From positions 4,234,000-4,297,999 of the forward strand of contig NZ_AP025305.1 of the NCBI RefSeq assembly GCF_036492635.1: 64,000 nt of DNA. Direction: 5' to 3'. This DNA is from Aureibacter tunicatorum. Its GTDB lineage: Bacteria > Bacteroidota > Bacteroidia > Cytophagales > Cyclobacteriaceae. Of this stretch, positions 1 through 64,000 are shown one piece after another. The notes under the pieces were generated by a model. That model was not told the DNA's origin. It saw only the letters and a list, made by a program, of their open reading frames with translations, and did not search any database. Position 1 is the stretch's first letter; every line of letters starts with the position of its first letter. Made by a program: the position numbers and the translations under genes.

Positions 1-389
1 ACACCGACTTGGACTATCTAAAAAATATCTATGCCGAATATTATATAGCTATCAACAGCTCCATAATATCCATCTTGCTTATCATGTTAGCTTTCTTGAT
101 ATATATAAAGCTCAAAAAGAAACGCAAGATCTTAATAGCAGGCATTAGTTACGCATGTATTACCATTATTTACCTGATGGCCATAAACTTCTCATCAGAG
201 CAAAATGCGGGTATAATCATTGACAATAACGCTTTGTTAATGGATGGACCTTCTTCTGGAGCCGACTTGATTTCCCAAATTCCTACGGGAAATAAAATGT
301 TTATCATTAGCCAAAATGATATATGGTCAAAAGTGGAATGGGATGGAAAAGTTGGGTTTGTCAAAAACTCTAACTTCAAAGCTTTGTAA
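1..389 (+). CDS. BatE-like TPR/SH3 protein, C-terminal part (5' truncated by window edge)
   Basis: The reading frame is open to the left edge, so this is the tail of a longer gene. The visible part has two hydrophobic segments (about residues 17-35 and 45-62 of the visible piece) separated by a lysine/arginine-rich loop, followed by a small beta-rich domain that reads like a bacterial SH3 domain (alternating hydrophobics, ending in a W-x-K-V-x-W and G-x-V pattern). A pair of membrane segments followed by an SH3 domain is the usual end of BatE, the TPR protein of the Bacteroidota BatABCDE aerotolerance operon. The N-terminal TPRs that would prove this lie outside the window. The Bat role (envelope or stress function) is family knowledge; the assignment is inference. 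Confidence 0.5.
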   Translation, partial: TDLDYLKNIYAEYYIAINSSIISILLIMLAFLIYIKLKKKRKILIAGISYACITIIYLMAINFSSEQNAGIIIDNNALLMDGPSSGADLISQIPTGNKMFIISQNDIWSKVEWDGKVGFVKNSNFKAL

Positions 390-390
390 T

Positions 391-427
391 AAAAAAGCGG
401 CGATATAAATCAATCGCTGCTTTTTTA
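391..427. terminator. Bidirectional terminator between batE-like gene and clpB
   Basis: A 9-bp stem (AGCGGCGAT / ATCGCTGCT, one G-U pair) is flanked by an A-run on the left and a T-run on the right, so it can serve both converging genes. Confidence 0.75.
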
Positions 428-439
428 TTTATTTTACTA

Positions 440-3058
440 TCATGAAGGGATATCCAAGTTACTAAACATTATTTCACCATTCTCGGCGACATCCACATTG
501 ATAACATCATTGCCTTTTACTTTTTCAGAAAGTATCTCTTTCGATAATTCGTTAAGAATCAATTTTTGAATTACTCGCTTAAGTGGTCGAGCTCCAAATT
601 GCGGATCAAAGCCTTTATCCGCTAGAAAATCCAACGCCTTATCTGTAAACTCTATTTGCACTTTATTTTCAGCAAGTCTAGTTTTTACAATCTCCAATTG
701 AATACCGACAATCTTTCGAATATCCTCTCTTGACAAAGGCCTGAATACGATAGTTTCATCTATTCTATTTAAAAACTCCGGACGAACCTGTTTTTTCAAC
801 AAGTCAAGCACTTCTACCTTAGTTTTTTCAACAATTTCCTCTTCATTTTCATCAGTCAAAAGCTCAAAGTTTGTTTGAATAGCACTAGCTCCCATGTTAG
901 TCGTCATGATAATAATAGTGTTCTTGAAATTAGCGACTCTACCTTTATTATCAGTCAACCTTCCATCATCCAAAACTTGTAATAGAATATTAAATACATC
1001 AGGATGCGCTTTTTCAATTTCATCAAGCAAAATCACCGAATAGGGTTTTCTTCTGACTGCTTCCGTTAATTGGCCTCCTTCATCATAACCGACATATCCC
1101 GGAGGTGCTCCCACCAACCTACTCACAGCATGTCTTTCTTGGTATTCGGACATATCAATTCTCACCATGGCATTCTCATCGTTGAACAAATAGTCTGCTA
1201 ATGCCTTCGCTAATTCCGTTTTTCCCACTCCAGTTGTTCCCATGAAAAGAAATGAGCCAATTGGGCGCTTAGGATCCTGCATGCCCGCTCGGCTCCTTCT
1301 TACTGCGTCAGAGACAGCTGTAATAGCCTCTGTCTGTCCCGCGACCCTTTTGCCTAACTCTTCTTCTAAATGAAGTAATTTTTCCTTATCACTAGCCAGC
1401 ATTTTAGAAACAGGTATTCCAGTCCATTTCGCTACAACTTCCGCGATATCTTCACTGCCGACCACTTCTTTCAATAAAGCACGATCCTTATCGAGCTCTT
1501 GACTCTCAACCTTGAGTTTTTCAAGCTCTTCCTCTGATTTAGCGATCTTGCCATATCTCAACTCAGCGACCTTACCATAATCTCCCGACCTTTCAGCTTG
1601 CTCTGCTTCCAATTTGTAATGATCAATGTCCTCTTTGAGTTTTTGAATATTTTCGATGATATCTTTTTCCTGTTTCCATTTGGCATAAAGCTCATTTTTC
1701 TTGTCATTAAGTTCCGCTAACACTTTATTGAGCTGAGATTCTTTATCTTTATTCTTCTCTCTACGAATCGCTTCTCGCTCAATCTCGATCTGCATGATCT
1801 TTCTCTGAAGCTCATCAAGTTCCTCAGGCATTGAGTCTATCTCGATCCTCAGTTTGGAAGCCGCCTCATCCATCAAATCAATCGCTTTATCCGGAAGGTA
1901 CCTATCAGATATATATCTATTCGACAATTCCACTGAAGCTATGATAGCATCGTCTTTAATCTGTATTCCATGGTGAAGTTCATATTTATCTTTAATCCCT
2001 CTTAAAATCGAAATAGCGTCTTCAACGCTTGGTTCATCCACTGTTACTGTTTGGAACCTTCTTTCCAGTGCTTTGTCTTTTTCAATGTACTTTTGATACT
2101 CTTTAAGAGTTGTGGCTCCTATGCATCTCAATTCACCTCTAGCCAAAGCTGGTTTCAATAAATTTGCAGCGTCCATAGCTCCTTCACCCCCGCTACCAGC
2201 TCCTACTAAAGTATGGATCTCGTCAATAAACAATATAATCTGCCCATCGGAGTCCTTCACTTCTTGAATCACCGCTTTTAGCCTCTCCTCAAACTCTCCT
2301 TTATATTTTGCTCCAGCCACTAGCAAACCCATATCCAAAGCTATGATCACTTTGTCCTTCAAGTTTTCAGGGACATCCCCAGCGACTATTCTTCGAGCCA
2401 TTCCTTCAATAATGGCAGTCTTCCCGACTCCCGGTTCACCTACTAGCATAGGGTTGTTTTTGCTTCTTCGAGATAAAATTTGAAGAACCCTTCTTATTTC
2501 ATCATCCCTACCAATCACAGGATCAATTTTTCCTGCTTTAGCAAGTTCATTCAAATTCTGGGAGTATCTCTCCAAAGACTTGTATTTTGATTCAGCGTTT
2601 TGATCCGTCACTTTTTTTCCTCCTCGCAGTTCATTAATTGACTTGATTAAATCCTGTTCGTTAAAACCTTGCTCTTTGAGCATCGAAGATACCTTATCAC
2701 TACCTTTTAGCATTGCCAATAACAAATGCTCAATAGTCACAAACTCATCCCCCAATGCCTTCATTTGTTTCTCAGCCTCTATCAGTGTCTTATTCGCATC
2801 GGATGAAAGGTAAACTTGTTGAGCTGATGACCCCGTAACTTTAGGGTAGCCCTGTACTATTTCCTGCACCTTCTCTCTTAGTTGTGTCGAACTTGCATTT
2901 TTTCCTTTGATCAAATAATCAACCACTGTTGGTTCTGATTCTAATATTGAACTAAGTATATGACCATTTTCAATAGATTGCTGGCTCTCAGCTTGCGCTA
3001 ATTGAGCAGCTTTCTGAATCGCCTCTTGTGCTTTTATTGTATAATTGTCAAATTGCAT
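440..3058 (-). CDS. clpB: ATP-dependent chaperone ClpB (protein disaggregase)
   Basis: This is a Hsp100 AAA+ disaggregase that pulls polypeptides out of aggregates together with DnaK. The 872 residues match the usual ClpB length. Two Clp N-terminal repeats occupy about residues 1-150. NBD1 has Walker A GEPGVGKT at 207-214 and a Walker B ending IDEIHT. The long coiled-coil M domain (about 410-525) is rich in E, K and R. NBD2 carries a second Walker A (GTTGVGKT, about 608) and [12 protein letters not shown], and the C-terminal D2-small domain follows. The presence of the M domain and absence of a ClpP-binding loop separate it from ClpA/ClpC. It stands alone on the minus strand. I saw no CIRCE element upstream. 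Confidence 0.97.
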
Positions 3059-3303
3059 TTATATATCTGTTTTTTCTTTTCTATAAATTTTTCAATAGCG
3101 AAATGTTCCCCATTTCCGCTCTTTTACAAACCCAATTGCAATTCAAGCACCAAAAATAAAATTATGTTAAATTGTCGCATTATCAATTGATTAACAACTA
3201 TTTACATGACATTTTGACTCACCTAAACCATCACAAACATTTGATTAGTGACAAAATTTCAGAGTATATCAAATATTGCTAACAAATTAAATTTCATAGA
3301 AAC

Positions 3304-3336
3304 AAAAAAAGGGAGCTTATCAGCTCCCTTTTTTAT
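3304..3336 (-). terminator. Terminator of the giant surface-protein gene
   Basis: A stem GGGAGCT / AGCTCCC with a TATC loop, followed on the minus strand by a T-run, sits about 20 bp past the stop codon of the 2642-residue gene. Confidence 0.85.
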
Positions 3337-3356
3337 TTAATATAGTTTTTCAACTA

Positions 3357-6300
3357 TTATTTCTTCAATACAATTCGCTTGCTTGCCACGTTCGAACCTG
3401 CGCTTACTCTAACAATATAAACACCAGCTTCCAATCCATTCAAGTCAAGATCTTTGCCTTCTGCCAATTCGAAAATTGAAGCATTATTTGAATAAACAAG
3501 TCTTGATTGTACATCATATACTTCAATAGCAACTTCTGCGTCAGCATCAGCTCTATCAATCTGAACAGTCAAGTTACCGAAAGAAGGCACTGGATAAACA
3601 CTGATGTTATTTGAAGTAATCACATCTTCGATACCAACAATACCTTGATCAACCTGAACTACCCATGGCTCTATCGCAGAGAATTCACCAGCAACTCCAT
3701 CAAATGTAACCCTCACATTGACAATATAAGTACCAACTGAATCAAACTTATGAACCAAGTCATTTCCATTCAATGATCCTTGCTCATCTGACAACTGTTG
3801 CTCTTCTTTGATAACCTCACCGTCAACATCAGTAATCACCCATGTAACTGTTTTTGGTTTTGAAGTTGATGACATACCGAATCTAGTGTCTACACCAGTT
3901 TTCACATCTCCCTCATATTTTCCAAAAACTACAATCAAATTAGTTCCATTACCACCTGTAGATGTTCCTGTCTCATTAACAATGAAGTTAACCACGTCAA
4001 TTCTTCTTTCGTTATCAGGAATTGTCTCACTAAAGATCTCAAGTACAACCTGAACGAAGCCATTCTCTTCGAATGTGTAATCAATTGACTCCATATCATC
4101 GCTAGTGTATACTTCTTCTCCTTCAACTGTAACTGTCCATTTCACTTCATCATAAGTACCAACAGAATTATTCAAAAAGTCAACTGTTGAACCTCTCTTC
4201 ACATAAGAAAGCTCATCAGATTCTCCAATCTTAATATCAGCGATTGGCAATCTATCACTCGATCCATTTCCATCCTTCATTACTTCAATAATTTCAGAAA
4301 GAACAACCGGCTCAGAATTTCCGTGACCAAAGATTGTAGCTCTAACTTCGTAAACACCTTTTTCCAATGGAGCAAAAGTGAAATCCTCAACGGCATTCTC
4401 AATACTTTCTTGAGAAGCTATATAGCTATCACCATCTTGGAAAATTTCCCACTTGATATCAGTAACATTAGCTAGATCTGTCATGATTTCAACTTGAGAA
4501 TCAATATCACCTCCTACAGCGAAATCAGATCCGAATACAGTCAAGTTAAATTCAGCGTTTTCGATTTTCTCAAACACTTCTACTCTATGAACCTGTACAT
4601 TCGAAACTTCTCCTTCAGGATTCTTAGCAGTCAAATAAATAGTGTAAACACCAACCATATCGAAAGCTGTCTCAAAATCCAATGAAGCTGCATCTCTAGT
4701 TACTTGCGAAACAAATGTGTCTCCTACTTGATTGTTATTCTCATCTTTAACTACCCACTCAAGAGTTATATCCTGAACATCTATAGCTTCAGGTATGCTA
4801 ACCCAAACAGCAGAGAATTTCTCATTTACTGAAACAGCTGTTGACTCATTTCCTTTAATATCCAAAATCAAAGGCTCAACGACAACAGCATCGCCACCAA
4901 TATTGATTGCTCTAAAGATTCTTACTGTCGTTGATTCTTTAGTCACATCAGCCCATACGATCACAACACCTTCTTCATCAAAAGTATGTGTCAATGTTGC
5001 ATCATCAGACATGATTCCAAGATCATTTCCATAGTTGTCAGTAACATTCCAGTTATTAACTGTGATCTCATCAGAATTAATATCATCTGTAAGAATCTCT
5101 ACAGAGAATGTCACTTCATCACCTACTACAACTGGCTCAGGGTCTTTATCAGTTACAATACGAACTTTCTTGTCTGTCAATTGACCAAACACCTCAACAT
5201 TTATCGTCTTAGTCGTCGAAACAGTCTGTCCATCAACAGTAGTTACTGTTACTGTAATATCATACACACCAGCATCGTCCAAAACAACATCTGTCCAAGT
5301 TACACCTGTTCCTGTAGCAACTACAGTTTGAGTAGCATCGTCAGTAATTGTCCAAGAAGTTGCATCTTCATCAATTTCAACTTCTGAGTCAGAAATTACA
5401 ACTGTAGCATCAAACTCAGTATCTTCAACTACTACTTCAGGATCAGTTACAATAGTTATTTCATCATCTGTCAACTCAGGATAAATAGTCGTATCAACCG
5501 TCTTAGTTACTGTAGTATCATCGTTTCCTGTAACATCAACCACAATCGTCACATCTCCTGGATTATCTGTCACATCAGTTGGGATTGTAACCGTAACAGG
5601 GAAGTCAAATGGCTCATCTACAGTAATTACTGTAGTGTTTCCATCTTCATCCGTAATTGTAACAGTAATCTCAGTTACATCTTCTACATCATCCGTAGCG
5701 TCTATAACAACAGTTGCATCATCATCACCTTCAGTAATAACATCAGGAACAGTAACTGTAATATCGCTATCATCAATAGTGTTGTACACTTTAATTGTCA
5801 CGCTAGCAGTACCTGCCTCAACTTCATCATTACCTGGCTCTGACACAGTCAAGACCACTGTACCTTTAGCTACTGCTGTAATACTAGGCTTAGCTTCATC
5901 CAAAGCAACAATGCCATCAACATCTAATTCATAAGTAAAATCCGTTAGTCCTTTGTCAGACAAAACAGTGAAGATATCTTCAACATCGCCAACAGTCATT
6001 GTCAAGTCCAAATCACTTATAGTAATAACCTGAGGCTCTTTCGTTCCATCAGTTGTCACATTAATAGTGATTTCTTTTGTTGCTGACTCGTACATATCAG
6101 TTTCAGAAGCCGTTACCGTTATAGTTGTTGAACCAACTCCAACAATTGTAACATTTCCTAAATCATCCACTGTCACTATATTCTCATCATTTGACAAGTA
6201 AGTAATCGTACTACCAGTAACAACAACATCAGGATTAGTCGTCGCTTCTAGGTTAAAATCATCATCGCCTACCATCTTATCATGAGAATCAAGAGCGATT

Positions 6301-9300
6301 ATCTCTTGCGTTAATTTCGTAACATCAAAATCTTCAGATACAGAAATTGTTTGCCCTGCATTAGCTTCAACTGTAGCAGTTACTGTATAAGTTCCCGCTG
6401 GCAAATTCAAGTCAATAGGGAAATCTGTTCCAGAGATTACTTCAGTACCGTCTTGAGTAATTGTCCAAGTTCTGCTAGTTACATTTTTAACTTCATTACT
6501 TAGAATCACTTCAATTTGGAAATCTGTTTCAGCAATTTTTTCCGCTGGAATATCCAATGAAATATCTCCATTATCTTCAGAGATCATAGGATAAATTACA
6601 ATTTGCTTAGTTTCAGAAGTTACATCATTATAATCTGCGTGACCTCTTAATTGCGCTTGAACATCAGCAGTACCTTCAGCAACAGCTGTTAATTGATCAC
6701 CAGCAATAGAAACTAATGCATTTGAGTTTACATCTGAAGCTGCATACTCTACATCATCTGACAAAATTGCAGGATCTATAGTTGAAGTTAGAGTAATAAC
6801 TTGCCCAACATACATTTCTGTTGGATTATCGATATCCAATGTCAACGAAACTACATCTTGCTTTCCTGGGTCAGCGATTGTGAATGTAAACTCATAAGTA
6901 TGAACGTTTCTAGTTCCATCTAACGAAGTCGATGGTTGAGCATAAGTAGTTACATATACAGTATATGTACCATATTCATCAAATCCATTCGTTGGCAATT
7001 TATCCAAAGAAGAAACTTTATCATCACCAGGAACTTGCTGTCCATCTTTTTCTACCCACCAAGAATACTCACCTGACAAAATCGCATCAATCACATCCTC
7101 ATTCGTGAATGTAAAAGTTACTTTTTCATTCAATTCAATTTCTCCATCTTGATCTGCATCAGCAAATGTAATTTCTCCATAAGGAGCAATATGAGGTACA
7201 ACTGTTACTGTAATCTCGTCTGACTCAGCTGAATTGTACATATCGCTTCCATCTTCAGTAGCTTTGAATGTCACAGTACCTTCTTCATTGAATGTCACTG
7301 TTCCATCTTGCGCTATTGAAGCAACACCCGCAGGATTAGAGCTTGCAATTTCCAAAACAACGTCAATATCCGTTTGATCAGCCGCATCAGAAATAGCTGT
7401 ATATTCCAACTCTTCTCCTACTACTTTAATCAATTCAACATCTGAAATTGTCAAAGTTACTGTTTGATCCTCTTTAGCCTTAGGATTAACAGTTAAATCA
7501 GTAATCTTAGTAACTGTTTGTCCATCTTCAGTAACAACAGTTACTTCAACTGTATAATCTCCAGGAATATCAACACCTCCAATTACTGTCCATGGTGTAT
7601 CAGAACTAGTCGCAATGCTTGTTCCCTCTGAATCTTTGATTATCCAAGTTGTTGTCTCAACTACAACATCAACAGAAACTGTAGATGTCAACGTGAAATC
7701 TGTATCTTCAACAACTGTTGACGGATCTATATTAACCGTAATATCATCTTCTGTTAAAGTCGGAACAACAGTCGTATCAACTGTTTTTGTGATTGTTTCA
7801 TCATCATTACCTGTAACTTCAACGACAATTGTAATGTCTCCAGGATTATCAGTAACGTCTGTAGGAATTGTAACAGAAGTAGGGAAATCAAATGGCTGAT
7901 CCACAGTAATTGTAGTTGTATTGCCATCCTCATCCGTAATTTTAACTGTAATATCAGTTACATCATCAACTTCATCCGTTACATCAACAACGATTGTAGC
8001 ATCATCATCACCTTCGTTAATCACATCTGGAATAGTAACCGTTATGTCACTATCATCAATTTGATCATAAATCTTAATTTCAATGCTAGCTGTTGCCGGA
8101 TTAGTATTATCATCACCAGCCTGATTAGCTGTTACTCTCAATGTACCCGCAGCATCAGCAGTTATACTGTTTCCAGTAATTGTAGCCAAACCTGCTGGAT
8201 CCATCGTAAAAGTGAAATCTGTCAATCCCTTGTCACTTGATACTTCCAATGTCTCAGTATCTCCAACAGTCATCGTTACTATTTCTGTGAATGTAAGAAC
8301 TTGATCTTCTTTTTCAGCAGAACCTACAGTAATTGTGTAAGTTAGTGATGTTGTATTAGCACCATTTGGTTCACCTGCTAAATCCAAAGTAATCACATAT
8401 ACTCCTTCAGTATCAAAATCGACAACCAATTTATCATTTTGAGAAGCGTCGGCCAACTTATCCACTGACCAATCATATGTTGGAGCAACCGTTGCGATCA
8501 ACTGATCATCATCTCTTCCAAGTGTAAATACTACTGTAGTGCCAACGTCAACTTGATTACCTTTATCTGATTCTATATAAATCTCATTATTATCATTAGC
8601 GATCTGCAATGATGGGTAAGCCATGAATGTTTGCTCAACATCTGTAGCTGCGTTATACGAATCATTTCCTGACTGAGAAGCAGTAACAGTTATAGAACCA
8701 GCTTCATTTATTGTTAAATCAGTTCCGTTAATTGTTGCTGCAGAAGATGGTGAAACTGTAAACGTAACATCCAAGCCTGATGTAGCAACTACTCCGCTCA
8801 AATCAACTACATTACCAACAATTTGATCTGCGATTGCATCAAATGTAATAGTTTGATCTTCTTTTGCTGGAGAACCTACAGTAATTGTGTAAGTTAACGA
8901 TGTTGTATTAGTTGCATTTGGCTCACCTGCTAAATCCAAAGTAATCACATAGATCCCTTCAGTATCAAAATCGACAACCAATTTGTCATTTTGAGACGCG
9001 TCTGCCAATTTATCTACTGACCAATCATATGTTGGATTAACGGTTGCTATCAATTGATCATCGTCTCTTCCTAATGTAAATACTACTGTAGTGCCAACGT
9101 CAACTTGATTACCCTTATCTGATTCTATATAAATCTCATTATTATCATTAGCGATCTGCAATGATGGGTAAGCCATGAATGTTTGCTCAACATCTGTAGC
9201 CGCGTTATACGAATCATTTCCTGACTGAGAAGCTGTAACAGTAATAGAACCAGCTTCATTTATTGTTAAATCAGTTCCATTTATTGTTCCTGCAGAAGAA

Positions 9301-11285
9301 GGAGAAACTGTAAACGCAACATCCAAGCCTGATGTAGCAACTACTCCGCTCAAATCAACTACATTACCAACAATTTGATCTGCGATTGCATCAAATGTAA
9401 TTGTTTGATCTTCTTTTGCTGGAGAACCTACAGTAATTGTGTAAGTCAATGACGTTATATTAGTACCATTTGGCTCACCTGCTAAATCCAAAGTAATCAC
9501 ATATACCCCTTCAGTGTCAAAATCGACAACCAATTTATCATTTTGAGACGCGTCTGCCAATTTATCTACTGACCAGTCATATGTTGGAGCAACAGTCGCA
9601 ATTAATTGGTCATCATTTCGACCTAGCGTAAATGTAACTGTTGTACCTGCGTCAACTTGATTGCCCTTATCTGATTCTATATAAATCTCATTATTATCAT
9701 TAGCGATCTGCAATGATGGGTAAGCCATGAATGTTTGTTCAACATCTGTAGCTTCGTTATACGAATCATTTCCTGACTGAGAAGCCGTAACAGTAATAGA
9801 ACCAGCTTCATTTATTGTTAAATCAGTTCCATTTATTGTTCCTGCAGAAGAAGGAGAAACTGTAAACGCAACATCCAAGCCTGATGTAGCAACTACCCCG
9901 CTCAAATCAACTACATTGCCAACAATTTGATCTGCGATTGCATCAAATGTAATTGTTTGATCTTCTTTTGCTGGCGATCCTACTGTGATCGTGTAAGTCA
10001 ATGACGTTGTATTAGTACCATTTGGCTGACCCGCTAAATCCAAAGTAATCACATATACTCCTTCAGTATCAAATTCTACAACCAACTTTTCTGCTTGAGA
10101 CTCATCCGATAAATTATCCACAGACCAATCATATGTTGGAGCAACAGTAGCAATTAATTGATCATCTTCTCTTCCTAGCGTAAATACAACTGTAGTACCT
10201 ACTTCCACTTGATTTCCTTCATTCGATTCTATAAAAATCTCATTATCATTATTTGCGATTTGCAAAGATGGGTAAGCCATGAATGTTTGTTCAACATCTG
10301 TAGCTGCGTTATATGAATCATCTCCTGATTGAGAAGCCGTAACAGTAATAGAACCCGTTTCATTTATTGTTAAATCAGTTCCATTGATTGTTCCTGCAGA
10401 AGAAGGAGAAACTGCAAATGCTACGTCTAAACCTGATGTAGCAACTACTCCGCTCAAATCAACTACATTTCCAACAATTTGATCCGCAATAGCATTAAAT
10501 GTGATAGTTTGATCTTCTTTTGATTGTGAACCTACAATTACAGTATAAGTTAATTCTGCTGTATTTTCAGCATTATCTCCTGTGATAGTAACCCTTACCG
10601 TATACTCTCCTGGAGTATCAAACGTATAATTCAATTTCTCAGTTGATGAAGTAACTCCTTGTATTTCATCAATACTCCAATCATAAGTAGAAATGACACT
10701 CTTAGTAGAAACAGGGTCTGTCTCAATACCAAACGTAATTTCTTTATTCAAATCAACATTATTTGCATCTGAAGCCGCAATGTTGATGTTCCCTTGATTA
10801 GCCTCATCCGCCAATATCACTCCAACTGTAACAGTCAGTTCTTTGTCAATCGATGTGACTTTAGTTCTTGACAGGTCGGCACTCAAGTTCATTCTCGCCT
10901 TAATCTTGTAAATTCCGTCATTTGCGAAATTAACTGTAAACTTGGCGATGTTTGAAGCATCTTCCGATGAGATTTCCACTCCACCTTCTGTTTCAGCTAC
11001 CCAATCAATACTTTCTAAATTAGAATAGACCTGTTGATCATCATCCACTGACAGTACAAATTGAACATTTTCTCCTACTGGAAGTACATCATTCGTGTTA
11101 TAATTGGATATCGAAATATCAATATCCTCCCCAACATCTGGCGATGAAGCGGTAAAGCCTGAACTGACTGATATAGGCACTTTATAATTTTCCGTTTCCG
11201 CAATATTAGCTTCCGCTACATTAGTCGAAAATAAGGACATTACAACTGCCATATAAGCCAATAAGAATTGTAGTTTTCTACGCAT
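3357..11285 (-). CDS. Giant T9SS-secreted Ig/PKD-repeat surface protein (2642 aa)
   Basis: This is a very large secreted, probably adhesin-like protein. The N terminus (MRRKLQFLLAYMAVVMSLFS...) is a Sec signal peptide with likely cleavage after AEA near residue 26. The body is beta-sandwich repeats. PKD/Ig-like modules carry YDWSVD or W-x-(I/V)-x-D and (D)-x-x-G-x-Y-x-(I/V) endings. Others start (K)EDQTITF and end in a SITVTASQSG-like strand, the pattern of Bacteroidota Ig-like repeats. Four near-identical 184-residue units cover about residues 253-988. A separate block of about 280 residues occurs twice (about 990-1270 and 1750-2030). The last ~84 residues (VYPVPSFGNLTVQI ... GVYIVRV ... KRIVLKK) form a type A T9SS C-terminal sorting domain, so the protein should cross the outer membrane by T9SS and be anchored to or released at the surface. 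No catalytic domain is visible. The composition is acidic and T/V/D-rich. The substrate or partner is unknown. Confidence 0.9.
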   Translation of the reverse strand: MRRKLQFLLAYMAVVMSLFSTNVAEANIAETENYKVPISVSSGFTASSPDVGEDIDISISNYNTNDVLPVGENVQFVLSVDDDQQVYSNLESIDWVAETEGGVEISSEDASNIAKFTVNFANDGIYKIKARMNLSADLSRTKVTSIDKELTVTVGVILADEANQGNINIAASDANNVDLNKEITFGIETDPVSTKSVISTYDWSIDEIQGVTSSTEKLNYTFDTPGEYTVRVTITGDNAENTAELTYTVIVGSQSKEDQTITFNAIADQIVGNVVDLSGVVATSGLDVAFAVSPSSAGTINGTDLTINETGSITVTASQSGDDSYNAATDVEQTFMAYPSLQIANNDNEIFIESNEGNQVEVGTTVVFTLGREDDQLIATVAPTYDWSVDNLSDESQAEKLVVEFDTEGVYVITLDLAGQPNGTNTTSLTYTITVGSPAKEDQTITFDAIADQIVGNVVDLSGVVATSGLDVAFTVSPSSAGTINGTDLTINEAGSITVTASQSGNDSYNEATDVEQTFMAYPSLQIANDNNEIYIESDKGNQVDAGTTVTFTLGRNDDQLIATVAPTYDWSVDKLADASQNDKLVVDFDTEGVYVITLDLAGEPNGTNITSLTYTITVGSPAKEDQTITFDAIADQIVGNVVDLSGVVATSGLDVAFTVSPSSAGTINGTDLTINEAGSITVTASQSGNDSYNAATDVEQTFMAYPSLQIANDNNEIYIESDKGNQVDVGTTVVFTLGRDDDQLIATVNPTYDWSVDKLADASQNDKLVVDFDTEGIYVITLDLAGEPNATNTTSLTYTITVGSPAKEDQTITFDAIADQIVGNVVDLSGVVATSGLDVTFTVSPSSAATINGTDLTINEAGSITVTASQSGNDSYNAATDVEQTFMAYPSLQIANDNNEIYIESDKGNQVDVGTTVVFTLGRDDDQLIATVAPTYDWSVDKLADASQNDKLVVDFDTEGVYVITLDLAGEPNGANTTSLTYTITVGSAEKEDQVLTFTEIVTMTVGDTETLEVSSDKGLTDFTFTMDPAGLATITGNSITADAAGTLRVTANQAGDDNTNPATASIEIKIYDQIDDSDITVTIPDVINEGDDDATIVVDVTDEVDDVTDITVKITDEDGNTTTITVDQPFDFPTSVTIPTDVTDNPGDITIVVEVTGNDDETITKTVDTTVVPTLTEDDITVNIDPSTVVEDTDFTLTSTVSVDVVVETTTWIIKDSEGTSIATSSDTPWTVIGGVDIPGDYTVEVTVVTEDGQTVTKITDLTVNPKAKEDQTVTLTISDVELIKVVGEELEYTAISDAADQTDIDVVLEIASSNPAGVASIAQDGTVTFNEEGTVTFKATEDGSDMYNSAESDEITVTVVPHIAPYGEITFADADQDGEIELNEKVTFTFTNEDVIDAILSGEYSWWVEKDGQQVPGDDKVSSLDKLPTNGFDEYGTYTVYVTTYAQPSTSLDGTRNVHTYEFTFTIADPGKQDVVSLTLDIDNPTEMYVGQVITLTSTIDPAILSDDVEYAASDVNSNALVSIAGDQLTAVAEGTADVQAQLRGHADYNDVTSETKQIVIYPMISEDNGDISLDIPAEKIAETDFQIEVILSNEVKNVTSRTWTITQDGTEVISGTDFPIDLNLPAGTYTVTATVEANAGQTISVSEDFDVTKLTQEIIALDSHDKMVGDDDFNLEATTNPDVVVTGSTITYLSNDENIVTVDDLGNVTIVGVGSTTITVTASETDMYESATKEITINVTTDGTKEPQVITISDLDLTMTVGDVEDIFTVLSDKGLTDFTYELDVDGIVALDEAKPSITAVAKGTVVLTVSEPGNDEVEAGTASVTIKVYNTIDDSDITVTVPDVITEGDDDATVVIDATDDVEDVTEITVTITDEDGNTTVITVDEPFDFPVTVTIPTDVTDNPGDVTIVVDVTGNDDTTVTKTVDTTIYPELTDDEITIVTDPEVVVEDTEFDATVVISDSEVEIDEDATSWTITDDATQTVVATGTGVTWTDVVLDDAGVYDITVTVTTVDGQTVSTTKTINVEVFGQLTDKKVRIVTDKDPEPVVVGDEVTFSVEILTDDINSDEITVNNWNVTDNYGNDLGIMSDDATLTHTFDEEGVVIVWADVTKESTTVRIFRAINIGGDAVVVEPLILDIKGNESTAVSVNEKFSAVWVSIPEAIDVQDITLEWVVKDENNNQVGDTFVSQVTRDAASLDFETAFDMVGVYTIYLTAKNPEGEVSNVQVHRVEVFEKIENAEFNLTVFGSDFAVGGDIDSQVEIMTDLANVTDIKWEIFQDGDSYIASQESIENAVEDFTFAPLEKGVYEVRATIFGHGNSEPVVLSEIIEVMKDGNGSSDRLPIADIKIGESDELSYVKRGSTVDFLNNSVGTYDEVKWTVTVEGEEVYTSDDMESIDYTFEENGFVQVVLEIFSETIPDNERRIDVVNFIVNETGTSTGGNGTNLIVVFGKYEGDVKTGVDTRFGMSSTSKPKTVTWVITDVDGEVIKEEQQLSDEQGSLNGNDLVHKFDSVGTYIVNVRVTFDGVAGEFSAIEPWVVQVDQGIVGIEDVITSNNISVYPVPSFGNLTVQIDRADADAEVAIEVYDVQSRLVYSNNASIFELAEGKDLDLNGLEAGVYIVRVSAGSNVASKRIVLKK
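5200..6035 (-). repeat. Dispersed intragenic repeat, copy 2 (C-terminal)
   Basis: This encodes a ~280-residue block containing the motifs SDKGLTDFT, DDSDITVT, TDEDGNTT and DVTDNPGD. It matches the block at about 7480-8315 with a constant offset of about 2280 bp. Many codons differ only at the third base, so the duplication is older than the 552-bp tandem array. Confidence 0.75.
7480..8315 (-). repeat. Dispersed intragenic repeat, copy 1 (N-terminal)
   Basis: This is the partner of the block at about 5200-6035, with the same order of motifs (SDKGLTDFT, DDSDITVT, TDEDGNTT, DVTDNPGD). It directly follows the 4 x 552 bp array in the direction of translation. Confidence 0.75.
8320..10526 (-). repeat. 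Four tandem 552-bp coding repeats
   Basis: Boundaries taken from the repeated 'gaacctacagtaattgtgta'-type anchor fall near 8320, 8871, 9423, 9975 and 10527, giving four units of about 552 bp (184 codons) in phase. The three units nearest the 3' end of the gene share long identical stretches (for example around 8581, 9131 and 9690). The unit nearest the 5' end (9975-10526) is clearly more diverged. Each unit encodes one QTITF-type and one PKD-type module. Confidence 0.9.
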
Positions 11286-11680
11286 AGCTTACAAGAGTTA
11301 TGTTTGTTAGAGTATTGTATATTTTACACTTAATTTATAAATATAAAAAATTTATATAATAATCGAAAACATTTCAACTCTTAAGAAATGCTATGTTTTT
11401 AAAAAAACGTCTATATTTTTTAAAAAATTGCTCATGAAAAAATTATTAAATAAAAATAAATATTAAAAAAGTATATAGTGTTAAATCGTAAAGGGTAAAA
11501 TAATACTCTACTTAAAAATTTATTGAGAATATTATATCAAAGTATTTTCGATTGCGAACTTTAAAATAAATATGAATAATTTTTTATCTGCAGATTGATC
11601 GAATCCTAAAATCAGAAGACACAAAACAAAAACAGCCCCTAATCAGGAGCTATTTTTTCACAACTATCAAGTCTATAAAA
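11286..11680. other. AT-rich intergenic gap
   Basis: The gap between the giant gene and the small lipoprotein gene is very AT-rich. Apart from the terminator of the lipoprotein gene near its right end I recognise nothing. No TAnnTTTG -7 box is placed well for the giant gene. Confidence 0.6.
11626..11659 (-). terminator. Terminator of the two-domain lipoprotein gene
   Basis: The minus strand reads AGCTCCT-GATT-AGGGGCT followed by a T-run, about 20 bp after the stop codon. Confidence 0.75.
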
Positions 11681-12517
11681 TTAGAAATGCTGTAACAACT
11701 TATCCTCTTCCACTATTTTACAAGCCGAAATCTTTTTATCCTTATACACAGCGATCAACTCTATGCAAATATCTCCAGATTTAGGCATAATATATTCAAA
11801 CAAATCTGTTTTAACTCCCTCAGGGCCAAGTATTGGAGTTTCAGTTTTCACAGTTTTTCCATTAACTTTCCAAAATAATTTTTTCACGGAAAGATCTGCT
11901 AAATAATATGAAAACATCAACTTTTGTCCTGGCTTAGCGATAGAAGGCCCTATAATCGATATTCCTACAACAATTCTATTTGGATCGCAATTGCAAACAG
12001 GAACAGGTGGCACAGGTATTGGGTCAATTCCAATCAAACCATTTTTATTCTTTATTTTCTTGCTCGCTGATCTCACTGCCCCATTTGCATAAGTCAAAAT
12101 AAGCTCGACGCAAACATCGCCATACTTCGGAAATATATAACCTGGCTCTCTTATCAATTCTCTAGAAGATGAAATTCCAGCTGAAGCATAATAAACACTT
12201 CCATCATCTCCGATATCAGAATTAACAACACCATTTACTTTCCATACAACTTTAGTTACATTCGGATATCCTGAAAAATAAGTCAGTCTTATAATATCCC
12301 CTGGGCTTGCATACTCAGGAGCACCATTGATAGTCACCATTTGAGTAGAAATAGGAGGCTCATTATCACAAGGACATGTTGATTTAACAGGAACGGGAAC
12401 TAAACTTGCATCAGCAGTTTGTGAAGCCAAATCAATTGATTCTTCCACGCCTTCATTAGAGCATGCGGAAAACAGTAAACTCGCCAAAGCAGCGATCAGT
12501 AAAAATTGCTTTTTCAT
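11681..12517 (-). CDS. Lipoprotein with two tandem Ig/PKD-like domains
   Basis: Function unknown. MKKQFLLIAALASLLFSAC is a lipoprotein signal with the lipidated cysteine at residue 19. The rest is two related domains of about 100 residues. Both start after a short Cys-containing linker (PCDNEPP / CNCDPN). Both contain a (G)xPxxAxPG(D/Q) strand, a W-K-V-N-G motif, a PK(Y/S)GD(V/I)C(V/I)ELI strand and a final basic K-K-I stretch. The internal duplication is plain at protein level. The fold resembles the PKD/Ig modules of the giant T9SS protein encoded next to it on the same strand, which suggests, but does not prove, a related cell-surface role. The cysteine in each C(V/I)ELI strand and those in the linkers could form disulfides. 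Confidence 0.75.
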   Translation of the reverse strand: MKKQFLLIAALASLLFSACSNEGVEESIDLASQTADASLVPVPVKSTCPCDNEPPISTQMVTINGAPEYASPGDIIRLTYFSGYPNVTKVVWKVNGVVNSDIGDDGSVYYASAGISSSRELIREPGYIFPKYGDVCVELILTYANGAVRSASKKIKNKNGLIGIDPIPVPPVPVCNCDPNRIVVGISIIGPSIAKPGQKLMFSYYLADLSVKKLFWKVNGKTVKTETPILGPEGVKTDLFEYIMPKSGDICIELIAVYKDKKISACKIVEEDKLLQHF

Positions 12518-12820
12518 TATATGTGATTTTAGTTGAAATATTTACCCACAAAACTAAAAATCAAAACCAAAATTCACATTATAATTCAATTAATTAACCT
12601 AATATGGTTTTTCTAGCACAAAGCATAAAATATTAGAATAAGTTAATTTTAATATTTTCGCACTCTATTCAAAAAGCCTTATTACCGACTTGCATTAATC
12701 GATAAGCAATAATTTCAGCTCTTTCAACAACTTATACTATTTAAATAATTTAATTAAAATAAAAAGCAAGAAATTTGAAGATTACAAAATTCAAACAAAA
12801 AAATAATATTTAAATTAATG
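12518..12820. other. AT-rich intergenic gap
   Basis: Apart from the candidate promoter box near the lipoprotein start I see no open frame, hairpin or repeat that I can support. Confidence 0.6.
12549..12556 (-). promoter_or_regulatory. Candidate -7 box for the two-domain lipoprotein gene
   Basis: The minus strand reads TAGTTTTG, matching the Bacteroidota -7 consensus TAnnTTTG about 32 bp upstream of the ATG. No convincing TTG -33 element at normal spacing was found, so this is tentative. Confidence 0.35.
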
Positions 12821-14167
12821 CTAAGCAACTCCTAATAAGCTCTTATATTTCTTCGCAAAAATAATAGTTGTGACTAATGCTGCTCCAAAATCAGATACGG
12901 GTCCTACAAGCCATACTCCATCCAAACCTAATAAATTAGGCATAATCAAAAGAAATGGAATCATAATTATCACTTGCCTCAACAAAGTCAAAAACAATGA
13001 TATTTTTGATAAACCAATTGCTTGATAAAAGCTTGAAATCACGATCTGAAAGCCTATTATCGGCAAAACAGCCAAATATATTCTCAATCCATTCACGCTT
13101 ATTCTTTTTAGTTCCTCATTATCGGCATTAAACAAATCCACAATCAAGTCAGGCGCAATTTCAACAACACACCAAGAAAAAAAGCTTATGCCTGTAGCGA
13201 TCTTCACTCCAAGCCAAAATGCCTCTTTGACTCTATTCATCTCTTTAGCTCCGTAATTAAAGCCAATAATAGGCTGTATTGACATAGTCACAGCGACTAT
13301 CCCCATCACTATCAACAACACTATACTGTTAATAATTCCCATGGAGGCCACTGCTATATCTCCGCCATACTTAATCAATTGAGTGTTTGCAATAGCTTGT
13401 ACCATACTCGCTGCTACCTGCAATGCAAATGACGACATTCCAATTGAAACGATATTTTTCAAAATCTCCGTCTGAGGGTATATGTATTTATAGGAAAACT
13501 TAACAATTGCTTTTGAAGATAAAAAATACTGTAAATTCATCACAGTCATCGTTATCTGAGCAATAACTGTAGCCAAAGCAGCTCCTTTAACTCCCATATT
13601 CAAGATAAAGATAAATACAGCATCCAAAGCAATGTTAACCACTGCGCTTATCACCATTGACATCATTGCTTTCTTGGCATTTCCCTCGCTTCTCAAAATA
13701 TTATTCAACGCAAACCCGCCAATCTGAAACACGCTTCCAAAAAGTATAATATCCAGATAATCATTCGCATAACTCATCAACACATCTGACGCGCCAAATA
13801 TCCTAAGCAATGGAACTTTAAGCCAAAAACCGAATACAGTAACAAAAAGAGAAGCTATAATCATCAAAAAAATCGCATTGCCTAAAATTCTTTCGCACCT
13901 ATCATAATCCTTCTTTCCCAGATATATTGAAATCCGTATACCCGCTCCCTGGCCTATCAACATGGCGAATGCAACCATGATCGTCATTATAGGATAAACA
14001 ACACTCAACCCACCTAAAGCTTCCGCTCCGACGCCTTGCCCTATGAATATACGGTCTACAACATTATAAAGCGCAGTAACCATAATCCCTACAAATGCCG
14101 GCCAAAAATATTTTTGAAAAAGCTCGGCTATCGGCTTGCTTTCCAAATCCTTAGTTCTTTTCTCCAT
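12821..14167 (-). CDS. MATE family multidrug/Na+ efflux transporter
   Basis: This is an inner-membrane exporter of the MATE family (MepA/NorM-like), which expels cationic drugs or metabolites against a Na+ or H+ gradient. The 448 residues fold into about 12 hydrophobic segments in two related halves. The start (L-F-x-K-Y-x-W-P, then YNVVDRIFIGQGVGAEALGG) is the typical MATE N-terminal motif, and the mirrored second-half motif has IIGFNYGAKE. The ATG at 14167 is preferred over the in-frame GTG one codon upstream. It is transcribed in the same direction as purM upstream, but a terminator separates them. The substrate cannot be told from sequence. Confidence 0.9.
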   Translation of the reverse strand: MEKRTKDLESKPIAELFQKYFWPAFVGIMVTALYNVVDRIFIGQGVGAEALGGLSVVYPIMTIMVAFAMLIGQGAGIRISIYLGKKDYDRCERILGNAIFLMIIASLFVTVFGFWLKVPLLRIFGASDVLMSYANDYLDIILFGSVFQIGGFALNNILRSEGNAKKAMMSMVISAVVNIALDAVFIFILNMGVKGAALATVIAQITMTVMNLQYFLSSKAIVKFSYKYIYPQTEILKNIVSIGMSSFALQVAASMVQAIANTQLIKYGGDIAVASMGIINSIVLLIVMGIVAVTMSIQPIIGFNYGAKEMNRVKEAFWLGVKIATGISFFSWCVVEIAPDLIVDLFNADNEELKRISVNGLRIYLAVLPIIGFQIVISSFYQAIGLSKISLFLTLLRQVIIMIPFLLIMPNLLGLDGVWLVGPVSDFGAALVTTIIFAKKYKSLLGVA

Positions 14168-14186
14168 CACACCCTTTCAAATAAAA

Positions 14187-14214
14187 AAAGATTGCCGCAT
14201 TCGACAATCTTTTT
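14187..14214 (-). terminator. Terminator of purM
   Basis: A stem AAAGATTG(C)CG / CG(A)CAATCTTT followed on the minus strand by T residues, between purM and the MATE gene. Confidence 0.75.
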
Positions 14215-14237
14215 CAAAACCAATTTTTCAATTATTT

Positions 14238-15401
14238 TTAATAAGTATAAACGCCATTTTCAGATTTTATCGTCACTTTTTTACTTTCTGAAGCCTCGAC
14301 TCTACCGATAATTTTCGCGTCAATATTAAAGCTCTTAGATATGGAAATAATATCATTGGCATATTGTTCAGGCAAATAGATTTCCATTCTATGTCCCATA
14401 TTAAACACCTTGTACATCTCTTTCCAATCCGTACCGCTTTGCTCGTGAATCAATTTGAATAATGGCGGGATATCAAACAAGTTATCTTTCACAATATGAA
14501 GATTCTCTACAAAATGCAGAACTTTCGTTTGAGCTCCTCCACTGCAATGAACCATTCCATTGATAACTTTTCTATACTCCTCAAGCATCTTTACAATCAC
14601 TGGAGCGTAAGTTCTTGTAGGCGAAAGCACCAACTTCCCAGCATCCAACGGAGAACCTTCAACTGCATCCGTAAGTTTGCATGAGCCGGAATACACTAAA
14701 TCTTGCGGCACATCATGGTCAAAAGTTTCAGGGTATTTCTCTCTGTATACTTTATCAAAAACATCATGTCTTGCAGAAGTAAGTCCATTGCTTCCCATTC
14801 CACCGTTATATTCACTCTCATATGAAGCTTGGCCATAAGACTCCAATCCAACAATCACATCTCCAGCTTTGATCTTATCATTTGAGATCACATCCTCTCT
14901 TTTCATTCGAGCGGTCACTGTACTGTCAACGACAACTGTTCTCACCAAGTCTCCAAGGTCCGCTGTCTCTCCACCAGTGCTAATGATATTCACACCATTA
15001 TCTCTCAATGTCTGCAACACTTCCTCTGTCCCATTGATCAAAGCAGCGATCACTTCTCCTGGAATTAAATTTTTATTTCTTCCTATTGTGGACGAAAGCA
15101 AAATATTATCAGTAGCGCCAACGCAAAGCAAATCATCGGTATTCATAATGACCGCATCTTGAGCTATGCCTTTCCATACTGACATGTCACCAGTTTCCTT
15201 CCAATAAGCGTATGCCAATGAAGACTTAGTACCAGCGCCATCCGCATGCATGATATTGCAATAAGAATCATCTCCACCCAAATAATCCGGCACAATCTTG
15301 CAGAAGGCCTGAGGAAACACTCCTTTGTCAATATTCTTGATCGCATTATGCACATCCTCTTTCGACGCTGAAACACCGCGTTGCATATATCTTTCGTTCA
15401 T
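14238..15401 (-). CDS. purM: Phosphoribosylformylglycinamidine cyclo-ligase (AIR synthase)
   Basis: This enzyme converts FGAM and ATP to aminoimidazole ribonucleotide, the fifth step of de novo purine synthesis (cytosolic). The 387 residues are longer than the ~345 of E. coli PurM but typical for the Bacteroidota form. Visible family features are the N-terminal Y-x-x-R-G-V-S start, DGAGTKSSLAY (nucleotide/substrate loop), DDLLCVGA, STGGETADLGDLV and the C-terminal VHCSGGAQTK and FNMGHRME segments. It is a single gene with its own terminator. No other pur gene is in the window. Confidence 0.95.
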   Translation of the reverse strand: MNERYMQRGVSASKEDVHNAIKNIDKGVFPQAFCKIVPDYLGGDDSYCNIMHADGAGTKSSLAYAYWKETGDMSVWKGIAQDAVIMNTDDLLCVGATDNILLSSTIGRNKNLIPGEVIAALINGTEEVLQTLRDNGVNIISTGGETADLGDLVRTVVVDSTVTARMKREDVISNDKIKAGDVIVGLESYGQASYESEYNGGMGSNGLTSARHDVFDKVYREKYPETFDHDVPQDLVYSGSCKLTDAVEGSPLDAGKLVLSPTRTYAPVIVKMLEEYRKVINGMVHCSGGAQTKVLHFVENLHIVKDNLFDIPPLFKLIHEQSGTDWKEMYKVFNMGHRMEIYLPEQYANDIISISKSFNIDAKIIGRVEASESKKVTIKSENGVYTY

Positions 15402-15535
15402 AACAGGATTTTTTTGCTATTTTTATCGATTTGAATCTAGTTCCTGACTATTAATGCATGGTTTTCATGTAAATCAAAATTCACTTCGAAACCATCATTC
15501 TCCAAAATTAAGAAAAAATATCTTCCCTCAACAAT

Positions 15536-15570
15536 AAAAAAGACTCATTGGTTCGCCAACAAGTCTCTTT
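15536..15570 (-). terminator. Terminator of the PorE-like gene
   Basis: The minus strand reads AGACT(TG)TTGG-CGAA-CCAA(TG)AGTCT followed by a T-run. The stem has one symmetric internal loop. Confidence 0.75.
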
Positions 15571-15598
15571 AAAGTTCTTTTCTCAAAAAAATAAAATA

Positions 15599-17635
15599 CT
15601 AATCCCCACTTCCAAAGAATAATTCCTCAAGATTTTCTTCCTTGATACCTTCCGAAGGTTGCTTATCCATAATGTCCGTAACCTTGAATTCCGTTCTTCT
15701 ATTTTTTTGACGTCCTTCAGGATTATCACTTCCGTCAGGCATTGTGTTAGGGGCTATAGGAGCTGACTCTCCATAACCTTTAGCTTGCAATCTTACAGGC
15801 TCAATTCCTTTGCTTATAATATAAGCGACCGCAGACTCAGCTCTTCTTTGACTCAAATCCTGATTATACAAAGCTTCACCTTTGCTATCCGTATGCGAAC
15901 TCAACTCAATTTTAATTTTAGGATTATCTACTAAAATGTTTACCAATTTGTCCAATTCCAATGCGGCATCTTCTCTGATATTCGCTTTATCAAAATCATA
16001 ATATATGTTTTCCAACACTATTGCCTTATTCAATTCCAATTTATTAAGAACCACTTTCGTTTCATAAACCACCTCATTGATTTGCTTCACCATTTTCTCT
16101 TCAGGCAATTCTTTCCCGATCATGCTGAATGTGTTTCGACCTGTCAAATAACCGTCTTTAGCTCCAAATAAATTATAAACCTCTCCTTCATACACTCTAA
16201 ACTTGAAATTCCCTTCTTCGTCTGTCACAGTTTCTCCAAGCACATCTTCATTGGTCGTCAACAACTTCACACTTGTATTAGGCAATACAACCTCATTTCC
16301 TTCGTCATCAAGCGTATAACTGATCCCTGCTAAATAGTAATTGACGATCTTCTTCTTTGGGTCTGTATTCACAAAAGTGTAAATATCATCATCGCCCTTC
16401 CCGTCCTCTCTATTGGAAGAGAAAAAGCCTTTGCCTCTGCTATACATGAATAAAGCAAAATCATCAGCCGCCGAATTGATTGGCTTGCCTAGATTTCTTA
16501 CGACAATAGTCCCATTTTGCCTTTGAGCTGAAAATAAGTCCAAGCCCCCAAAAGATGGATGACCATCCGAGGAAAAGTAAAATTTGCCATATTTTGAAAC
16601 TGTAGGAAACATTTCATTGCCAAAAGTATTGATCTTAGGTCCCATATTTCTCACATTAGTCCATCGGCCTCTAGAGTCTTTTGTTGCCGAATAAAGATCC
16701 GTGCCTCCATAACCGCCCATTCTATTTGAAGAAAAATACAAGGTTTTTCCATCATGGCTAAAAGCTGGGGTTGAATTCCATGAATCAGGAGTATTTATCT
16801 CCATTAACCTTGGCTCTGTCCATTTGCCATCTTTCTTGTATGTAATATACAAACTCACATCCGCTCGTCCTTTTTTCTTCCCTGTATTTCCTTTAGCGAA
16901 AACGACTGTTTTTCCAGATGGAGAAAAAGCAATGCAACCATCGTTTACTCCAATAGAATTGAACTCTTTTCCCAGTTTTTGCAACGATTCCAAATCCACT
17001 ATAGCTCCTTTTGTTTTCACAGAATACAAATCCGTGAAATAAGACCCTGTAGCTTTATAAATATCGCCTTCACCTCTATTAGAAGTAAAAAACAGATTTC
17101 CCTTATAATAAAATGGAGCATACTCAGCAAACTCAGTGTTAATGCTTTCCATATTCTTGACACGATATACGCTCTTTTTTCCTTCAATCTGCTCTAGATA
17201 TTCCAGATTAGCCAAGTAATCCTCAGCATTCATGATATAGTTTTCATTCTCTTCATTGGCTTCTCTCCCAACAAACTCCTCCAAAACAATCTTTGCACCA
17301 CTATAATCCTCATGCGCAACCATTGAAATAGCATATGACAATGGCAAATCCTCAAAAGGCAAACCGTCATCATATGCCAGCTTGTAATACCCTCTAGCTT
17401 CTTTCACTCTATTGGACATACGGTAACACTCTCCAATCCAATAATTTGACTCCGCAACCATCTCGCCTTTTTTGACACTCTGTTCAAAAAAAGATATCGC
17501 TGAGTTATACTCCCCCCTTTCCACTTTTTTAATGCCTTTGGATAGCTTGCCTTGAGCGTTCAACAAAGAAGGCAAGGCCAACATTGCCAAAAGGCAAAGA
17601 AAAATACCGAAGGTTCGAAAATTAACTTTATCCAT
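15599..17635 (-). CDS. PorE-like OmpA-family protein (TPR, PD40 propeller, CarboxypepD_reg, OmpA)
   Basis: This is a periplasmic or outer-membrane-associated peptidoglycan-binding protein. The signal peptide ends at LLNAQ|GK (about residue 29). It is followed by TPR-like helices (about 30-140), WD40/PD40-like propeller blades with repeated (F/Y)xSNR and (A)FSxDGKTLYFSSNR signatures (about 160-430), a small carboxypeptidase-regulatory-like beta domain (about 445-530), and an OmpA C-terminal domain (about 545-660) with YYDFDKANI, TDSKG and NRRTEF, whose Asp/Arg residues bind diaminopimelate. This order and the 678-residue length match PorE of the Porphyromonas T9SS, and the window also encodes a T9SS substrate and GldE/GldD. 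Many Bacteroidota encode several such proteins, so a general envelope role is possible. Confidence 0.85.
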   Translation of the reverse strand: MDKVNFRTFGIFLCLLAMLALPSLLNAQGKLSKGIKKVERGEYNSAISFFEQSVKKGEMVAESNYWIGECYRMSNRVKEARGYYKLAYDDGLPFEDLPLSYAISMVAHEDYSGAKIVLEEFVGREANEENENYIMNAEDYLANLEYLEQIEGKKSVYRVKNMESINTEFAEYAPFYYKGNLFFTSNRGEGDIYKATGSYFTDLYSVKTKGAIVDLESLQKLGKEFNSIGVNDGCIAFSPSGKTVVFAKGNTGKKKGRADVSLYITYKKDGKWTEPRLMEINTPDSWNSTPAFSHDGKTLYFSSNRMGGYGGTDLYSATKDSRGRWTNVRNMGPKINTFGNEMFPTVSKYGKFYFSSDGHPSFGGLDLFSAQRQNGTIVVRNLGKPINSAADDFALFMYSRGKGFFSSNREDGKGDDDIYTFVNTDPKKKIVNYYLAGISYTLDDEGNEVVLPNTSVKLLTTNEDVLGETVTDEEGNFKFRVYEGEVYNLFGAKDGYLTGRNTFSMIGKELPEEKMVKQINEVVYETKVVLNKLELNKAIVLENIYYDFDKANIREDAALELDKLVNILVDNPKIKIELSSHTDSKGEALYNQDLSQRRAESAVAYIISKGIEPVRLQAKGYGESAPIAPNTMPDGSDNPEGRQKNRRTEFKVTDIMDKQPSEGIKEENLEELFFGSGD

Positions 17636-17986
17636 TCGAGTTTAAAATATTACTGATAAGACAATAATTAGTACTTTATTAACAGAAAAAAATTAAAAGA
17701 GTTGGAAAAAATAACAATGACTCAATCATTTAGTCATTCTAGCAAAATATACACTTTTATCGTCAAAATAATAAAAGCTTGCCTATTAAATTTAATCATT
17801 AGTATTTTGCTTTGATGCCAAATTTTCAAGAAATTCGCAATCAGCTTATATTGAGAGTCAAACGACTTCACATACCATGCCTTTTCGGAAGATTTATCAA
17901 CGTTAATACTTGTTGGTATATGAATTCTTTATTACCTTTGCGTCTCTTTTGTAAAATAAGAAATAAAATATAATACGTATATAGTC
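17636..17986. other. Intergenic gap between divergent porE-like and rpmE2 genes
   Basis: The right end holds the rpmE2 promoter. In the remaining AT-rich sequence I see no gene or strong hairpin. Confidence 0.6.
17913..17940 (+). promoter_or_regulatory. Bacteroidota-type promoter of rpmE2
   Basis: TTG at 17913-17915 and TACCTTTG at 17933-17940 (17-bp spacer) fit the Bacteroidota sigma-A consensus (TTG -33, TAnnTTTG -7). The predicted transcript starts about 40 nt before the bL31 ATG. Confidence 0.7.
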
Positions 17987-18232
17987 ATGAAAAAGGATAT
18001 CCACCCAGAGTACAACCGAGTTGTATTCCACGATTTGTCAAGCGATTTTAAATTCTTGACTCGCTCTACAGCGACTTCTAAAGACACTATTGAGTGGGAA
18101 GATGGAAACACATACCCAGTAATCAAGCTAGAAGTTTCTTCTGCTTCACACCCATTCTACACTGGTAAGAAAGGTATGGTTCGTACTGCTGGTAGAGTTG
18201 AAAGATTCAACAAAAAATACAAAAGAAGCTAA
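17987..18232 (+). CDS. rpmE2: 50S ribosomal protein bL31, type B (zinc-free form)
   Basis: This is a structural protein of the large ribosomal subunit that contacts the 30S head. The 81 residues begin [10 protein letters not shown] and contain F-(L)-T-R-S-T and HPFYTGK, all type B L31 hallmarks. The CxxC zinc motif of the type A paralogue is absent, and no cysteine occurs at all. Zinc-free L31 paralogues are generally zinc-sparing forms, but in many Bacteroidota type B is the only copy. It is monocistronic, with a good promoter upstream and a terminator after it. Confidence 0.96.
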
Positions 18233-18254
18233 TCAACAATTACTTCTAATAAAG

Positions 18255-18292
18255 AAAAGCCTTTCCCGATATAATCGAGAAAGGCTTTTTTG
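18255..18292 (+). terminator. Terminator of rpmE2
   Basis: A long stem AAAGCCTTTC(C)CGAT / ATCG(A)GAAAGGCTTT with an ATA loop is followed by a T-run. Confidence 0.85.
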
Positions 18293-18382
18293 TTTGCAAA
18301 ATTTAATTGCCAGACATCATTTTTATATTCAATCGTCACGATTTCACACGAATACCCAGCAATAATCGCTTTTTAAATTTTC

Positions 18383-19606
18383 TTAAGACTCTACTTCAGC
18401 ATCTTTGTACTTAATTTTTCTCAATTCAATAGCTATTCCCATTCTTGCGAGTATCGTAAAGATAAAAGCCCCCATCGCCCAAATTCCAAATGTCACTCCG
18501 ATTTCGATACCTGTTGGCTGATATTCGACTATAGCTCCCCAAGGACCCGGTATAAACCCAGGAATGATCATTCCAAAACCTTTCTCGATCCATATGGCGA
18601 TAAAAAGAAGGCCACTGGCAATATAAAGCAACCTCAAATTATTTCGAACCTTATGAAAGAAAAGTCCTACAGTAGCTATGACATTAATAAATATTGAGGT
18701 TCGAATCCATGGCACCAAAGCATGCTTACCTTCCAAACCAAAGAACAAATAGTAAGCGCTTTCGCTATGATGGGTTGGAAAGTAAAATTCTTTAAACAAC
18801 TCCGACAATAGCATGATTAAATTAATCTGAGCCGCGACCGTAATTATCAAACCTAATTTTCTTAAGGTCTTGTCTGGAATATCAAAGTCCGTGAATTTTC
18901 TTATCATCGCCAAGGCAATAATAATCAAGGCGGGACCTGCCGTAAATGCCGAAGCCAAAAATCTTGGACCTAAAAGGCCAGTATTCCAGAAAGGTCTCGC
19001 AGGAAGTCCTTGCAAGAGGAATGCTGTTACCATGTGAATAGCCACAGCCCAGAAAACTGAAATAATCAAGCCAGGAAGGTAGATCTTAGGATTAGGGGTT
19101 TTCCCCTGATAGCGCATAATCAAAATGTACAATGGAATCGTCAGGTTAATAAGCAAATATCCATTAATAACAAGCACATCCCAAGCGAGTAAAGATTTTG
19201 GGAAATTAAAATCGCCAATAAAAGGAATAATATGCCAAAACCTAGCAGGCCCTCCTATATCCACAACTACAAAAGCCAAGCACATAAGCAATGCCGCCAC
19301 AGCCATTCCCTCTCCAATAAGCACCGCTTGCTTGAAGTCGACATCATTGAGTATATAAGTAGGCAAAACCAACATCACAGCCGCAGCCGCAACTCCAACC
19401 AAAAACGTAAAGTTAGAAATATATAATCCCCAACTCACTCGGTCTGTCATACCTGTAACATGAAGCCCGTCAGCTATCTGAATGCCATAACACAATGCTC
19501 CTACTAACATTACAAAAGTCAACGTCCCCATCCATAGATGGTAAGTTTTTGTACCTCTTACAATGTATCGACCACTGTCCTTAAGCAAATTAATAAAAAC
19601 TTTCAT
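18383..19606 (-). CDS. NrfD/PsrC-type membrane quinol dehydrogenase subunit of the nap operon
   Basis: This is an integral membrane protein of the NrfD/PsrC/ActC family (407 residues, about 9-10 hydrophobic helices), which oxidises menaquinol and hands electrons to a partner Fe-S protein. The start (RYIVRGTKTYHLWMG) and the WGLYISNFTFLVGVAAAA segment are family-typical. It is the last gene of the nap operon and lies 18 bp after the four-cluster Fe-S gene, its expected partner. Because no NapC or NapGH is encoded here, this pair is the probable entry point for electrons to NapA (inference). I found no clear terminator behind it. Confidence 0.88.
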   Translation of the reverse strand: MKVFINLLKDSGRYIVRGTKTYHLWMGTLTFVMLVGALCYGIQIADGLHVTGMTDRVSWGLYISNFTFLVGVAAAAVMLVLPTYILNDVDFKQAVLIGEGMAVAALLMCLAFVVVDIGGPARFWHIIPFIGDFNFPKSLLAWDVLVINGYLLINLTIPLYILIMRYQGKTPNPKIYLPGLIISVFWAVAIHMVTAFLLQGLPARPFWNTGLLGPRFLASAFTAGPALIIIALAMIRKFTDFDIPDKTLRKLGLIITVAAQINLIMLLSELFKEFYFPTHHSESAYYLFFGLEGKHALVPWIRTSIFINVIATVGLFFHKVRNNLRLLYIASGLLFIAIWIEKGFGMIIPGFIPGPWGAIVEYQPTGIEIGVTFGIWAMGAFIFTILARMGIAIELRKIKYKDAEVES

Positions 19607-19624
19607 GAATCTTCCGTTTAATTA

Positions 19625-20704
19625 TTAATCCATATAATACCAAAACTTAGGCTCCGTTCCCAAATCCTCTTTAAGACGAAACACGTTCTTATTCTCAATT
19701 ATCCATCTGATATCACTATTCGGATCCAACAAATTGCCAAAAACTCTAGCGCCAGTAGGACAAGCTTCCACACAAGCAGGATTCTCACCTTCACGAGAAC
19801 GCTGAATACAGAAAGTGCATTTTTCCATTACTCCATTCTTTCTCAAGCGATTCCCTAGATAATGCTGATCTTTATTCACTTCTTCTTCAGGCACTTCCGG
19901 TGTTTTCCAATTAAACCTTCTACCATCATACGGACAAGCTGCCATGCAATATCTACAACCAATGCACCAGTCATAATCAATTACGACAATACCGTCTTTT
20001 TCTTTCCATGTCGCATTCACAGGACAAACATCTACGCAAGGAGGGTTATCGCAATGAAAACACTGAGTTCCAACATAAAAATGTCCCGCGGCCGGCACTT
20101 CATGGTAGAAAGTATCATCGCCATTCATAAAGTCTATTCCATTTCCTCTGCCTATCTCATGAATACGAATGTATTGCATTTCTGAAGCTCTATCCTGATT
20201 ATTTTCTTCCACACAGGCATTGACACAATCCATATAGCCTTGGCACTTTGAAATATTAAATGCGTAGCCATAAAGCACATCTTTTTCAGGGCCTTTTGCA
20301 GAAAGATTGATTTTATCGCCCTTTCGTATCTCGTAAGACTTAGTAAGCCGATCCACAGTATTCTGCTTTTCCTTACTAGACATCAAGCGATAATTTCCTT
20401 TAAAGTATTCTTCCCATTCGATTTGAGAAAGCTCTTTTTTATCTTTTCCATCAGTAACACTACATGCCGAAGACACAGCTCCAGCGCCAATCATAAGGCT
20501 TGAAGTTAATTTTTGCAATGCACCTCGACGGCCGGAAGAAGCTCCCAATACCTGATCATAACCATCGTTTTTCTTGTTTTCCTCTCCAGCACCACCTTTG
20601 CAAGAACAAGGCTTACCTGATGACCCACAACCTCCATGCGATTGTTTTTGGTCTTGATTAGATTTCGTTAAAAGAGCAAACCATTCTTTTATCTTACCAC
20701 TCAT
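19625..20704 (-). CDS. Four-cluster ferredoxin-like Fe-S subunit (NrfC/DmsB/ActB-like)
   Basis: This electron-transfer subunit links the NrfD-type quinol oxidase to the cytochromes. Cysteine groups are C215/218/223/227, C247/250/253/257 and C296/299/311/315, plus an incomplete group C154-x5-C160-x3-C164 where the expected second cysteine is Tyr157. That gives 15 rather than 16 ligands, so one cluster may be [3Fe-4S] (inference). An unusual ~58-residue N-terminal extension contains a cysteine/glycine-rich patch (C26, C33, C35). It is followed by a twin-arginine-like segment (R59-R60, GALQKL, hydrophobic stretch) ending in a lipobox-like SSAC81. This implies Tat export and possibly lipidation in the periplasm. 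It lies between the tetraheme lipoprotein gene and the NrfD gene (20- and 18-bp gaps). Confidence 0.88.
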   Translation of the reverse strand: MSGKIKEWFALLTKSNQDQKQSHGGCGSSGKPCSCKGGAGEENKKNDGYDQVLGASSGRRGALQKLTSSLMIGAGAVSSACSVTDGKDKKELSQIEWEEYFKGNYRLMSSKEKQNTVDRLTKSYEIRKGDKINLSAKGPEKDVLYGYAFNISKCQGYMDCVNACVEENNQDRASEMQYIRIHEIGRGNGIDFMNGDDTFYHEVPAAGHFYVGTQCFHCDNPPCVDVCPVNATWKEKDGIVVIDYDWCIGCRYCMAACPYDGRRFNWKTPEVPEEEVNKDQHYLGNRLRKNGVMEKCTFCIQRSREGENPACVEACPTGARVFGNLLDPNSDIRWIIENKNVFRLKEDLGTEPKFWYYMD

Positions 20705-20723
20705 AGTATTGTAGTGTTAATTT

Positions 20724-21422
20724 TTAATTCCTTTGCTGTATCATGTGGGTATTCAGTCGTGAAGGCCACCTATGCTTAATTTTAGGATCATGAGGATTAT
20801 GACACCCTACACATGTCTGTCTAATTTTAGGCTTGCCCCAACCATTCAAACGCTTGCCATGAGCTCCGTTTTCCCATTCTTTGAATTGAGTGCTATGACA
20901 CTGAGCACAAACAGCATAACTCGCATTGAAACTTACTGTCTTGTTTGTAATGCTCTTAAGCTGATTCATATTCTTCTCATCATGACAAGTCGCGCAATCC
21001 ATCGTGCTAGAGTCACCATGAGCCATTATCACATCCCAGTGAGCCTTTTTAAAATAAGAATTCCACTTCTCATTGCTTTCTTTAATCTTAGGATCTCCTT
21101 TCGGATTTGGAAAATCCCCCCATGCGTCCCCTTGGAGCTTTAGTTGCTTTAATGGGACTGAGTGACAATTTTCACACGGAAACTCCTGAACTATGGCTGA
21201 CCTTTTCGGAATAGCAAAAGCATGGGCAGCAATCGTATCAGGCATCACAAGAACTGTATCAAAATAAATTTCCGAATTATCTCCTATGTAAAAAGCCTGA
21301 TAGTCTTTCCCTTCTCTTAATATTCTATGAAAAGTACTTTCATGTTCTTGTTCCTCTCGGTGATTATTACAAGAGGAAAATGCCAGAGTCATTATTATCA
21401 AAAAGTAAAATACATTTCTCAT
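20724..21422 (-). CDS. Tetraheme cytochrome c lipoprotein of the nap operon
   Basis: This is a periplasmic electron carrier, probably between the Fe-S protein and the NapB-like cytochrome. MRNVFYFLIIMTLAFSSC is a lipoprotein signal with Cys18 as the lipidated residue. Four CxxCH heme motifs are at residues 83-87 (CENCH), 143-147 (CATCH), 172-176 (CAQCH) and 204-208 (CVGCH). Several extra histidines (for example H128, H135 and the AHGKR segment) could be distal ligands. It has no membrane helix after the signal, so it is not a NapC/NrfH protein. It starts 10 bp after the preceding cytochrome gene. Its exact family is not recognised; the class (multiheme c cytochrome) is certain. Confidence 0.85.
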   Translation of the reverse strand: MRNVFYFLIIMTLAFSSCNNHREEQEHESTFHRILREGKDYQAFYIGDNSEIYFDTVLVMPDTIAAHAFAIPKRSAIVQEFPCENCHSVPLKQLKLQGDAWGDFPNPKGDPKIKESNEKWNSYFKKAHWDVIMAHGDSSTMDCATCHDEKNMNQLKSITNKTVSFNASYAVCAQCHSTQFKEWENGAHGKRLNGWGKPKIRQTCVGCHNPHDPKIKHRWPSRLNTHMIQQRN

Positions 21423-21432
21423 AATCTTAGAC

Positions 21433-22122
21433 TTAATTTTCTTTTTTCCTTGAATAAGCTGGTATAGGAACTAGCTCTAGATTGTTGCTAACATGGCACT
21501 GAAGACAATTAACTCTTTCAGGATGTGTCACTCGAATCTCTTTAGGCGCGCTTGGTCCACCGTGGCATGCCAAACAGTTCTCATGCATCTGAAGCTGATG
21601 AGGAACAACAGGCGGACTTGACACTGTAGAAACATTTCCTAAAGGCGGAGCTTTCAGCTTCTTGTATGTTGACTCTTTAAACAAACCATCAGTTTGCACG
21701 CCAACATGACATTGTCTGCAATTCACCATCTCAGGGTGCGGAGTAATTGGAGCAAAAGTTTTAAACTCAGCAACAAAACCTCCATTTTGATGACATTGGA
21801 GACAACCTTTTCCTCCCATCGTCTTAGGATCTAAAATCGGATGAGGAATAGTAGGAGGAGCTCCATGAAATGCCTTATTTCGATAATACTCTTTTAGTGT
21901 TATTTCATTTCTGATTTCAAGAGGAAGTTGAGCATACTCTTCCGCAAAGCTTGCCCTTTCAAAAACACCGCTCTCATATGGCAGAATCTTGTACTCATCA
22001 TCAACTTGTTTGATGAGCGGAGTTTTCGCTTCTTCTTGAACAGCTTTCAGACTATAGGCCACAATAATTGCAGAGGCGAAAATCAATAGTCCGAAAAATA
22101 TTAATACTAAAAAATGCTTCAT
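21433..22122 (-). CDS. NapB-like tetraheme cytochrome (tandem-duplicated NapB module)
   Basis: This is the electron-donor subunit for NapA. An N-terminal hydrophobic segment (about 4-24) acts as a signal or membrane anchor. The first module (about 88-141) has APPTIPH, CLQCH at 107-111, then TPHPEMVN and CRQCH at 135-139 followed by VG, which is the canonical diheme NapB pattern. A second module (about 169-212) repeats it: SPPVVPH, CLACH at 183-187, VTHPERVN and CLQCH at 206-210 followed by VS. Ordinary NapB is about 150-170 residues with two hemes; this one is 229 residues with four. It directly follows napA (16-bp gap). Whether both modules contact NapA is unknown. Confidence 0.88.
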   Translation of the reverse strand: MKHFLVLIFFGLLIFASAIIVAYSLKAVQEEAKTPLIKQVDDEYKILPYESGVFERASFAEEYAQLPLEIRNEITLKEYYRNKAFHGAPPTIPHPILDPKTMGGKGCLQCHQNGGFVAEFKTFAPITPHPEMVNCRQCHVGVQTDGLFKESTYKKLKAPPLGNVSTVSSPPVVPHQLQMHENCLACHGGPSAPKEIRVTHPERVNCLQCHVSNNLELVPIPAYSRKKEN

Positions 22123-22138
22123 AGCAAATACCTTTGGG

Positions 22139-24466
22139 TTAAACCTTTTCTACTTGAACAGCACATTTTTTATAATCTGGTTCGGCTGAAATCGGATCAT
22201 ATGCATCGATCGTTAATTTGTTCACCAACATATTCTCATCGAAAAAAGGAACAAACACCTGACCTACAGGAGGCAAACCTCTATCGTTAATCAATGCAGG
22301 AAGAACTAATTCTCCTCTTTTCGAACTTAATCGAACCATATCTCCAGTATTTATACCTTTATCATTAGCATCAGCTGGATTTAATTCCACATAAGCATGT
22401 GGCATAGCGCGATACAATGTAGGAACACGCATAGTCATCGAGCCTGTATGCCAATGCTCCAATACTCTCCCTGTATTCAGCCAAAATGGATACTCTGCAG
22501 TAGGCACTTCAGCAGGCCCTTCATAAGGCCTCTGCCATATCACCGCTTTGCCATCAGGTCTTCCATAGAAGTCGAATTCCCCTTTAGTGCAAGCAGGATC
22601 ATACTTGGCATTGAACCTCCACTTAGTAGGCTTGCCATTCACATAAGGCCATTGCATGCCTGCTTCAGCTTTCAACACCTCCAAAGGAGCCATATTATGC
22701 TTGTCATTATCATGAAATTGTCGATACTCATTGTAAATTTCTTCTATATGAGTCTCCTTCTTATATGGAAACTGCTTTTCAAACCCCAATCGACGAGCAA
22801 CTTCTATTAATTGCCAAGTATCGCTCATGCTTTCACCTGGCGGCTCCACCATCTGTTCGAAATACTGAGTTCTTCTTTCTGAATTACCAAACATTCCTTC
22901 TCGTTCCACCCACATCGCTGAAGGCAAAATCACATCAGCCACATCCGTTGTAGGTGTAGGATAAATATCCGACACTACTACAAATCGTCCTTCTTTTTTA
23001 GCTCCAGCGGTATAGCGATTGACATTCGGCAATGAAACCATAGGATTCGTAACTTGTATCCACATAAACTTGATATCTCCCCGATCCAAAGCTCTAAACA
23101 TTTCGACAGTGTGATAAGTCGGTTTCGGAGGTATATTTGAAGCAGGAACTCCCCAAATTTTAGCGGCAAACTCTCTATCCTTTTGATTATTAACCACGCC
23201 TTTAGGCAAGCGGTTCGTTAATGTTCCGACTTCTCTTACCGTACCACAAGCACTCGGCTGACCAGTAAGCGAGAAAGGACTATTACCTGGCGTGGATATC
23301 TTTCCTGTCAGTAAATGGATGTTATAAACCAAGTTATTGATCCAAGTCGCACGAGTATGCTGATTCATCCCCATGCACCAAAATGATGTTACTTTCTTAT
23401 TGGGATCTCCATACAATGAAGCCATATAACGAATATCCTTAGCAGATACTCCGGATATTTTCTCCACCTTTTCAGGCGTATAATCTTCTAAAAACTCTAT
23501 ATACTCATCCAGATCAATCGGAACAGGCTCATCAGAAAACTTAAATTTATCTCTCAAGCCGTACCCGATATTTGTCTTTCCTTTACTAAGAGTGCAGTAT
23601 TTGGATACAAACTCTTTATTTTCCCAGCCATTTTTCAGAATTACATAACTGATTGCATTGGCAACAGCCAAATCAGTTTGAGGCTTGAACAAAATTGACT
23701 TGTCCGCGGCGACACTTGTTCGAGTCGTTCGAGTAGCGAAATCTATGATGACTGCCTTTCTTTTATACTTTTGATCCAAAAGTCTCGAAAACAGCACCGG
23801 GTGCATCTCAGCCATATTATTCCCCCACAAAAAGAATACGTCCGCATGATCAATATCATCATAGCATCCCATCGGCTCGTCCATTCCAAAAGATGTCAAG
23901 AAACCTGTTACAGCTCCGGCCATGCATAGACGAGCATTCGCCTCGACATTATTGGTACTCAAACAACCTTTGAACAATTTGGAAGCTACATATCCATCTT
24001 GTATAGTCCACTGACCCGATCCATATATGGACAAGCTGTCATTGCCATATTGCTCGCGTGTTTCTTTCATTTTGGAAGCCACAAGGTCCAATGCTTCTTT
24101 CATTGAAACTTCAACATACTTGTCACCTTTTTTCACCAATGGCTTTTTAATACGATCCGCTCCATACATAGCAATCACCGCATTATACCCTTTGGCGCAG
24201 CAAAGCCCTTTGTTAACTGTTGAGTTTTCATCGCCTTTCACGGCAACAGCTTTGCCATTTTCGATTCCTACCTTTACTCCACAGCCAACTCCACAAAATC
24301 GACATGGCGCTTTTTTCCACTCCAAATCTCCCGCTGGAAGATTTGCTAATTGCTCTTCGGCAAAAAGTATTCCCGGAATCATGGTTGTCGCTGTAGTCAC
24401 AGCAGACATCAGCGCCAGTTTTTTCAGGAATGATCTACGACTTTCATTTTGTTCAAACATGTTCAT
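22139..24466 (-). CDS. napA: Periplasmic nitrate reductase catalytic subunit NapA
   Basis: This Mo-bis-MGD enzyme reduces nitrate to nitrite in the periplasm. From the chosen ATG, a Tat signal (SRRSFLKKLAL, R10-R11) is followed by the [4Fe-4S] ligands C55, C58, C62 and C90, and by the molybdenum ligand Cys181 in ARLCMAG. Later MGD-binding stretches (FFLWGNNMAEMHP, WCMGMNQHT, TGRVLEHWHTGSMT) are typical of NapA. The protein is 775 residues, slightly shorter than proteobacterial NapA. The in-frame ATG at 24493 would add nine residues inside napD. I prefer 24466, 5 bp after the napD stop, because the Tat motif then sits at the usual distance (a start at 24460 is equally possible). Confidence 0.96.
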   Translation of the reverse strand: MNMFEQNESRRSFLKKLALMSAVTTATTMIPGILFAEEQLANLPAGDLEWKKAPCRFCGVGCGVKVGIENGKAVAVKGDENSTVNKGLCCAKGYNAVIAMYGADRIKKPLVKKGDKYVEVSMKEALDLVASKMKETREQYGNDSLSIYGSGQWTIQDGYVASKLFKGCLSTNNVEANARLCMAGAVTGFLTSFGMDEPMGCYDDIDHADVFFLWGNNMAEMHPVLFSRLLDQKYKRKAVIIDFATRTTRTSVAADKSILFKPQTDLAVANAISYVILKNGWENKEFVSKYCTLSKGKTNIGYGLRDKFKFSDEPVPIDLDEYIEFLEDYTPEKVEKISGVSAKDIRYMASLYGDPNKKVTSFWCMGMNQHTRATWINNLVYNIHLLTGKISTPGNSPFSLTGQPSACGTVREVGTLTNRLPKGVVNNQKDREFAAKIWGVPASNIPPKPTYHTVEMFRALDRGDIKFMWIQVTNPMVSLPNVNRYTAGAKKEGRFVVVSDIYPTPTTDVADVILPSAMWVEREGMFGNSERRTQYFEQMVEPPGESMSDTWQLIEVARRLGFEKQFPYKKETHIEEIYNEYRQFHDNDKHNMAPLEVLKAEAGMQWPYVNGKPTKWRFNAKYDPACTKGEFDFYGRPDGKAVIWQRPYEGPAEVPTAEYPFWLNTGRVLEHWHTGSMTMRVPTLYRAMPHAYVELNPADANDKGINTGDMVRLSSKRGELVLPALINDRGLPPVGQVFVPFFDENMLVNKLTIDAYDPISAEPDYKKCAVQVEKV

Positions 24467-24470
24467 ATCT

Positions 24471-24701
24471 TTAATTAACCTCAAAGCCTGCAACCATGGA
24501 GAGTGACATCAGACTTGGAATATTTTTAAGATTCGCCTGAATTTGCTCATCGTCTTCTTTGGACAATGCATCCGTAACAATGATAATCACTTCATGATTC
24601 TCAGAAGGAACTACCTCGCAGCTTGGTAATTTTTCAATGGAATCAATTAATTCTTCTTTTTTTCCTTCAATTGGATATGCTATGTAACTCTTAACAGGCA
24701 T
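24471..24701 (-). CDS. napD: Nitrate reductase Tat-signal chaperone NapD
   Basis: This small cytosolic chaperone binds the NapA Tat signal and holds back export until the cofactor is inserted. The start MPVKSYIAYPIEGK, the alternating beta/alpha pattern, the VPSENHEVIIIVTD strand and the ending SLSMVAGFE fit the NapD family (about 76-90 residues). ATG 24701 is preferred to an in-frame GTG seven codons upstream because NapD proteins normally begin at this point. It is the first gene of the nap operon. Confidence 0.88.
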   Translation of the reverse strand: MPVKSYIAYPIEGKKEELIDSIEKLPSCEVVPSENHEVIIIVTDALSKEDDEQIQANLKNIPSLMSLSMVAGFEVN

Positions 24702-24964
24702 CGTTTTGTTTTTTTCAAACACAAGATTTTTATATTAAAATCTGTATTTCAAAAACTGAACTATTTGTATGTATAATTATTCTAAATAGAGAAAGGCTTG
24801 AAAAATAAGGAAAACACTAATGGACAGGACATAAATCATCTAAAGCTAAATCACTTTATAAACTATAACATCGAAATGATTTTTTAAAAAATTAGATTTA
24901 TAATAAAAAAAATCGTTCAAATCCAAACATTTTCAATTTTGATTGCTTTATAAGAAAGTTTTTG

Positions 24965-24980
24965 ATTGAAATATTTCAAT
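24965..24980. promoter_or_regulatory. 16-bp perfect palindrome, candidate FNR/CRP-type site
   Basis: ATTGAAATATTTCAAT is its own reverse complement and contains TTGA-N6-TCAA, the half-site layout of FNR/CRP-family operators. It sits 20 bp before the porin ATG in the divergent napD/porin intergenic region. The link to anaerobic or nitrate control is inference; AT-rich palindromes can arise by chance. Confidence 0.4.
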
Positions 24981-25000
24981 TAACACCAAAGTAATCAGCA

Positions 25001-26353
25001 ATGAAAAGAAATTTTACCGTTAAATCATTCAGCTTCAGCCTTTTATTTTTCTTGATCATTTCCCTTCCTTCATTTGCCCAAGAAATAAAAATCGACGCGC
25101 AATTAAGACCTCGTGGAGAAATGAGACACGGGGTGTTTTCACTAGTGGACAAAGACCAAGATGCCATATTCGGTGTCACTCAACGGGCTCGAATCAACTT
25201 CCATTACGATTCTGAGAAAATAAAAATCGGATTCTCCGTTCAAGACGTTAGAACTTGGGGTGATACCCAACAAGCCGCTCTTAATGATGGAGCGAGAACA
25301 GCCATTGCTCGCGCATGGGCAGAAGTATTTTTTCTTCCAAGTTTTTCTTTAAAACTCGGCCGCCAAGCCATCTCCTATGATGACGAGCGAATTTTTGGTG
25401 CATTGGATTGGGCGAACCAAGGCCGTTTTCACGATGCGGGTATATTTAGGTTTTCAAAAAATGGCTTCAAAGCCGACCTAGGATTGGCTTTTAATAGAAA
25501 TTCCCAAGCATTTGGAACACCTGTGGATGGAGATGTCGACTCCTACTATAATGTCAACAACTATAAAAACATGCAATACCTTTGGCTACACAAAGACTGG
25601 GAGACATTGAAACTTAGTTTGTTGTTCATCAACAATGGCTACCAAGCGTCTAATGTAAACGCTAATAATACTGTTACAGATTCAACAAATGTTTACACTC
25701 AAACCTACGGTTTTTACTTAGAGAAAGAGATAGGCAATTTAGACATTGATGTGTCATTTTACATACAGTCAGGAGAAGATAGAGTAGCTCAAAATAACGT
25801 TTGGGTGCCTAGAGATGTTAGCGCTTACTTATGGGCGATATGGTTGAAATATCACTTTACCAAAAAATTCAATGTGCATATAGGCAGCGACTACCTATCA
25901 GGGACAGAGTTGAATGGCAATGAGACAAAGAACAAAAGTTTCAATCCTTCATTTGGAACCAACCATAAATTTTACGGAATTATGGACTACTTCTATGCCG
26001 GCAATGGACATAGAAATGTTGGGCTTTGGGACGCTCATATCGGCGCTGGATATACTTTCTCAAAGAAATTCAAAGCGGACCTTACTGTGCATAACTTCAC
26101 GTCAACAGCCCAAATCCTTCAGTCTGTCGGAGGAGCCAAAGAAGATGATCAATTGGGAACTGAATTTGACCTGACTTTCGGATACAACCCAACAAAAGGC
26201 GTTGCGATAATAGGTGGTTATTCTCAAATGGTGGCATCCACAACCATGGAAACACTAAAAGGAGGAGACTCCAATGCTACTCAAAACTGGCTTTGGGCTC
26301 AGGTCAATATCAATCCTACAATTTTCAAATGGAAGAAAAAGAAAGAAAAATAG
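25001..26353 (+). CDS. Alginate-export-family outer-membrane porin
   Basis: This is a predicted outer-membrane beta-barrel. The signal peptide ends at SLPSFAQ|E (about residue 26). The remaining ~424 residues show alternating aromatic/polar strands, with the opening KIDAQLRPRGEMRHG and the LGRQAISYDDERIFG segment typical of the alginate_export porin family. The name reflects the Pseudomonas AlgE founder; most Bacteroidota members have unknown substrates. It is transcribed divergently from napD, so a role in nitrate/nitrite passage is possible (inference from position only). The C-terminal lysine-rich end is unusual for a barrel, which normally ends in an aromatic residue. Confidence 0.8.
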   Translation: MKRNFTVKSFSFSLLFFLIISLPSFAQEIKIDAQLRPRGEMRHGVFSLVDKDQDAIFGVTQRARINFHYDSEKIKIGFSVQDVRTWGDTQQAALNDGARTAIARAWAEVFFLPSFSLKLGRQAISYDDERIFGALDWANQGRFHDAGIFRFSKNGFKADLGLAFNRNSQAFGTPVDGDVDSYYNVNNYKNMQYLWLHKDWETLKLSLLFINNGYQASNVNANNTVTDSTNVYTQTYGFYLEKEIGNLDIDVSFYIQSGEDRVAQNNVWVPRDVSAYLWAIWLKYHFTKKFNVHIGSDYLSGTELNGNETKNKSFNPSFGTNHKFYGIMDYFYAGNGHRNVGLWDAHIGAGYTFSKKFKADLTVHNFTSTAQILQSVGGAKEDDQLGTEFDLTFGYNPTKGVAIIGGYSQMVASTTMETLKGGDSNATQNWLWAQVNINPTIFKWKKKKEK

Positions 26354-26380
26354 ATCAGTTTTAATAATCTAATATATTAT

Positions 26381-26424
26381 TAATCACAAAAAAGGAAGCT
26401 TTAAAGCTTCCTTTTTTGTGATTA
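26381..26424 (+). terminator. Terminator of the porin gene: 44-bp perfect palindrome
   Basis: The sequence from 26381 to 26424 equals its own reverse complement at every position (core AAGGAAGCTT/AAGCTTCCTT with flanking A and T runs). It is an unusually long, perfectly paired bidirectional terminator. Confidence 0.85.
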
Positions 26425-26666
26425 TTTGAAATTACTTTTTCACCTCTTTTTACAAAAAGAATCAAAATTAAATTCAGCCATCAAGAAATATACACTTATT
26501 CAATCAAGGTAATTAGTACATATCGATATCATTTTTAAATTCACCTCAATAACTTAATTAAACATCACCTAAAACAACTACTTGACCTTTATTTATCAAA
26601 TAAGAACTTCCGATACACGCTTAATATCCATAACTTGCATATTCATCGTTTAGACCTATCGGAATA
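26425..26666. other. Rest of the 313-bp gap before the GlmU-like gene
   Basis: AT-rich sequence without an open frame or hairpin that I can support; presumably it holds the promoter of the GlmU-like gene, but no box fits the consensus well. Confidence 0.5.
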
Positions 26667-27857
26667 ATGAATGTAATTATATACGAAAACAAAGAGTGCA
26701 GAAAGAACTTATTGCCATTCACATATACAAGAGCAATCGCTCAAATCAGAGTTGGTATTTTCACCTTATTGGAAAAGTGGGAGAAGCACCTTAAGGCTTC
26801 TATAAACGAATTCGATTTTGATATTGAAAATACAGAAAAAATAAAGACAGAAACTCTGTATATCAATGCTTCTTGTCTTCCTACATCAACTCTTGCCCAG
26901 TCTGTCAACTCGCTTTACACAGGGGAAAAGCTTACTGACAATAATGACGAACTGATTGCATTCAAAACAAGCGATGAAACTTCTATTGACAAATTAGCCA
27001 AGCGTATCTTGGACGAGGAGCCTAAGTTCTTAAAAAAGTCGTGGGATATATTTGCTCATAATGGCGAACAAATCAGAAACGATTTTCCTTTGGCTATCGA
27101 TGGCAAACAATCAGAGCCTATCGAAGACCCTTATACAATAGTATACAACCCTCGTCAAGTATTCATCGAAAAAGGTGTGAAAATTCGAGCGGCGATACTC
27201 AACGCAGACAACGGCCCAATCTATATAGGGAAAAACGCCGAAATACAAGAAAACAGCGTTATCCAAGGCCCTTTTGGTCTTTGCGAAGGAGCTGTGATCA
27301 ACATGGGGGGCAAAATGAGAAGAAATACCACAATCGGCCCCTATAGCAAAGTAGGGGGAGAGATCAGCAATTCAGTGATTCTTGGCTACAGCAATAAAGG
27401 CCATGAAGGCTTTTTGGGAAATTCGGTCATTGGAGAATGGTGCAACTTGGGAGCCGATACGAATACTTCCAATCTCAAAAACAACTATTCCGAAGTCAAA
27501 GTTTGGGACTACAACACCGAGAAGTTGTCCGGCACCGGCCTACAATTTTGCGGACTACTGATGGGAGATCATTCCAAAGCAGGAATCAACACTATGTTCA
27601 ATACTGGAACAGTCGTTGGAATAGCCGCTAATATATATGGCGGAGGTTTTCCTCCTAAGTTCATTCCTTCATTTTCTTGGGGAGGAGCTGACGGATTTAC
27701 TACTCACGCATTTGACAAAATGCTGGATACCGCTGAAAAAGTCATGGCTAGAAGACTTCGTAAACTTGAAAAAGAAGACATAGAGAATCTAAAAAACATA
27801 TTTGAAAAAACTCGCAAATTCAGACTTTGGGAACAGAAGGAAAGCATTAATGTCTAA
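26667..27857 (+). CDS. GlmU-like sugar-phosphate nucleotidyltransferase
   Basis: This is a cytosolic protein with an N-terminal nucleotidyltransferase-like region and a left-handed beta-helix. The start (MNVIIYENKECRKNLLPFTYTRAIAQIRVGI) is the distinctive opening of a Bacteroidota GlmU-related family. Hexapeptide-like repeats (I-x-x-N-A-x-I-x-x-x) follow from about residue 165 to 350, including GPIYIGKNAEIQ, TTIGPYSKVGG and GDHSKAGINTMFNTGT. The repeats resemble those of GlmU, which makes UDP-GlcNAc, but the classical GlmU N-terminal Rossmann signature is not evident. The true substrate is therefore uncertain; a role in cell-envelope sugar nucleotide supply is plausible. 396 residues is close to the family norm. 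Confidence 0.8.
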   Translation: MNVIIYENKECRKNLLPFTYTRAIAQIRVGIFTLLEKWEKHLKASINEFDFDIENTEKIKTETLYINASCLPTSTLAQSVNSLYTGEKLTDNNDELIAFKTSDETSIDKLAKRILDEEPKFLKKSWDIFAHNGEQIRNDFPLAIDGKQSEPIEDPYTIVYNPRQVFIEKGVKIRAAILNADNGPIYIGKNAEIQENSVIQGPFGLCEGAVINMGGKMRRNTTIGPYSKVGGEISNSVILGYSNKGHEGFLGNSVIGEWCNLGADTNTSNLKNNYSEVKVWDYNTEKLSGTGLQFCGLLMGDHSKAGINTMFNTGTVVGIAANIYGGGFPPKFIPSFSWGGADGFTTHAFDKMLDTAEKVMARRLRKLEKEDIENLKNIFEKTRKFRLWEQKESINV

Positions 27858-27994
27858 AGAAAAGCTATTCTTATGATTTGAAAGAAATCATTTTATTTCT
27901 CTTTGAAAAAGCACAAAGAGGAATAATCGATAAGGCAAAAAGTTAGAAAATATTTGGACAAATCAACTCCAATTATGACATTTACAATCCTTTA

Positions 27995-28071
27995 GGGGCA
28001 TTAGCTCAGCTGGCTAGAGCACTACGCTGGCAGCGTAGGGGTCAACGGTTCGAATCCGTTATGCTCCACCA
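27995..28071 (+). tRNA. tRNA-Ala (anticodon GGC)
   Basis: A complete cloverleaf: acceptor GGGGCAT / ATGCTCC with the G3-U70 pair that marks alanine tRNAs, D-arm GCTC/GAGC, anticodon stem CTACG/CGTAG with loop CTGGCAG (anticodon GGC), T-arm AACGG-TTCGAAT-CCGTT, and an encoded ACCA end at 28068-28071. Confidence 0.96.
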
Positions 28072-28100
28072 AAAGCCGTATATCTTTTACGGCTTTTTTA
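28070..28100. terminator. Bidirectional terminator between tRNA-Ala and the cytochrome operon
   Basis: The stem AAAAGCCGTA / TTACGGCTTTT, with an A-run left and a T-run right, starts at the tRNA CCA end and reaches the stop codon of the converging cytochrome b gene. Confidence 0.8.
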
Positions 28101-29501
28101 CTTATCTGCTTTTTTTGCTTTTAAAAACGCGACCAAAGCAGCCAATTCACTTTCGCTTAAAGAACCTCCAAAAGCAGGCATATTTCCTCCGCCATTGACG
28201 ATACGAATCACCATTTCCGAAGAAGTAAGCCTATATTCAATTTGTGTCAAATCAGGTCCCCTAGCTCCTCCATACTCTCCGATCTTATGACAATAAAGAC
28301 AACCTTTGTCATAAAAAAGCTGAGCGCCTTTAACAACTTCCGCCGAAGAATTATCAACAATATCAGCTGGCAATGGCTTAGTGTCGAATTTTGGCGACCA
28401 TGGCGACCTCATTCCTTCAACAGTGAATGCAATAATCACCATAACCGTAAACACCACACCAATTATCGCCCAAGGCCTTCTCATAGGATGTCTTTCCTTC
28501 CGCTTGGATAAAAATGGAACAGCAAACATCAAGAACAAAATGATCAAAGGACCAAATGCAATTACATAACTTTCTATTTTAGGCGGCATCAATGCAAAAA
28601 TCGCAAAAACCCAAGATAGGTACCAATCTGGTTTGGGATTGGCATAAATACTATCCGGCCTAGGCGGCCCCAACAATTCCGGAGCACCCTTATATATCGC
28701 CAAAAATGTGATAATCAAAATAACCACCGTTCCAAAAACCACATCTCTCCAAGCCGCGAAAGGGAAAAAAGGCACGCCCTCTTTTTTCAACATTCCTTCA
28801 TACCAGTCTCTATAGTCTTCCTTTCCTAAAAGGCGTCCTCTTTTAGGAGGCTCGGAAATACCATTTCTAAATACCAAATAAACATGAAACGCTGTAAATG
28901 CGAATAACAAAGCTGGAACAACAAAAACATGGTAAGCATAAAAACGGCTCAAAGTATATCCTCCGATAGTTTCTCCACCAATCAAGAAGTAAGCTATGCT
29001 CTTCCCTATCAATGGAATTCTCCCCAACTGCTCCGCGGCGACTACAGCAGACCAGACACCTGTATCGTCCCACCTTAACAACTGGCCTGTAAAACCCATC
29101 ACAATGGTCAACAACAGTAAAACAATTCCCGTAATCCACTGCATTTCTCTTGGGAATTTATAAACAGCCATCAAGTAAACTCTTATCATATGAATTCCCA
29201 TCAAAAGAATCATACCTGAGGCTCCAAAGTAATGCATTCCTCTTAACCAGCTGCCCAAAACCGCTTGGTTTGAGATATATTTTAATGATTCATAAGCTGT
29301 TTCCACAGAAGGTTGATACAATAAGGACAAGCCTATACCTGTGACCACTTGAAGCATAAAGCAGAACAAGGTCGCGCTACCGAAGACATAAGACCACTTG
29401 GCCCCCGGAGGCACCAAATGCGTTGCCAAAGGAACCACCAAAGCGGAAACACCTGTTCGATCATCAAGCCAATCCCATATTTTCAACATTCTTTTTTTCA
29501 T
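28098..29501 (-). CDS. Cytochrome b of a bc/b6f-type complex fused to a C-terminal cytochrome c domain
   Basis: This is the quinol-oxidising membrane subunit. The 467 residues combine a full cytochrome b (N-terminal four-helix heme part and C-terminal subunit-IV-like part in one chain) with a C-terminal c domain. Heme-b histidine pairs lie in helices LRGMHYFGASGMILLMGIHM and YAYHVFVVPALLFAFTAFHV. The Qo-site motif is PDWY, the variant of PEWY. The c domain has CLYCH at 401-405, with a probable Met ligand in NMPAF. It is the last gene of the oxidase-bc operon, 34 bp after the Rieske gene. The fusion removes the need for a separate cytochrome c1 gene. Confidence 0.93.
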   Translation of the reverse strand: MKKRMLKIWDWLDDRTGVSALVVPLATHLVPPGAKWSYVFGSATLFCFMLQVVTGIGLSLLYQPSVETAYESLKYISNQAVLGSWLRGMHYFGASGMILLMGIHMIRVYLMAVYKFPREMQWITGIVLLLLTIVMGFTGQLLRWDDTGVWSAVVAAEQLGRIPLIGKSIAYFLIGGETIGGYTLSRFYAYHVFVVPALLFAFTAFHVYLVFRNGISEPPKRGRLLGKEDYRDWYEGMLKKEGVPFFPFAAWRDVVFGTVVILIITFLAIYKGAPELLGPPRPDSIYANPKPDWYLSWVFAIFALMPPKIESYVIAFGPLIILFLMFAVPFLSKRKERHPMRRPWAIIGVVFTVMVIIAFTVEGMRSPWSPKFDTKPLPADIVDNSSAEVVKGAQLFYDKGCLYCHKIGEYGGARGPDLTQIEYRLTSSEMVIRIVNGGGNMPAFGGSLSESELAALVAFLKAKKADK

Positions 29502-29535
29502 AATGGAAATATTTTTATCTCTATCAAAAAATGAA

Positions 29536-30054
29536 TTAGCCGTCTTTAAGCGTTGTAATCGGCAATGCCTGCGTCATAATCTCAACATTGCCTTTATTTA
29601 ACCTAACCATATACCGTGTCAATGGCTTAGGAGGAGGGCCAGATGCCACACTTCCATCTTTATAATAAACACCGCCATGGCATGGACAAAGAAATAACTC
29701 AGAGTTTGCTTCCCACCTTACTGGACAACCCAAATGAGCACAATTAATGGCAAATGCTGTATATTCGTTTTCATTGTCTTTTCTCAACCACGAAGCTGTT
29801 CTTGATATTGTCTTGGCCCATTCATCCGGATCACTATCTTCAAACGTTACTAAAACCGTTTTTCCGACTTCAAAATCGTTATTCTTTCCCACGCTTCTCC
29901 AAACCTGCTTTTTACGCTTGATTAATGGTTGCAATAGGGCTCCGATTACCGGTATTGTTACTATACCGGCAGAAATTCCCCCAAGCCAAAAGCTTAGTTT
30001 TGTCAAAAACGACCTTCTGCCGAGTTCTTTATTATCTCGTTTGCATTCACTCAT
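29536..30054 (-). CDS. Rieske [2Fe-2S] protein
   Basis: This is the high-potential Fe-S subunit of the quinol:cytochrome c oxidoreductase. A Tat signal-anchor (GRRSFLTKLSFWLGG, near residue 13, with a hydrophobic helix after it) is followed by the cluster-binding boxes CAHLGC and CPCHGG, whose two Cys and two His hold the cluster and whose outer cysteines form the usual disulfide. 172 residues is normal. It overlaps the upstream small oxidase-subunit gene by 8 bp and is followed by the cytochrome b/c fusion. Confidence 0.95.
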   Translation of the reverse strand: MSECKRDNKELGRRSFLTKLSFWLGGISAGIVTIPVIGALLQPLIKRKKQVWRSVGKNNDFEVGKTVLVTFEDSDPDEWAKTISRTASWLRKDNENEYTAFAINCAHLGCPVRWEANSELFLCPCHGGVYYKDGSVASGPPPKPLTRYMVRLNKGNVEIMTQALPITTLKDG

Positions 30055-30283
30055 TTTCTGCCTCCTTCTCGCTTATTTCTTTGATTTCAATTCTCATGTC
30101 CCAGATCCATCCATAAACTCCGTAAGCGAGCAATGCCAATCCAATTAATGACAACACATACAAAGTCACAATTCCCCAAAATATAAATGTTATGCCAAAA
30201 GCTACCACTAAAGGATACCAGGTTGGCGCAGGCAAATAAGGAGGATAAGCTTTATGTTTTTGCTTTTTCTCATTCTCTGACAT
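30047..30283 (-). CDS. Small membrane subunit of the oxidase (subunit IV-like)
   Basis: A 78-residue protein with charged ends and two hydrophobic helices (about 22-42 and 44-60). It begins MSENEKK and contains YPPYLPAPTWYPLVVAFG, a pattern seen in small caa3-oxidase subunits of Bacteroidota. The position between ctaG (3-bp gap) and the Rieske gene (8-bp overlap) supports an oxidase-subunit role. The similarity is one of pattern and context rather than a diagnostic motif. Confidence 0.7.
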   Translation of the reverse strand: MSENEKKQKHKAYPPYLPAPTWYPLVVAFGITFIFWGIVTLYVLSLIGLALLAYGVYGWIWDMRIEIKEISEKEAENE

Positions 30284-30286
30284 AAG

Positions 30287-31087
30287 TCAACTTACTTTTT
30301 CATTAGACATCCATTTAAAGAAAATAACCATGGAAATAGATAAATAAATCAAACATCCAGGCACCCACATGATAAGGCCGGCAACTTGCTGATCGGATCT
30401 AGGGCTGACTTTCCAATCGTTTACCACCAATGATTGTAAATTTCCCGACATAACATTTTCCGAAAATTTCGGGTATAAGATCTTAGGAGAAAACGCGATA
30501 GCAATGCCTAGCAAACTGCATGCGATGCAAGCTGTCACCAAATACGAAATTCCTTTCATTGGCGCCAATCTATTAGAATAATCAGGATTCAATACTGGAT
30601 AATAAAACCACAAGCCTATCAATAAACTCAATAAATAAACCAAGGGCTGTATATTCGACCATTGCTCAGGTGTAGGACATATCCTAAACAATGGCATGCT
30701 TTCATTCACAAACCCAGGCGCGTGAATCAACCACATAAACAATACAAACACTACCCAAGACAATACTGGTCTCAATTTCACTTTTCTTCCTTGCCATTTC
30801 TCACCTGTTCCATCCAAACTCAAAAACAGTAATGCTGGCAATAACATCAAAATAGCGACGTGCTGGAGCATATGCGCATAAAACAAATATCCATGAGCCA
30901 AATATGCCAAGGGAGAAGAAAGCGCTACAATCACCACAATTAATGCTATAATCCATAAGATATAATTCTTTAAGCTTGCCCCTCCTCTTTTTATCATTAT
31001 GAACAAGGCCACAAGCAAAACCAAATATATTGGCAGCTCTCCTAAGCTAAAAACCCATTGCTTCCATATGTCAATTGCTAATATCAT
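30287..31087 (-). CDS. ctaG: CtaG-like cytochrome c oxidase assembly protein (caa3_CtaG family)
   Basis: This is an integral membrane protein (266 residues, about seven hydrophobic helices) of the caa3-type CtaG family, which helps assemble heme-copper oxidases, probably through copper insertion. The family's conserved histidine in HMLQHVAILMLLPALL is visible, as is the HAPGFVNE segment. The start at 31087 is chosen because its ATG overlaps the subunit III stop in a TGATG arrangement and gives a normal N terminus. The longer reading from 31159 would run 72 bases back into subunit III. Confidence 0.85.
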   Translation of the reverse strand: MILAIDIWKQWVFSLGELPIYLVLLVALFIMIKRGGASLKNYILWIIALIVVIVALSSPLAYLAHGYLFYAHMLQHVAILMLLPALLFLSLDGTGEKWQGRKVKLRPVLSWVVFVLFMWLIHAPGFVNESMPLFRICPTPEQWSNIQPLVYLLSLLIGLWFYYPVLNPDYSNRLAPMKGISYLVTACIACSLLGIAIAFSPKILYPKFSENVMSGNLQSLVVNDWKVSPRSDQQVAGLIMWVPGCLIYLSISMVIFFKWMSNEKVS

Positions 31088-31674
31088 CAGATCAAAGGCT
31101 TTAAGTAAACAAAGAAGAAAACAAAGATCCATACTACATCCACAAAGTGCCAATACCATTCGGCCACAAGCATTCCCGGAGGAATTTGCTCATTTCCAAC
31201 TCCGTAGCCAAATATTCTGCATAACATCCATGTGACTATCAAAATTATCAAGCCAACAAACACGTGGAAAGCGTGAAAGCCTGTCAATGTGAAAAATGCC
31301 GATCCAAAAATATCTTTATCTATAGTCACTTCTTCGCTGAAGAGATTTAGATACTCTGTCGCTTGACCAAATAAAAACACCGCTCCAAAGACAATCGTAA
31401 TAGCCAAGTATATAAGCGCCAACTTATCCTTGCCTTTCCTAAGCGCATTGGACCATAATGCTATCGTACCACTGCTTGCAAACAAGAAAATCGAAAAGAA
31501 ACCTGTTCTTTCTACCTGCAGATGCTTTGAAGATTCGCTCCAATCCATGGATAAATTCCTAAAATACACAAAGGCAATAATCAAAGCTGCGAAAAACAAA
31601 GCCTCTGATGCCAAAAGCAATTGAATCATCAATCTTGATTGTTTGTACCTTATTGCCGATTCATTCACCATCAT
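31087..31674 (-). CDS. Cytochrome c oxidase subunit III
   Basis: A membrane subunit of the heme-copper oxidase. 195 residues and five hydrophobic helices correspond to the short bacterial CoxC form. The SEALFFAALI helix and the glutamate/histidine-rich LTGFHAFHVFVGL and AEWYWHFVDVVWIFVF segments are diagnostic. It overlaps subunit I by 14 bp upstream and shares one base with ctaG downstream, which indicates translational coupling. Confidence 0.93.
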   Translation of the reverse strand: MMVNESAIRYKQSRLMIQLLLASEALFFAALIIAFVYFRNLSMDWSESSKHLQVERTGFFSIFLFASSGTIALWSNALRKGKDKLALIYLAITIVFGAVFLFGQATEYLNLFSEEVTIDKDIFGSAFFTLTGFHAFHVFVGLIILIVTWMLCRIFGYGVGNEQIPPGMLVAEWYWHFVDVVWIFVFFFVYLKPLI

Positions 31675-33331
31675 TTCTTTGATTTGTTTTTTCCCAATCT
31701 ATAAGAGGCCTGGAAGTTTTGACTTCATCCAGTTCATCAAAATTTTTCAAACTTGGCGGAGAAGAAGCGAACCACTCAATCGTCCAAGCGTACCAAGGAT
31801 TTGAAGAAGCTTTCATTCCCTTTCTCAGACTATGAAAAATATTAAAAATAAATATCAACATAGCGATCATCATTAATACTGCTCCCATCGTTGCTATGAA
31901 ATTCATAGAACCGTAATAAGGCAAATCCGGATAAGTATACACCCTACGAGGCATTCCCAACAAGCCCAGCAAGTGCTGAATTAAAAAGGTCATATTAAAA
32001 CCGATAAGAAAAAGCCAAAAATGCCACTGTCCCAACTTTTCAGACAGCATCTTACCGCTAATTTTTGGAAACCAATAATATATGCCCGCGAAAGAAGCAA
32101 ACAATGTGCCTCCCAAAAACACATAATGTATATGAGCTACCACAAAATATGTATCAGTAATATGCCAATCTATCGGAGCAATAGCGAAAGCAATTCCGCT
32201 TAAGCCACCTAATGTGAAATCTATCAAAAAGGCCACTGCGAATAACATGGATGTTGAAAAGAAAATTCTTCCTCCCCACATCGTGGCTGTCCAGTTGATT
32301 ACTTTTATTCCTGTTGGTATTCCTATCAACATGCTTGCCGCAGAGAAGAAAGTGTTTACGGGGTTTCCAAGCCCAACTGCGAACATATGATGCGCCCAAA
32401 CCCCAAACGACAATAAAGCTATAAACACAGTGCTCGCGGCAAGAGTCACATATCCATAAATTTTCTTACGACTAAATACCGGTATTACCTCCGAAATAAT
32501 TCCAAACGCAGGCAATGCTAAAATATACACCTCAGGGTGTCCAAATGCCCAAAATACATGTTGCCAGAGAACCGCAGAGCCTCCTGTCGCCGGCAAGAAA
32601 AAGTGCGCTTGCAATTGCCTATCCAACAACAGCATAAAGAGACCCGCATTCAATAATGGAAATGCTCCTAGTATCAGAAAGCTATTAAAGAACACCATCC
32701 ATACAAACAATGGCAGCTTATTCATCTTCATGCCTTTCACTCGCATGGTAATCGTAGTGACAATGAAATTAAGCGCAGCTCCTATACTTCCGATTCCTGT
32801 GACAATCAAGCCAATTGAGTAATAATCCAGTCCGGGAGTAAAAGAGTAATTTTTTTCACTCAAGGGCGCGTAACTAAACCAACCTGCATCTGGCGCTCCC
32901 CCTGCCAAATAACTAAAATTCAATAACAAACCTCCTAAAAGCGTGATCCAAAGGCTCATGGCATTCAGTCTTGGAAAAGCCATTTCATTCGCACCAATCA
33001 TCAAAGGAAGAAAATACGTACCCAATCCGATTAGCGTAGGCATCAACACAAGAAAAACCATCGTAGTCCCATGCATGGTAAACAGTTGATTGTACACTTC
33101 TGGTCCTAGCAAGTTCAATTCGGGCAGGGCCAATTGAGCCCGCATCAACATGGCTTCCGCTCCTCCTACAAGAAAAAAGAACAAAGCCATCCACAGGTAC
33201 ATTATCCCCAACTGCTTATGATCAGTGCTTGACAGCCATTGCAATAAACCATAGCCTGTTTTTATCGATGGCAATGGCGTTTCAGGCTCTGGAATCATAT
33301 TTCTTTTATATCCTTCCATCCATGATGTCAT
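31661..33331 (-). CDS. ctaD: Cytochrome c oxidase subunit I (heme-copper, aa3/caa3 type)
   Basis: This is the catalytic oxygen-reducing, proton-pumping subunit. The 556 residues have about 12 helices. Visible metal ligands are the low-spin heme His in TMHGTTM, CuB and crosslink residues in FGHPEVYILALP (His...Tyr), the HH pair in WAHHMFAVG and the heme pair in VVAHIHYVFLGG. The HPEVY tyrosine and the K-channel region identify an A-type enzyme. It overlaps subunit II by 4 bp (ATGA). Confidence 0.96.
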   Translation of the reverse strand: MTSWMEGYKRNMIPEPETPLPSIKTGYGLLQWLSSTDHKQLGIMYLWMALFFFLVGGAEAMLMRAQLALPELNLLGPEVYNQLFTMHGTTMVFLVLMPTLIGLGTYFLPLMIGANEMAFPRLNAMSLWITLLGGLLLNFSYLAGGAPDAGWFSYAPLSEKNYSFTPGLDYYSIGLIVTGIGSIGAALNFIVTTITMRVKGMKMNKLPLFVWMVFFNSFLILGAFPLLNAGLFMLLLDRQLQAHFFLPATGGSAVLWQHVFWAFGHPEVYILALPAFGIISEVIPVFSRKKIYGYVTLAASTVFIALLSFGVWAHHMFAVGLGNPVNTFFSAASMLIGIPTGIKVINWTATMWGGRIFFSTSMLFAVAFLIDFTLGGLSGIAFAIAPIDWHITDTYFVVAHIHYVFLGGTLFASFAGIYYWFPKISGKMLSEKLGQWHFWLFLIGFNMTFLIQHLLGLLGMPRRVYTYPDLPYYGSMNFIATMGAVLMMIAMLIFIFNIFHSLRKGMKASSNPWYAWTIEWFASSPPSLKNFDELDEVKTSRPLIDWEKTNQRNDGE

Positions 33332-34269
33332 TTTAAATTATATAAATACGCAGTCAGAGCATTGAGCTCTTCTTCAGTAAAAAGAAAATCAGGCATATGA
33401 GCGCCTGGCTTAACTTTTTGAGGGTCTCTTAGCCAATCTTTTAAACTTCCGGGACCATTTCTTAACTTGCCCCCAAGCAATGTTTCTCGACTCCCCAAAT
33501 GCGTCAAGTCAGGTCCAATCCCAGCAACAGCTCCAGTTCCTTGAATCGCATGGCAATTTGAACAGACTTTGTCTTGAAATATCTTCGCTCCTTTTTTTTG
33601 CAAAGCCGTTTGTGGTATCGAAGCTTTCTTCTTTTGATCCGCAAGCCATTTTTCGTATTCGTTTTGCTCATGAGCCACAACCAATATTCTCATCCAAGCA
33701 TGCTGGGCTCCGCAATACTCATTGCAAGCTCCGTCATAATGCCCCGGCTCCAAAGCTTGCATCCAGACATAATTCGACTGCCCAGGAATCATATCCATCT
33801 TTCTACCCAATGCAGGAACATACCAATCATGAATTACATCTTTTGACTCCAATCTGACCAAAAGTCTTTTTTCTATAGGAATATGCAGCTCATTGGCAGC
33901 CACTACACCTTCTGAGGGATAATTTATCTCCCACCACCATTGATGTCCTGTAATGATTATATCAGGCTCTTTTCCTTCTGGGATCGGTGTTTGTATCTTG
34001 TTTATTGCTCCTATAGCCAGCACCAAAAAAGAAACCACAAGCACCGATGCAAAGCCAATAGTTAAGTACTCAACCTTATGGCTTTCATGCGTATCAAAAT
34101 GTTGCTTGGAATGATCAGATACCTTGAACTTTCTTAGAATATAAAATGTAACTCCTAAAACGATTGCAAACACAAAACCTCCGGCAATAAGGAAATAGCC
34201 GAAAAGTTGTTTCATCGTTTCTGTATCCTCTGATGAGCTTTTGAAAATATGGTCAATTGATTCCCACAT
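33328..34269 (-). CDS. ctaC: Cytochrome c oxidase subunit II fused to cytochrome c (caa3 type)
   Basis: This is the electron-entry subunit. Two N-terminal helices (about 20-45 and 70-95) lead into the cupredoxin domain with GHQWWWEINYP. The CuA motif is C182-x3-C186-x3-H190-x2-M193. A C-terminal cytochrome c domain has CSNCH at 236-240 and a Met ligand in HMPDF. The fused c domain makes the enzyme caa3-type, so electrons can arrive directly from another bound heme. It is the first gene of the seven-gene oxidase-bc operon. Confidence 0.96.
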   Translation of the reverse strand: MWESIDHIFKSSSEDTETMKQLFGYFLIAGGFVFAIVLGVTFYILRKFKVSDHSKQHFDTHESHKVEYLTIGFASVLVVSFLVLAIGAINKIQTPIPEGKEPDIIITGHQWWWEINYPSEGVVAANELHIPIEKRLLVRLESKDVIHDWYVPALGRKMDMIPGQSNYVWMQALEPGHYDGACNEYCGAQHAWMRILVVAHEQNEYEKWLADQKKKASIPQTALQKKGAKIFQDKVCSNCHAIQGTGAVAGIGPDLTHLGSRETLLGGKLRNGPGSLKDWLRDPQKVKPGAHMPDFLFTEEELNALTAYLYNLK

Positions 34270-34639
34270 GAAAAATCTACACCTAATTCAAATATTTATT
34301 ACCATAAACCAATATGGCTATAGGGAAAATAGATTTATTAAATATTTTGTTTAAAAAACATTATAAAAATTAGCATCTATATTCATCCAAAGCTCATTAT
34401 TCAAAAACGTAAATACCTCAATTCCTATTAGTTACTCCCTCATTACCTTTAAAGTCAGTCATATTGAGATTGTCTAGAAAAAATTATTATCAAACTTTTC
34501 TATTAGGAGAATAAATATGTATCCGCTCTTCTTTTCGGCTTTTCGGTTATTGACCAATCTCAGAATGCAATTCTTCTGCATAAAAAAAGCCTAAAATGAA
34601 TGAATCATTTTAGGCTTTGCAATTCCAGTCAAAAACAAT
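34270..34639. other. Intergenic gap upstream of the oxidase operon
   Basis: This 370-bp gap contains the terminator of the next minus-strand gene (34582-34618) and presumably the promoter of the oxidase-bc operon, but no box fits TAnnTTTG convincingly. I see nothing else. Confidence 0.6.
34582..34618 (-). terminator. Terminator of the SpoIIE phosphatase gene
   Basis: A perfect 14-bp stem AAAGCCTAAAATGA / TCATTTTAGGCTTT with a 5-base loop is followed on the minus strand by a T-run. Confidence 0.88.
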
Positions 34640-36250
34640 TTATATTCTCATGCCAAGGACTGTAACATCATCCATTTGTTTTCCAGTTCCTTTCCAGCTA
34701 TCAAACTCACTCGCCAACTTTTCTTCTTGTTGCTTCATAGGCATTGAGGAAATTTCCTTCAACAGCAAGCACAGTTTTTTCCTCATAAATTTCCTATTGT
34801 CCGGTCCGCCAAATTGATCTTGAAAGCCATCAGTAAACATATACAAAACATCTCCTTTTTGTAGATCAATGGATTCAGCTTCAAACTCTTTTTTATTTCT
34901 TTTCGAACCTCCTAACCCTCTTTTTGTCCCTCTGAATAAAAAATCTTCATTGCCTCTTATCAATAACAAAGGGTTGTTCGCTCCACTGAAAAACACCTTA
35001 GACAAATCAGAATTAAAGCTCAGTAAAGAAATATCCATTCCATCGTCGGAGGTTTGTTCAGCACCTTCTTTGCGAAGATTACGCTTAATATCATTATCCA
35101 CCTGGGTCAACAAATTCTCAGGCTTGTTCCATTCCACCAATCTAGAAACTTTATTCAATAACTCGCTTCCAAGCATGCTCATGAACCCGCCCGGCACTCC
35201 ATGTCCAGTGCAATCAGCTACAGCCAGCATAGTCTTGCTCTCATCATTCATATACCAGTAAAAGTCTCCGCTAACAATGTCCTTTGGCTTGAACATCAAG
35301 GAAATCTCTCCAAACCTTGATTCTATATCCTTTCTTGGAGGCAACATAGCCTCTTGAATACGACGAGCATAATTGATGCTGCTCAAAATATTTTTATTCT
35401 TCTTTTTTACCTCAGCCAAGGCTTCCTTTCTGGAAATGTTTAATCTATATAGCCAGTAGGACATCCCACCGATAATACACAAAAAGAACAATATCACAGC
35501 CAGTACAACGCGATGATTATGCAATTCTTGATCTTTTTCCTTGATTACGCCAGACTTCTCGGTGATCTCTTTTGTTTGATCATCAATAAGCTCTTTCTGC
35601 ACCTCTGTTACTTTTTTTTCTTCTTTAAGCATGGCATTCACCTTATTGAATTTTTGTTCCCATGCATCAAAGGTTTTTATTCTTTTTGGAGAGCTTAGCA
35701 AGCTTTTGCTAAGTATTGCCTGTTTCCTCTCAAATATATTCTCTTGCAGTTCATAAATTAAATTATCCTCTTCATCAAAAGTAATATTGAACATAGAGGT
35801 GCCAAAAGGATAATCTTCGGTCACTATAAAAAATGGGACCTCATCTCCCAATCTATCTTGCAAGTCTCCAAATTTCACTTTTTCATCAGCGGATAAGTAA
35901 AGCAAATTCACTGGCTTTACTTTTTTATATCTTCTAAAATGAAAAAACTCAACGGATTTGCCATTGACTTTCAAGCCGTTTTCATTCTTTTCTTCCAACA
36001 GCTTGAACAAGCTCTTAATCTCTCTGGATCGGCCTAATAAACCAATCTTATAAGTGCTGCCCAAATCTTGAGAAAACTGCACATCCTTAGCCAATTGAAA
36101 AATAAAATCCGCTTTTTTTTCCAACATCTTTTCTTCATCGGCAGAGCCAAGAGCTTGAAAAGAAATTGTAAATAAAAAAAGCGGAAGAATAACTAATATT
36201 AAAAAATGTCTAACCTTAACGAATAAAAAATTTTCTTCTTTCAATTTCAT
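34640..36250 (-). CDS. YfiR-like sensor fused to SpoIIE-type PP2C phosphatase
   Basis: This is a membrane signalling protein. A signal/anchor segment (about residues 10-32) precedes a periplasmic YfiR-like (DUF4154) domain (about 40-185) containing YKIGLLGRSREIKSLF. A charged coiled coil (about 205-245), a transmembrane helix (about 250-272) and a cytosolic SpoIIE/PP2C serine phosphatase (about 300-536) follow. Metal-binding acids are present in DIVSGDFYW, ADCTGHGVPGG, SDDGMDISLL, TDGFQDQFGG and QMDDVTVLG, so it should be active. SpoIIE-type phosphatases usually act on STAS-domain anti-sigma antagonists. ATG 36250 is preferred over the in-frame GTG at 36259. Confidence 0.9.
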   Translation of the reverse strand: MKLKEENFLFVKVRHFLILVILPLFLFTISFQALGSADEEKMLEKKADFIFQLAKDVQFSQDLGSTYKIGLLGRSREIKSLFKLLEEKNENGLKVNGKSVEFFHFRRYKKVKPVNLLYLSADEKVKFGDLQDRLGDEVPFFIVTEDYPFGTSMFNITFDEEDNLIYELQENIFERKQAILSKSLLSSPKRIKTFDAWEQKFNKVNAMLKEEKKVTEVQKELIDDQTKEITEKSGVIKEKDQELHNHRVVLAVILFFLCIIGGMSYWLYRLNISRKEALAEVKKKNKNILSSINYARRIQEAMLPPRKDIESRFGEISLMFKPKDIVSGDFYWYMNDESKTMLAVADCTGHGVPGGFMSMLGSELLNKVSRLVEWNKPENLLTQVDNDIKRNLRKEGAEQTSDDGMDISLLSFNSDLSKVFFSGANNPLLLIRGNEDFLFRGTKRGLGGSKRNKKEFEAESIDLQKGDVLYMFTDGFQDQFGGPDNRKFMRKKLCLLLKEISSMPMKQQEEKLASEFDSWKGTGKQMDDVTVLGMRI

Positions 36251-36434
36251 ATTTCCCACTATTCAACTTCTGTTTTAATCTGTTATTGAAAATAGATATT
36301 ATTGAAATCAATATGAAAATTTTAAAAAATAAATTAAAATTAAATAAATAATTTACAGCAAAAAGTGCCATTAATAACAAGAATAGCCAAATAAGCTTAA
36401 AAATAGAGTTTCCAATATTTGGCTTTAAGCGCAT
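36216..36434 (-). CDS. Small hydrophobic membrane protein (hypothetical)
   Basis: I do not recognise this 72-residue frame. It starts 5 bp after the stop of the upstream unknown gene, encodes two hydrophobic helices (about 10-30 and 35-49) and a basic tail, and ends 35 bp inside the SpoIIE gene. The position suggests translational coupling in a three-gene unit. Because T-rich DNA often produces hydrophobic frames by chance, it may not be expressed. Confidence 0.4.
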   Translation of the reverse strand: MRLKPNIGNSIFKLIWLFLLLMALFAVNYLFNFNLFFKIFILISIISIFNNRLKQKLNSGKYEIERRKFFIR

Positions 36435-36439
36435 GTAGC

Positions 36440-37015
36440 CTAAAGCCAGCTATGTTGCTGTGTCACGCTTCCAAAAATCTCTATTCTCTGCTCTTCGATT
36501 ACAACGAACCCTTCTGCCAAACCATCTTGAATAGCATAAACCGTATTAGACTCAGCAGGCTTCACCCAAGCTTCATTAGACTTTTGATGCCTATTTTCCA
36601 AAAATAAATCCACAGCAAAACCATTCTCTTTGTCTTCCAGTCTCAACTCAAGCAACAATGAATTGATCGCTCTTAAGCTGCAAAAATCTCCTATCCTCAA
36701 ACCAAACGGATCATCATGATGATTCAAGGCATTGACTTCAGCAGCCTTGCAGTCCTTCTTCAGACTTGCCTCACCGTTTTGAGAATATTCATAGCAAACT
36801 CCCGGCTTCAATACGCCATCTTTTTCCTTCAAAACATAAATCTCTACAATCAAGATTTCTCCATTCTCGCCATTCACCTCTGTCTTCCAAGATTCTTTCT
36901 GGCCTGACATCAAATCGTCTATCACCGCAACATTTTTTTTCGAAAGCGAAGGCCTTTTTTTATCAAGTTCATAAGAATCCATTACCGTATTTAAAAAATC
37001 AATATATCCCTCCAT
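36440..37015 (-). CDS. Hypothetical protein, 191 aa, cytosolic
   Basis: Not recognised. No signal peptide or membrane segment. The composition is acidic, with a predicted mixed alpha/beta pattern: an N-terminal helical part (MEGYIDFLNTVMDSYEL), then strands such as EILIVEIYVL, and a second half with LRIGDFCSLRAINSLLLELRL and GFVVIEEQRIEIFG. It heads a possible three-gene unit with the small membrane protein and the YfiR-SpoIIE phosphatase, so it may be part of that signalling route (inference from position). Confidence 0.6.
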   Translation of the reverse strand: MEGYIDFLNTVMDSYELDKKRPSLSKKNVAVIDDLMSGQKESWKTEVNGENGEILIVEIYVLKEKDGVLKPGVCYEYSQNGEASLKKDCKAAEVNALNHHDDPFGLRIGDFCSLRAINSLLLELRLEDKENGFAVDLFLENRHQKSNEAWVKPAESNTVYAIQDGLAEGFVVIEEQRIEIFGSVTQQHSWL

Positions 37016-37185
37016 AAAAAATGTATTTATTTTAAAAATTCACCAATAAACAGTCGTTTGTATTTCATATTACGATTATTGGAGAAGAAAAGCCACTCAA
37101 TATTTCTCTAAAAATCTGATTCCGATCAAATTCTAAAAATACTCATTAGCTATTCGGATTTTGTTATAATCATTGTATGGGAATT

Positions 37186-37217
37186 AAAAAAGCCATCCAA
37201 ATAATCTGGATGGCTTT
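37186..37217 (-). terminator. Terminator of nqrF
   Basis: An 11-bp perfect stem AAAGCCATCCA / TGGATGGCTTT is followed on the minus strand by a T-run, about 30 bp after the stop codon. Confidence 0.88.
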
Positions 37218-37247
37218 AGCATTAATATAAGTATAAAATTCTTTGGA

Positions 37248-38546
37248 TTAACCTCCGAAGTCGTCAAATCTGATATTTTCTGGTGGCACACCTAGATCAT
37301 CCAACATCTTCAATACAGCGGCATTCATCATTGGAGGTCCACATAGATAAAACTCAACTTCGTCAAGCTCTTCGTGATCCTTCAAATAGTTATCATAAAG
37401 CGCTTGGTGAATGAAACCTGTATAACCGTCACCGTCTTTGTCGCTTAACTGCTTCTTAATTTTCCAGTTGTCTTCAGGAAGAGGCTCAGAAAGAGCGATG
37501 TTGAATTGGAAATTAGGAAATTCATCTTCGATCTTACGGAAGTGGTCAACATAGAACAATTCCTTCTTCGAACGACCACCATACCAATACTGCACTCTAC
37601 GTCCTGTTTTTTCCGTATGGAACAAGTGGAAGATTTGCGCTCTCAATGGAGCCATACCTGCACCACCACCGATATAAACCATTTCTCTTTCTGTCGGGTT
37701 GATAGAGAATTCTCCGTAAGGTCCTGAAACCATTACTTTATCTCCCGGCTTTCTAGAGAATACATATGAAGAACAAATACCTGGATTAACATCCATGAAT
37801 CTATTGCTAGTTCTATCCCATGGCGGAGTCGCGATACGAATAGTCAACATTACGATGCTACCTTCAGCAGGGTGATTCGCCATAGAGTATGCTCTATAGA
37901 TAGGCTCGTCATTTTTCATCACTAGATCCCACATACCGAAGTTGTCCCAATCCGACTGGTAAACGTCAGAAGGGTGATTCAACTCTGGCTTAGGAGTGAT
38001 ATCCATATCCTTAAAGTTAACAGTGATCTCCGGCACGTCAATCTGGATGTATCCACCAGCTTCGAAATCCATCGTCTCCCCTTCAGGAAGCTTCACTACG
38101 AACTCTTTGATAAATGTAGAAACGTTATAGTTAGAAACAACTTCGCATTCCCACTTCTTGATACCAAACACCTCCTCAGGAATCTGAATATCCATGTCAT
38201 TCTTAACTTTGACCTGACATGAAAGACGCACTTTCTCTTTTTGTTCAGTACGGCTCAAGTGTCCCTCTTCAGTAGGCAACACATCTCCGCCACCATCAAG
38301 AACTTGGCATTTACACATCGCGCAAGTACCTCCACCACCACAAGCGGACGGCAAGAATATCTTTTGCGCAGATAGTGTGTTTAGTAGCGTTGACCCTGCT
38401 GCTGTGACGATTTCTTTTTCGCCATTGATAGTGATCTTAACATCTCCTGATTGCACCAACTTGGATTGAGCAAACAACAAGATCACTACTAGCATAAGGA
38501 TAATCAACGTAAACGCTACTATCGCAGTGATAATAATTGAAGTCAT
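37248..38546 (-). CDS. nqrF: Na+-translocating NADH:quinone reductase subunit F
   Basis: This is the NADH-oxidising subunit of Na+-NQR. An N-terminal membrane helix (about 4-27) precedes a plant-type [2Fe-2S] domain with [13 protein letters not shown] and a distal RLSCQ cysteine. An FAD-binding RAYSMAN motif (about residue 236) and an NAD-binding part ([24 protein letters not shown], ending FDDFGG) follow. It is 432 residues, slightly longer than proteobacterial NqrF. The usual nqrABCDE genes are not adjacent: accD precedes it and an unrelated gene follows. Confidence 0.95.
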
Positions 38547-38641
38547 TTAACTATAATGTTAAAATGGTTAGTAATTAAATTAAAATAAATATTTTAATAG
38601 AGGCTAAGCCTCGCATTCTACAACTCAAATTCCGTGACAAA

Positions 38642-39484
38642 CTAAAATCCCAGCATAGATAGCAATGAAGCTATTTTTGATTTCAACTCTCTTCTGTCAA
38701 CTATGAAATCCAAAAATCCATGCTCCAACAAGAATTCCGATCTTTGGAAACCTTTTGGAAGATCTTTTCCTATTGTTTCTCTGATCACCCTTGGACCAGC
38801 AAATCCGATCAAAGCGTTAGGCTCTGCGATATTGAAGTCACCCAACATAGCGTATGAAGCTGTAACTCCACCCGTCGTAGGGTCAGTCATCAAAGAAATA
38901 TAAGGGATCTTCGCTTCGCTAAGCTGAGCAAGCTTCGCTGAAGTTTTAGCCATCTGCATCAATGAAAGTCCTGCTTCCATCATACGAGCTCCTCCCGACT
39001 TTGAAATCATCATAAACGGTATATTGTTTTTCAAAGAGTACTCGATACCTCTAGCAATCTTCTCTCCAACAACAGATCCCATAGATCCGCCAATAAAGCT
39101 AAAATCCATGCAAGACACCACCAAGTCATGGCCATTTACTTTGCCAACGCCTGTTCTTACAGCATCCTTAAGTCCTGTTTTCTTCTGAGAAGCTTCGATT
39201 CTCTTAGGATAAGGTTTTGTGTCTTGGAACTCAAGCGGATTCGCAGAACTCATCTCAGCATCCAATTCCTCGAATTCGTCGTTGTCAAACAATATTTCAA
39301 AATACTCCTTGGAGCCTATTCTCACGTGGTAATTATCATCAGGACATACATAAGCATTCTGCTGCAATTCGCGTGTATGCAGAATTTTTCCACTTGGTGA
39401 CTTGTACCATAATCCTTCCGGCAAATCTTTTTTGTCCGATGTAGGCGTCTGTATTCCTTTGTCTTTTCTATTAAACCAAGCCAT
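38642..39484 (-). CDS. accD: Acetyl-CoA carboxylase carboxyltransferase subunit beta (zinc ligands lost)
   Basis: This is the beta subunit of the carboxyltransferase that makes malonyl-CoA for fatty acid synthesis (cytosolic, with AccA). The crotonase-like core is intact: [48 protein letters not shown] and [11 protein letters not shown]. The N-terminal zinc finger, normally CxxC-x(17-20)-CxxC, has become YKSPSGK ... YVCPDDNYH, so only one of four cysteines remains. 280 residues is normal. It is transcribed upstream of nqrF with a 95-bp gap; co-transcription is unproven. Confidence 0.95.
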
Positions 39485-39643
39485 TTTTTTTCTTTTATCT
39501 TACAACTCTAAGCTCTCCGATACATCATATTATTCGCATCTGAGCCAATATCCTTTAAAAAGGCAAATATATCCATAATTTTCGATTCAACAAGGGAAAA
39601 TTCCTGCTAATAGGAAACTCTTGAGCCATGTGTTTATTTCGCA

Positions 39644-39684
39644 AAAAACAAGGAGTTCCATTATTGATATAATGAAACTCCTTT
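39644..39684 (-). terminator. Probable terminator of the TonB-receptor gene
   Basis: A 15-bp stem (AAGGAGTT(C)CATTAT / ATAATG(A)AACTCCTT, one mismatch) with a TGAT loop is followed on the minus strand by GTTTTTT. It lies about 100 bp after the stop codon. Confidence 0.65.
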
Positions 39685-39782
39685 AAGTTCTTAATATACA
39701 CCTATTAAGTGAAGAAATCATGAATAAGCGTCCTCTCTAAAGCATAACACTTAATCATAAGCTAGAAACCATTTTCCATCTA

Positions 39783-42014
39783 TTATTCAAGCAATCTCCA
39801 TCTCAAGCCAGCGTAAATCATTGTTCCTGTAATCGGTCCCCAATTCATAGAGGCATCGAAATTATCACCAAAAGGATCTTCAGAGGACAATATTGGGTTT
39901 TCTTGTTTATAATTGGTTAAATTTTCCCCTCCAAGATAGAACTCCAGTTTATCTTTAGGTGCATAGCTTATTTGCGCATTCATCGTAAAGTAGGAAGGCG
40001 AAGTATCATCCAGTCGATAAGCTTCTGGATTTTCAGTAGTATGAGGCAATCTTTTGCTGCCTATATAATTCCCCGTCCAATCAATCTTAACTTTGTCCTG
40101 AAACAAACTATAGCCTAAGTTCAAAAAGTATCTATGCTTAGCGACTAAAGGCACTTGCTCTAACTCTCCATTGAAAGTCGTCGTGACATCGTAATATTTA
40201 TATGCTGTCTTAACACTCAAATCACTTAGTGGTGAAAAAGCCAACTCCGCTTGAAAGCTATGCGCTCCAGCATCTCCGTCCAAGTTGGAAAAAATCACCT
40301 TGCTAGCATCAGTATCCATATCGACCACGAGTTGATTTTCGAAAAAAGTATAATAATAGTCCATGACAAATGAAGCCGAACTTCCAAACATCGAAAACTC
40401 TTGTTGCAAACTCGTTCCAAAGTTCCAAGAAACTTCTTGATCCAAGTCGTTCATCACAACATCTCGACTTGACACCAATACTTGCGTGTTTTCAGCGATT
40501 GGATTCGGAGTTCTTACACCTTTTCCAGCATTCGCTCTCAACACCGTATTCTCTGCAGCATTGTATTTCAAATGCAATCTCGGTATAAACTGACCACCAT
40601 AAAGGCTGTTGTAATCATATCTTGCGCTTGCTACGCTGGAGAACTTTTGATTAAACGAATGAGTCCACTCTCCATATGCTCCGTAAACTCTTTCCACACG
40701 GTCAAGGTATAAATAATCTCCTTCGGAATCCAAGCTCCCCAATTGCTCGTCAAATTGGTCAAAAGAATAATTCACTCCAACCTTCAACTGATCAAGTCCG
40801 TAGTTCATCTTCTTGATGACAAATCCGTTAAAGAAAGCTGAAAATTGATCAGCATCATAGTCTCTTCGACCATAATAGCTTTCCAGTTCAGTATAATCCA
40901 AATTATAAAATACAGCAGCTTGCCAATCAGAATTTCCAAAAAGGTCATTAAAACCACTTTTACCAAAAAAGCTGGCTTTATTAGTCTTGGAATAAATACC
41001 ATACAAATCAGACGAACTATGATTCATTGATTTGTCATAACCCAACTGACCTCCTACTTTTTCATCGGTCAAGACTTGAAAGTTCCAGTTAGAAACAAAT
41101 TTATCACTCTTATACTTCCAGCGATTAAGCACATTGAAGTTTTTGCTTTTAGGCAAATCCATGAAGCCGTCATTGTTTCCTTCCAGCTCATTCCCCATAT
41201 AATCGCCATGAATAAGCAATGAGCTGCTTAGTTTATCGTTCAAATTTGTCGATGTATGTATGTTGGCTTCCATTCTACCAAACGAGTTCCCATACAAATT
41301 GAAATAAAGGCCTTCTGTATTTTCCGCTTGAATCAATCGAACATTGATTTGACCAGTCATTGCCTCATAACTATTCTCAATGGAACCTGCACCCTTGCTA
41401 ACATCTATGCTTTCCACCCAAGTCCCCGGAATATACGACAATCCATATGGAGCGCTCAGTCCTCTTAATGAAGGAATATTCTCCACTTGCAATTGGGTAT
41501 ATTTTCCTGAAAGACCTAAAAATCGAATTTTCTTGGATCCCGTAGCCGCGTCGCTTTGACCAACATCCACCGAAGCATTTGTTTCAAAGCTTTCCGACAG
41601 ATCGCAACATGCAGCCTTTTTCAACTCGCTTGACGTTATCGTTTCTACTTGCGAAGTTTCAAGTTTATCCATATAAGTTGTGCTCCCTTTCACTACAACT
41701 TCGTCAAGTCCAAGTCCAGCCTTCATCATCACATGCATTTCCTGCTTTCCACCAAAGACTAGACTTTGCTCCTCAAACCCGATAAAACTAACTACAATGG
41801 TATCTCCTATATCAAGACTCTCCCACATTATCATTCCATCGGCATTCGATACTTGAATATCCCCATTTGATTTGTTAATCGCATTCGCTCCCGCCAAACT
41901 TTCCTTTTTTTCATCCATAATGTGCATCATTACTTTGGATGATTGAGCACTAGCATTAAGATTCAACATTGTCACAAATAACAATGATGCTAATATTCTA
42001 AATATATAATTCAT
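39783..42014 (-). CDS. TonB-dependent receptor with carboxypeptidase-regulatory domain
   Basis: This is an outer-membrane active-transport barrel. The signal peptide (to about residue 23, ASAQ) is followed by a CarboxypepD_reg-like beta domain (about 27-100), a plug (about 110-235, with the conserved ELKKAACCDLSESFETN and GKYTQLQVENIPSLRGL stretches) and a 22-strand barrel to the end. The KAACCDLSESFETN subfamily is widespread in Bacteroidota, often beside metal-handling genes. Here the upstream neighbour is a cysteine-rich HYC_CC_PP-type protein. Copper or another heavy metal is therefore the best guess for the cargo (inference), though a siderophore is possible. Confidence 0.88.
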   Translation of the reverse strand: MNYIFRILASLLFVTMLNLNASAQSSKVMMHIMDEKKESLAGANAINKSNGDIQVSNADGMIMWESLDIGDTIVVSFIGFEEQSLVFGGKQEMHVMMKAGLGLDEVVVKGSTTYMDKLETSQVETITSSELKKAACCDLSESFETNASVDVGQSDAATGSKKIRFLGLSGKYTQLQVENIPSLRGLSAPYGLSYIPGTWVESIDVSKGAGSIENSYEAMTGQINVRLIQAENTEGLYFNLYGNSFGRMEANIHTSTNLNDKLSSSLLIHGDYMGNELEGNNDGFMDLPKSKNFNVLNRWKYKSDKFVSNWNFQVLTDEKVGGQLGYDKSMNHSSSDLYGIYSKTNKASFFGKSGFNDLFGNSDWQAAVFYNLDYTELESYYGRRDYDADQFSAFFNGFVIKKMNYGLDQLKVGVNYSFDQFDEQLGSLDSEGDYLYLDRVERVYGAYGEWTHSFNQKFSSVASARYDYNSLYGGQFIPRLHLKYNAAENTVLRANAGKGVRTPNPIAENTQVLVSSRDVVMNDLDQEVSWNFGTSLQQEFSMFGSSASFVMDYYYTFFENQLVVDMDTDASKVIFSNLDGDAGAHSFQAELAFSPLSDLSVKTAYKYYDVTTTFNGELEQVPLVAKHRYFLNLGYSLFQDKVKIDWTGNYIGSKRLPHTTENPEAYRLDDTSPSYFTMNAQISYAPKDKLEFYLGGENLTNYKQENPILSSEDPFGDNFDASMNWGPITGTMIYAGLRWRLLE

Positions 42015-42232
42015 GTATTTTTCTCTTAACTATTCCGAAACCAAAAGGCATGCTTGACTAAAGCCGACACGGCTAAGTCATAATCATAACATTACCTTTT
42101 ACTATAAAATTTGCGATGAAATATCGCGAAGATGTCTTAGCATTAACATGTTCAAATAATTGAAATGCGAAAAATCACACCTTAAAAAAGACAATGCTAA
42201 GCTCCTCTGAAAAGAGGATGTAAGAGAATATT

Positions 42233-42655
42233 CTAAATTAAATATGTGCAGTATGCGGCTAGCATTCCTCTACCATGCAACTTGGGGGGAGGAGAGCTAT
42301 CAGAAAACCCATTGATATAATCAGCTTCAACTGCCAAATTCGCTACTAAATCGCTAAAGGAGAAAGCTGGTATAAAATAAAGTGAAAAGTCAAATCCCGT
42401 GAATTGTTGAAAAAAATCAAACTTCACTCCCCAATATTCGGAAGTAAAATGACAACAACCGCCTGAATGGCAAGAGTCTGTTGAAGTGAAAACTGTAACT
42501 TCTTCAGTTGTTCCACAACAACCACTGGCTTCAGTAAACAATGAATAATCCGCAGAGCCTCCGCATATATGGCCGAATTCAGCCACTCCAATTGTTCCCG
42601 CCAACACGAAAACAATCACAAATACGGACAATATGGTACGGAAAATTCTCAACAT
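42233..42655 (-). CDS. HYC_CC_PP-type cysteine-rich exported protein
   Basis: A short exported protein with an N-terminal hydrophobic signal (about 5-25) and clustered metal-binding-like residues: GHICGG, GCCG, CHSGGCCH, and a C-terminal SPPPKL. The (H)xC - CC - CC - PP order fits the Bacteroidota HYC_CC_PP family, whose genes commonly stand next to TonB-dependent receptors. It precedes the receptor by 218 bp on the same strand. Biochemical role unknown; a periplasmic metal-binding partner of the receptor is plausible. Confidence 0.7.
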   Translation of the reverse strand: MLRIFRTILSVFVIVFVLAGTIGVAEFGHICGGSADYSLFTEASGCCGTTEEVTVFTSTDSCHSGGCCHFTSEYWGVKFDFFQQFTGFDFSLYFIPAFSFSDLVANLAVEADYINGFSDSSPPPKLHGRGMLAAYCTYLI

Positions 42656-42716
42656 TCAATTTTTCTACTATAGGTTACCATTGCAAGATACGAAATTATT
42701 CAGCGAAAAGTTATAG

Positions 42717-43280
42717 TTAATCATCCCCAAAAGGAAATCTTCGATAAACTTCCCATCCAGAGCCATTGTGCTTCAATAACTCAAAGCTTCCAACATTGAA
42801 CGAAGCATTATATTTTCTAAATTCAAATTCAGGCCAAGCTTCCTTGAAAACACTCTTTTTCAAATCCCGAAATGCTATCGTGACATGAGGGTGAAAACCT
42901 TTTGCTTTATAATCGGCATTCATCATATTAAGCTTCGTCCTCATGCACCTTGACACTTTGCTGTGCAATTCTCTCAATATCGGATTTTCCATGACATCCA
43001 CGAAAATAACTCTCTGATCAAAGGCGTCAAAGCCATCCAATTGCTGCAAGAATGAATCGCATTCCAATGCCGTCAATTGCAAGGATTTTTCCAGCAATTC
43101 CATCTTCGATACTTTCCACTTGAAAGGCATATGCAAAGTGATATGCGCGGGAGAGCGTAAAGCCCCCTTGCTACCGAATTTTTCATAAACTTCATTTTTC
43201 AAAGCCATAATCTCGCCTTGAACAGGTTCATCTGGCACAATAGCTATGAAAAACAATTCAACATTGCTTTGTTGTTTCAT
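42717..43280 (-). CDS. 2'-5' RNA ligase / cyclic phosphodiesterase family protein (2H superfamily)
   Basis: A cytosolic 187-residue protein with the two H-x-(T/S)-x catalytic motifs of the 2H family: HITLHMPF (about residue 47) and HVTIAFRDL (about residue 130). Such proteins hydrolyse or form 2'-5' or 2',3'-cyclic phosphate bonds in RNA or nucleotides. It follows feoB by 3 bp in the same direction, so it is probably co-transcribed with feoAB, a link without an obvious functional reason. Confidence 0.85.
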   Translation of the reverse strand: MKQQSNVELFFIAIVPDEPVQGEIMALKNEVYEKFGSKGALRSPAHITLHMPFKWKVSKMELLEKSLQLTALECDSFLQQLDGFDAFDQRVIFVDVMENPILRELHSKVSRCMRTKLNMMNADYKAKGFHPHVTIAFRDLKKSVFKEAWPEFEFRKYNASFNVGSFELLKHNGSGWEVYRRFPFGDD

Positions 43281-43283
43281 AGC

Positions 43284-45428
43284 TTATGAGAAAATATGGT
43301 ACACGACAAAAGCAGAACCGTACGCTAACAATGTCAAATACACCATTTGAAATGCCGGCCATTTCCAACTTTTCGTTTCTCTTTTTACAATTGCCAATGT
43401 ACTCATGCATTGCATAGCGAATGCATAAAATATCAATAAAGAAAAGGCTACAGCTTTCGTATAAACAGGCTCGCCTGTCTTTGGATTCACTTCAGATCTT
43501 AGACGATCTCTTATCGTTCCATCGTCCTCAGCCTTAGAGCCAATGGAATAAATCGTTGCCATTGTTCCTACAAAAACCTCTCTGGCCGCAAATGATGTCA
43601 ACAACGCTATTCCTATTTTCCAATCATAGCCCAATGGTCTGATCACCGGCTCGATGAATTTGCCAAGTTGTCCCGCGTAAGAATGTTCAAGCTTGTATGA
43701 ATTTACTTTATCTTCTATTTGATTCTCGTCAAGTCCTTTATTCTCCACTTGCTCCGTTACATATTTTTCAGCATTTTCCAGTTTGTCCCCAGGTCCATAG
43801 CTTGCCAATACCCAAAGAATAATAGAAATCGCTAAAATGATCTTACCTGCCTCGAAAACAAAAGTTTGTCCTTTTTCATAAACTGTAACTCCTACATTCT
43901 TCCATCTAGGCACCCTATAATTCGGCAACTCCATCACCAAAAACGATCTTTCTTTTACTTTTAGAAACTTTCTAAAAATAGCAGCAAATACCAATGCCGC
44001 CACGAAACCAAGCAGGTAAAGTCCCATCAACACAAGACCTTGCACATTGAAAACTCCTAATACTTTCTGTTCTGGAACCACTAAAGCAATCAATATTGCA
44101 TACACAGGCAATCTGGCAGAACAGCTCATTAGCGGCACTACCAATATTGTTATCAAACGATCTCTAGAGTTTTCAATGCTTCGAGAAGCCATAACCGCAG
44201 GGATAGCGCAAGCTACTCCTGAAACCAGAGGCACTATGCTTCTTCCATTCAGACCGAATTTGCGCATTATTTTATCCATCAAGAACACAACTCTAGCCAT
44301 ATAGCCAGATTCTTCAAGTATGGTGATAAAAGCAAACAAAATAGTAATCTGGGGGATGAAAATAACAATTCCACCTATCCCCGGAATTATTCCTTCCGTA
44401 AGCAAATTATTCAAAGGTCCATCTGGGAGCCACTCAGCTACTTTCTCACTCAAAGTCGCAAACATTCCATCAATCCAATCCATAGGAACGCTCGACCATT
44501 CGAACATGGCTTGAAAAATCAATGTCAACAAGACAAAGAAAACTGCGTACCCATAAACTTTATGTGTAAAAATCTTATCCAATTTATGAGTGAAAGAACG
44601 CAATGGCTCCGACTCTTTTCTTTGGCTTAAGCATGTTTTTAAAATATCGCTTATAAGCTGATATCTCTTTATTGTTTCCTTAGACTGAAGAACCTTCGTA
44701 TCAAAACCTGTGGAATCCACTAATTTCTCCACATATAGTTTCTCAGAAGGGGATAGTTTCGGCAAACTCTGATACTGATGTCCGTATTGATAAGCTAAAT
44801 AGTCATTTTCAATATTGAACTTTTCTTTTATCCCTACGGTAAACTCATTCGCATATTCATTTACATCGAAAAACGTTTTGTTCTCAAAATCAATATCTTT
44901 ATCAAACAAGCTTTTCAAAGCATCTACACCTTCACCAGTTCGTCCGTTAACTGGAATGATGCGACTTCCTAGCTTGCGCTCAAGTTGCACGATATTGAGT
45001 TTTTCACCATGCTTTTCCTGCAAGTCTCTCATCGTAAGCACTACGATCGTAGGAAGCCCCAAATCTTTGATTTGCGTAAGCAGAAGCAAGTTTCTCTTCA
45101 AGTTGGATGCGTCAACAACCACTACTGCCAAGTCGATATTCCCTTGTCTATCACTCAGCGAGTCGAAAACAACTTTTTCATCCAACGATCGAGGATAAAT
45201 ACTATATGTCCCCGGCAAGTCTATGATATGGCAAACTTTCCCTTCCGGGCTCGTCATCACTCCTGTTTTCTTATCAACAGTCACTCCCGGAAAATTGCCA
45301 ACTTTCTGATTCAATCCAGTCAAATGATTGAATAAAGACGTTTTTCCTGCATTAGGATTGCCTATCAACGCAACTCTATAGAACACTTTGCTTATTTCTT
45401 TTACCTCAGTATTTGCTACGGACTCCAT
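43284..45428 (-). CDS. feoB: Ferrous iron transporter FeoB
   Basis: This is the inner-membrane Fe(II) uptake protein. The N-terminal G domain (about 15-175) has G1 GNPNAGKTS, G3 DLPGTYS and a G4-like TMRD. A helical spacer to about 290 and the membrane part with two Gate motifs (about 300-480 and 520-714; SCSARLPVYAILIA and AAREVFVGTMA) follow. 714 residues is normal. It follows feoA by 9 bp. No feoC is present. Confidence 0.96.
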   Translation of the reverse strand: MESVANTEVKEISKVFYRVALIGNPNAGKTSLFNHLTGLNQKVGNFPGVTVDKKTGVMTSPEGKVCHIIDLPGTYSIYPRSLDEKVVFDSLSDRQGNIDLAVVVVDASNLKRNLLLLTQIKDLGLPTIVVLTMRDLQEKHGEKLNIVQLERKLGSRIIPVNGRTGEGVDALKSLFDKDIDFENKTFFDVNEYANEFTVGIKEKFNIENDYLAYQYGHQYQSLPKLSPSEKLYVEKLVDSTGFDTKVLQSKETIKRYQLISDILKTCLSQRKESEPLRSFTHKLDKIFTHKVYGYAVFFVLLTLIFQAMFEWSSVPMDWIDGMFATLSEKVAEWLPDGPLNNLLTEGIIPGIGGIVIFIPQITILFAFITILEESGYMARVVFLMDKIMRKFGLNGRSIVPLVSGVACAIPAVMASRSIENSRDRLITILVVPLMSCSARLPVYAILIALVVPEQKVLGVFNVQGLVLMGLYLLGFVAALVFAAIFRKFLKVKERSFLVMELPNYRVPRWKNVGVTVYEKGQTFVFEAGKIILAISIILWVLASYGPGDKLENAEKYVTEQVENKGLDENQIEDKVNSYKLEHSYAGQLGKFIEPVIRPLGYDWKIGIALLTSFAAREVFVGTMATIYSIGSKAEDDGTIRDRLRSEVNPKTGEPVYTKAVAFSLLIFYAFAMQCMSTLAIVKRETKSWKWPAFQMVYLTLLAYGSAFVVYHIFS

Positions 45429-45437
45429 TAATACTCT

Positions 45438-45665
45438 TTAATCTTCGATGTAAATGATTGACGCCTCATCTCTTCTCAGAGACAATTGATAATTAGAAAC
45501 GGTCACGGCTATGGGATCCCCTAAAGGAGCGACAAGCGACATTTCCACTTTTTCGCCGGGCAAACAACCCATTTCAAGCAATTTTAGCGAAAGAAGGTCT
45601 TCTTTAAAGCCAGCGATCACTGCCTTTTCTCCTACTTTCATATCAGCTATTGTTTTCTGCCTCAT
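45438..45665 (-). CDS. feoA: Ferrous iron transport protein FeoA
   Basis: A 75-residue SH3-like cytosolic protein that supports FeoB. The pattern (M)K(V)GE, LLEMGCLPGEKVEMSLVAPLGDPIAV and SLRRDEAS is typical of FeoA. It is the first gene of the feoA-feoB-2H-ligase unit, with a candidate operator just upstream. Confidence 0.93.
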   Translation of the reverse strand: MRQKTIADMKVGEKAVIAGFKEDLLSLKLLEMGCLPGEKVEMSLVAPLGDPIAVTVSNYQLSLRRDEASIIYIED

Positions 45666-45675
45666 TGTAATTTTA

Positions 45676-45692
45676 TTTAGACTTTATCTAAA
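45676..45692. promoter_or_regulatory. 17-bp inverted repeat upstream of feoA (candidate iron-regulator operator)
   Basis: TTTAGA-CTTTA-TCTAAA, two perfect 6-bp arms around a 5-bp spacer, lies 10 bp upstream of the feoA start. Position and symmetry suggest an operator for a dimeric metal regulator of the DtxR/MntR or Fur class. The regulator is not in the window. Confidence 0.5.
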
Positions 45693-45780
45693 GACCGCAA
45701 TTTACACTCTTTATTCCTAAAGAACGAGATTTGTCCCAACTTCTTTTTTCCCTACAAAATATTCTCCGAAAGCATTCATA

Positions 45781-45827
45781 AAAAAATCCCTTCAACAATC
45801 TTTTGATCATTGAAGGGATAATTTTTT
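45781..45827 (-). terminator. Terminator of rsmG
   Basis: The minus strand reads ATCCCTTCAATGATC-AAAA-GATTGTTGAAGGGAT followed by a T-run; a long stem with a small internal mismatch. Confidence 0.87.
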
Positions 45828-45845
45828 CATTTTATCTAGACAAAT

Positions 45846-46481
45846 CTAATTCACAATTGGCACGTGAACGACCTTTTTAGTATCAAAAAATTCTTCATCA
45901 TAGAAGTCGTTGATGTCATAAAGCGTATATTTCTTCTTTGCTTCTTTCATCTCTTCTCTCAAATCTCCGCCTTTCAGATACAAGATGCCATTATCAAGAT
46001 CATTGAAAGAGTTTCTGCTGATATTATTTTTAATCCACTGATAAAATGGCTTGAGGCGTGTCACAGCTCTGCTGATCACAAAATCATAATGATCATGTAT
46101 TTGCTCGGCTCGAATCTGCTCGCCTTCGGCATTTTGCAAATCCAACGCTTCTATGATGCCATTCACCACGCTTATCTTTTTCCCAATAGAATCGATCATA
46201 TGAAAATCAGAATCCGGAAACATAATCGCCAAAGGAATACCTGGGAATCCACCACCCGTTCCGACATCCAAACAAGTCGTCATGGGCTTGAAATTAATAA
46301 CTTTAGCTATAGCCAATGAATGAAGAATATGCCTAGTGTAAAGTTGATCGATATCCTTTCTGGATATCACATTGATCTTATCGTTCCACTCCGGATACAA
46401 ACGTCCCAATTCCTCAAATCTCTGCTTTTGCAAATCTGTCAAGTCAGGAAAATACTTGATGATTAAATCTACTCCATTCAT
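45846..46481 (-). CDS. rsmG: 16S rRNA (guanine527-N7)-methyltransferase RsmG
   Basis: This SAM-dependent methyltransferase modifies G527 of 16S rRNA. The GidB fold is recognised by YPEWNDKINVISRKD, RHILHSLA, the SAM loop LDVGTGGGFPGIPLAI, IDSIGKK and VISRAVT. The ATG at 46481 gives 211 residues, the usual size. The frame is open to a TTG at 46541, but that would add 20 atypical residues. Confidence 0.94.
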   Translation of the reverse strand: MNGVDLIIKYFPDLTDLQKQRFEELGRLYPEWNDKINVISRKDIDQLYTRHILHSLAIAKVINFKPMTTCLDVGTGGGFPGIPLAIMFPDSDFHMIDSIGKKISVVNGIIEALDLQNAEGEQIRAEQIHDHYDFVISRAVTRLKPFYQWIKNNISRNSFNDLDNGILYLKGGDLREEMKEAKKKYTLYDINDFYDEEFFDTKKVVHVPIVN

Positions 46482-46546
46482 TACCAATATCTTTATTTTA
46501 TATAGCTTCCTCAATCCTTCTGCCAGATTAAGATTCGGCAAAAATA

Positions 46547-46580
46547 AAAAAAGTGAACGATAATCAACCTATCGCTCACT
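46547..46580 (-). terminator. Terminator of the sigma-factor gene
   Basis: The minus strand reads AGTGA(G)CGATA-loop-TATCG(T)TCACT followed by a T-run, 30 bp past the stop codon. Confidence 0.75.
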
Positions 46581-46609
46581 CAATATCATTTACAATAGCT
46601 GTTTACGAG

Positions 46610-47221
46610 CTATATATGTTGTTCCTTGCCTTTGACAATATCGTACATCAATTCCCTCGCTCTATGAAGTTGTGCCTTGACAGTTCCCAAAGGCGCGTCA
46701 AGGGTTTTAGCAATCTCATCGTACGAAAGCTCGTCAAAATACCTCAACTTCACTAATCTTTGGTACTTTGGAGGCAGCTTTGTAACGAAATTTTGAACCA
46801 ACTCTATCTTTTGGCTCTTGATCGCTTCTTCCTGCGGATTCAGATTATTGTCCCTCACATCAATACTTACCGTATCTCCATTATCATCCTTGAAGGTCGA
46901 GTCAATGCTCATGGTATCCAGCTTTTTCTTTCGAATAAAGTCAATGGAATTGTTCGTCGCTATTCTGAACAACCATGTGCTAAACGTATAATCCTTCTTG
47001 AATTTATGAAGATTTTTGAAAGCCTTGGCAAATGCCTCAATTGTCAAGTCCTCTGCGTCGTCGACATTGCGGATCATTTTCAATATCATATGATATACTG
47101 GCTTTCTGTAGCGCTTCATGAGGTCGCCATAGGCTTGCTGGTCCTCGTGTTGGACCGCTCTGTCTATAAGCTTGAAATCCTCCAAAGCTTTTGCCGAAAA
47201 TTGTTTGTTGCCTAACTCCAT
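46610..47221 (-). CDS. ECF-type RNA polymerase sigma factor
   Basis: A 203-residue sigma-70 family extracytoplasmic-function factor. Region 2 (about 24-98: DLMKRYRKPVYHM, DAEDLTIEAFAKAF, FSTWLFRIATNNSIDFIRK) binds core RNAP and the -10 DNA. Region 4 (about 140-195: LPPKYQRLVKLRYFDELSYDEIA ... GTVKAQLHRARE) binds the -35 DNA. No anti-sigma gene is adjacent: the neighbours are rsmG and a glycosyltransferase, whose 3' end overlaps this gene by 10 bp. The target regulon is unknown. Confidence 0.92.
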   Translation of the reverse strand: MELGNKQFSAKALEDFKLIDRAVQHEDQQAYGDLMKRYRKPVYHMILKMIRNVDDAEDLTIEAFAKAFKNLHKFKKDYTFSTWLFRIATNNSIDFIRKKKLDTMSIDSTFKDDNGDTVSIDVRDNNLNPQEEAIKSQKIELVQNFVTKLPPKYQRLVKLRYFDELSYDEIAKTLDAPLGTVKAQLHRARELMYDIVKGKEQHI

Positions 47222-48306
47222 TTAATTTCTTTTGAAAAAAACGCCCGAATGCAGATATACGCATAATAAACGGTATGAAGTAAGTCAAAGACTGGCCACA
47301 TCCACGCCTTAAGTTTTCCGTCTACCCTTCTAATTCCAACACCTCCTACGACCGTCAAACAAACCATTATACCCAAATAACAGCCCATTACCTCAATAGT
47401 TTTGTATCGCAGAGCGAGCAATATAATTAACAAAGACCAAAACAGCACTTTTGAAAGAAAAAATGCACTAAGTCTCAATTTGTCTTTAAATTTAAAAAAT
47501 TTACTTAAATGAATTTGGTAAATTTTTTGTTTTATATAATCTTTTTTACTCGTTGGTGAATATTGAAGCATAAAAGGCTCTCCAAAAAGCGCCTTTGTAT
47601 CCTTGCCTTTGGCGAAACTATTGATCAACAGCTCTCCTTCGCCGCCAATCAGCCCTTGCCAAGCGCTATACACATTCTTTCCTAAATAGAACGTTTTTCT
47701 AAAGCCAATATTACAAATATCTCCTTTGTATGGTCGATTTTGATCAGCCATCGACATCATCATCGCTTGATCCATGACATTGTCAAACCATAATAATTTA
47801 GAAACTCCATCCATCTTGCGACTATATCCTAGGACAAAATTCGTCTTGTCATCAAAGCCTTTGTCGTATTTTTCAAGCCACTTTTCGGATTCAGGCCTGC
47901 AATTCACTTCCGTCACCAACACTCTGTCATAATCCGCCGCCTTCACTCCAAGCGTCAAAGAGTACTTGTAACTACTCAAGTGCTCCGGGACTTGCTTCAA
48001 AGTGACTACTTTCAAATTGTCCTGATGCTTTTTCTTTTCGAGCAAAAAATCATAAGTCTCATCGTTGGAGCAATTATCAACCACTATAACTTCAAAGTTT
48101 TTCATCGACTGAAGCGACATCATATCCAAAAACTCTTTCAATGGCTCAAATTGGTCATGAACAACCACAATCAAACTCAATCCGCTTTCTCCACCATTGC
48201 TTGAATCCGTATCGCCTTTTTTAAATGCTAGAGGAAGAAAAAATCGCAAAGCAAACAGCAAATAAGCTAGCCCGCTAACTAAAAAAACTATAAACAAAAT
48301 CTGCAT
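47212..48306 (-). CDS. Membrane-anchored family 2 glycosyltransferase
   Basis: This protein is predicted to transfer sugars to an envelope acceptor. An N-terminal membrane helix (about 3-26) leads into a GT-A domain with the LSLIVVVHDQ start, VIVVDNCSNDET and a VLVTEVNCRP stretch in the place of the usual DxD. Two further membrane helices occupy about 280-325. ATG 48306 is chosen over an upstream in-frame GTG. The gene overlaps the ECF sigma gene by 10 bp. Substrate unknown. Confidence 0.82.
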   Translation of the reverse strand: MQILFIVFLVSGLAYLLFALRFFLPLAFKKGDTDSSNGGESGLSLIVVVHDQFEPLKEFLDMMSLQSMKNFEVIVVDNCSNDETYDFLLEKKKHQDNLKVVTLKQVPEHLSSYKYSLTLGVKAADYDRVLVTEVNCRPESEKWLEKYDKGFDDKTNFVLGYSRKMDGVSKLLWFDNVMDQAMMMSMADQNRPYKGDICNIGFRKTFYLGKNVYSAWQGLIGGEGELLINSFAKGKDTKALFGEPFMLQYSPTSKKDYIKQKIYQIHLSKFFKFKDKLRLSAFFLSKVLFWSLLIILLALRYKTIEVMGCYLGIMVCLTVVGGVGIRRVDGKLKAWMWPVFDLLHTVYYAYICIRAFFSKEIKWS

Positions 48307-48530
48307 ACACACTTACTCTTCTAATAATTCAGCCTATAATATTAGCAAATCTTTTTCAAATTGATCATCAAGACATATTAATAATTATACAGAAAGTACA
48401 GACATCGGAAAATTTAGCTTTGCAAACAAAATCAGCGCAAACATATTAAAGAGACATAGAGACTTGCGAAACAACTTTTAGCCTCTTAACAAATGGATTG
48501 CAATAATTAGGACATGGTTTCTAAATAGCA

Positions 48531-48538
48531 TATTTTTG
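48531..48538 (+). promoter_or_regulatory. Candidate -7 box of tgt
   Basis: TATTTTTG matches TAnnTTTG, about 36 bp upstream of the tgt ATG. No good TTG -33 element at normal spacing. Confidence 0.4.
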
Positions 48539-48574
48539 CAAATGCAGAGAAATTGAAATAAGAAATTACCATAG

Positions 48575-49705
48575 ATGAAATTTGAAATAAACGCCAAGGA
48601 CCCTAAAAGCAGAGCGAGAGCTGGCGAATTGAATACTGATCATGGCACTATCCAAACGCCTATTTTCATGCCTGTCGGCACTGCGGGAACAGTAAAAGCT
48701 GTTCATACCAGAGAGCTTAAGGAAGATATCAAAGCTCAAATCATATTAGGGAACACTTACCACTTGTATTTGAGACCAGGATTGGAGATCCTTCAACAAG
48801 CAGGAGGACTTCATAAGTTCAATGGTTGGGACAAGCCGATATTGACTGACAGTGGTGGTTATCAAGTTTTTTCATTGTCAGGGACAAGAAAGATCAAAGA
48901 GGAAGGCGTTACTTTCAAATCACACATCGACGGCTCCAAACACCTTTTCACGCCTGAAAACGTGATGGATACTCAAAGAAAAATCGGCGCGGATATTATC
49001 ATGGCTTTTGACGAGTGTACTCCATATCCTTGCGATTTCAAATACGCAAGAGAATCCATGGAAATGACACACAGATGGCTTCAAAGATGCATTGACAGAG
49101 TAGACAGCACAGACCCTCTGTACGGATACAATCAAGAATTATTTCCTATCGTTCAAGGAAGCACTTACAAAGACTTGAGAATGCAGTCTGCTGAAGTAAT
49201 CGCTTCTAAAAACAGAGCGGGAAATGCTATTGGAGGTCTTTCAGTAGGCGAGCCTGCTGAAAAAATGTATGAAATGACCGAAATTGTCACAAACATTCTT
49301 CCGGAAGAAAAACCAAGGTACTTGATGGGGGTTGGGACTCCTGCGAATATCCTTGAAAGTATTGCTCTGGGCGTGGACATGTTGGACTGCGTTATGCCAA
49401 CCAGGAACGCAAGGAACGGCATGCTATTCACTTCCGAGGGTATTATCAATATTAAAAATGAAAAGTGGAAGGATGACTTTTCGCCAATCGATCCAGCAAT
49501 CGGTGGATATGTAAGCACATTTTACAGCAAAGCTTATTTGAGACACTTGGTTAGATCTCAAGAAATTCTTGCAGCGCAAATCGCAAGTATCCATAACTTG
49601 ACATTCTACTTATGGCTGGTTAAAGAAGCTAGAGAGAAAATCATAAGCGGAGAATTCGCTTCATGGAAAAATATCATGGTGGAAAAAGTTAGCCGCAGGC
49701 TATAA
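48575..49705 (+). CDS. tgt: tRNA-guanine transglycosylase (zinc ligands lost)
   Basis: This enzyme replaces G34 by preQ1 in tRNAs with GUN anticodons (queuosine pathway). The TIM-barrel signatures are intact: TDSGGYQVFSL with the catalytic Asp, FDECTPYP, GGLSVGEP and the nucleophile region LDCVMPTRNARNG. The C-terminal zinc site, normally CxCxxC plus a histidine, reads PAIGGYVSTFYSKAYLRHL, so all three cysteines are missing. 376 residues is normal. It is followed by an lptG-type gene in the same direction. Confidence 0.95.
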   Translation: MKFEINAKDPKSRARAGELNTDHGTIQTPIFMPVGTAGTVKAVHTRELKEDIKAQIILGNTYHLYLRPGLEILQQAGGLHKFNGWDKPILTDSGGYQVFSLSGTRKIKEEGVTFKSHIDGSKHLFTPENVMDTQRKIGADIIMAFDECTPYPCDFKYARESMEMTHRWLQRCIDRVDSTDPLYGYNQELFPIVQGSTYKDLRMQSAEVIASKNRAGNAIGGLSVGEPAEKMYEMTEIVTNILPEEKPRYLMGVGTPANILESIALGVDMLDCVMPTRNARNGMLFTSEGIINIKNEKWKDDFSPIDPAIGGYVSTFYSKAYLRHLVRSQEILAAQIASIHNLTFYLWLVKEAREKIISGEFASWKNIMVEKVSRRL

Positions 49706-49732
49706 TTCCAAATCATGCTTCATAATATTTAC

Positions 49733-49766
49733 GAGAAGAGCAATATCTGCTCTTCTCTTTTTTTAT
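49733..49766 (+). terminator. Terminator of tgt
   Basis: A perfect 10-bp stem GAGAAGAGCA / TGCTCTTCTC with loop ATATC and a T-run. Confidence 0.88.
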
Positions 49767-49848
49767 CTACTCATTTTTTAACTAATTTCGGTAGATATCA
49801 TTTTGATTAAACGTTTAATTAAATTAGAGCCAATATATTCGTAAAGAA

Positions 49849-50925
49849 ATGTTCAAAGTTCTTGACCGATACATACTTAAGCGATTGCTTACAACATACG
49901 TATTTGTGGTGATGATCATCGTGGCTGTCGTTGTAGTAATCGACATGACCGAAAAAAACCACAAATTCATTCAACACAATCTGGGATTCGCCGAAATTGC
50001 AGGATATTATATGGACTTTGCCCCGTATATAGCAAACTTCATCACCCCGCTAATGGTATTCATCACTACAGTATATGTGACCTCTCAGATGGCCAGCCAT
50101 ACTGAGATCATTGCGATACTCAGTAGCGGAATAAGCTTTAAAAGGCTTATGGTTCCTTATTTGATTGCTGGAGGTATCATTGCCAGCGCTAGTTTTTACC
50201 TCAATGGCTGGGTCATTCCCAACACGAATAAAGATCGACTAGCATTCGAAACCACATACTTTAAAAGAAAATATCATTTCGATGAAAGCGATGTTCATAT
50301 TAAAGTCTCTCCCGACACGTATTTATATCTCAAAAGCTACAATGTAAACTCTGATCAAGCATACAAAGTGACTTTAGAAAAAATTGACGGCAATCAACTG
50401 ATATCAAAGCTTTCCGCAAGAAGAATGAAATGGAATGAAGATATCAAAAAATGGCAATTCATTGATTGGGAAATCAGAGATATTAATGGAACTCAAGAAA
50501 TATTCACTCACGGAGACAAACTAGATTCAGCGCTGAATCTTACTCCAAAATATTTCTCCAACAATTACAAACTCTATGAAGCTTTGACGCTTAACGAAAT
50601 TGACAAAAAAATTGCCGATCTGGAAAGCAGAGGCGCCGACAATGTCAAAGTATACCGCATCGAAAAGTACATTCGATACATGTCTCCTTTCGCAGTTGTG
50701 ATTTTGACATTGATAGGTTTGGTCGTTTCCAGTAGAAAAGCCAGAGGAGGAACAGGCTATCAAATAGCTCTAGGATTCGTTCTTGCGTTTATCTATATCA
50801 TTTTCTTCATGTTTAGTCGAAGCCTTGCCGAAGCAGGCTCTACTAATCCGATACTGGCCGTATGGATACCAAATATAATTTTTGCAATTATTGGAGTGTT
50901 TCTATATACTCGAGTACCTAAATAA
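49849..50925 (+). CDS. LptF/LptG-family lipopolysaccharide export permease
   Basis: A YjgP/YjgQ-family inner-membrane permease that with LptB extracts LPS for transport. The start FKVLDRYILKRLLTTYVFV, the first three helices (to about 125), the periplasmic jellyroll region (about 130-255) and the last three helices (about 275-355) fit the family. The MVFITTVYVTSQMASHTEI segment is the coupling motif. 358 residues is normal. Bacteroidota usually carry a second such gene elsewhere, so F or G cannot be assigned. It lies 11 bp before an EamA transporter gene. Confidence 0.9.
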   Translation: MFKVLDRYILKRLLTTYVFVVMIIVAVVVVIDMTEKNHKFIQHNLGFAEIAGYYMDFAPYIANFITPLMVFITTVYVTSQMASHTEIIAILSSGISFKRLMVPYLIAGGIIASASFYLNGWVIPNTNKDRLAFETTYFKRKYHFDESDVHIKVSPDTYLYLKSYNVNSDQAYKVTLEKIDGNQLISKLSARRMKWNEDIKKWQFIDWEIRDINGTQEIFTHGDKLDSALNLTPKYFSNNYKLYEALTLNEIDKKIADLESRGADNVKVYRIEKYIRYMSPFAVVILTLIGLVVSSRKARGGTGYQIALGFVLAFIYIIFFMFSRSLAEAGSTNPILAVWIPNIIFAIIGVFLYTRVPK

Positions 50926-50936
50926 CGATACACCTT

Positions 50937-51854
50937 ATGCTTAGAGATTATCTTCACCTGCATTTCCTAATATTCATCTGGGGATTTACAGCTGTGTTGG
51001 GAGTGCTAATCAGCATACCTGCGATAGAAGTCGTATTTCTAAGAACTTTCATCGCCTCTGTTGGACTTGCCTTGGTATTGCTTTACCAAAGGCAAAATTT
51101 CAACATAGGGATGAAAAACGCTTTAAAAATGATCTTGACCGGTTTTCTAATTGGCATGCACTGGATGTTTTTCTTTGCCTCCTCGGAAGTTTCTAATGCT
51201 TCTGTAACTTTAGCCGGAGCCGCCACTTGCGCTTTTTGGACGAGCATACTAGACCCAATCATAAGCAAAAGAGCCGTGAAGCCTTTTGAAGTAATCTTAG
51301 GACTTTTTGTTATTGGAGGTCTCTACATCATATTTTTATTCGAATTCAATCATGCAATAGGACTTGGCATGGCTGTCATGGCGGCTATTCTTGCAGCTTT
51401 ATTCACTATTATCAATTCTAAGCTCGCGAAAAAGCACCACCCAACTATGATCACCTTTTATGAAATCAGTGGAGCTTGTCTATCCACTATTTTATTCTCT
51501 CCGATTTATGTGAAGAATTTTGCGGCAAATGGAGAATTAAATTTCAATATGGATACTAATGATATCGCTTATATCCTAATATTGGCTTTGATCTGCACTG
51601 TATATGCTTATACAGCATCTGTGGAGTTAATGAAAAGAATATCTCCATTCGCTATGAACTTAAGCGTAAACCTTGAGCCTGTATACGGCATTATGCTAGC
51701 CTACTGGATTATTGGTGATAGTGAAAAAATGAATGGCGGTTTCTATATAGGAACACTCGTTATCTTATTTTCGGTATTATCTTACCCGATATTAAATTAT
51801 TATCAAAAGAAAAGAACTAAAAAATTGAATTTGGAAGAAGCCAACATAAGATAG
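50937..51854 (+). CDS. EamA/DMT-family transporter (first copy)
   Basis: An inner-membrane exporter-like protein of the drug/metabolite transporter superfamily with about ten helices in two EamA repeats (about 5-135 and 145-290). Visible features are HFLIFIWGFTAVLG at the start, ASVTLAGAATCAFWTSILDPI and the second-half EPVYGIMLAYWIIGDSE. It is 11 bp behind the lptG-type gene. Substrate unknown. Confidence 0.85.
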   Translation: MLRDYLHLHFLIFIWGFTAVLGVLISIPAIEVVFLRTFIASVGLALVLLYQRQNFNIGMKNALKMILTGFLIGMHWMFFFASSEVSNASVTLAGAATCAFWTSILDPIISKRAVKPFEVILGLFVIGGLYIIFLFEFNHAIGLGMAVMAAILAALFTIINSKLAKKHHPTMITFYEISGACLSTILFSPIYVKNFAANGELNFNMDTNDIAYILILALICTVYAYTASVELMKRISPFAMNLSVNLEPVYGIMLAYWIIGDSEKMNGGFYIGTLVILFSVLSYPILNYYQKKRTKKLNLEEANIR

Positions 51855-51868
51855 CTTCTTCCTGATTG

Positions 51869-52267
51869 CTATTTAACTTCCTCTAGCCAAGCGAAAGCTT
51901 CATCTTCAGACGGGAAAAATCTCAATTTCAAATCTTCCTCAGTCATGTTTCTTTCCATGTTCTTTACAGCAAAAGTGGCAAAAGCATCCTTGCCTATCAC
52001 AGTAGCCGCGTAATACTCACCACCTCCAGCTTCTAGCAAAGCAGGCATGATCACTTCAGCAATCCACATCTGAGTTTCCACAGGAGCAACTCCCATCAAT
52101 GAAGGGTTGGCCATATGCTTTTGAAACTTCTTTTCCTTTACTACTTCAAGTAGAGCAAGCATCGCTTCCCTATCTTCTTTATCCGGGCAATATTTTTTAT
52201 ATCGAATAACACCGTAATCATTCTCATACCCTACTTCAACAAATTCATTTTCATGTGTGATCGTCAT
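51869..52267 (-). CDS. Small cytosolic protein, STAS/SpoIIAA-like (tentative)
   Basis: A 132-residue soluble protein without signal or membrane segments. The fold pattern (beta-turn-beta, then helices, ending FFPSEDEAFAWLEEVK) resembles STAS/SpoIIAA-like proteins, in which a late strand is followed by an 'S-x-x-E-A-x-x-W-L' helix. No phosphorylatable STAS Ser/Thr is obvious, so the call is weak. It is encoded 12 bp downstream of the EamA gene on the same strand. Confidence 0.5.
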   Translation of the reverse strand: MTITHENEFVEVGYENDYGVIRYKKYCPDKEDREAMLALLEVVKEKKFQKHMANPSLMGVAPVETQMWIAEVIMPALLEAGGGEYYAATVIGKDAFATFAVKNMERNMTEEDLKLRFFPSEDEAFAWLEEVK

Positions 52268-52279
52268 AATTTCTCTTGT

Positions 52280-53191
52280 TTATCGTTCCTCTAAAGTTTC
52301 CTGTTCTATTTTTTTCTCTTCAAGAGTCTTGTTTGATTTTAATTTTGGCAATATGCTTATAATATTAGCTACTATAATCAGCAAAGCACCCCCTACTTTC
52401 TCCAGAGTCATTTCCTCTCCCAAAAACATATAGCTTATTCCCATAGCCAGTGGCAAAGTCAAATAATATATAATACTCGAAACAGTAGTTGGCAATTCCG
52501 TAGTCGCTTTAACCCATAATGTGTGGGCTATAAATGTGCAAACTACTGAAAGAGCGACCAACCCCATCCAATCAGACTTGGTCAATGATTCCCATTCTGT
52601 CAAAGGAAGCGTAAAAAGGAACAAAACAAGCGCAAAACCATATTGTCCAAAAGCTCTGACAGAACCCGATATTTCTGAATTTCTTTGTTGTAGAATAGGA
52701 AGTCCAGCGAAAAAAACAGCGCTTATAATCGCAACCAACAAACCTAAAGTCTGATTATTTTCCAAGCTGAATTCAGGCGTCACCATCAAGCTTCCGCATA
52801 TCACAAGGGCAACAGCCAAGAAGTCATTCCATTGTGGTTTTCTCAACTTCATGATCCAACCCAACAATATCAAATGTATGCCAAAAGTGCATAAGCCTAA
52901 AAAAGCAATGGAAGCAGATCCAATCTTGATGCTTATGAAATAAGTTACCCAATGCGCTCCAAACAAAAAACCCATTAAAGCCAAGCTTTTCACTTGCTTG
53001 AAACTTAAAGCCTTTATTTCCTTAAATGATGCTAAAAAAATCCCCGTCAACACCATCGTTATGCAAAGTCGAACTATACCTATCGTATAAGGATTTGCCG
53101 ACACTGACTTGATGAGCACAGGCGTGAAACCAAAGGACACTAAAGCCAACAAAGTTTCCACTACCAATCTTAAACTAATCTTCTTCTCCAT
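52280..53191 (-). CDS. EamA/DMT-family transporter (second copy)
   Basis: A ten-helix EamA transporter (303 residues) with two repeats; FGFTPVLIKSVSANPYTIGIVRL, GAHWVTYFISIKIGSASIAFL and the second-half TTELPTTVSSIIYYLTLPLAM are typical. It is distantly similar in layout to the transporter at 50937-51854, but the two converge across the STAS-like gene and are not recent copies. Substrate unknown. Confidence 0.85.
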   Translation of the reverse strand: MEKKISLRLVVETLLALVSFGFTPVLIKSVSANPYTIGIVRLCITMVLTGIFLASFKEIKALSFKQVKSLALMGFLFGAHWVTYFISIKIGSASIAFLGLCTFGIHLILLGWIMKLRKPQWNDFLAVALVICGSLMVTPEFSLENNQTLGLLVAIISAVFFAGLPILQQRNSEISGSVRAFGQYGFALVLFLFTLPLTEWESLTKSDWMGLVALSVVCTFIAHTLWVKATTELPTTVSSIIYYLTLPLAMGISYMFLGEEMTLEKVGGALLIIVANIISILPKLKSNKTLEEKKIEQETLEER

Positions 53192-53265
53192 GTTTTCAAT
53201 GTTGCCAATAGGCGTTTAATTAGATTCACTCTCGGCTATCAAATTAAAAACATTTTCTATAAAAA

Positions 53266-53296
53266 TAAAAAAGGAGACCATCAGATCTCCTTTTTA
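53266..53296 (-). terminator. Terminator of lpd
   Basis: The stem AAAAGGAGA / TCTCCTTTT is followed on the minus strand by a T-run, about 20 bp past the stop codon. Confidence 0.8.
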
Positions 53297-53315
53297 ATAA
53301 TGATTTTATAAAGTA

Positions 53316-54710
53316 TTATAAATGAATCGCCTCATCATAAGCATCCTCAGTAGCATCCTTAAATGCTTCAGACATCGTAGGGTGTGGGTGGACGGCTGTT
53401 AAAATCTCATGAGCTGTAGTTTCCAGTTTCCTTGCTACAACAGCTTCAGTGATCATCTCAGTAACGTTATTGCCAATCATATGAGCCCCTAAAAGCTCCC
53501 CATATTTAGCATCATAAATCACCTTAACAAAACCTTCCTTAGCACCAGCCGCGCTAGCTTTTCCTGACGCTGAGAATGGAAATTTACCAACTTTAATATC
53601 ATATCCGGCTTCTCTTGCCGCTTTTTCTGTATATCCAACAGAAGAGATTTCAGGAGTGCAATAAGTACATCCAGGAATGTTATTATAATCGATTTTCTCA
53701 GGGCTCTTGCCAGCGATCTTCTCAACACAGATAATCGCCTCAGCGGAAGCAACGTGCGCTAAAGCAGGACCATGAACAATATCACCAATAGCATAAACTC
53801 CAGGGATATTAGTCTTGTAATAATCGTCTACGATCACCTTGCCTCTGTCAGTCATCACACCTACGTCCTCAAGACCGATACCTTCGATATTAGTAGAAAT
53901 ACCTACCGCTGAAAGAACCACATCAGCTTCGATTACTTTCTCACCTTTTTTCGTATTTACAGTAACCTGACACTTTTCTCCAGAAGTATCCACATTAGTA
54001 ACTTCAGAGTTGGTCATGATCTTAATACCGCTTTTCTTATACGATCTTTCCAATGCTTTAGAAATCTCTTCATCCTCTACAGGAACGATATTCGGCAAGT
54101 ACTCTACGATAGTCACCTTAGTTCCCAACGAGTTGTACACATAAGCGAATTCAACACCGATAGCACCCGAGCCAACTACAACCATAGATTCAGGTTGCTT
54201 CTCAAGGCTCATTGCTTTTCTATACTCGATAATCTTCTTACCATCAATTGGCAAATTAGGAAGTTCTCTAGCTCTTCCTCCTGTCGCCAATATGATATGA
54301 TCAGCAGAGTATTCAGTCTTAGCTCCGTCTTCAGCAGAAACTTCTACAACTTTCCCCGGCTTGATCTTTCCAAAACCGTTGATAACGTCGATTTTATTCT
54401 TCTTCAACAAAAACTGGATCCCCTTGCTCATGCCACCAGCCACTTCACGGCTTCTTTTAATGATCGCATCAAAATCATGCTTCGACTCAGACACAGTGAT
54501 ACCGTAATCTTCAGCGTGCTTGATGTATTCATATACTTGCGCGCTTTTCAACAAAGCTTTTGTCGGAATACATCCCCAGTTAAGGCAAATTCCACCCAAT
54601 TCGGATTTTTCAACAATAGCCGTTTTCAAGCCCAATTGCGAAGCTCTAATTGCAGCTACATATCCGCCCGGGCCACTGCCGACTACTATCAAATCATATT
54701 TTGCAGACAT
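53316..54710 (-). CDS. lpdA: Dihydrolipoyl dehydrogenase
   Basis: The E3 flavoenzyme of pyruvate/2-oxoglutarate dehydrogenase and related complexes re-oxidises dihydrolipoamide with NAD+. The FAD GSGPGGYVAA motif (12-21), the redox pair in GGICLNWGCIPTKALL, the NAD site VVGSGAIGVEFAYVYNSLG and the C-terminal catalytic HPHPTMSEAF are all present. 464 residues is normal. It stands alone, so the E1/E2 partners are elsewhere. Confidence 0.96.
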   Translation of the reverse strand: MSAKYDLIVVGSGPGGYVAAIRASQLGLKTAIVEKSELGGICLNWGCIPTKALLKSAQVYEYIKHAEDYGITVSESKHDFDAIIKRSREVAGGMSKGIQFLLKKNKIDVINGFGKIKPGKVVEVSAEDGAKTEYSADHIILATGGRARELPNLPIDGKKIIEYRKAMSLEKQPESMVVVGSGAIGVEFAYVYNSLGTKVTIVEYLPNIVPVEDEEISKALERSYKKSGIKIMTNSEVTNVDTSGEKCQVTVNTKKGEKVIEADVVLSAVGISTNIEGIGLEDVGVMTDRGKVIVDDYYKTNIPGVYAIGDIVHGPALAHVASAEAIICVEKIAGKSPEKIDYNNIPGCTYCTPEISSVGYTEKAAREAGYDIKVGKFPFSASGKASAAGAKEGFVKVIYDAKYGELLGAHMIGNNVTEMITEAVVARKLETTAHEILTAVHPHPTMSEAFKDATEDAYDEAIHL

Positions 54711-55246
54711 AATAATTTCTTTTTTCTTGAGTATTTGTCGCTAATTTAAAAGATTTTCTCATGATAAAAAAAGTAAATTCCCACCTTAATGTTACTTCAT
54801 TAAAAGTTAATTTTTCTCAGATATTCAATAAGCAAAAGGCAATAATTTAGTTATAAAGTTAATAAACAAGCCATACTCATTCTTCAAAACTCACCTAATA
54901 ATGATAAATATCACATCAAAAAAGAATCTTGAGACATAAATGAATTTGAAAAAAAATCTATAGAATTATTTCTTATTCTTTATTTATCAAAATATCACAT
55001 CACAATAATAACAAACTAGCAAGCCTAGGCATGCTTCTAATACAAAATATTTCTCTAAATTTGCGTAAAAGCCCTCGCGCTCAAGCATATCGCATTGGCA
55101 TGGAAAATGTTAAGCAAAATTTGAATTTGCAGCATAGACATAGCTATCCATGTCAATCATATAATATGCTTCCGACTCAACATTCGAGCAATAAAGCTAA
55201 GGCTTGATTTCATTTTAAATTTTTTACCAAAACTTTAAAAACCCCT
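54711..55246. other. 536-bp intergenic region between lpdA and the dipeptidase gene
   Basis: AT-rich and without a supportable ORF. TAAATTTG at 55056-55063 matches the Bacteroidota -7 box and would give a ~175-nt leader for the dipeptidase gene. That leader is less AT-rich than its surroundings and can form short hairpins (for example GACAT/ATGTC near 55139), but I recognise no riboswitch or known sRNA. Confidence 0.5.
55056..55063 (+). promoter_or_regulatory. Candidate -7 box of the dipeptidase gene
   Basis: TAAATTTG fits TAnnTTTG; no clear -33 TTG at the right distance. If used, the 5' leader is about 175 nt. Confidence 0.4.
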
Positions 55247-56629
55247 ATGAGCGATTCGCATTCAGAAATAAAATCATTCATCGAAGAGAACAAAGATAGA
55301 TTTCTTAACGAATTATTCGACCTTCTAAGAATTCCTTCTGTAAGTGCTGACAGCAAGTTCAAGACCAATGTGGAAGAAGCAGCGGAATTCGTTAAAGAAA
55401 AATTAATCGCAGCTGGCGCTGACCATGCGGAAATCTGTCCCACAGCTGGACACCCAATCGTTTATGGTGAAAAAAATATAGATCCTTCGCTACCAACAGT
55501 ATTGGTATATGGACACTATGATGTGCAACCAGCGGATCCATACGAATTATGGAACTCTCCTCCATTCGAGCCTGTAATCAAAGACGGCAAGATATACGCT
55601 AGGGGCGCTTCGGACGACAAAGGGCAAATGTACATGCATATCAAAGCTCTTGAATCAATGAATAGCTTTGGAGACATTCCTTGCAACTTGAAATTCATGA
55701 TTGAAGGAGAAGAGGAAATCGGTTCTGAAAACCTTGGAGTTTTCGTCAAAGAAAACGTTGAGAAATTAAAAGCCGATATTGTGTTGATCTCTGACACAGG
55801 CATCATTTCCAATGACGCGCCTTCCATCTGCACAGGCCTTAGAGGGCTTAGTTATGTGGAAGTAGAGGTAACAGGACCTAATAGAGACCTCCATTCAGGA
55901 ATGTACGGTGGAGCTGTTGGCAATCCTATCAATATACTTTGCGACATGATAGCTTCTCTTCATGACGAAAATAAGCAAATTACAATTCCTGGATTCTACG
56001 ATAATGTAGAAGAACTTAGCCAAGAGCAAAGATACGAATTGAACAAAGCTCCATTCGACTTGGAGGATTATAAAAATGAGCTGGACTTAGGCGATGTGGC
56101 TGGAGAGAAAGGCTATACGACATTAGAAAGAATAGGTATCAGACCTACTCTAGATGTCAATGGCATATGGGGAGGTTATACTGGAGAAGGCGCTAAAACA
56201 GTATTGCCTTCAAAAGCTTACGCTAAGATCTCCATGAGGTTGGTTCCTAATCAGACGAGCGAAGAAATCACTCAACTATTCACTAAGCATTTTGAGTCTA
56301 TAGCGCCAGCAAGTGTAAAGGTCAAAGTAACTCCTCACCATGGAGGAGAAGGTGTAGTAGTGCCTACAGATTCAATCGGCTATAAAGCTGCCAGCAAAGC
56401 ATTTGAAGACGCATGGGGCAAAAGCCCTATTCCAACAAGAGATGGCGGAAGCATCCCAATCGTGGCTATGTTCCAAAAAATCCTAGGTCTGGACTCAATC
56501 CTGCTAGGATTCGGACTTGACGAAGATGCGATTCACTCACCAAACGAAAGTTACGGAATTGAGAACTATGTGAAAGGAATTGAAACCATCACAAGGTTCC
56601 ACCATAGATTCGCTGAATTGAACAAATAA
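55247..56629 (+). CDS. M20 family dipeptidase/metallopeptidase
   Basis: A cytosolic di-zinc peptidase of the M20 (ArgE/DapE/CNDP) family. Metal ligands and catalytic residues are visible in VYGHYDVQPAD (His, Asp), ARGASDDKGQ (Asp), GEEEIGSEN (Glu-Glu) and the final DEDAIHSPNES (His). The dimerisation (lid) domain lies at about 190-340. 460 residues and the opening IKSFIEENKDRFLNELFDLLRIPSVSAD are characteristic of the dipeptidase subgroup. It probably degrades dipeptides. Monocistronic. Confidence 0.92.
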   Translation: MSDSHSEIKSFIEENKDRFLNELFDLLRIPSVSADSKFKTNVEEAAEFVKEKLIAAGADHAEICPTAGHPIVYGEKNIDPSLPTVLVYGHYDVQPADPYELWNSPPFEPVIKDGKIYARGASDDKGQMYMHIKALESMNSFGDIPCNLKFMIEGEEEIGSENLGVFVKENVEKLKADIVLISDTGIISNDAPSICTGLRGLSYVEVEVTGPNRDLHSGMYGGAVGNPINILCDMIASLHDENKQITIPGFYDNVEELSQEQRYELNKAPFDLEDYKNELDLGDVAGEKGYTTLERIGIRPTLDVNGIWGGYTGEGAKTVLPSKAYAKISMRLVPNQTSEEITQLFTKHFESIAPASVKVKVTPHHGGEGVVVPTDSIGYKAASKAFEDAWGKSPIPTRDGGSIPIVAMFQKILGLDSILLGFGLDEDAIHSPNESYGIENYVKGIETITRFHHRFAELNK

Positions 56630-56634
56630 TATTT

Positions 56635-56660
56635 AAACGGGCTTTAAAAGCCCGTTTTTT
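56635..56660 (+). terminator. Terminator of the dipeptidase gene
   Basis: A perfect 9-bp stem AAACGGGCT / AGCCCGTTT followed by a T-run. Confidence 0.88.
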
Positions 56661-56710
56661 GATATCTGCCTTTTTTTATTTAAAGTCACCTACTTTTTAA
56701 TAAATACCCA

Positions 56711-56739
56711 TTGACTCATTAAGCTATCTTTTTATTTTG
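56711..56739 (+). promoter_or_regulatory. Candidate promoter of ispE
   Basis: TTG at 56711-56713 and TTATTTTG at 56732-56739 (18-bp spacer) fit TTG/TAnnTTTG with one mismatch, 20 bp before the ispE ATG. Confidence 0.4.
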
Positions 56740-56758
56740 CGAAGACAAAATCCAGCAT

Positions 56759-57568
56759 ATGATAGTATATCCTAATTCCAAAATCAATATTGGCCTATTC
56801 ATCACTCGAAAGCGAGAAGACAATTTTCATGATATTGAATCGTGCTTTTACCCAATAGAATGGAAAGAAGCTTTGGAAATTACGCTAAGCGATAAAGTCG
56901 GCTTTAGTTCTTCCGGCATAGACATACCAGGAAACCCTGATAATAACCTTTGCCTGAAAGCTTACGAGCTCTTAGCTCAAAACTACGATATTCCCGAAGT
57001 TCATATTCATTTGGAAAAAATGGTCCCAATAGGAGCAGGACTTGGCGGCGGCAGCGCTGACGCAGCGTACACACTAAAAGCGCTCAATGAATTATTCAAG
57101 CTTGAAATCGAAAATTCAGCCTTGAAAAAATTCGCCTCCGAGATAGGGAGCGACTGCCCCTTCTTCATAGACAACCAACCTGCGATTGCCTCAGGAACGG
57201 GTACGACACTAGACACCTTTGAATTAAGCTTATCCGGCAAGTGGATCATGCTTATCAACCCTGGTCTTCATATTGGCACAGCAGAAGCTTACTCCAATGT
57301 TTCTCCTAAAAACATTGACTTCAACTTGAAAGAAATCCTGCTTTCAACTCCCATTGAGCAATGGAAAGATATTATTCAAAATGATTTTGAAGCATCTGTA
57401 TTTCCTAAGTATCCCGAGCTTCAAAAATTGAAGTCGCTTTTATATGAGAAAGGAGCCATATACGCTTCAATGACAGGCTCTGGATCAACTATTTATGGAA
57501 TTTTCAATAAAAAGCCTCAAAACATACACCTAGACAAGGGAAATGTCTGGACAGGAATGCTGAAATAA
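56759..57568 (+). CDS. ispE: 4-diphosphocytidyl-2-C-methyl-D-erythritol kinase IspE
   Basis: This GHMP kinase phosphorylates CDP-ME in the MEP isoprenoid pathway. The substrate-site start YPNSKINIGLFITRKREDNFHDI, the ATP-binding PIGAGLGGGSADAA (about residue 90) and the C-terminal MTGSGSTIYGIF are diagnostic. 269 residues is normal. Monocistronic, converging on the RNase gene. Confidence 0.95.
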   Translation: MIVYPNSKINIGLFITRKREDNFHDIESCFYPIEWKEALEITLSDKVGFSSSGIDIPGNPDNNLCLKAYELLAQNYDIPEVHIHLEKMVPIGAGLGGGSADAAYTLKALNELFKLEIENSALKKFASEIGSDCPFFIDNQPAIASGTGTTLDTFELSLSGKWIMLINPGLHIGTAEAYSNVSPKNIDFNLKEILLSTPIEQWKDIIQNDFEASVFPKYPELQKLKSLLYEKGAIYASMTGSGSTIYGIFNKKPQNIHLDKGNVWTGMLK

Positions 57569-57595
57569 AAAAAGGCCGCATACGCAGCCTTTTTT
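57569..57595. terminator. Bidirectional terminator between ispE and the RNase E/G gene
   Basis: The stem AAAGGC(C)GC / GC(A)GCCTTT is flanked by A- and T-runs and serves both converging genes. Confidence 0.75.
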
Positions 57596-57606
57596 CTAAT
57601 GCTTTT

Positions 57607-59157
57607 TTAAATCTCGATTACATCTCCCTGGCTATTTTTAAATACATAATCCGTTATTGCCAGTGATGTATCCAGTTCTAATTTTACCCATTTCCAGTAT
57701 TTGAAATACCATCGAACACGCCTGGAAATAATTCCCTTTGTATAAAATGCAAACAAAAAGGGATGAAGTGAAATTGTTAATCCTGACTCATTTTGCTTTG
57801 TCAAGATATACTCTAAATCACGTTCGATGTGGTCGGTGACCAATATTGTCGCGGTTACTTTGCCAGTACCCCCACACGTAGGACATTTCTCACGTGTTGT
57901 AATATTCATTTCCGGCCTTACTCTTTGTCGAGTAATTTGCATCAAGCCAAATTTAGTCAACGGCAATATCGTAAACTTTGACCTGTCGCCCTTCATTTCC
58001 TCCTTCATCTTTTCGAAGATAAGGCGTTTGTTTTCGGGGGATTTCATATCTATGAAATCTATGATGATAATTCCCCCCATATCTCTCAGCCTTAGCTGAC
58101 GGGCGATTTCTTTAGCCGATTCCAAGTTTACTTTCACGGCGGTAGTCTCTTGATCCGACTCAGCATTGGATTTATTACCGCTGTTGACATCTATGACGTG
58201 GCAAGCTTCAGTATGCTCCACAATCAAATACCCTCCGTTAGGCAAACTCACTGATTGACCAAACAAGGATTTCACTTGTTTTTCAATCCCAAAATTCTCA
58301 AACAACTTCACTTTCCCAGTATAGTGCTTGACAATCTTTTCTTTTTCCGGTTCAATTGTGCTTATGTAAGATTTGATATCTTCATAGATATCCTTATCAT
58401 CAGCATAAATAGCATCAAAAGATTCGGAAAGAAGGTCTCTAAGCATTGAAGAGGCTCTATTTAGCTCTCCAATCACCAAATCCCTTGACTTAGCGCCGCT
58501 TAGCGCTTTTACTCCATTTTTCCATTTGCTTACAAGATCTCTAAGATCGCGATCCAGCTCAGCCACATCTTTGCCTTCGGCGACTGTCCTGATGATAACT
58601 CCAAAGCCTTCAGGCTTAATAGAAGTAATCAATCTAACTAGCCTTTTTCGCTCTTCCTTGCTAGTAACTCTTTTCGAAATATTTACACTATTCGAAAAAG
58701 GCACCAACACAATATATCTGCCAGCAATGGATAATTCACAAGATAATCTTGGCCCTTTGGTTGATATAGGCTCCTTTACGACTTGGACAAGAATCTGCTG
58801 GTTTTTACTCAGCACTTGATTTATCTTTCCATGCTTGTCTATGTCGGGCTCCATCTTGAAATTAGCAAGTTTATAGGAAGAGTTCTTCCTATTCTGCGTC
58901 ATTTTCAAGTATTTGTTCAATGAGCTCACTTGAGGCCCCAAATCAAGATAATGCAGAAATGCGTCTTTTTCATAGCCTATGTCTATGAAAGCGGCATTCA
59001 ATCCCGGAACGATCTTGCGTACAGTCCCTAGGTAGATATCACCTACATTAAACTTATTTCCTCCAGCTTCCTGATTGAACTCGACAAGCTTCTTGTCCTG
59101 CAACAGGGCCATACGACTATCATTTTTGTCTCCAGCAATAAATAATTCACTACTCAC
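57607..59157 (-). CDS. rng: Ribonuclease E/G family endoribonuclease
   Basis: This enzyme cuts single-stranded AU-rich RNA and takes part in rRNA maturation and mRNA decay. The 516 residues hold an S1 domain (about 35-125), a 5' sensor/RNase H-like part, the catalytic acids in IIIIDFIDMKSPENK and the zinc-link CPTCGGTGK. This size is RNase G-like (no long RNase E tail). The start codon is GTG at 59157, followed by SSELFIAGD, as in relatives. It lies downstream of the 29-residue basic protein gene and a strong hairpin. Confidence 0.94.
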   Translation of the reverse strand: MSSELFIAGDKNDSRMALLQDKKLVEFNQEAGGNKFNVGDIYLGTVRKIVPGLNAAFIDIGYEKDAFLHYLDLGPQVSSLNKYLKMTQNRKNSSYKLANFKMEPDIDKHGKINQVLSKNQQILVQVVKEPISTKGPRLSCELSIAGRYIVLVPFSNSVNISKRVTSKEERKRLVRLITSIKPEGFGVIIRTVAEGKDVAELDRDLRDLVSKWKNGVKALSGAKSRDLVIGELNRASSMLRDLLSESFDAIYADDKDIYEDIKSYISTIEPEKEKIVKHYTGKVKLFENFGIEKQVKSLFGQSVSLPNGGYLIVEHTEACHVIDVNSGNKSNAESDQETTAVKVNLESAKEIARQLRLRDMGGIIIIDFIDMKSPENKRLIFEKMKEEMKGDRSKFTILPLTKFGLMQITRQRVRPEMNITTREKCPTCGGTGKVTATILVTDHIERDLEYILTKQNESGLTISLHPFLFAFYTKGIISRRVRWYFKYWKWVKLELDTSLAITDYVFKNSQGDVIEI

Positions 59158-59203
59158 TGCTTTTCTAGAATTTAAATGACATGTATGGTTAAATAATACA
59201 AAC

Positions 59204-59233
59204 AGGCTGGGCGTGATCCCTCACACCCAGCCT
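59204..59233 (-). other. 13-bp hairpin with GGGA tetraloop upstream of the RNase E/G gene
   Basis: The minus strand reads AGGCTGGGTGTGA-GGGA-TCACGCCCAGCCT (one G-U pair). It lacks a long T-run (GTTTGTATT follows), so it may act as an attenuator or an RNA-stability element rather than a full terminator. Confidence 0.6.
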
Positions 59234-59244
59234 AAACAAGACTT

Positions 59245-59334
59245 TTATTTTTTCTTATGTCTGTTTTTTCTTAAACGCTTCTTTCTTTTATGCGTTGCAA
59301 TCTTATGTCTTTTCCTTTTTTTACCACAAGGCAT
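59245..59334 (-). CDS. 29-aa very basic small protein (AURKAIP1/COX24-like, probable ribosomal component)
   Basis: This very short frame encodes MPCGKKRKRHKIATHKRKKR followed by LRKNRHKKK. Of 29 residues, 18 are Lys, Arg or His. Nearly identical 29-30-residue proteins occur throughout Bacteroidota and are often missed by gene callers; they carry the AURKAIP1/COX24 type motif of tiny ribosome-associated proteins. Membership of the ribosome is inference from composition and family. The gene lies between the TPR protein gene and the hairpin ahead of the RNase E/G gene. Confidence 0.85.
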   Translation of the reverse strand: MPCGKKRKRHKIATHKRKKRLRKNRHKKK

Positions 59335-59368
59335 AACTCTTCGATTTTTTGGTTAGAAATATTTTTTA

Positions 59369-60217
59369 CTATAATTGTTTCAAGTAATTATCCACTGTGG
59401 AGTGAACCACCGGATCATCACTCATGTTTTTTACTTGATTAAATTCAGCCTTAGCACTCTCTTTCTTGCCCAATTCCGCATAACATACCGCCAAATAATA
59501 TCTAGCCTGCAAATTTTGCGGATCGATCTTCAATAAAGCTTGGAATCGCTCCACTCCTTTATCATACTGAAAGGACTGGATAGACATCATTCCCAAGTTG
59601 TAAAGAGCTTCTTCATGCTCAGGCTCCTGCTTTAACACATCCTTCAACATTCGGGCCGCCTTCATTGGCTGTCCCGTTGGCAGATATGTCATAGCAAGCC
59701 TAGTCTTTACTCCAAGAGAATCAGGCCACTCTTCCATTACTTTCTCATAATAGGTCTGCGCTTTCGAGCCGTAGTCTTTAGCCTGTTCCGCTGACATCGC
59801 AACACTGAAGACTTCGTAATAAGCGTCAGCCACTACTCGCAAGTTTTCCGCATTAGGGTTTTCCGGAATGGCAAGTTCAGCATACTTCACCGCACTATCC
59901 AATCTCCCAACGCTTGCGTATAGAGTTCGCAAAGAATCCGCAAATATACTCTTTTCTTCCGGACTTTGCGAATTATTAAAAGAAAAAGTCATCTTTTCTA
60001 GCTTTTCCTTTTTCTCCTCCGTCATCAATGACATATGAGAAGCCATCTCTCCATCATGATCACTGTGATCGTGACCATCGTCAGCACTATGCTCCTCAAC
60101 TTGGCTAACGCCGTTTTCAGTTCCATTTTCGTCTTCGACGACATACTTGGGCAAAGTGTACAATGCACCTGACAAGCCCAAGGCCACTACCAATAAAATG
60201 ATGCGAGATTTATTCAT
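59369..60217 (-). CDS. TPR protein with N-terminal membrane anchor and His/Asp-rich segment
   Basis: An N-terminal hydrophobic segment (about 5-24) works as signal or anchor, so the protein faces the periplasm. A His/Asp-rich linker (HSADDGHDHSDHDGE, about 43-58) may bind metal ions. TPR repeats fill about 90-280 (for example ALYNLGMMSIQSFQYDKGVERF and ARYYLAVCYAELGKKESAK). Partner unknown; TPRs imply protein-protein contacts. It is encoded between the HU gene and the 29-aa gene on the same strand. Confidence 0.85.
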   Translation of the reverse strand: MNKSRIILLVVALGLSGALYTLPKYVVEDENGTENGVSQVEEHSADDGHDHSDHDGEMASHMSLMTEEKKEKLEKMTFSFNNSQSPEEKSIFADSLRTLYASVGRLDSAVKYAELAIPENPNAENLRVVADAYYEVFSVAMSAEQAKDYGSKAQTYYEKVMEEWPDSLGVKTRLAMTYLPTGQPMKAARMLKDVLKQEPEHEEALYNLGMMSIQSFQYDKGVERFQALLKIDPQNLQARYYLAVCYAELGKKESAKAEFNQVKNMSDDPVVHSTVDNYLKQL

Positions 60218-60270
60218 AAAAGATCGAGATTTAGCGGAATTGATTCAAGATAGCAATCCCCTTGTTAGGT

Positions 60271-60564
60271 TTACGCAGTGACAGTGACACTTTGCTTGAT
60301 CTTATCAACAAAAACTTTTGACGGCTTGAAGCTCGGCACATAGTGCTCGTCTATTACTATAGCCGTGTTTTTGGAAATGTTACGAGCAACTTTTTGAGCG
60401 CGCTTCTTATTCACGAAACTTCCAAAGCCTCTCACATAGATGTTTCTACCGTCAGCCATTGAATTTTTCACAACTTGGAAAAAAGCCTCAACAGTCTCTT
60501 GCACATCCGCCTTGTCGATACCTGTTTGCTCTGCAATTTCTGCAATAACTTCTGCCTTTGTCAC
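60271..60564 (-). CDS. HU-family DNA-binding protein
   Basis: A nucleoid protein that bends DNA as a dimer. The GTG at 60564 followed by TKAEVIAEIAEQTGI gives the normal 97-residue form. The frame is open further upstream, but the extra residues are atypical. The DNA-binding arm NIYVRGFGSFVNKKRAQKVA and the tail PSFKPSKVFVDKIKQ are family hallmarks. It is divergent from mutY. Confidence 0.94.
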   Translation of the reverse strand: MTKAEVIAEIAEQTGIDKADVQETVEAFFQVVKNSMADGRNIYVRGFGSFVNKKRAQKVARNISKNTAIVIDEHYVPSFKPSKVFVDKIKQSVTVTA

Positions 60565-60606
60565 GTTAATTTTTTTTAGGTTTATAATTCTTAATAATCT
60601 AGTAAC

Positions 60607-60636
60607 CAACTATTTTTAAGCTCACAAAAATAGTTG
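60607..60636. promoter_or_regulatory. HU promoter -7 box inside an 11-bp inverted repeat
   Basis: On the minus strand TATTTTTG (60625-60632) matches TAnnTTTG, about 60 bp before the HU GTG. It is part of a perfect inverted repeat CAACTATTTTT (60607-60617) / AAAAATAGTTG (60626-60636) with an 8-base spacer, so an operator or leader hairpin overlaps the promoter. Confidence 0.5.
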
Positions 60637-60694
60637 ACCGTTTTAAAATTTAAAACTGTTAGCCCAAAAATAACTTTAAACACCCTCATATAAA

Positions 60695-61795
60695 TTGGAA
60701 AATAGCACTTCAAACAAGCAACACTTCTCCAATACGCTTATCAATTGGTATCATCAAAATAAAAGAAATCTTCCATGGAGAAACACCACCTCTGCATATC
60801 ATATATGGCTGTCGGAGATCATCCTTCAGCAAACCCGGGTAAGTCAGGGACTCCCTTATTATCAGCAATTTACAGAAAAATTTCCGACTATTCAAGACTT
60901 AGCCAATGCTCAAGAAGATGAGGTCATGAGAACATGGCAAGGTTTGGGGTATTATTCACGAGCCAGAAACCTTCACAAATGCGCGAAAATCATCACTGAA
61001 AACTTTTTAGGAAAATTCCCGGAAAGCTACAAAGAACTGCTAAAATTGCCTGGAATAGGTCCATATACAGGAGCCGCAATCGCATCTTTCGCTTTCAAAG
61101 AGCCTGTTCCAGCTATAGATGGAAACGCGTATCGTGTCTTATCTAGGGTCTTCGGCTTGGACCATGACCTGTCTGAAAGCAAAACTTTTCGAAAATTTTT
61201 CGAGGCTTCAGGCCAATTGATCCCCGACAACAATCCCGATGATTACAATCAAGCGATCATGGAATTTGGAGCGATGCACTGTACGCCTAAAAACCCAAAC
61301 TGCCAAGAATGTCCTTTTATTTCCTCGTGCTTTGCCTATGAAAACAACCAGCAACATCTGCTACCTGTAAAGACCAAAAAAACAAAAGTCAGCAAAAGAC
61401 ATATGAATTATTTAGTCTTCAGGCATGCGGATACTTTTTTCATGAAACAAAGAAGCGGCAAGGATATTTGGCAAGGTCTTTATGATTTCTATTGCTTAGA
61501 AAGCGAAAACAACCCAGACATAAACGAAATCGAAGACAAATTGCTCTTTAGTTTGCTAAATTCAGGCGCTATAGTAGAACATGAATCTACCGTTTACAAA
61601 CATGTTCTATCACACCGACAACTGTTTATTCGATTTTACGTAATAGATGTTCAAAGTTCGGCAAATGTCCAAATGCTGGAACAATCAGATTTGATCGCTT
61701 TTGAAAAAGAAACCTTGGAGGAAATTCCAAAACCTATTATTATTGACAAATTTTTGAAAATTTACAACGGCGAACAAAACTTGTTAATCTTATAA
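60695..61795 (+). CDS. mutY: A/G-specific adenine glycosylase MutY
   Basis: This enzyme removes adenine mispaired with 8-oxoguanine. The catalytic Glu in SEIILQQTRV, the HhH motif LPGIGPYTGAAIASF, the catalytic Asp in PAIDGNAYRVLSR and the [4Fe-4S] set CTPKNPNCQECPFISSC are all present, followed by a C-terminal NUDIX-like domain (about 235-355). The start is a TTG at 60695; an in-frame stop lies just upstream and no ATG fits. It begins the mutY-ssb-gldE-gldD order conserved in Bacteroidota. Confidence 0.94.
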   Translation: MENSTSNKQHFSNTLINWYHQNKRNLPWRNTTSAYHIWLSEIILQQTRVSQGLPYYQQFTEKFPTIQDLANAQEDEVMRTWQGLGYYSRARNLHKCAKIITENFLGKFPESYKELLKLPGIGPYTGAAIASFAFKEPVPAIDGNAYRVLSRVFGLDHDLSESKTFRKFFEASGQLIPDNNPDDYNQAIMEFGAMHCTPKNPNCQECPFISSCFAYENNQQHLLPVKTKKTKVSKRHMNYLVFRHADTFFMKQRSGKDIWQGLYDFYCLESENNPDINEIEDKLLFSLLNSGAIVEHESTVYKHVLSHRQLFIRFYVIDVQSSANVQMLEQSDLIAFEKETLEEIPKPIIIDKFLKIYNGEQNLLIL

Positions 61796-61810
61796 ATATA
61801 CATCCAAATT

Positions 61811-62296
61811 ATGGCAGGAGTAAATAAAGTAATTCTAGTCGGCAACCTAGGAAGAGATCCTGAAATCAGACATCTAGAAAACGGAACGCCAGTAGCCAAC
61901 TTCACTCTAGCGACATCCGAATCTTATACCGACCGCAATACTAAAGAAAGAAAAACAACAACTGAATGGCACAACATTGTACTTTGGAGAGGCTTGGCTG
62001 AAATCGCTGAGAAATACCTTAGAAAGGGCAACAGCGTGTATATAGAAGGAAAAATCACTACAAGATCTTACCAAGATCAACAAGGTGTAACGAAATATAT
62101 TACTGAAATCGTAGGCCAAAACATGACTATGCTCGGTGGAGCTCAAAGAAACGACAACGCCGGCAATGGCTACCCTGCTCAACAACCAGCAAACCAGCAA
62201 GTCAACTCGCCTCAAGCCCAACCTATGGCTAGCAAGCAAGAGACTCCTGCTTCGGTTGACTTTTCTTCTGACGAAACGGATGATTTGCCATTCTAA
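61811..62296 (+). CDS. ssb: Single-stranded DNA-binding protein
   Basis: Coats single-stranded DNA in replication and repair. The OB fold has [41 protein letters not shown] and GKSVYIEG-like strands. A Gln/Pro-rich linker (about 115-145) and the acidic tip DETDDLPF, which binds partner proteins, complete it. 161 residues is normal. It lies 15 bp after mutY. Confidence 0.96.
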
Positions 62297-62306
62297 TATC
62301 AAACTC

Positions 62307-62340
62307 AATCCTTCTTTTTTAAGGAAGGATTTTCTTTTTT
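62307..62340 (+). terminator. Terminator of ssb
   Basis: An 8-bp stem AATCCTTC / GAAGGATT is followed by a T-rich run. Confidence 0.75.
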
Positions 62341-62444
62341 CGATTTTCGACAAAAAATTTGCATCATTACAAAAAAATCGAAATATTGATATAAATGCAC
62401 AAGCATCTAAATAAGTATTCTTAAACTAAATTTCAACACATTCC

Positions 62445-63791
62445 TTGGAAACGACATTTGCGAATCTGGATGACCCATATCCCAGTATCCTTAGTGCTAT
62501 TTTATTAAGCGCTACAGATTATCCTTTATTTTTCTACGGCACTAATGCCTTGATATTTATCATTCTACTTACGCTATCCTTTTTAGTCTCCGGCTCCGAA
62601 GTGGCCTTTTTTTCACTCAGTCCTGATCAAGTAGAACAGTGCAAGAATTCAAACTCCAGCAGTGACAAAATGATTTCCAACCTCTTGGAAAAACCCAAAA
62701 GACTGCTTGCTACAATACTCATACTCAATAACTTGATAAATATCGCCATAGTAACATTATCCACTATTGTGATATGGAATGTCACGGGCACAAAAGACGG
62801 TAGCGACTTCTTTGTTTTTCTATTGCAAACAGTCATTGTAACGATATTGATCCTTTTCTTTGGCGAAGTAATCCCTAAGAACTATGCGCTGTTCAATAGC
62901 CTTAATTTTGCCAAAATCATGGGCAAACCGCTTGCTTGGTCCGCTACTTTTTTAAAGCCCCTATCTTGGAGCTTAATGACGCTCAGCAATATCATCGAGC
63001 GAAGAGTGGAAAAAAAGGGCTACAATGTTTCCATAGACGAACTTAACCACGCTCTGGATATAACCAAAGATGACAGCACAAAAGAAGAACAAGAAATATT
63101 AAAAGGCATTGTAAACTTTGGAACGCTTTCAGTGAAGCAAGTAATGACAGTAAGGCTGGATATCACTTGTATCGCCACTGACTCCAATTTCAAAGAATTG
63201 ATAAAACTCATCAAAGAAACATCATTTTCAAGAATACCAGTATATCAAGACAGCATCGACAAAATCGAAGGCATTCTTTACGTAAAAGATCTGCTTCCGC
63301 ACTTGGACAAGGATGAAAATTTCAATTGGAAAGAACTACTGCGTCCAACATATTTTGTTCCTGAGACAAAGAAAATCGATGTTCTCCTCAAAGAGTTTCA
63401 AAATAAAAGAGTCCATATGGCCATTGTTGTTGATGAATATGGCGGAACTTCAGGTCTTATTACGATGGAAGACATCTTAGAAGAAATCGTAGGAGAAATC
63501 AACGACGAATTCGATATTCCTGAGGAAGAAGGGTATAGTAAAGTAAACGATAATACTTTTATTTTTGATGCTAAAACCTCTTTGAACGATTTCTGCAAAC
63601 TATCCAATATTGACACTGAAACGTTCGAGGATGTAAAAGGAGAAAGCGAATCTTTGGGCGGCTTGCTTTTGGAAATCAATCATGTGATTCCATCGGCTGG
63701 CACTCAGATTATCTACAAGGAGTTCACGTTCACAGTAATCAATTCCGACAAGAAAAGATTGAGAAAAATAAAGGTGAATATCAATCGATAA
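62445..63791 (+). CDS. gldE: Gliding motility-associated protein GldE (CNNM/CBS/CorC domains)
   Basis: An inner-membrane protein of the CNNM/hemolysin-C type. Three or four helices (about 30-190, including [20 protein letters not shown]) precede a CBS pair (about 225-350) and a CorC_HlyC domain (about 365-448). In gliding Bacteroidota the gene next to gldD is named gldE; GldD is a T9SS-related lipoprotein, and GldE overlaps functionally with it. The start is a TTG at 62445; no in-frame ATG is available. The following gene is gldD. Confidence 0.9.
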
Positions 63792-63935
63792 TCAACCAAA
63801 TGCTAAATATTAGCGCAAAGCTAAATCACTAATTAATTTGATTTTGTCAAAAATGATTGTTATCATGGTGATTCGGTCTGCTGAAATTTATATATTTCGA
63901 AAGACCGAACAAATACACAATCAAAACCACAGCAA

Positions 63936-64000
63936 ATGCCGAAAATTGACAAATATCTTTCTGTGCTTATAGCCATTGTTTTCATCATGATTAACGCTTG
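63936..64000 (+). CDS. gldD: GldD-like gliding/T9SS lipoprotein, N-terminal 21 codons (truncated by window edge)
   Basis: The window ends inside a frame that starts MPKIDKYLSVLIAIVFIMIN and continues A-(C) at the edge: a lipoprotein signal whose cysteine codon is cut. Position directly after gldE, in the order found across Bacteroidota, makes GldD the likely identity (inference from context plus signal type). Confidence 0.7.
   Translation, partial: MPKIDKYLSVLIAIVFIMINA

Follow-up and report, generated by a model that had tools for sequence, protein, structure and literature searches.

Gene organization of the nap locus

The window, a 64,000-nucleotide stretch of the Aureibacter tunicatorum contig NZ_AP025305.1, carries a nap operon in the order napD-napA-napB4-cyt4-DsrO-like-DsrP-like, where NapB4 denotes a NapB-like cytochrome with four heme motifs. 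The genes are as follows.

24471 to 24722, minus strand: napD-like chaperone (PF03927, E 1.5e-5, slightly below the cut-off), placed before napA in most loci
22139 to 24493, minus strand: napA, catalytic subunit (NF010055, 956.5 bits, cut-off 904; matches to NapA entries of the PDB)
21433 to 22122, minus strand: napB4, NapB-like cytochrome of 229 aa with two modules and four hemes
20724 to 21422, minus strand: cyt4, probable intermediate carrier, a tetraheme cytochrome whose N-terminus is lipobox-like (four CxxCH motifs; generic multiheme Pfam matches)
19625 to 20704, minus strand: DsrO/NrfC-like Fe-S protein with a twin-arginine motif (NF045797, 195.9 bits, cut-off 200; Fer4 domains)
18383 to 19606, minus strand: NrfD/DsrP-like membrane protein, probable menaquinol oxidase (NF045798, 394.3 bits, cut-off 350; PF03916)

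Judged by its sequence, the catalytic subunit is a true NapA. It lacks a segment of approximately 40–50 residues after residue 577 that is found in the NapA proteins of E. coli, Cupriavidus, and Rhodobacter, and the same segment is also missing from the Desulfovibrio enzyme. On the plus strand, the interval 21433–22122 is interrupted by many stops.

The same genes occur in the same order across the Bacteroidota loci that we fetched, when contig ends are allowed for. A. tunicatorum has a second complete napD-A-B4-cyt4-DsrO-DsrP operon (L068:4160-10501) approximately 340 kb away, whose NapA is 76% identical to that of the window and whose NapB4 is 47–55% identical, depending on the aligned stretch. 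A suspected internal TAA stop in this second napB4 was dismissed, as the open reading frame is complete at 223 aa. There is no NapC in the nap operon of the window. The sole NapC/NirT protein above the cut-off in the A. tunicatorum genome is probably NrfH, because its gene adjoins nrfA. The presence of NrfHA elsewhere in the genome suggests that nitrate is reduced to ammonium.

The DsrO-like and DsrP-like pair downstream resembles the quinol-oxidising modules of the DsrMKJOP and NrfCD types. Those modules serve sulfite or nitrite reduction, whereas the pair in the nap operon is coupled to a nitrate reductase. The NrfD-like subunit (window 18383-19606; L108:8343-9560) passes the NCBIfam equivalog cut-off for the DsrP of sulfate reduction despite its nitrate-reductase operon. 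In a Flammeovirga relative, NapB4 carries the annotation “cytochrome c3 family protein”; its membrane subunit is labelled sulfate-reduction DsrP, which is likely an over-annotation.

Two further observations concern the surroundings of the operon. A plus-strand gene that diverges from it (25001-26353) matches the outer-membrane porin family Alginate_exp, and its product may be an anion channel. Nearby, the region 28098-34269 encodes a Rieske protein and a cytochrome b that ends in a cytochrome c domain at its C-terminus; the open reading frames that come next resemble a cytochrome c oxidase cluster.

Heme motifs and modules of NapB4

The NapB4 chain consists of two modules, each of which follows the pattern PPxxPH ... 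CxxCH ... HPE(M/R)VN-CxQCHV.

21661 to 21876, minus strand: module 1, residues 83-154, with PPTIPH, CLQCH, PHPE, and CRQCHV (98.1% profile match to NapB)
21790 to 21804, minus strand: heme motif 1, CxxCH at residues 107-111
21706 to 21720, minus strand: heme motif 2, CxxCH at residues 135-139
21448 to 21633, minus strand: module 2, residues 164-225, with PPVVPH, CLACH, THPE, and CLQCHV (98.2% profile match to NapB; Pfam is split between NapB and Cytochrome_C7)
21562 to 21576, minus strand: heme motif 3, CxxCH at residues 183-187
21493 to 21507, minus strand: heme motif 4, CxxCH at residues 206-210

An earlier note on this DNA had placed four hemes at exactly these residues, and all of the motifs are found there in the minus-strand frame. 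The two-module architecture that it described is likewise borne out, and it is conserved in 66 relatives. The PPxxPH motif occurs once per module and supplies a distal histidine (His94 in module 1 and His175 in module 2), a second distal histidine is present in each (His129 and His200), and both modules contain NCxQCHV. Among the 66 relatives, both PPxxPH motifs, the four CxxCH motifs, and the four distal histidines are 98–100% conserved. In one relative (L039), the fourth motif reads CxxCN; its assembly may be at fault because its napA is also in pieces. From this conservation, all four hemes are predicted to be bis-histidine ligated.

Both modules resemble NapB

To examine the internal repeat, module 1 was aligned with module 2 after masking of the heme motifs and compared with 5000 shuffles. 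The window protein gave a z of 3.5, with 31 of the 5000 shuffles not beaten. The second NapB4 copy of the genome and one Bacteroidota relative each gave a z of 8, and relatives from the KSB1 group and Spirochaetia gave 9.8 and 4.0, respectively. In three of these four other chains (z of 8–10), the module pair scored above all 5000 shuffles. Profile-profile comparison over all relatives matched the modules with 99.2% probability. The alignment of the two halves thus upholds the repeat proposed in the earlier note, and the sequences indicate that it is genuine, beyond a chance recurrence of CxxCH.

A reading of NapB4 as a generic tetraheme cytochrome of the c3/c7 type, similar to NapB only through PPxxPH and CxQCHV, has to be weighed. 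With the whole chain, and likewise with module 2, the Pfam c3/c7 families score near NapB, and the annotation of the Flammeovirga relative points the same way. When the modules were searched singly, module 1 matched Pfam NapB in 13/13 members, with NapB as the top family by E-value (best 1.9e-10). Module 2 matched it in 12 of 13 (best 1.2e-5), with Cytochrome_C7 next at 4.3e-5. In module 2 of the window protein, Cytochrome_C7 (3.1e-4) is ahead of NapB (0.01). Each half thus matches NapB in nearly all members. On the other hand, hhalign profile comparison matched canonical NapB to module 1 with 98.1% and to module 2 with 98.2% probability, whereas NapC and the adjacent tetraheme cytochrome cyt4, the two other multiheme families compared, reached 13–74%. 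The concern that the second half might fit another family better is thus borne out by the Pfam search of the window module, in favour of C7, and countered by the profile comparison, in favour of NapB. The whole chain also scores above the cut-off of PF03892 (27.2 bits against 25.1, a small margin), and napB4 is linked to napA. A c3/c7 origin consequently appears improbable, and we take both halves as NapB-derived, module 2 less securely. When the whole chain was searched against PDB sequences, only noise was returned, except for a short CxQCHVS stretch of 1jni.

NapB4 differs from canonical NapB in the spacing of its motifs. In all of the seven canonical NapB sequences of our reference set, which were taken from plasmid-borne nap operons, the hemes are 40 residues apart, and the distal histidines lie in PPxIPH and VTH. 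The corresponding distances in NapB4 are 28 residues in module 1 and 23 in module 2. In module 2, the loop that separates the distal histidine from the second heme is missing, so that THYMDREG...SPRRYFC of NapB becomes THPERVNC. The modules therefore look like compressed NapB cores. NapB (PF03892; 1jni, 1ogy, 3ml1) shares with them the core PPxIPH ... CxxCH ... H ... CxQCHV, the two distal histidines per unit, and a gene that adjoins napA in a nap operon. However, NapB is a single core of approximately 150 residues with two hemes and is soluble after signal cleavage, whereas NapB4 has two cores with a shorter loop in each, four hemes, 229 aa, and a probable uncleaved helix. Because of these differences, NapB4 is best classed as a duplicated relative of NapB rather than as plain NapB. 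The NapC/NrfH family of quinol dehydrogenases (PF03264) also carries four hemes on a membrane anchor, but a relationship is unsupported by the profiles (15% in hhalign for the full chain; Pfam E 0.78).

Distribution and age of the duplication

The napB4 gene lies directly beside a true napA in approximately 60 Bacteroidota loci. In a sample of 395 Bacteroidota genomes, NapA exceeded the cut-off in four, and napB4 adjoined napA in all of them. A class-level sample contributed three more genomes with NapA; the four-heme NapB4 is complete in two of them, and in the other the contig ends inside module 1. Together, the two surveys place napB4 beside NapA in 7/7 Bacteroidota genomes, one of them truncated by a contig end. 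A PF03892 search detected no ordinary two-heme NapB in the 395 genomes. The only further hits were two secreted-looking nine-heme proteins of approximately 683 residues (L074 and L076) with weak NapB-profile scores, which were set aside, as they seem to be unrelated multiheme proteins. Over these seven genomes, NapA largely implies NapB4. Outside Bacteroidota, napB4 was found in 7/82 KSB1-group genomes and in one Spirochaetia MAG.

A recent, strain-specific duplication with a new function would be compatible with the close likeness of HPExVNCxQCHV in the two window modules. Against it stand the identical architecture in 66/66 relatives and the module tree, in which module 1 of Bacteroidota, KSB1, and Spirochaetia forms one clade (99/97), so we rule such an event out for practical purposes. 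Because module 1 from all these groups forms one clade, the tree supports a single, old duplication, whether or not the gene later moved between phyla. The tree comprises 71 columns with long branches, and canonical NapB has no settled place in it. The earlier note had regarded the duplication as novel, which it is not: the four-heme form is present at every Bacteroidota NapA locus examined and is common to KSB1 and Spirochaetia. Its own proviso, that NapB in Bacteroidota might generally be four-heme, is largely the case (seven of seven NapA genomes, one truncated). A search of the open-access literature turned up no account of a four-heme NapB.

Probable membrane tether

22027 to 22119, minus strand: hydrophobic helix at the N-terminus (residues 2-32), probably an uncleaved membrane anchor (AlphaFold helix; conserved hydrophobic stretch)

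The AlphaFold model of the window NapB4, built from an alignment with 22 relatives, has a mean pLDDT of 49. It contains a helix at residues 2-32, with pLDDT values of 94–98 over the first 20 residues. In Bacteroidota, the N-terminus of NapB4 forms a conserved hydrophobic helix and has no lipobox; these proteins are probably membrane-tethered. Most KSB1 NapB4 proteins have a lipobox. It is absent in two (L121 and L122), which may be soluble; tethering is therefore not universal. The use of two different means, a helix and a lipobox, suggests that the tether matters.

Proposed electron path and exchange of the donor

We consider it probable that, in the Bacteroidota-type nap operon, NapB4 acts as the standard partner of NapA in electron transfer, with a NapB core that was duplicated once, long ago. 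This role is supported by the NapB profile matches, the invariant hemes and histidines, the linkage to napA, the lack of NapC in the operon, and the single-duplication tree. Counted against it are the preference of the window module 2 for C7, the heme spacing of 28 and 23 against 40 residues, the pLDDT of 49, and the KSB1 proteins L121 and L122.

From the gene content and from what is known of the NapB and NrfD/DsrP families, we infer the following order. Electrons would pass from menaquinol to the NrfD/DsrP-like protein and its DsrO-like Fe-S partner, from there to the tetraheme lipoprotein cyt4 and to NapB4, and then through the 4Fe-4S cluster of NapA to the molybdenum site. One of the NapB4 modules probably docks on NapA in the manner of NapB, and its partner would reach toward the donor. 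The longer heme wire would thereby replace the handover from NapC to a soluble NapB. Nitrite is probably reduced by NrfHA. The earlier suggestion that one chain could serve as both NapB and the NapC-side carrier is only partly plausible: the operon is devoid of NapC, but the separate tetraheme lipoprotein and the DsrOP-type quinol dehydrogenase would fill the NapC side.

The neighbours of napA-napB4 differ among KSB1 genomes. At two loci the pair adjoins genes for Rieske, cytochrome b, and an HAO-like octaheme cytochrome, and a third carries NrfD-type genes together with cyt4, and there napB4 stands last. Clusters that combine Rieske, cytochrome b, HAO-like octaheme cytochrome, napA, and napB4 (L132:8929-15464; L133:8396-14880) could possibly form a nitrate and nitrite reduction chain at one locus. 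NapB4 keeps company with NapA while the quinol-oxidising part varies.

These loci bear on the most important rival reading, in which NapB4 would correspond, in Bacteroidota, to NapM, a tetraheme cytochrome encoded in clusters that lack NapB, such as napCMADGH of Desulfovibrio and napMADGH of Deferribacteres, Thermosulfurimonas, and Caldithrix (PMC5317091; PMC4911364; PMC6896113). On that view, NapB4 would be a known protein under another name. NapM, too, is a small tetraheme partner of NapA, its clusters lack NapB and often NapC as well (PMC5317091; PMC4911364; PMC6896113), and like NapB4 it is presumed to be the electron donor of NapA (PMC5317091; PMC4911364). The KSB1 napB4 loci and the described Caldithrix nap cluster have Rieske/cytochrome b and HAO-like genes in common (PMC5317091). 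However, NapM genes precede napA and are paired with NapGH (PMC5317091; PMC4911364), whereas napB4 follows napA in nearly all loci and is paired with DsrOP-type genes, and in publications NapM is treated as different from NapB. The comparison with NapM covers gene position and partners as published. A tetraheme protein beside the napA of Selenomonas was tried as a stand-in for NapM and turned out to be an ordinary NapC family member. We regard the NapM reading as unlikely, though less so than a c3/c7 origin.

Returning to NapB4 as a duplicated NapB, we tentatively propose, at somewhat less than even odds, that NapA and the duplicated, usually tethered NapB4 constitute a distinct, portable Nap module without NapC. 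It would plug into alternative quinol oxidases, either NrfD/DsrP with the tetraheme lipoprotein (Bacteroidota and some KSB1) or Rieske/cytochrome b with the HAO-like octaheme protein (other KSB1), and the second NapB unit would act as the adaptor to the donor.

Implications

Periplasmic nitrate respiration is usually described by the proteobacterial NapABC scheme. The donor side described here departs from it, in that NapC is absent and NapB is doubled and probably anchored. Because NapB4 of the Flammeovirga relative is annotated as a “cytochrome c3 family protein” and its membrane subunit as DsrP, surveys that seek napB or napC by name may overlook NapB4 systems. NapB4 also offers a natural example of a heme wire lengthened by module duplication. 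To judge from the genomes compared, the doubled NapB is no oddity of the A. tunicatorum genome; it is an old, standard feature of Nap enzymes throughout Bacteroidota and in several other phyla.
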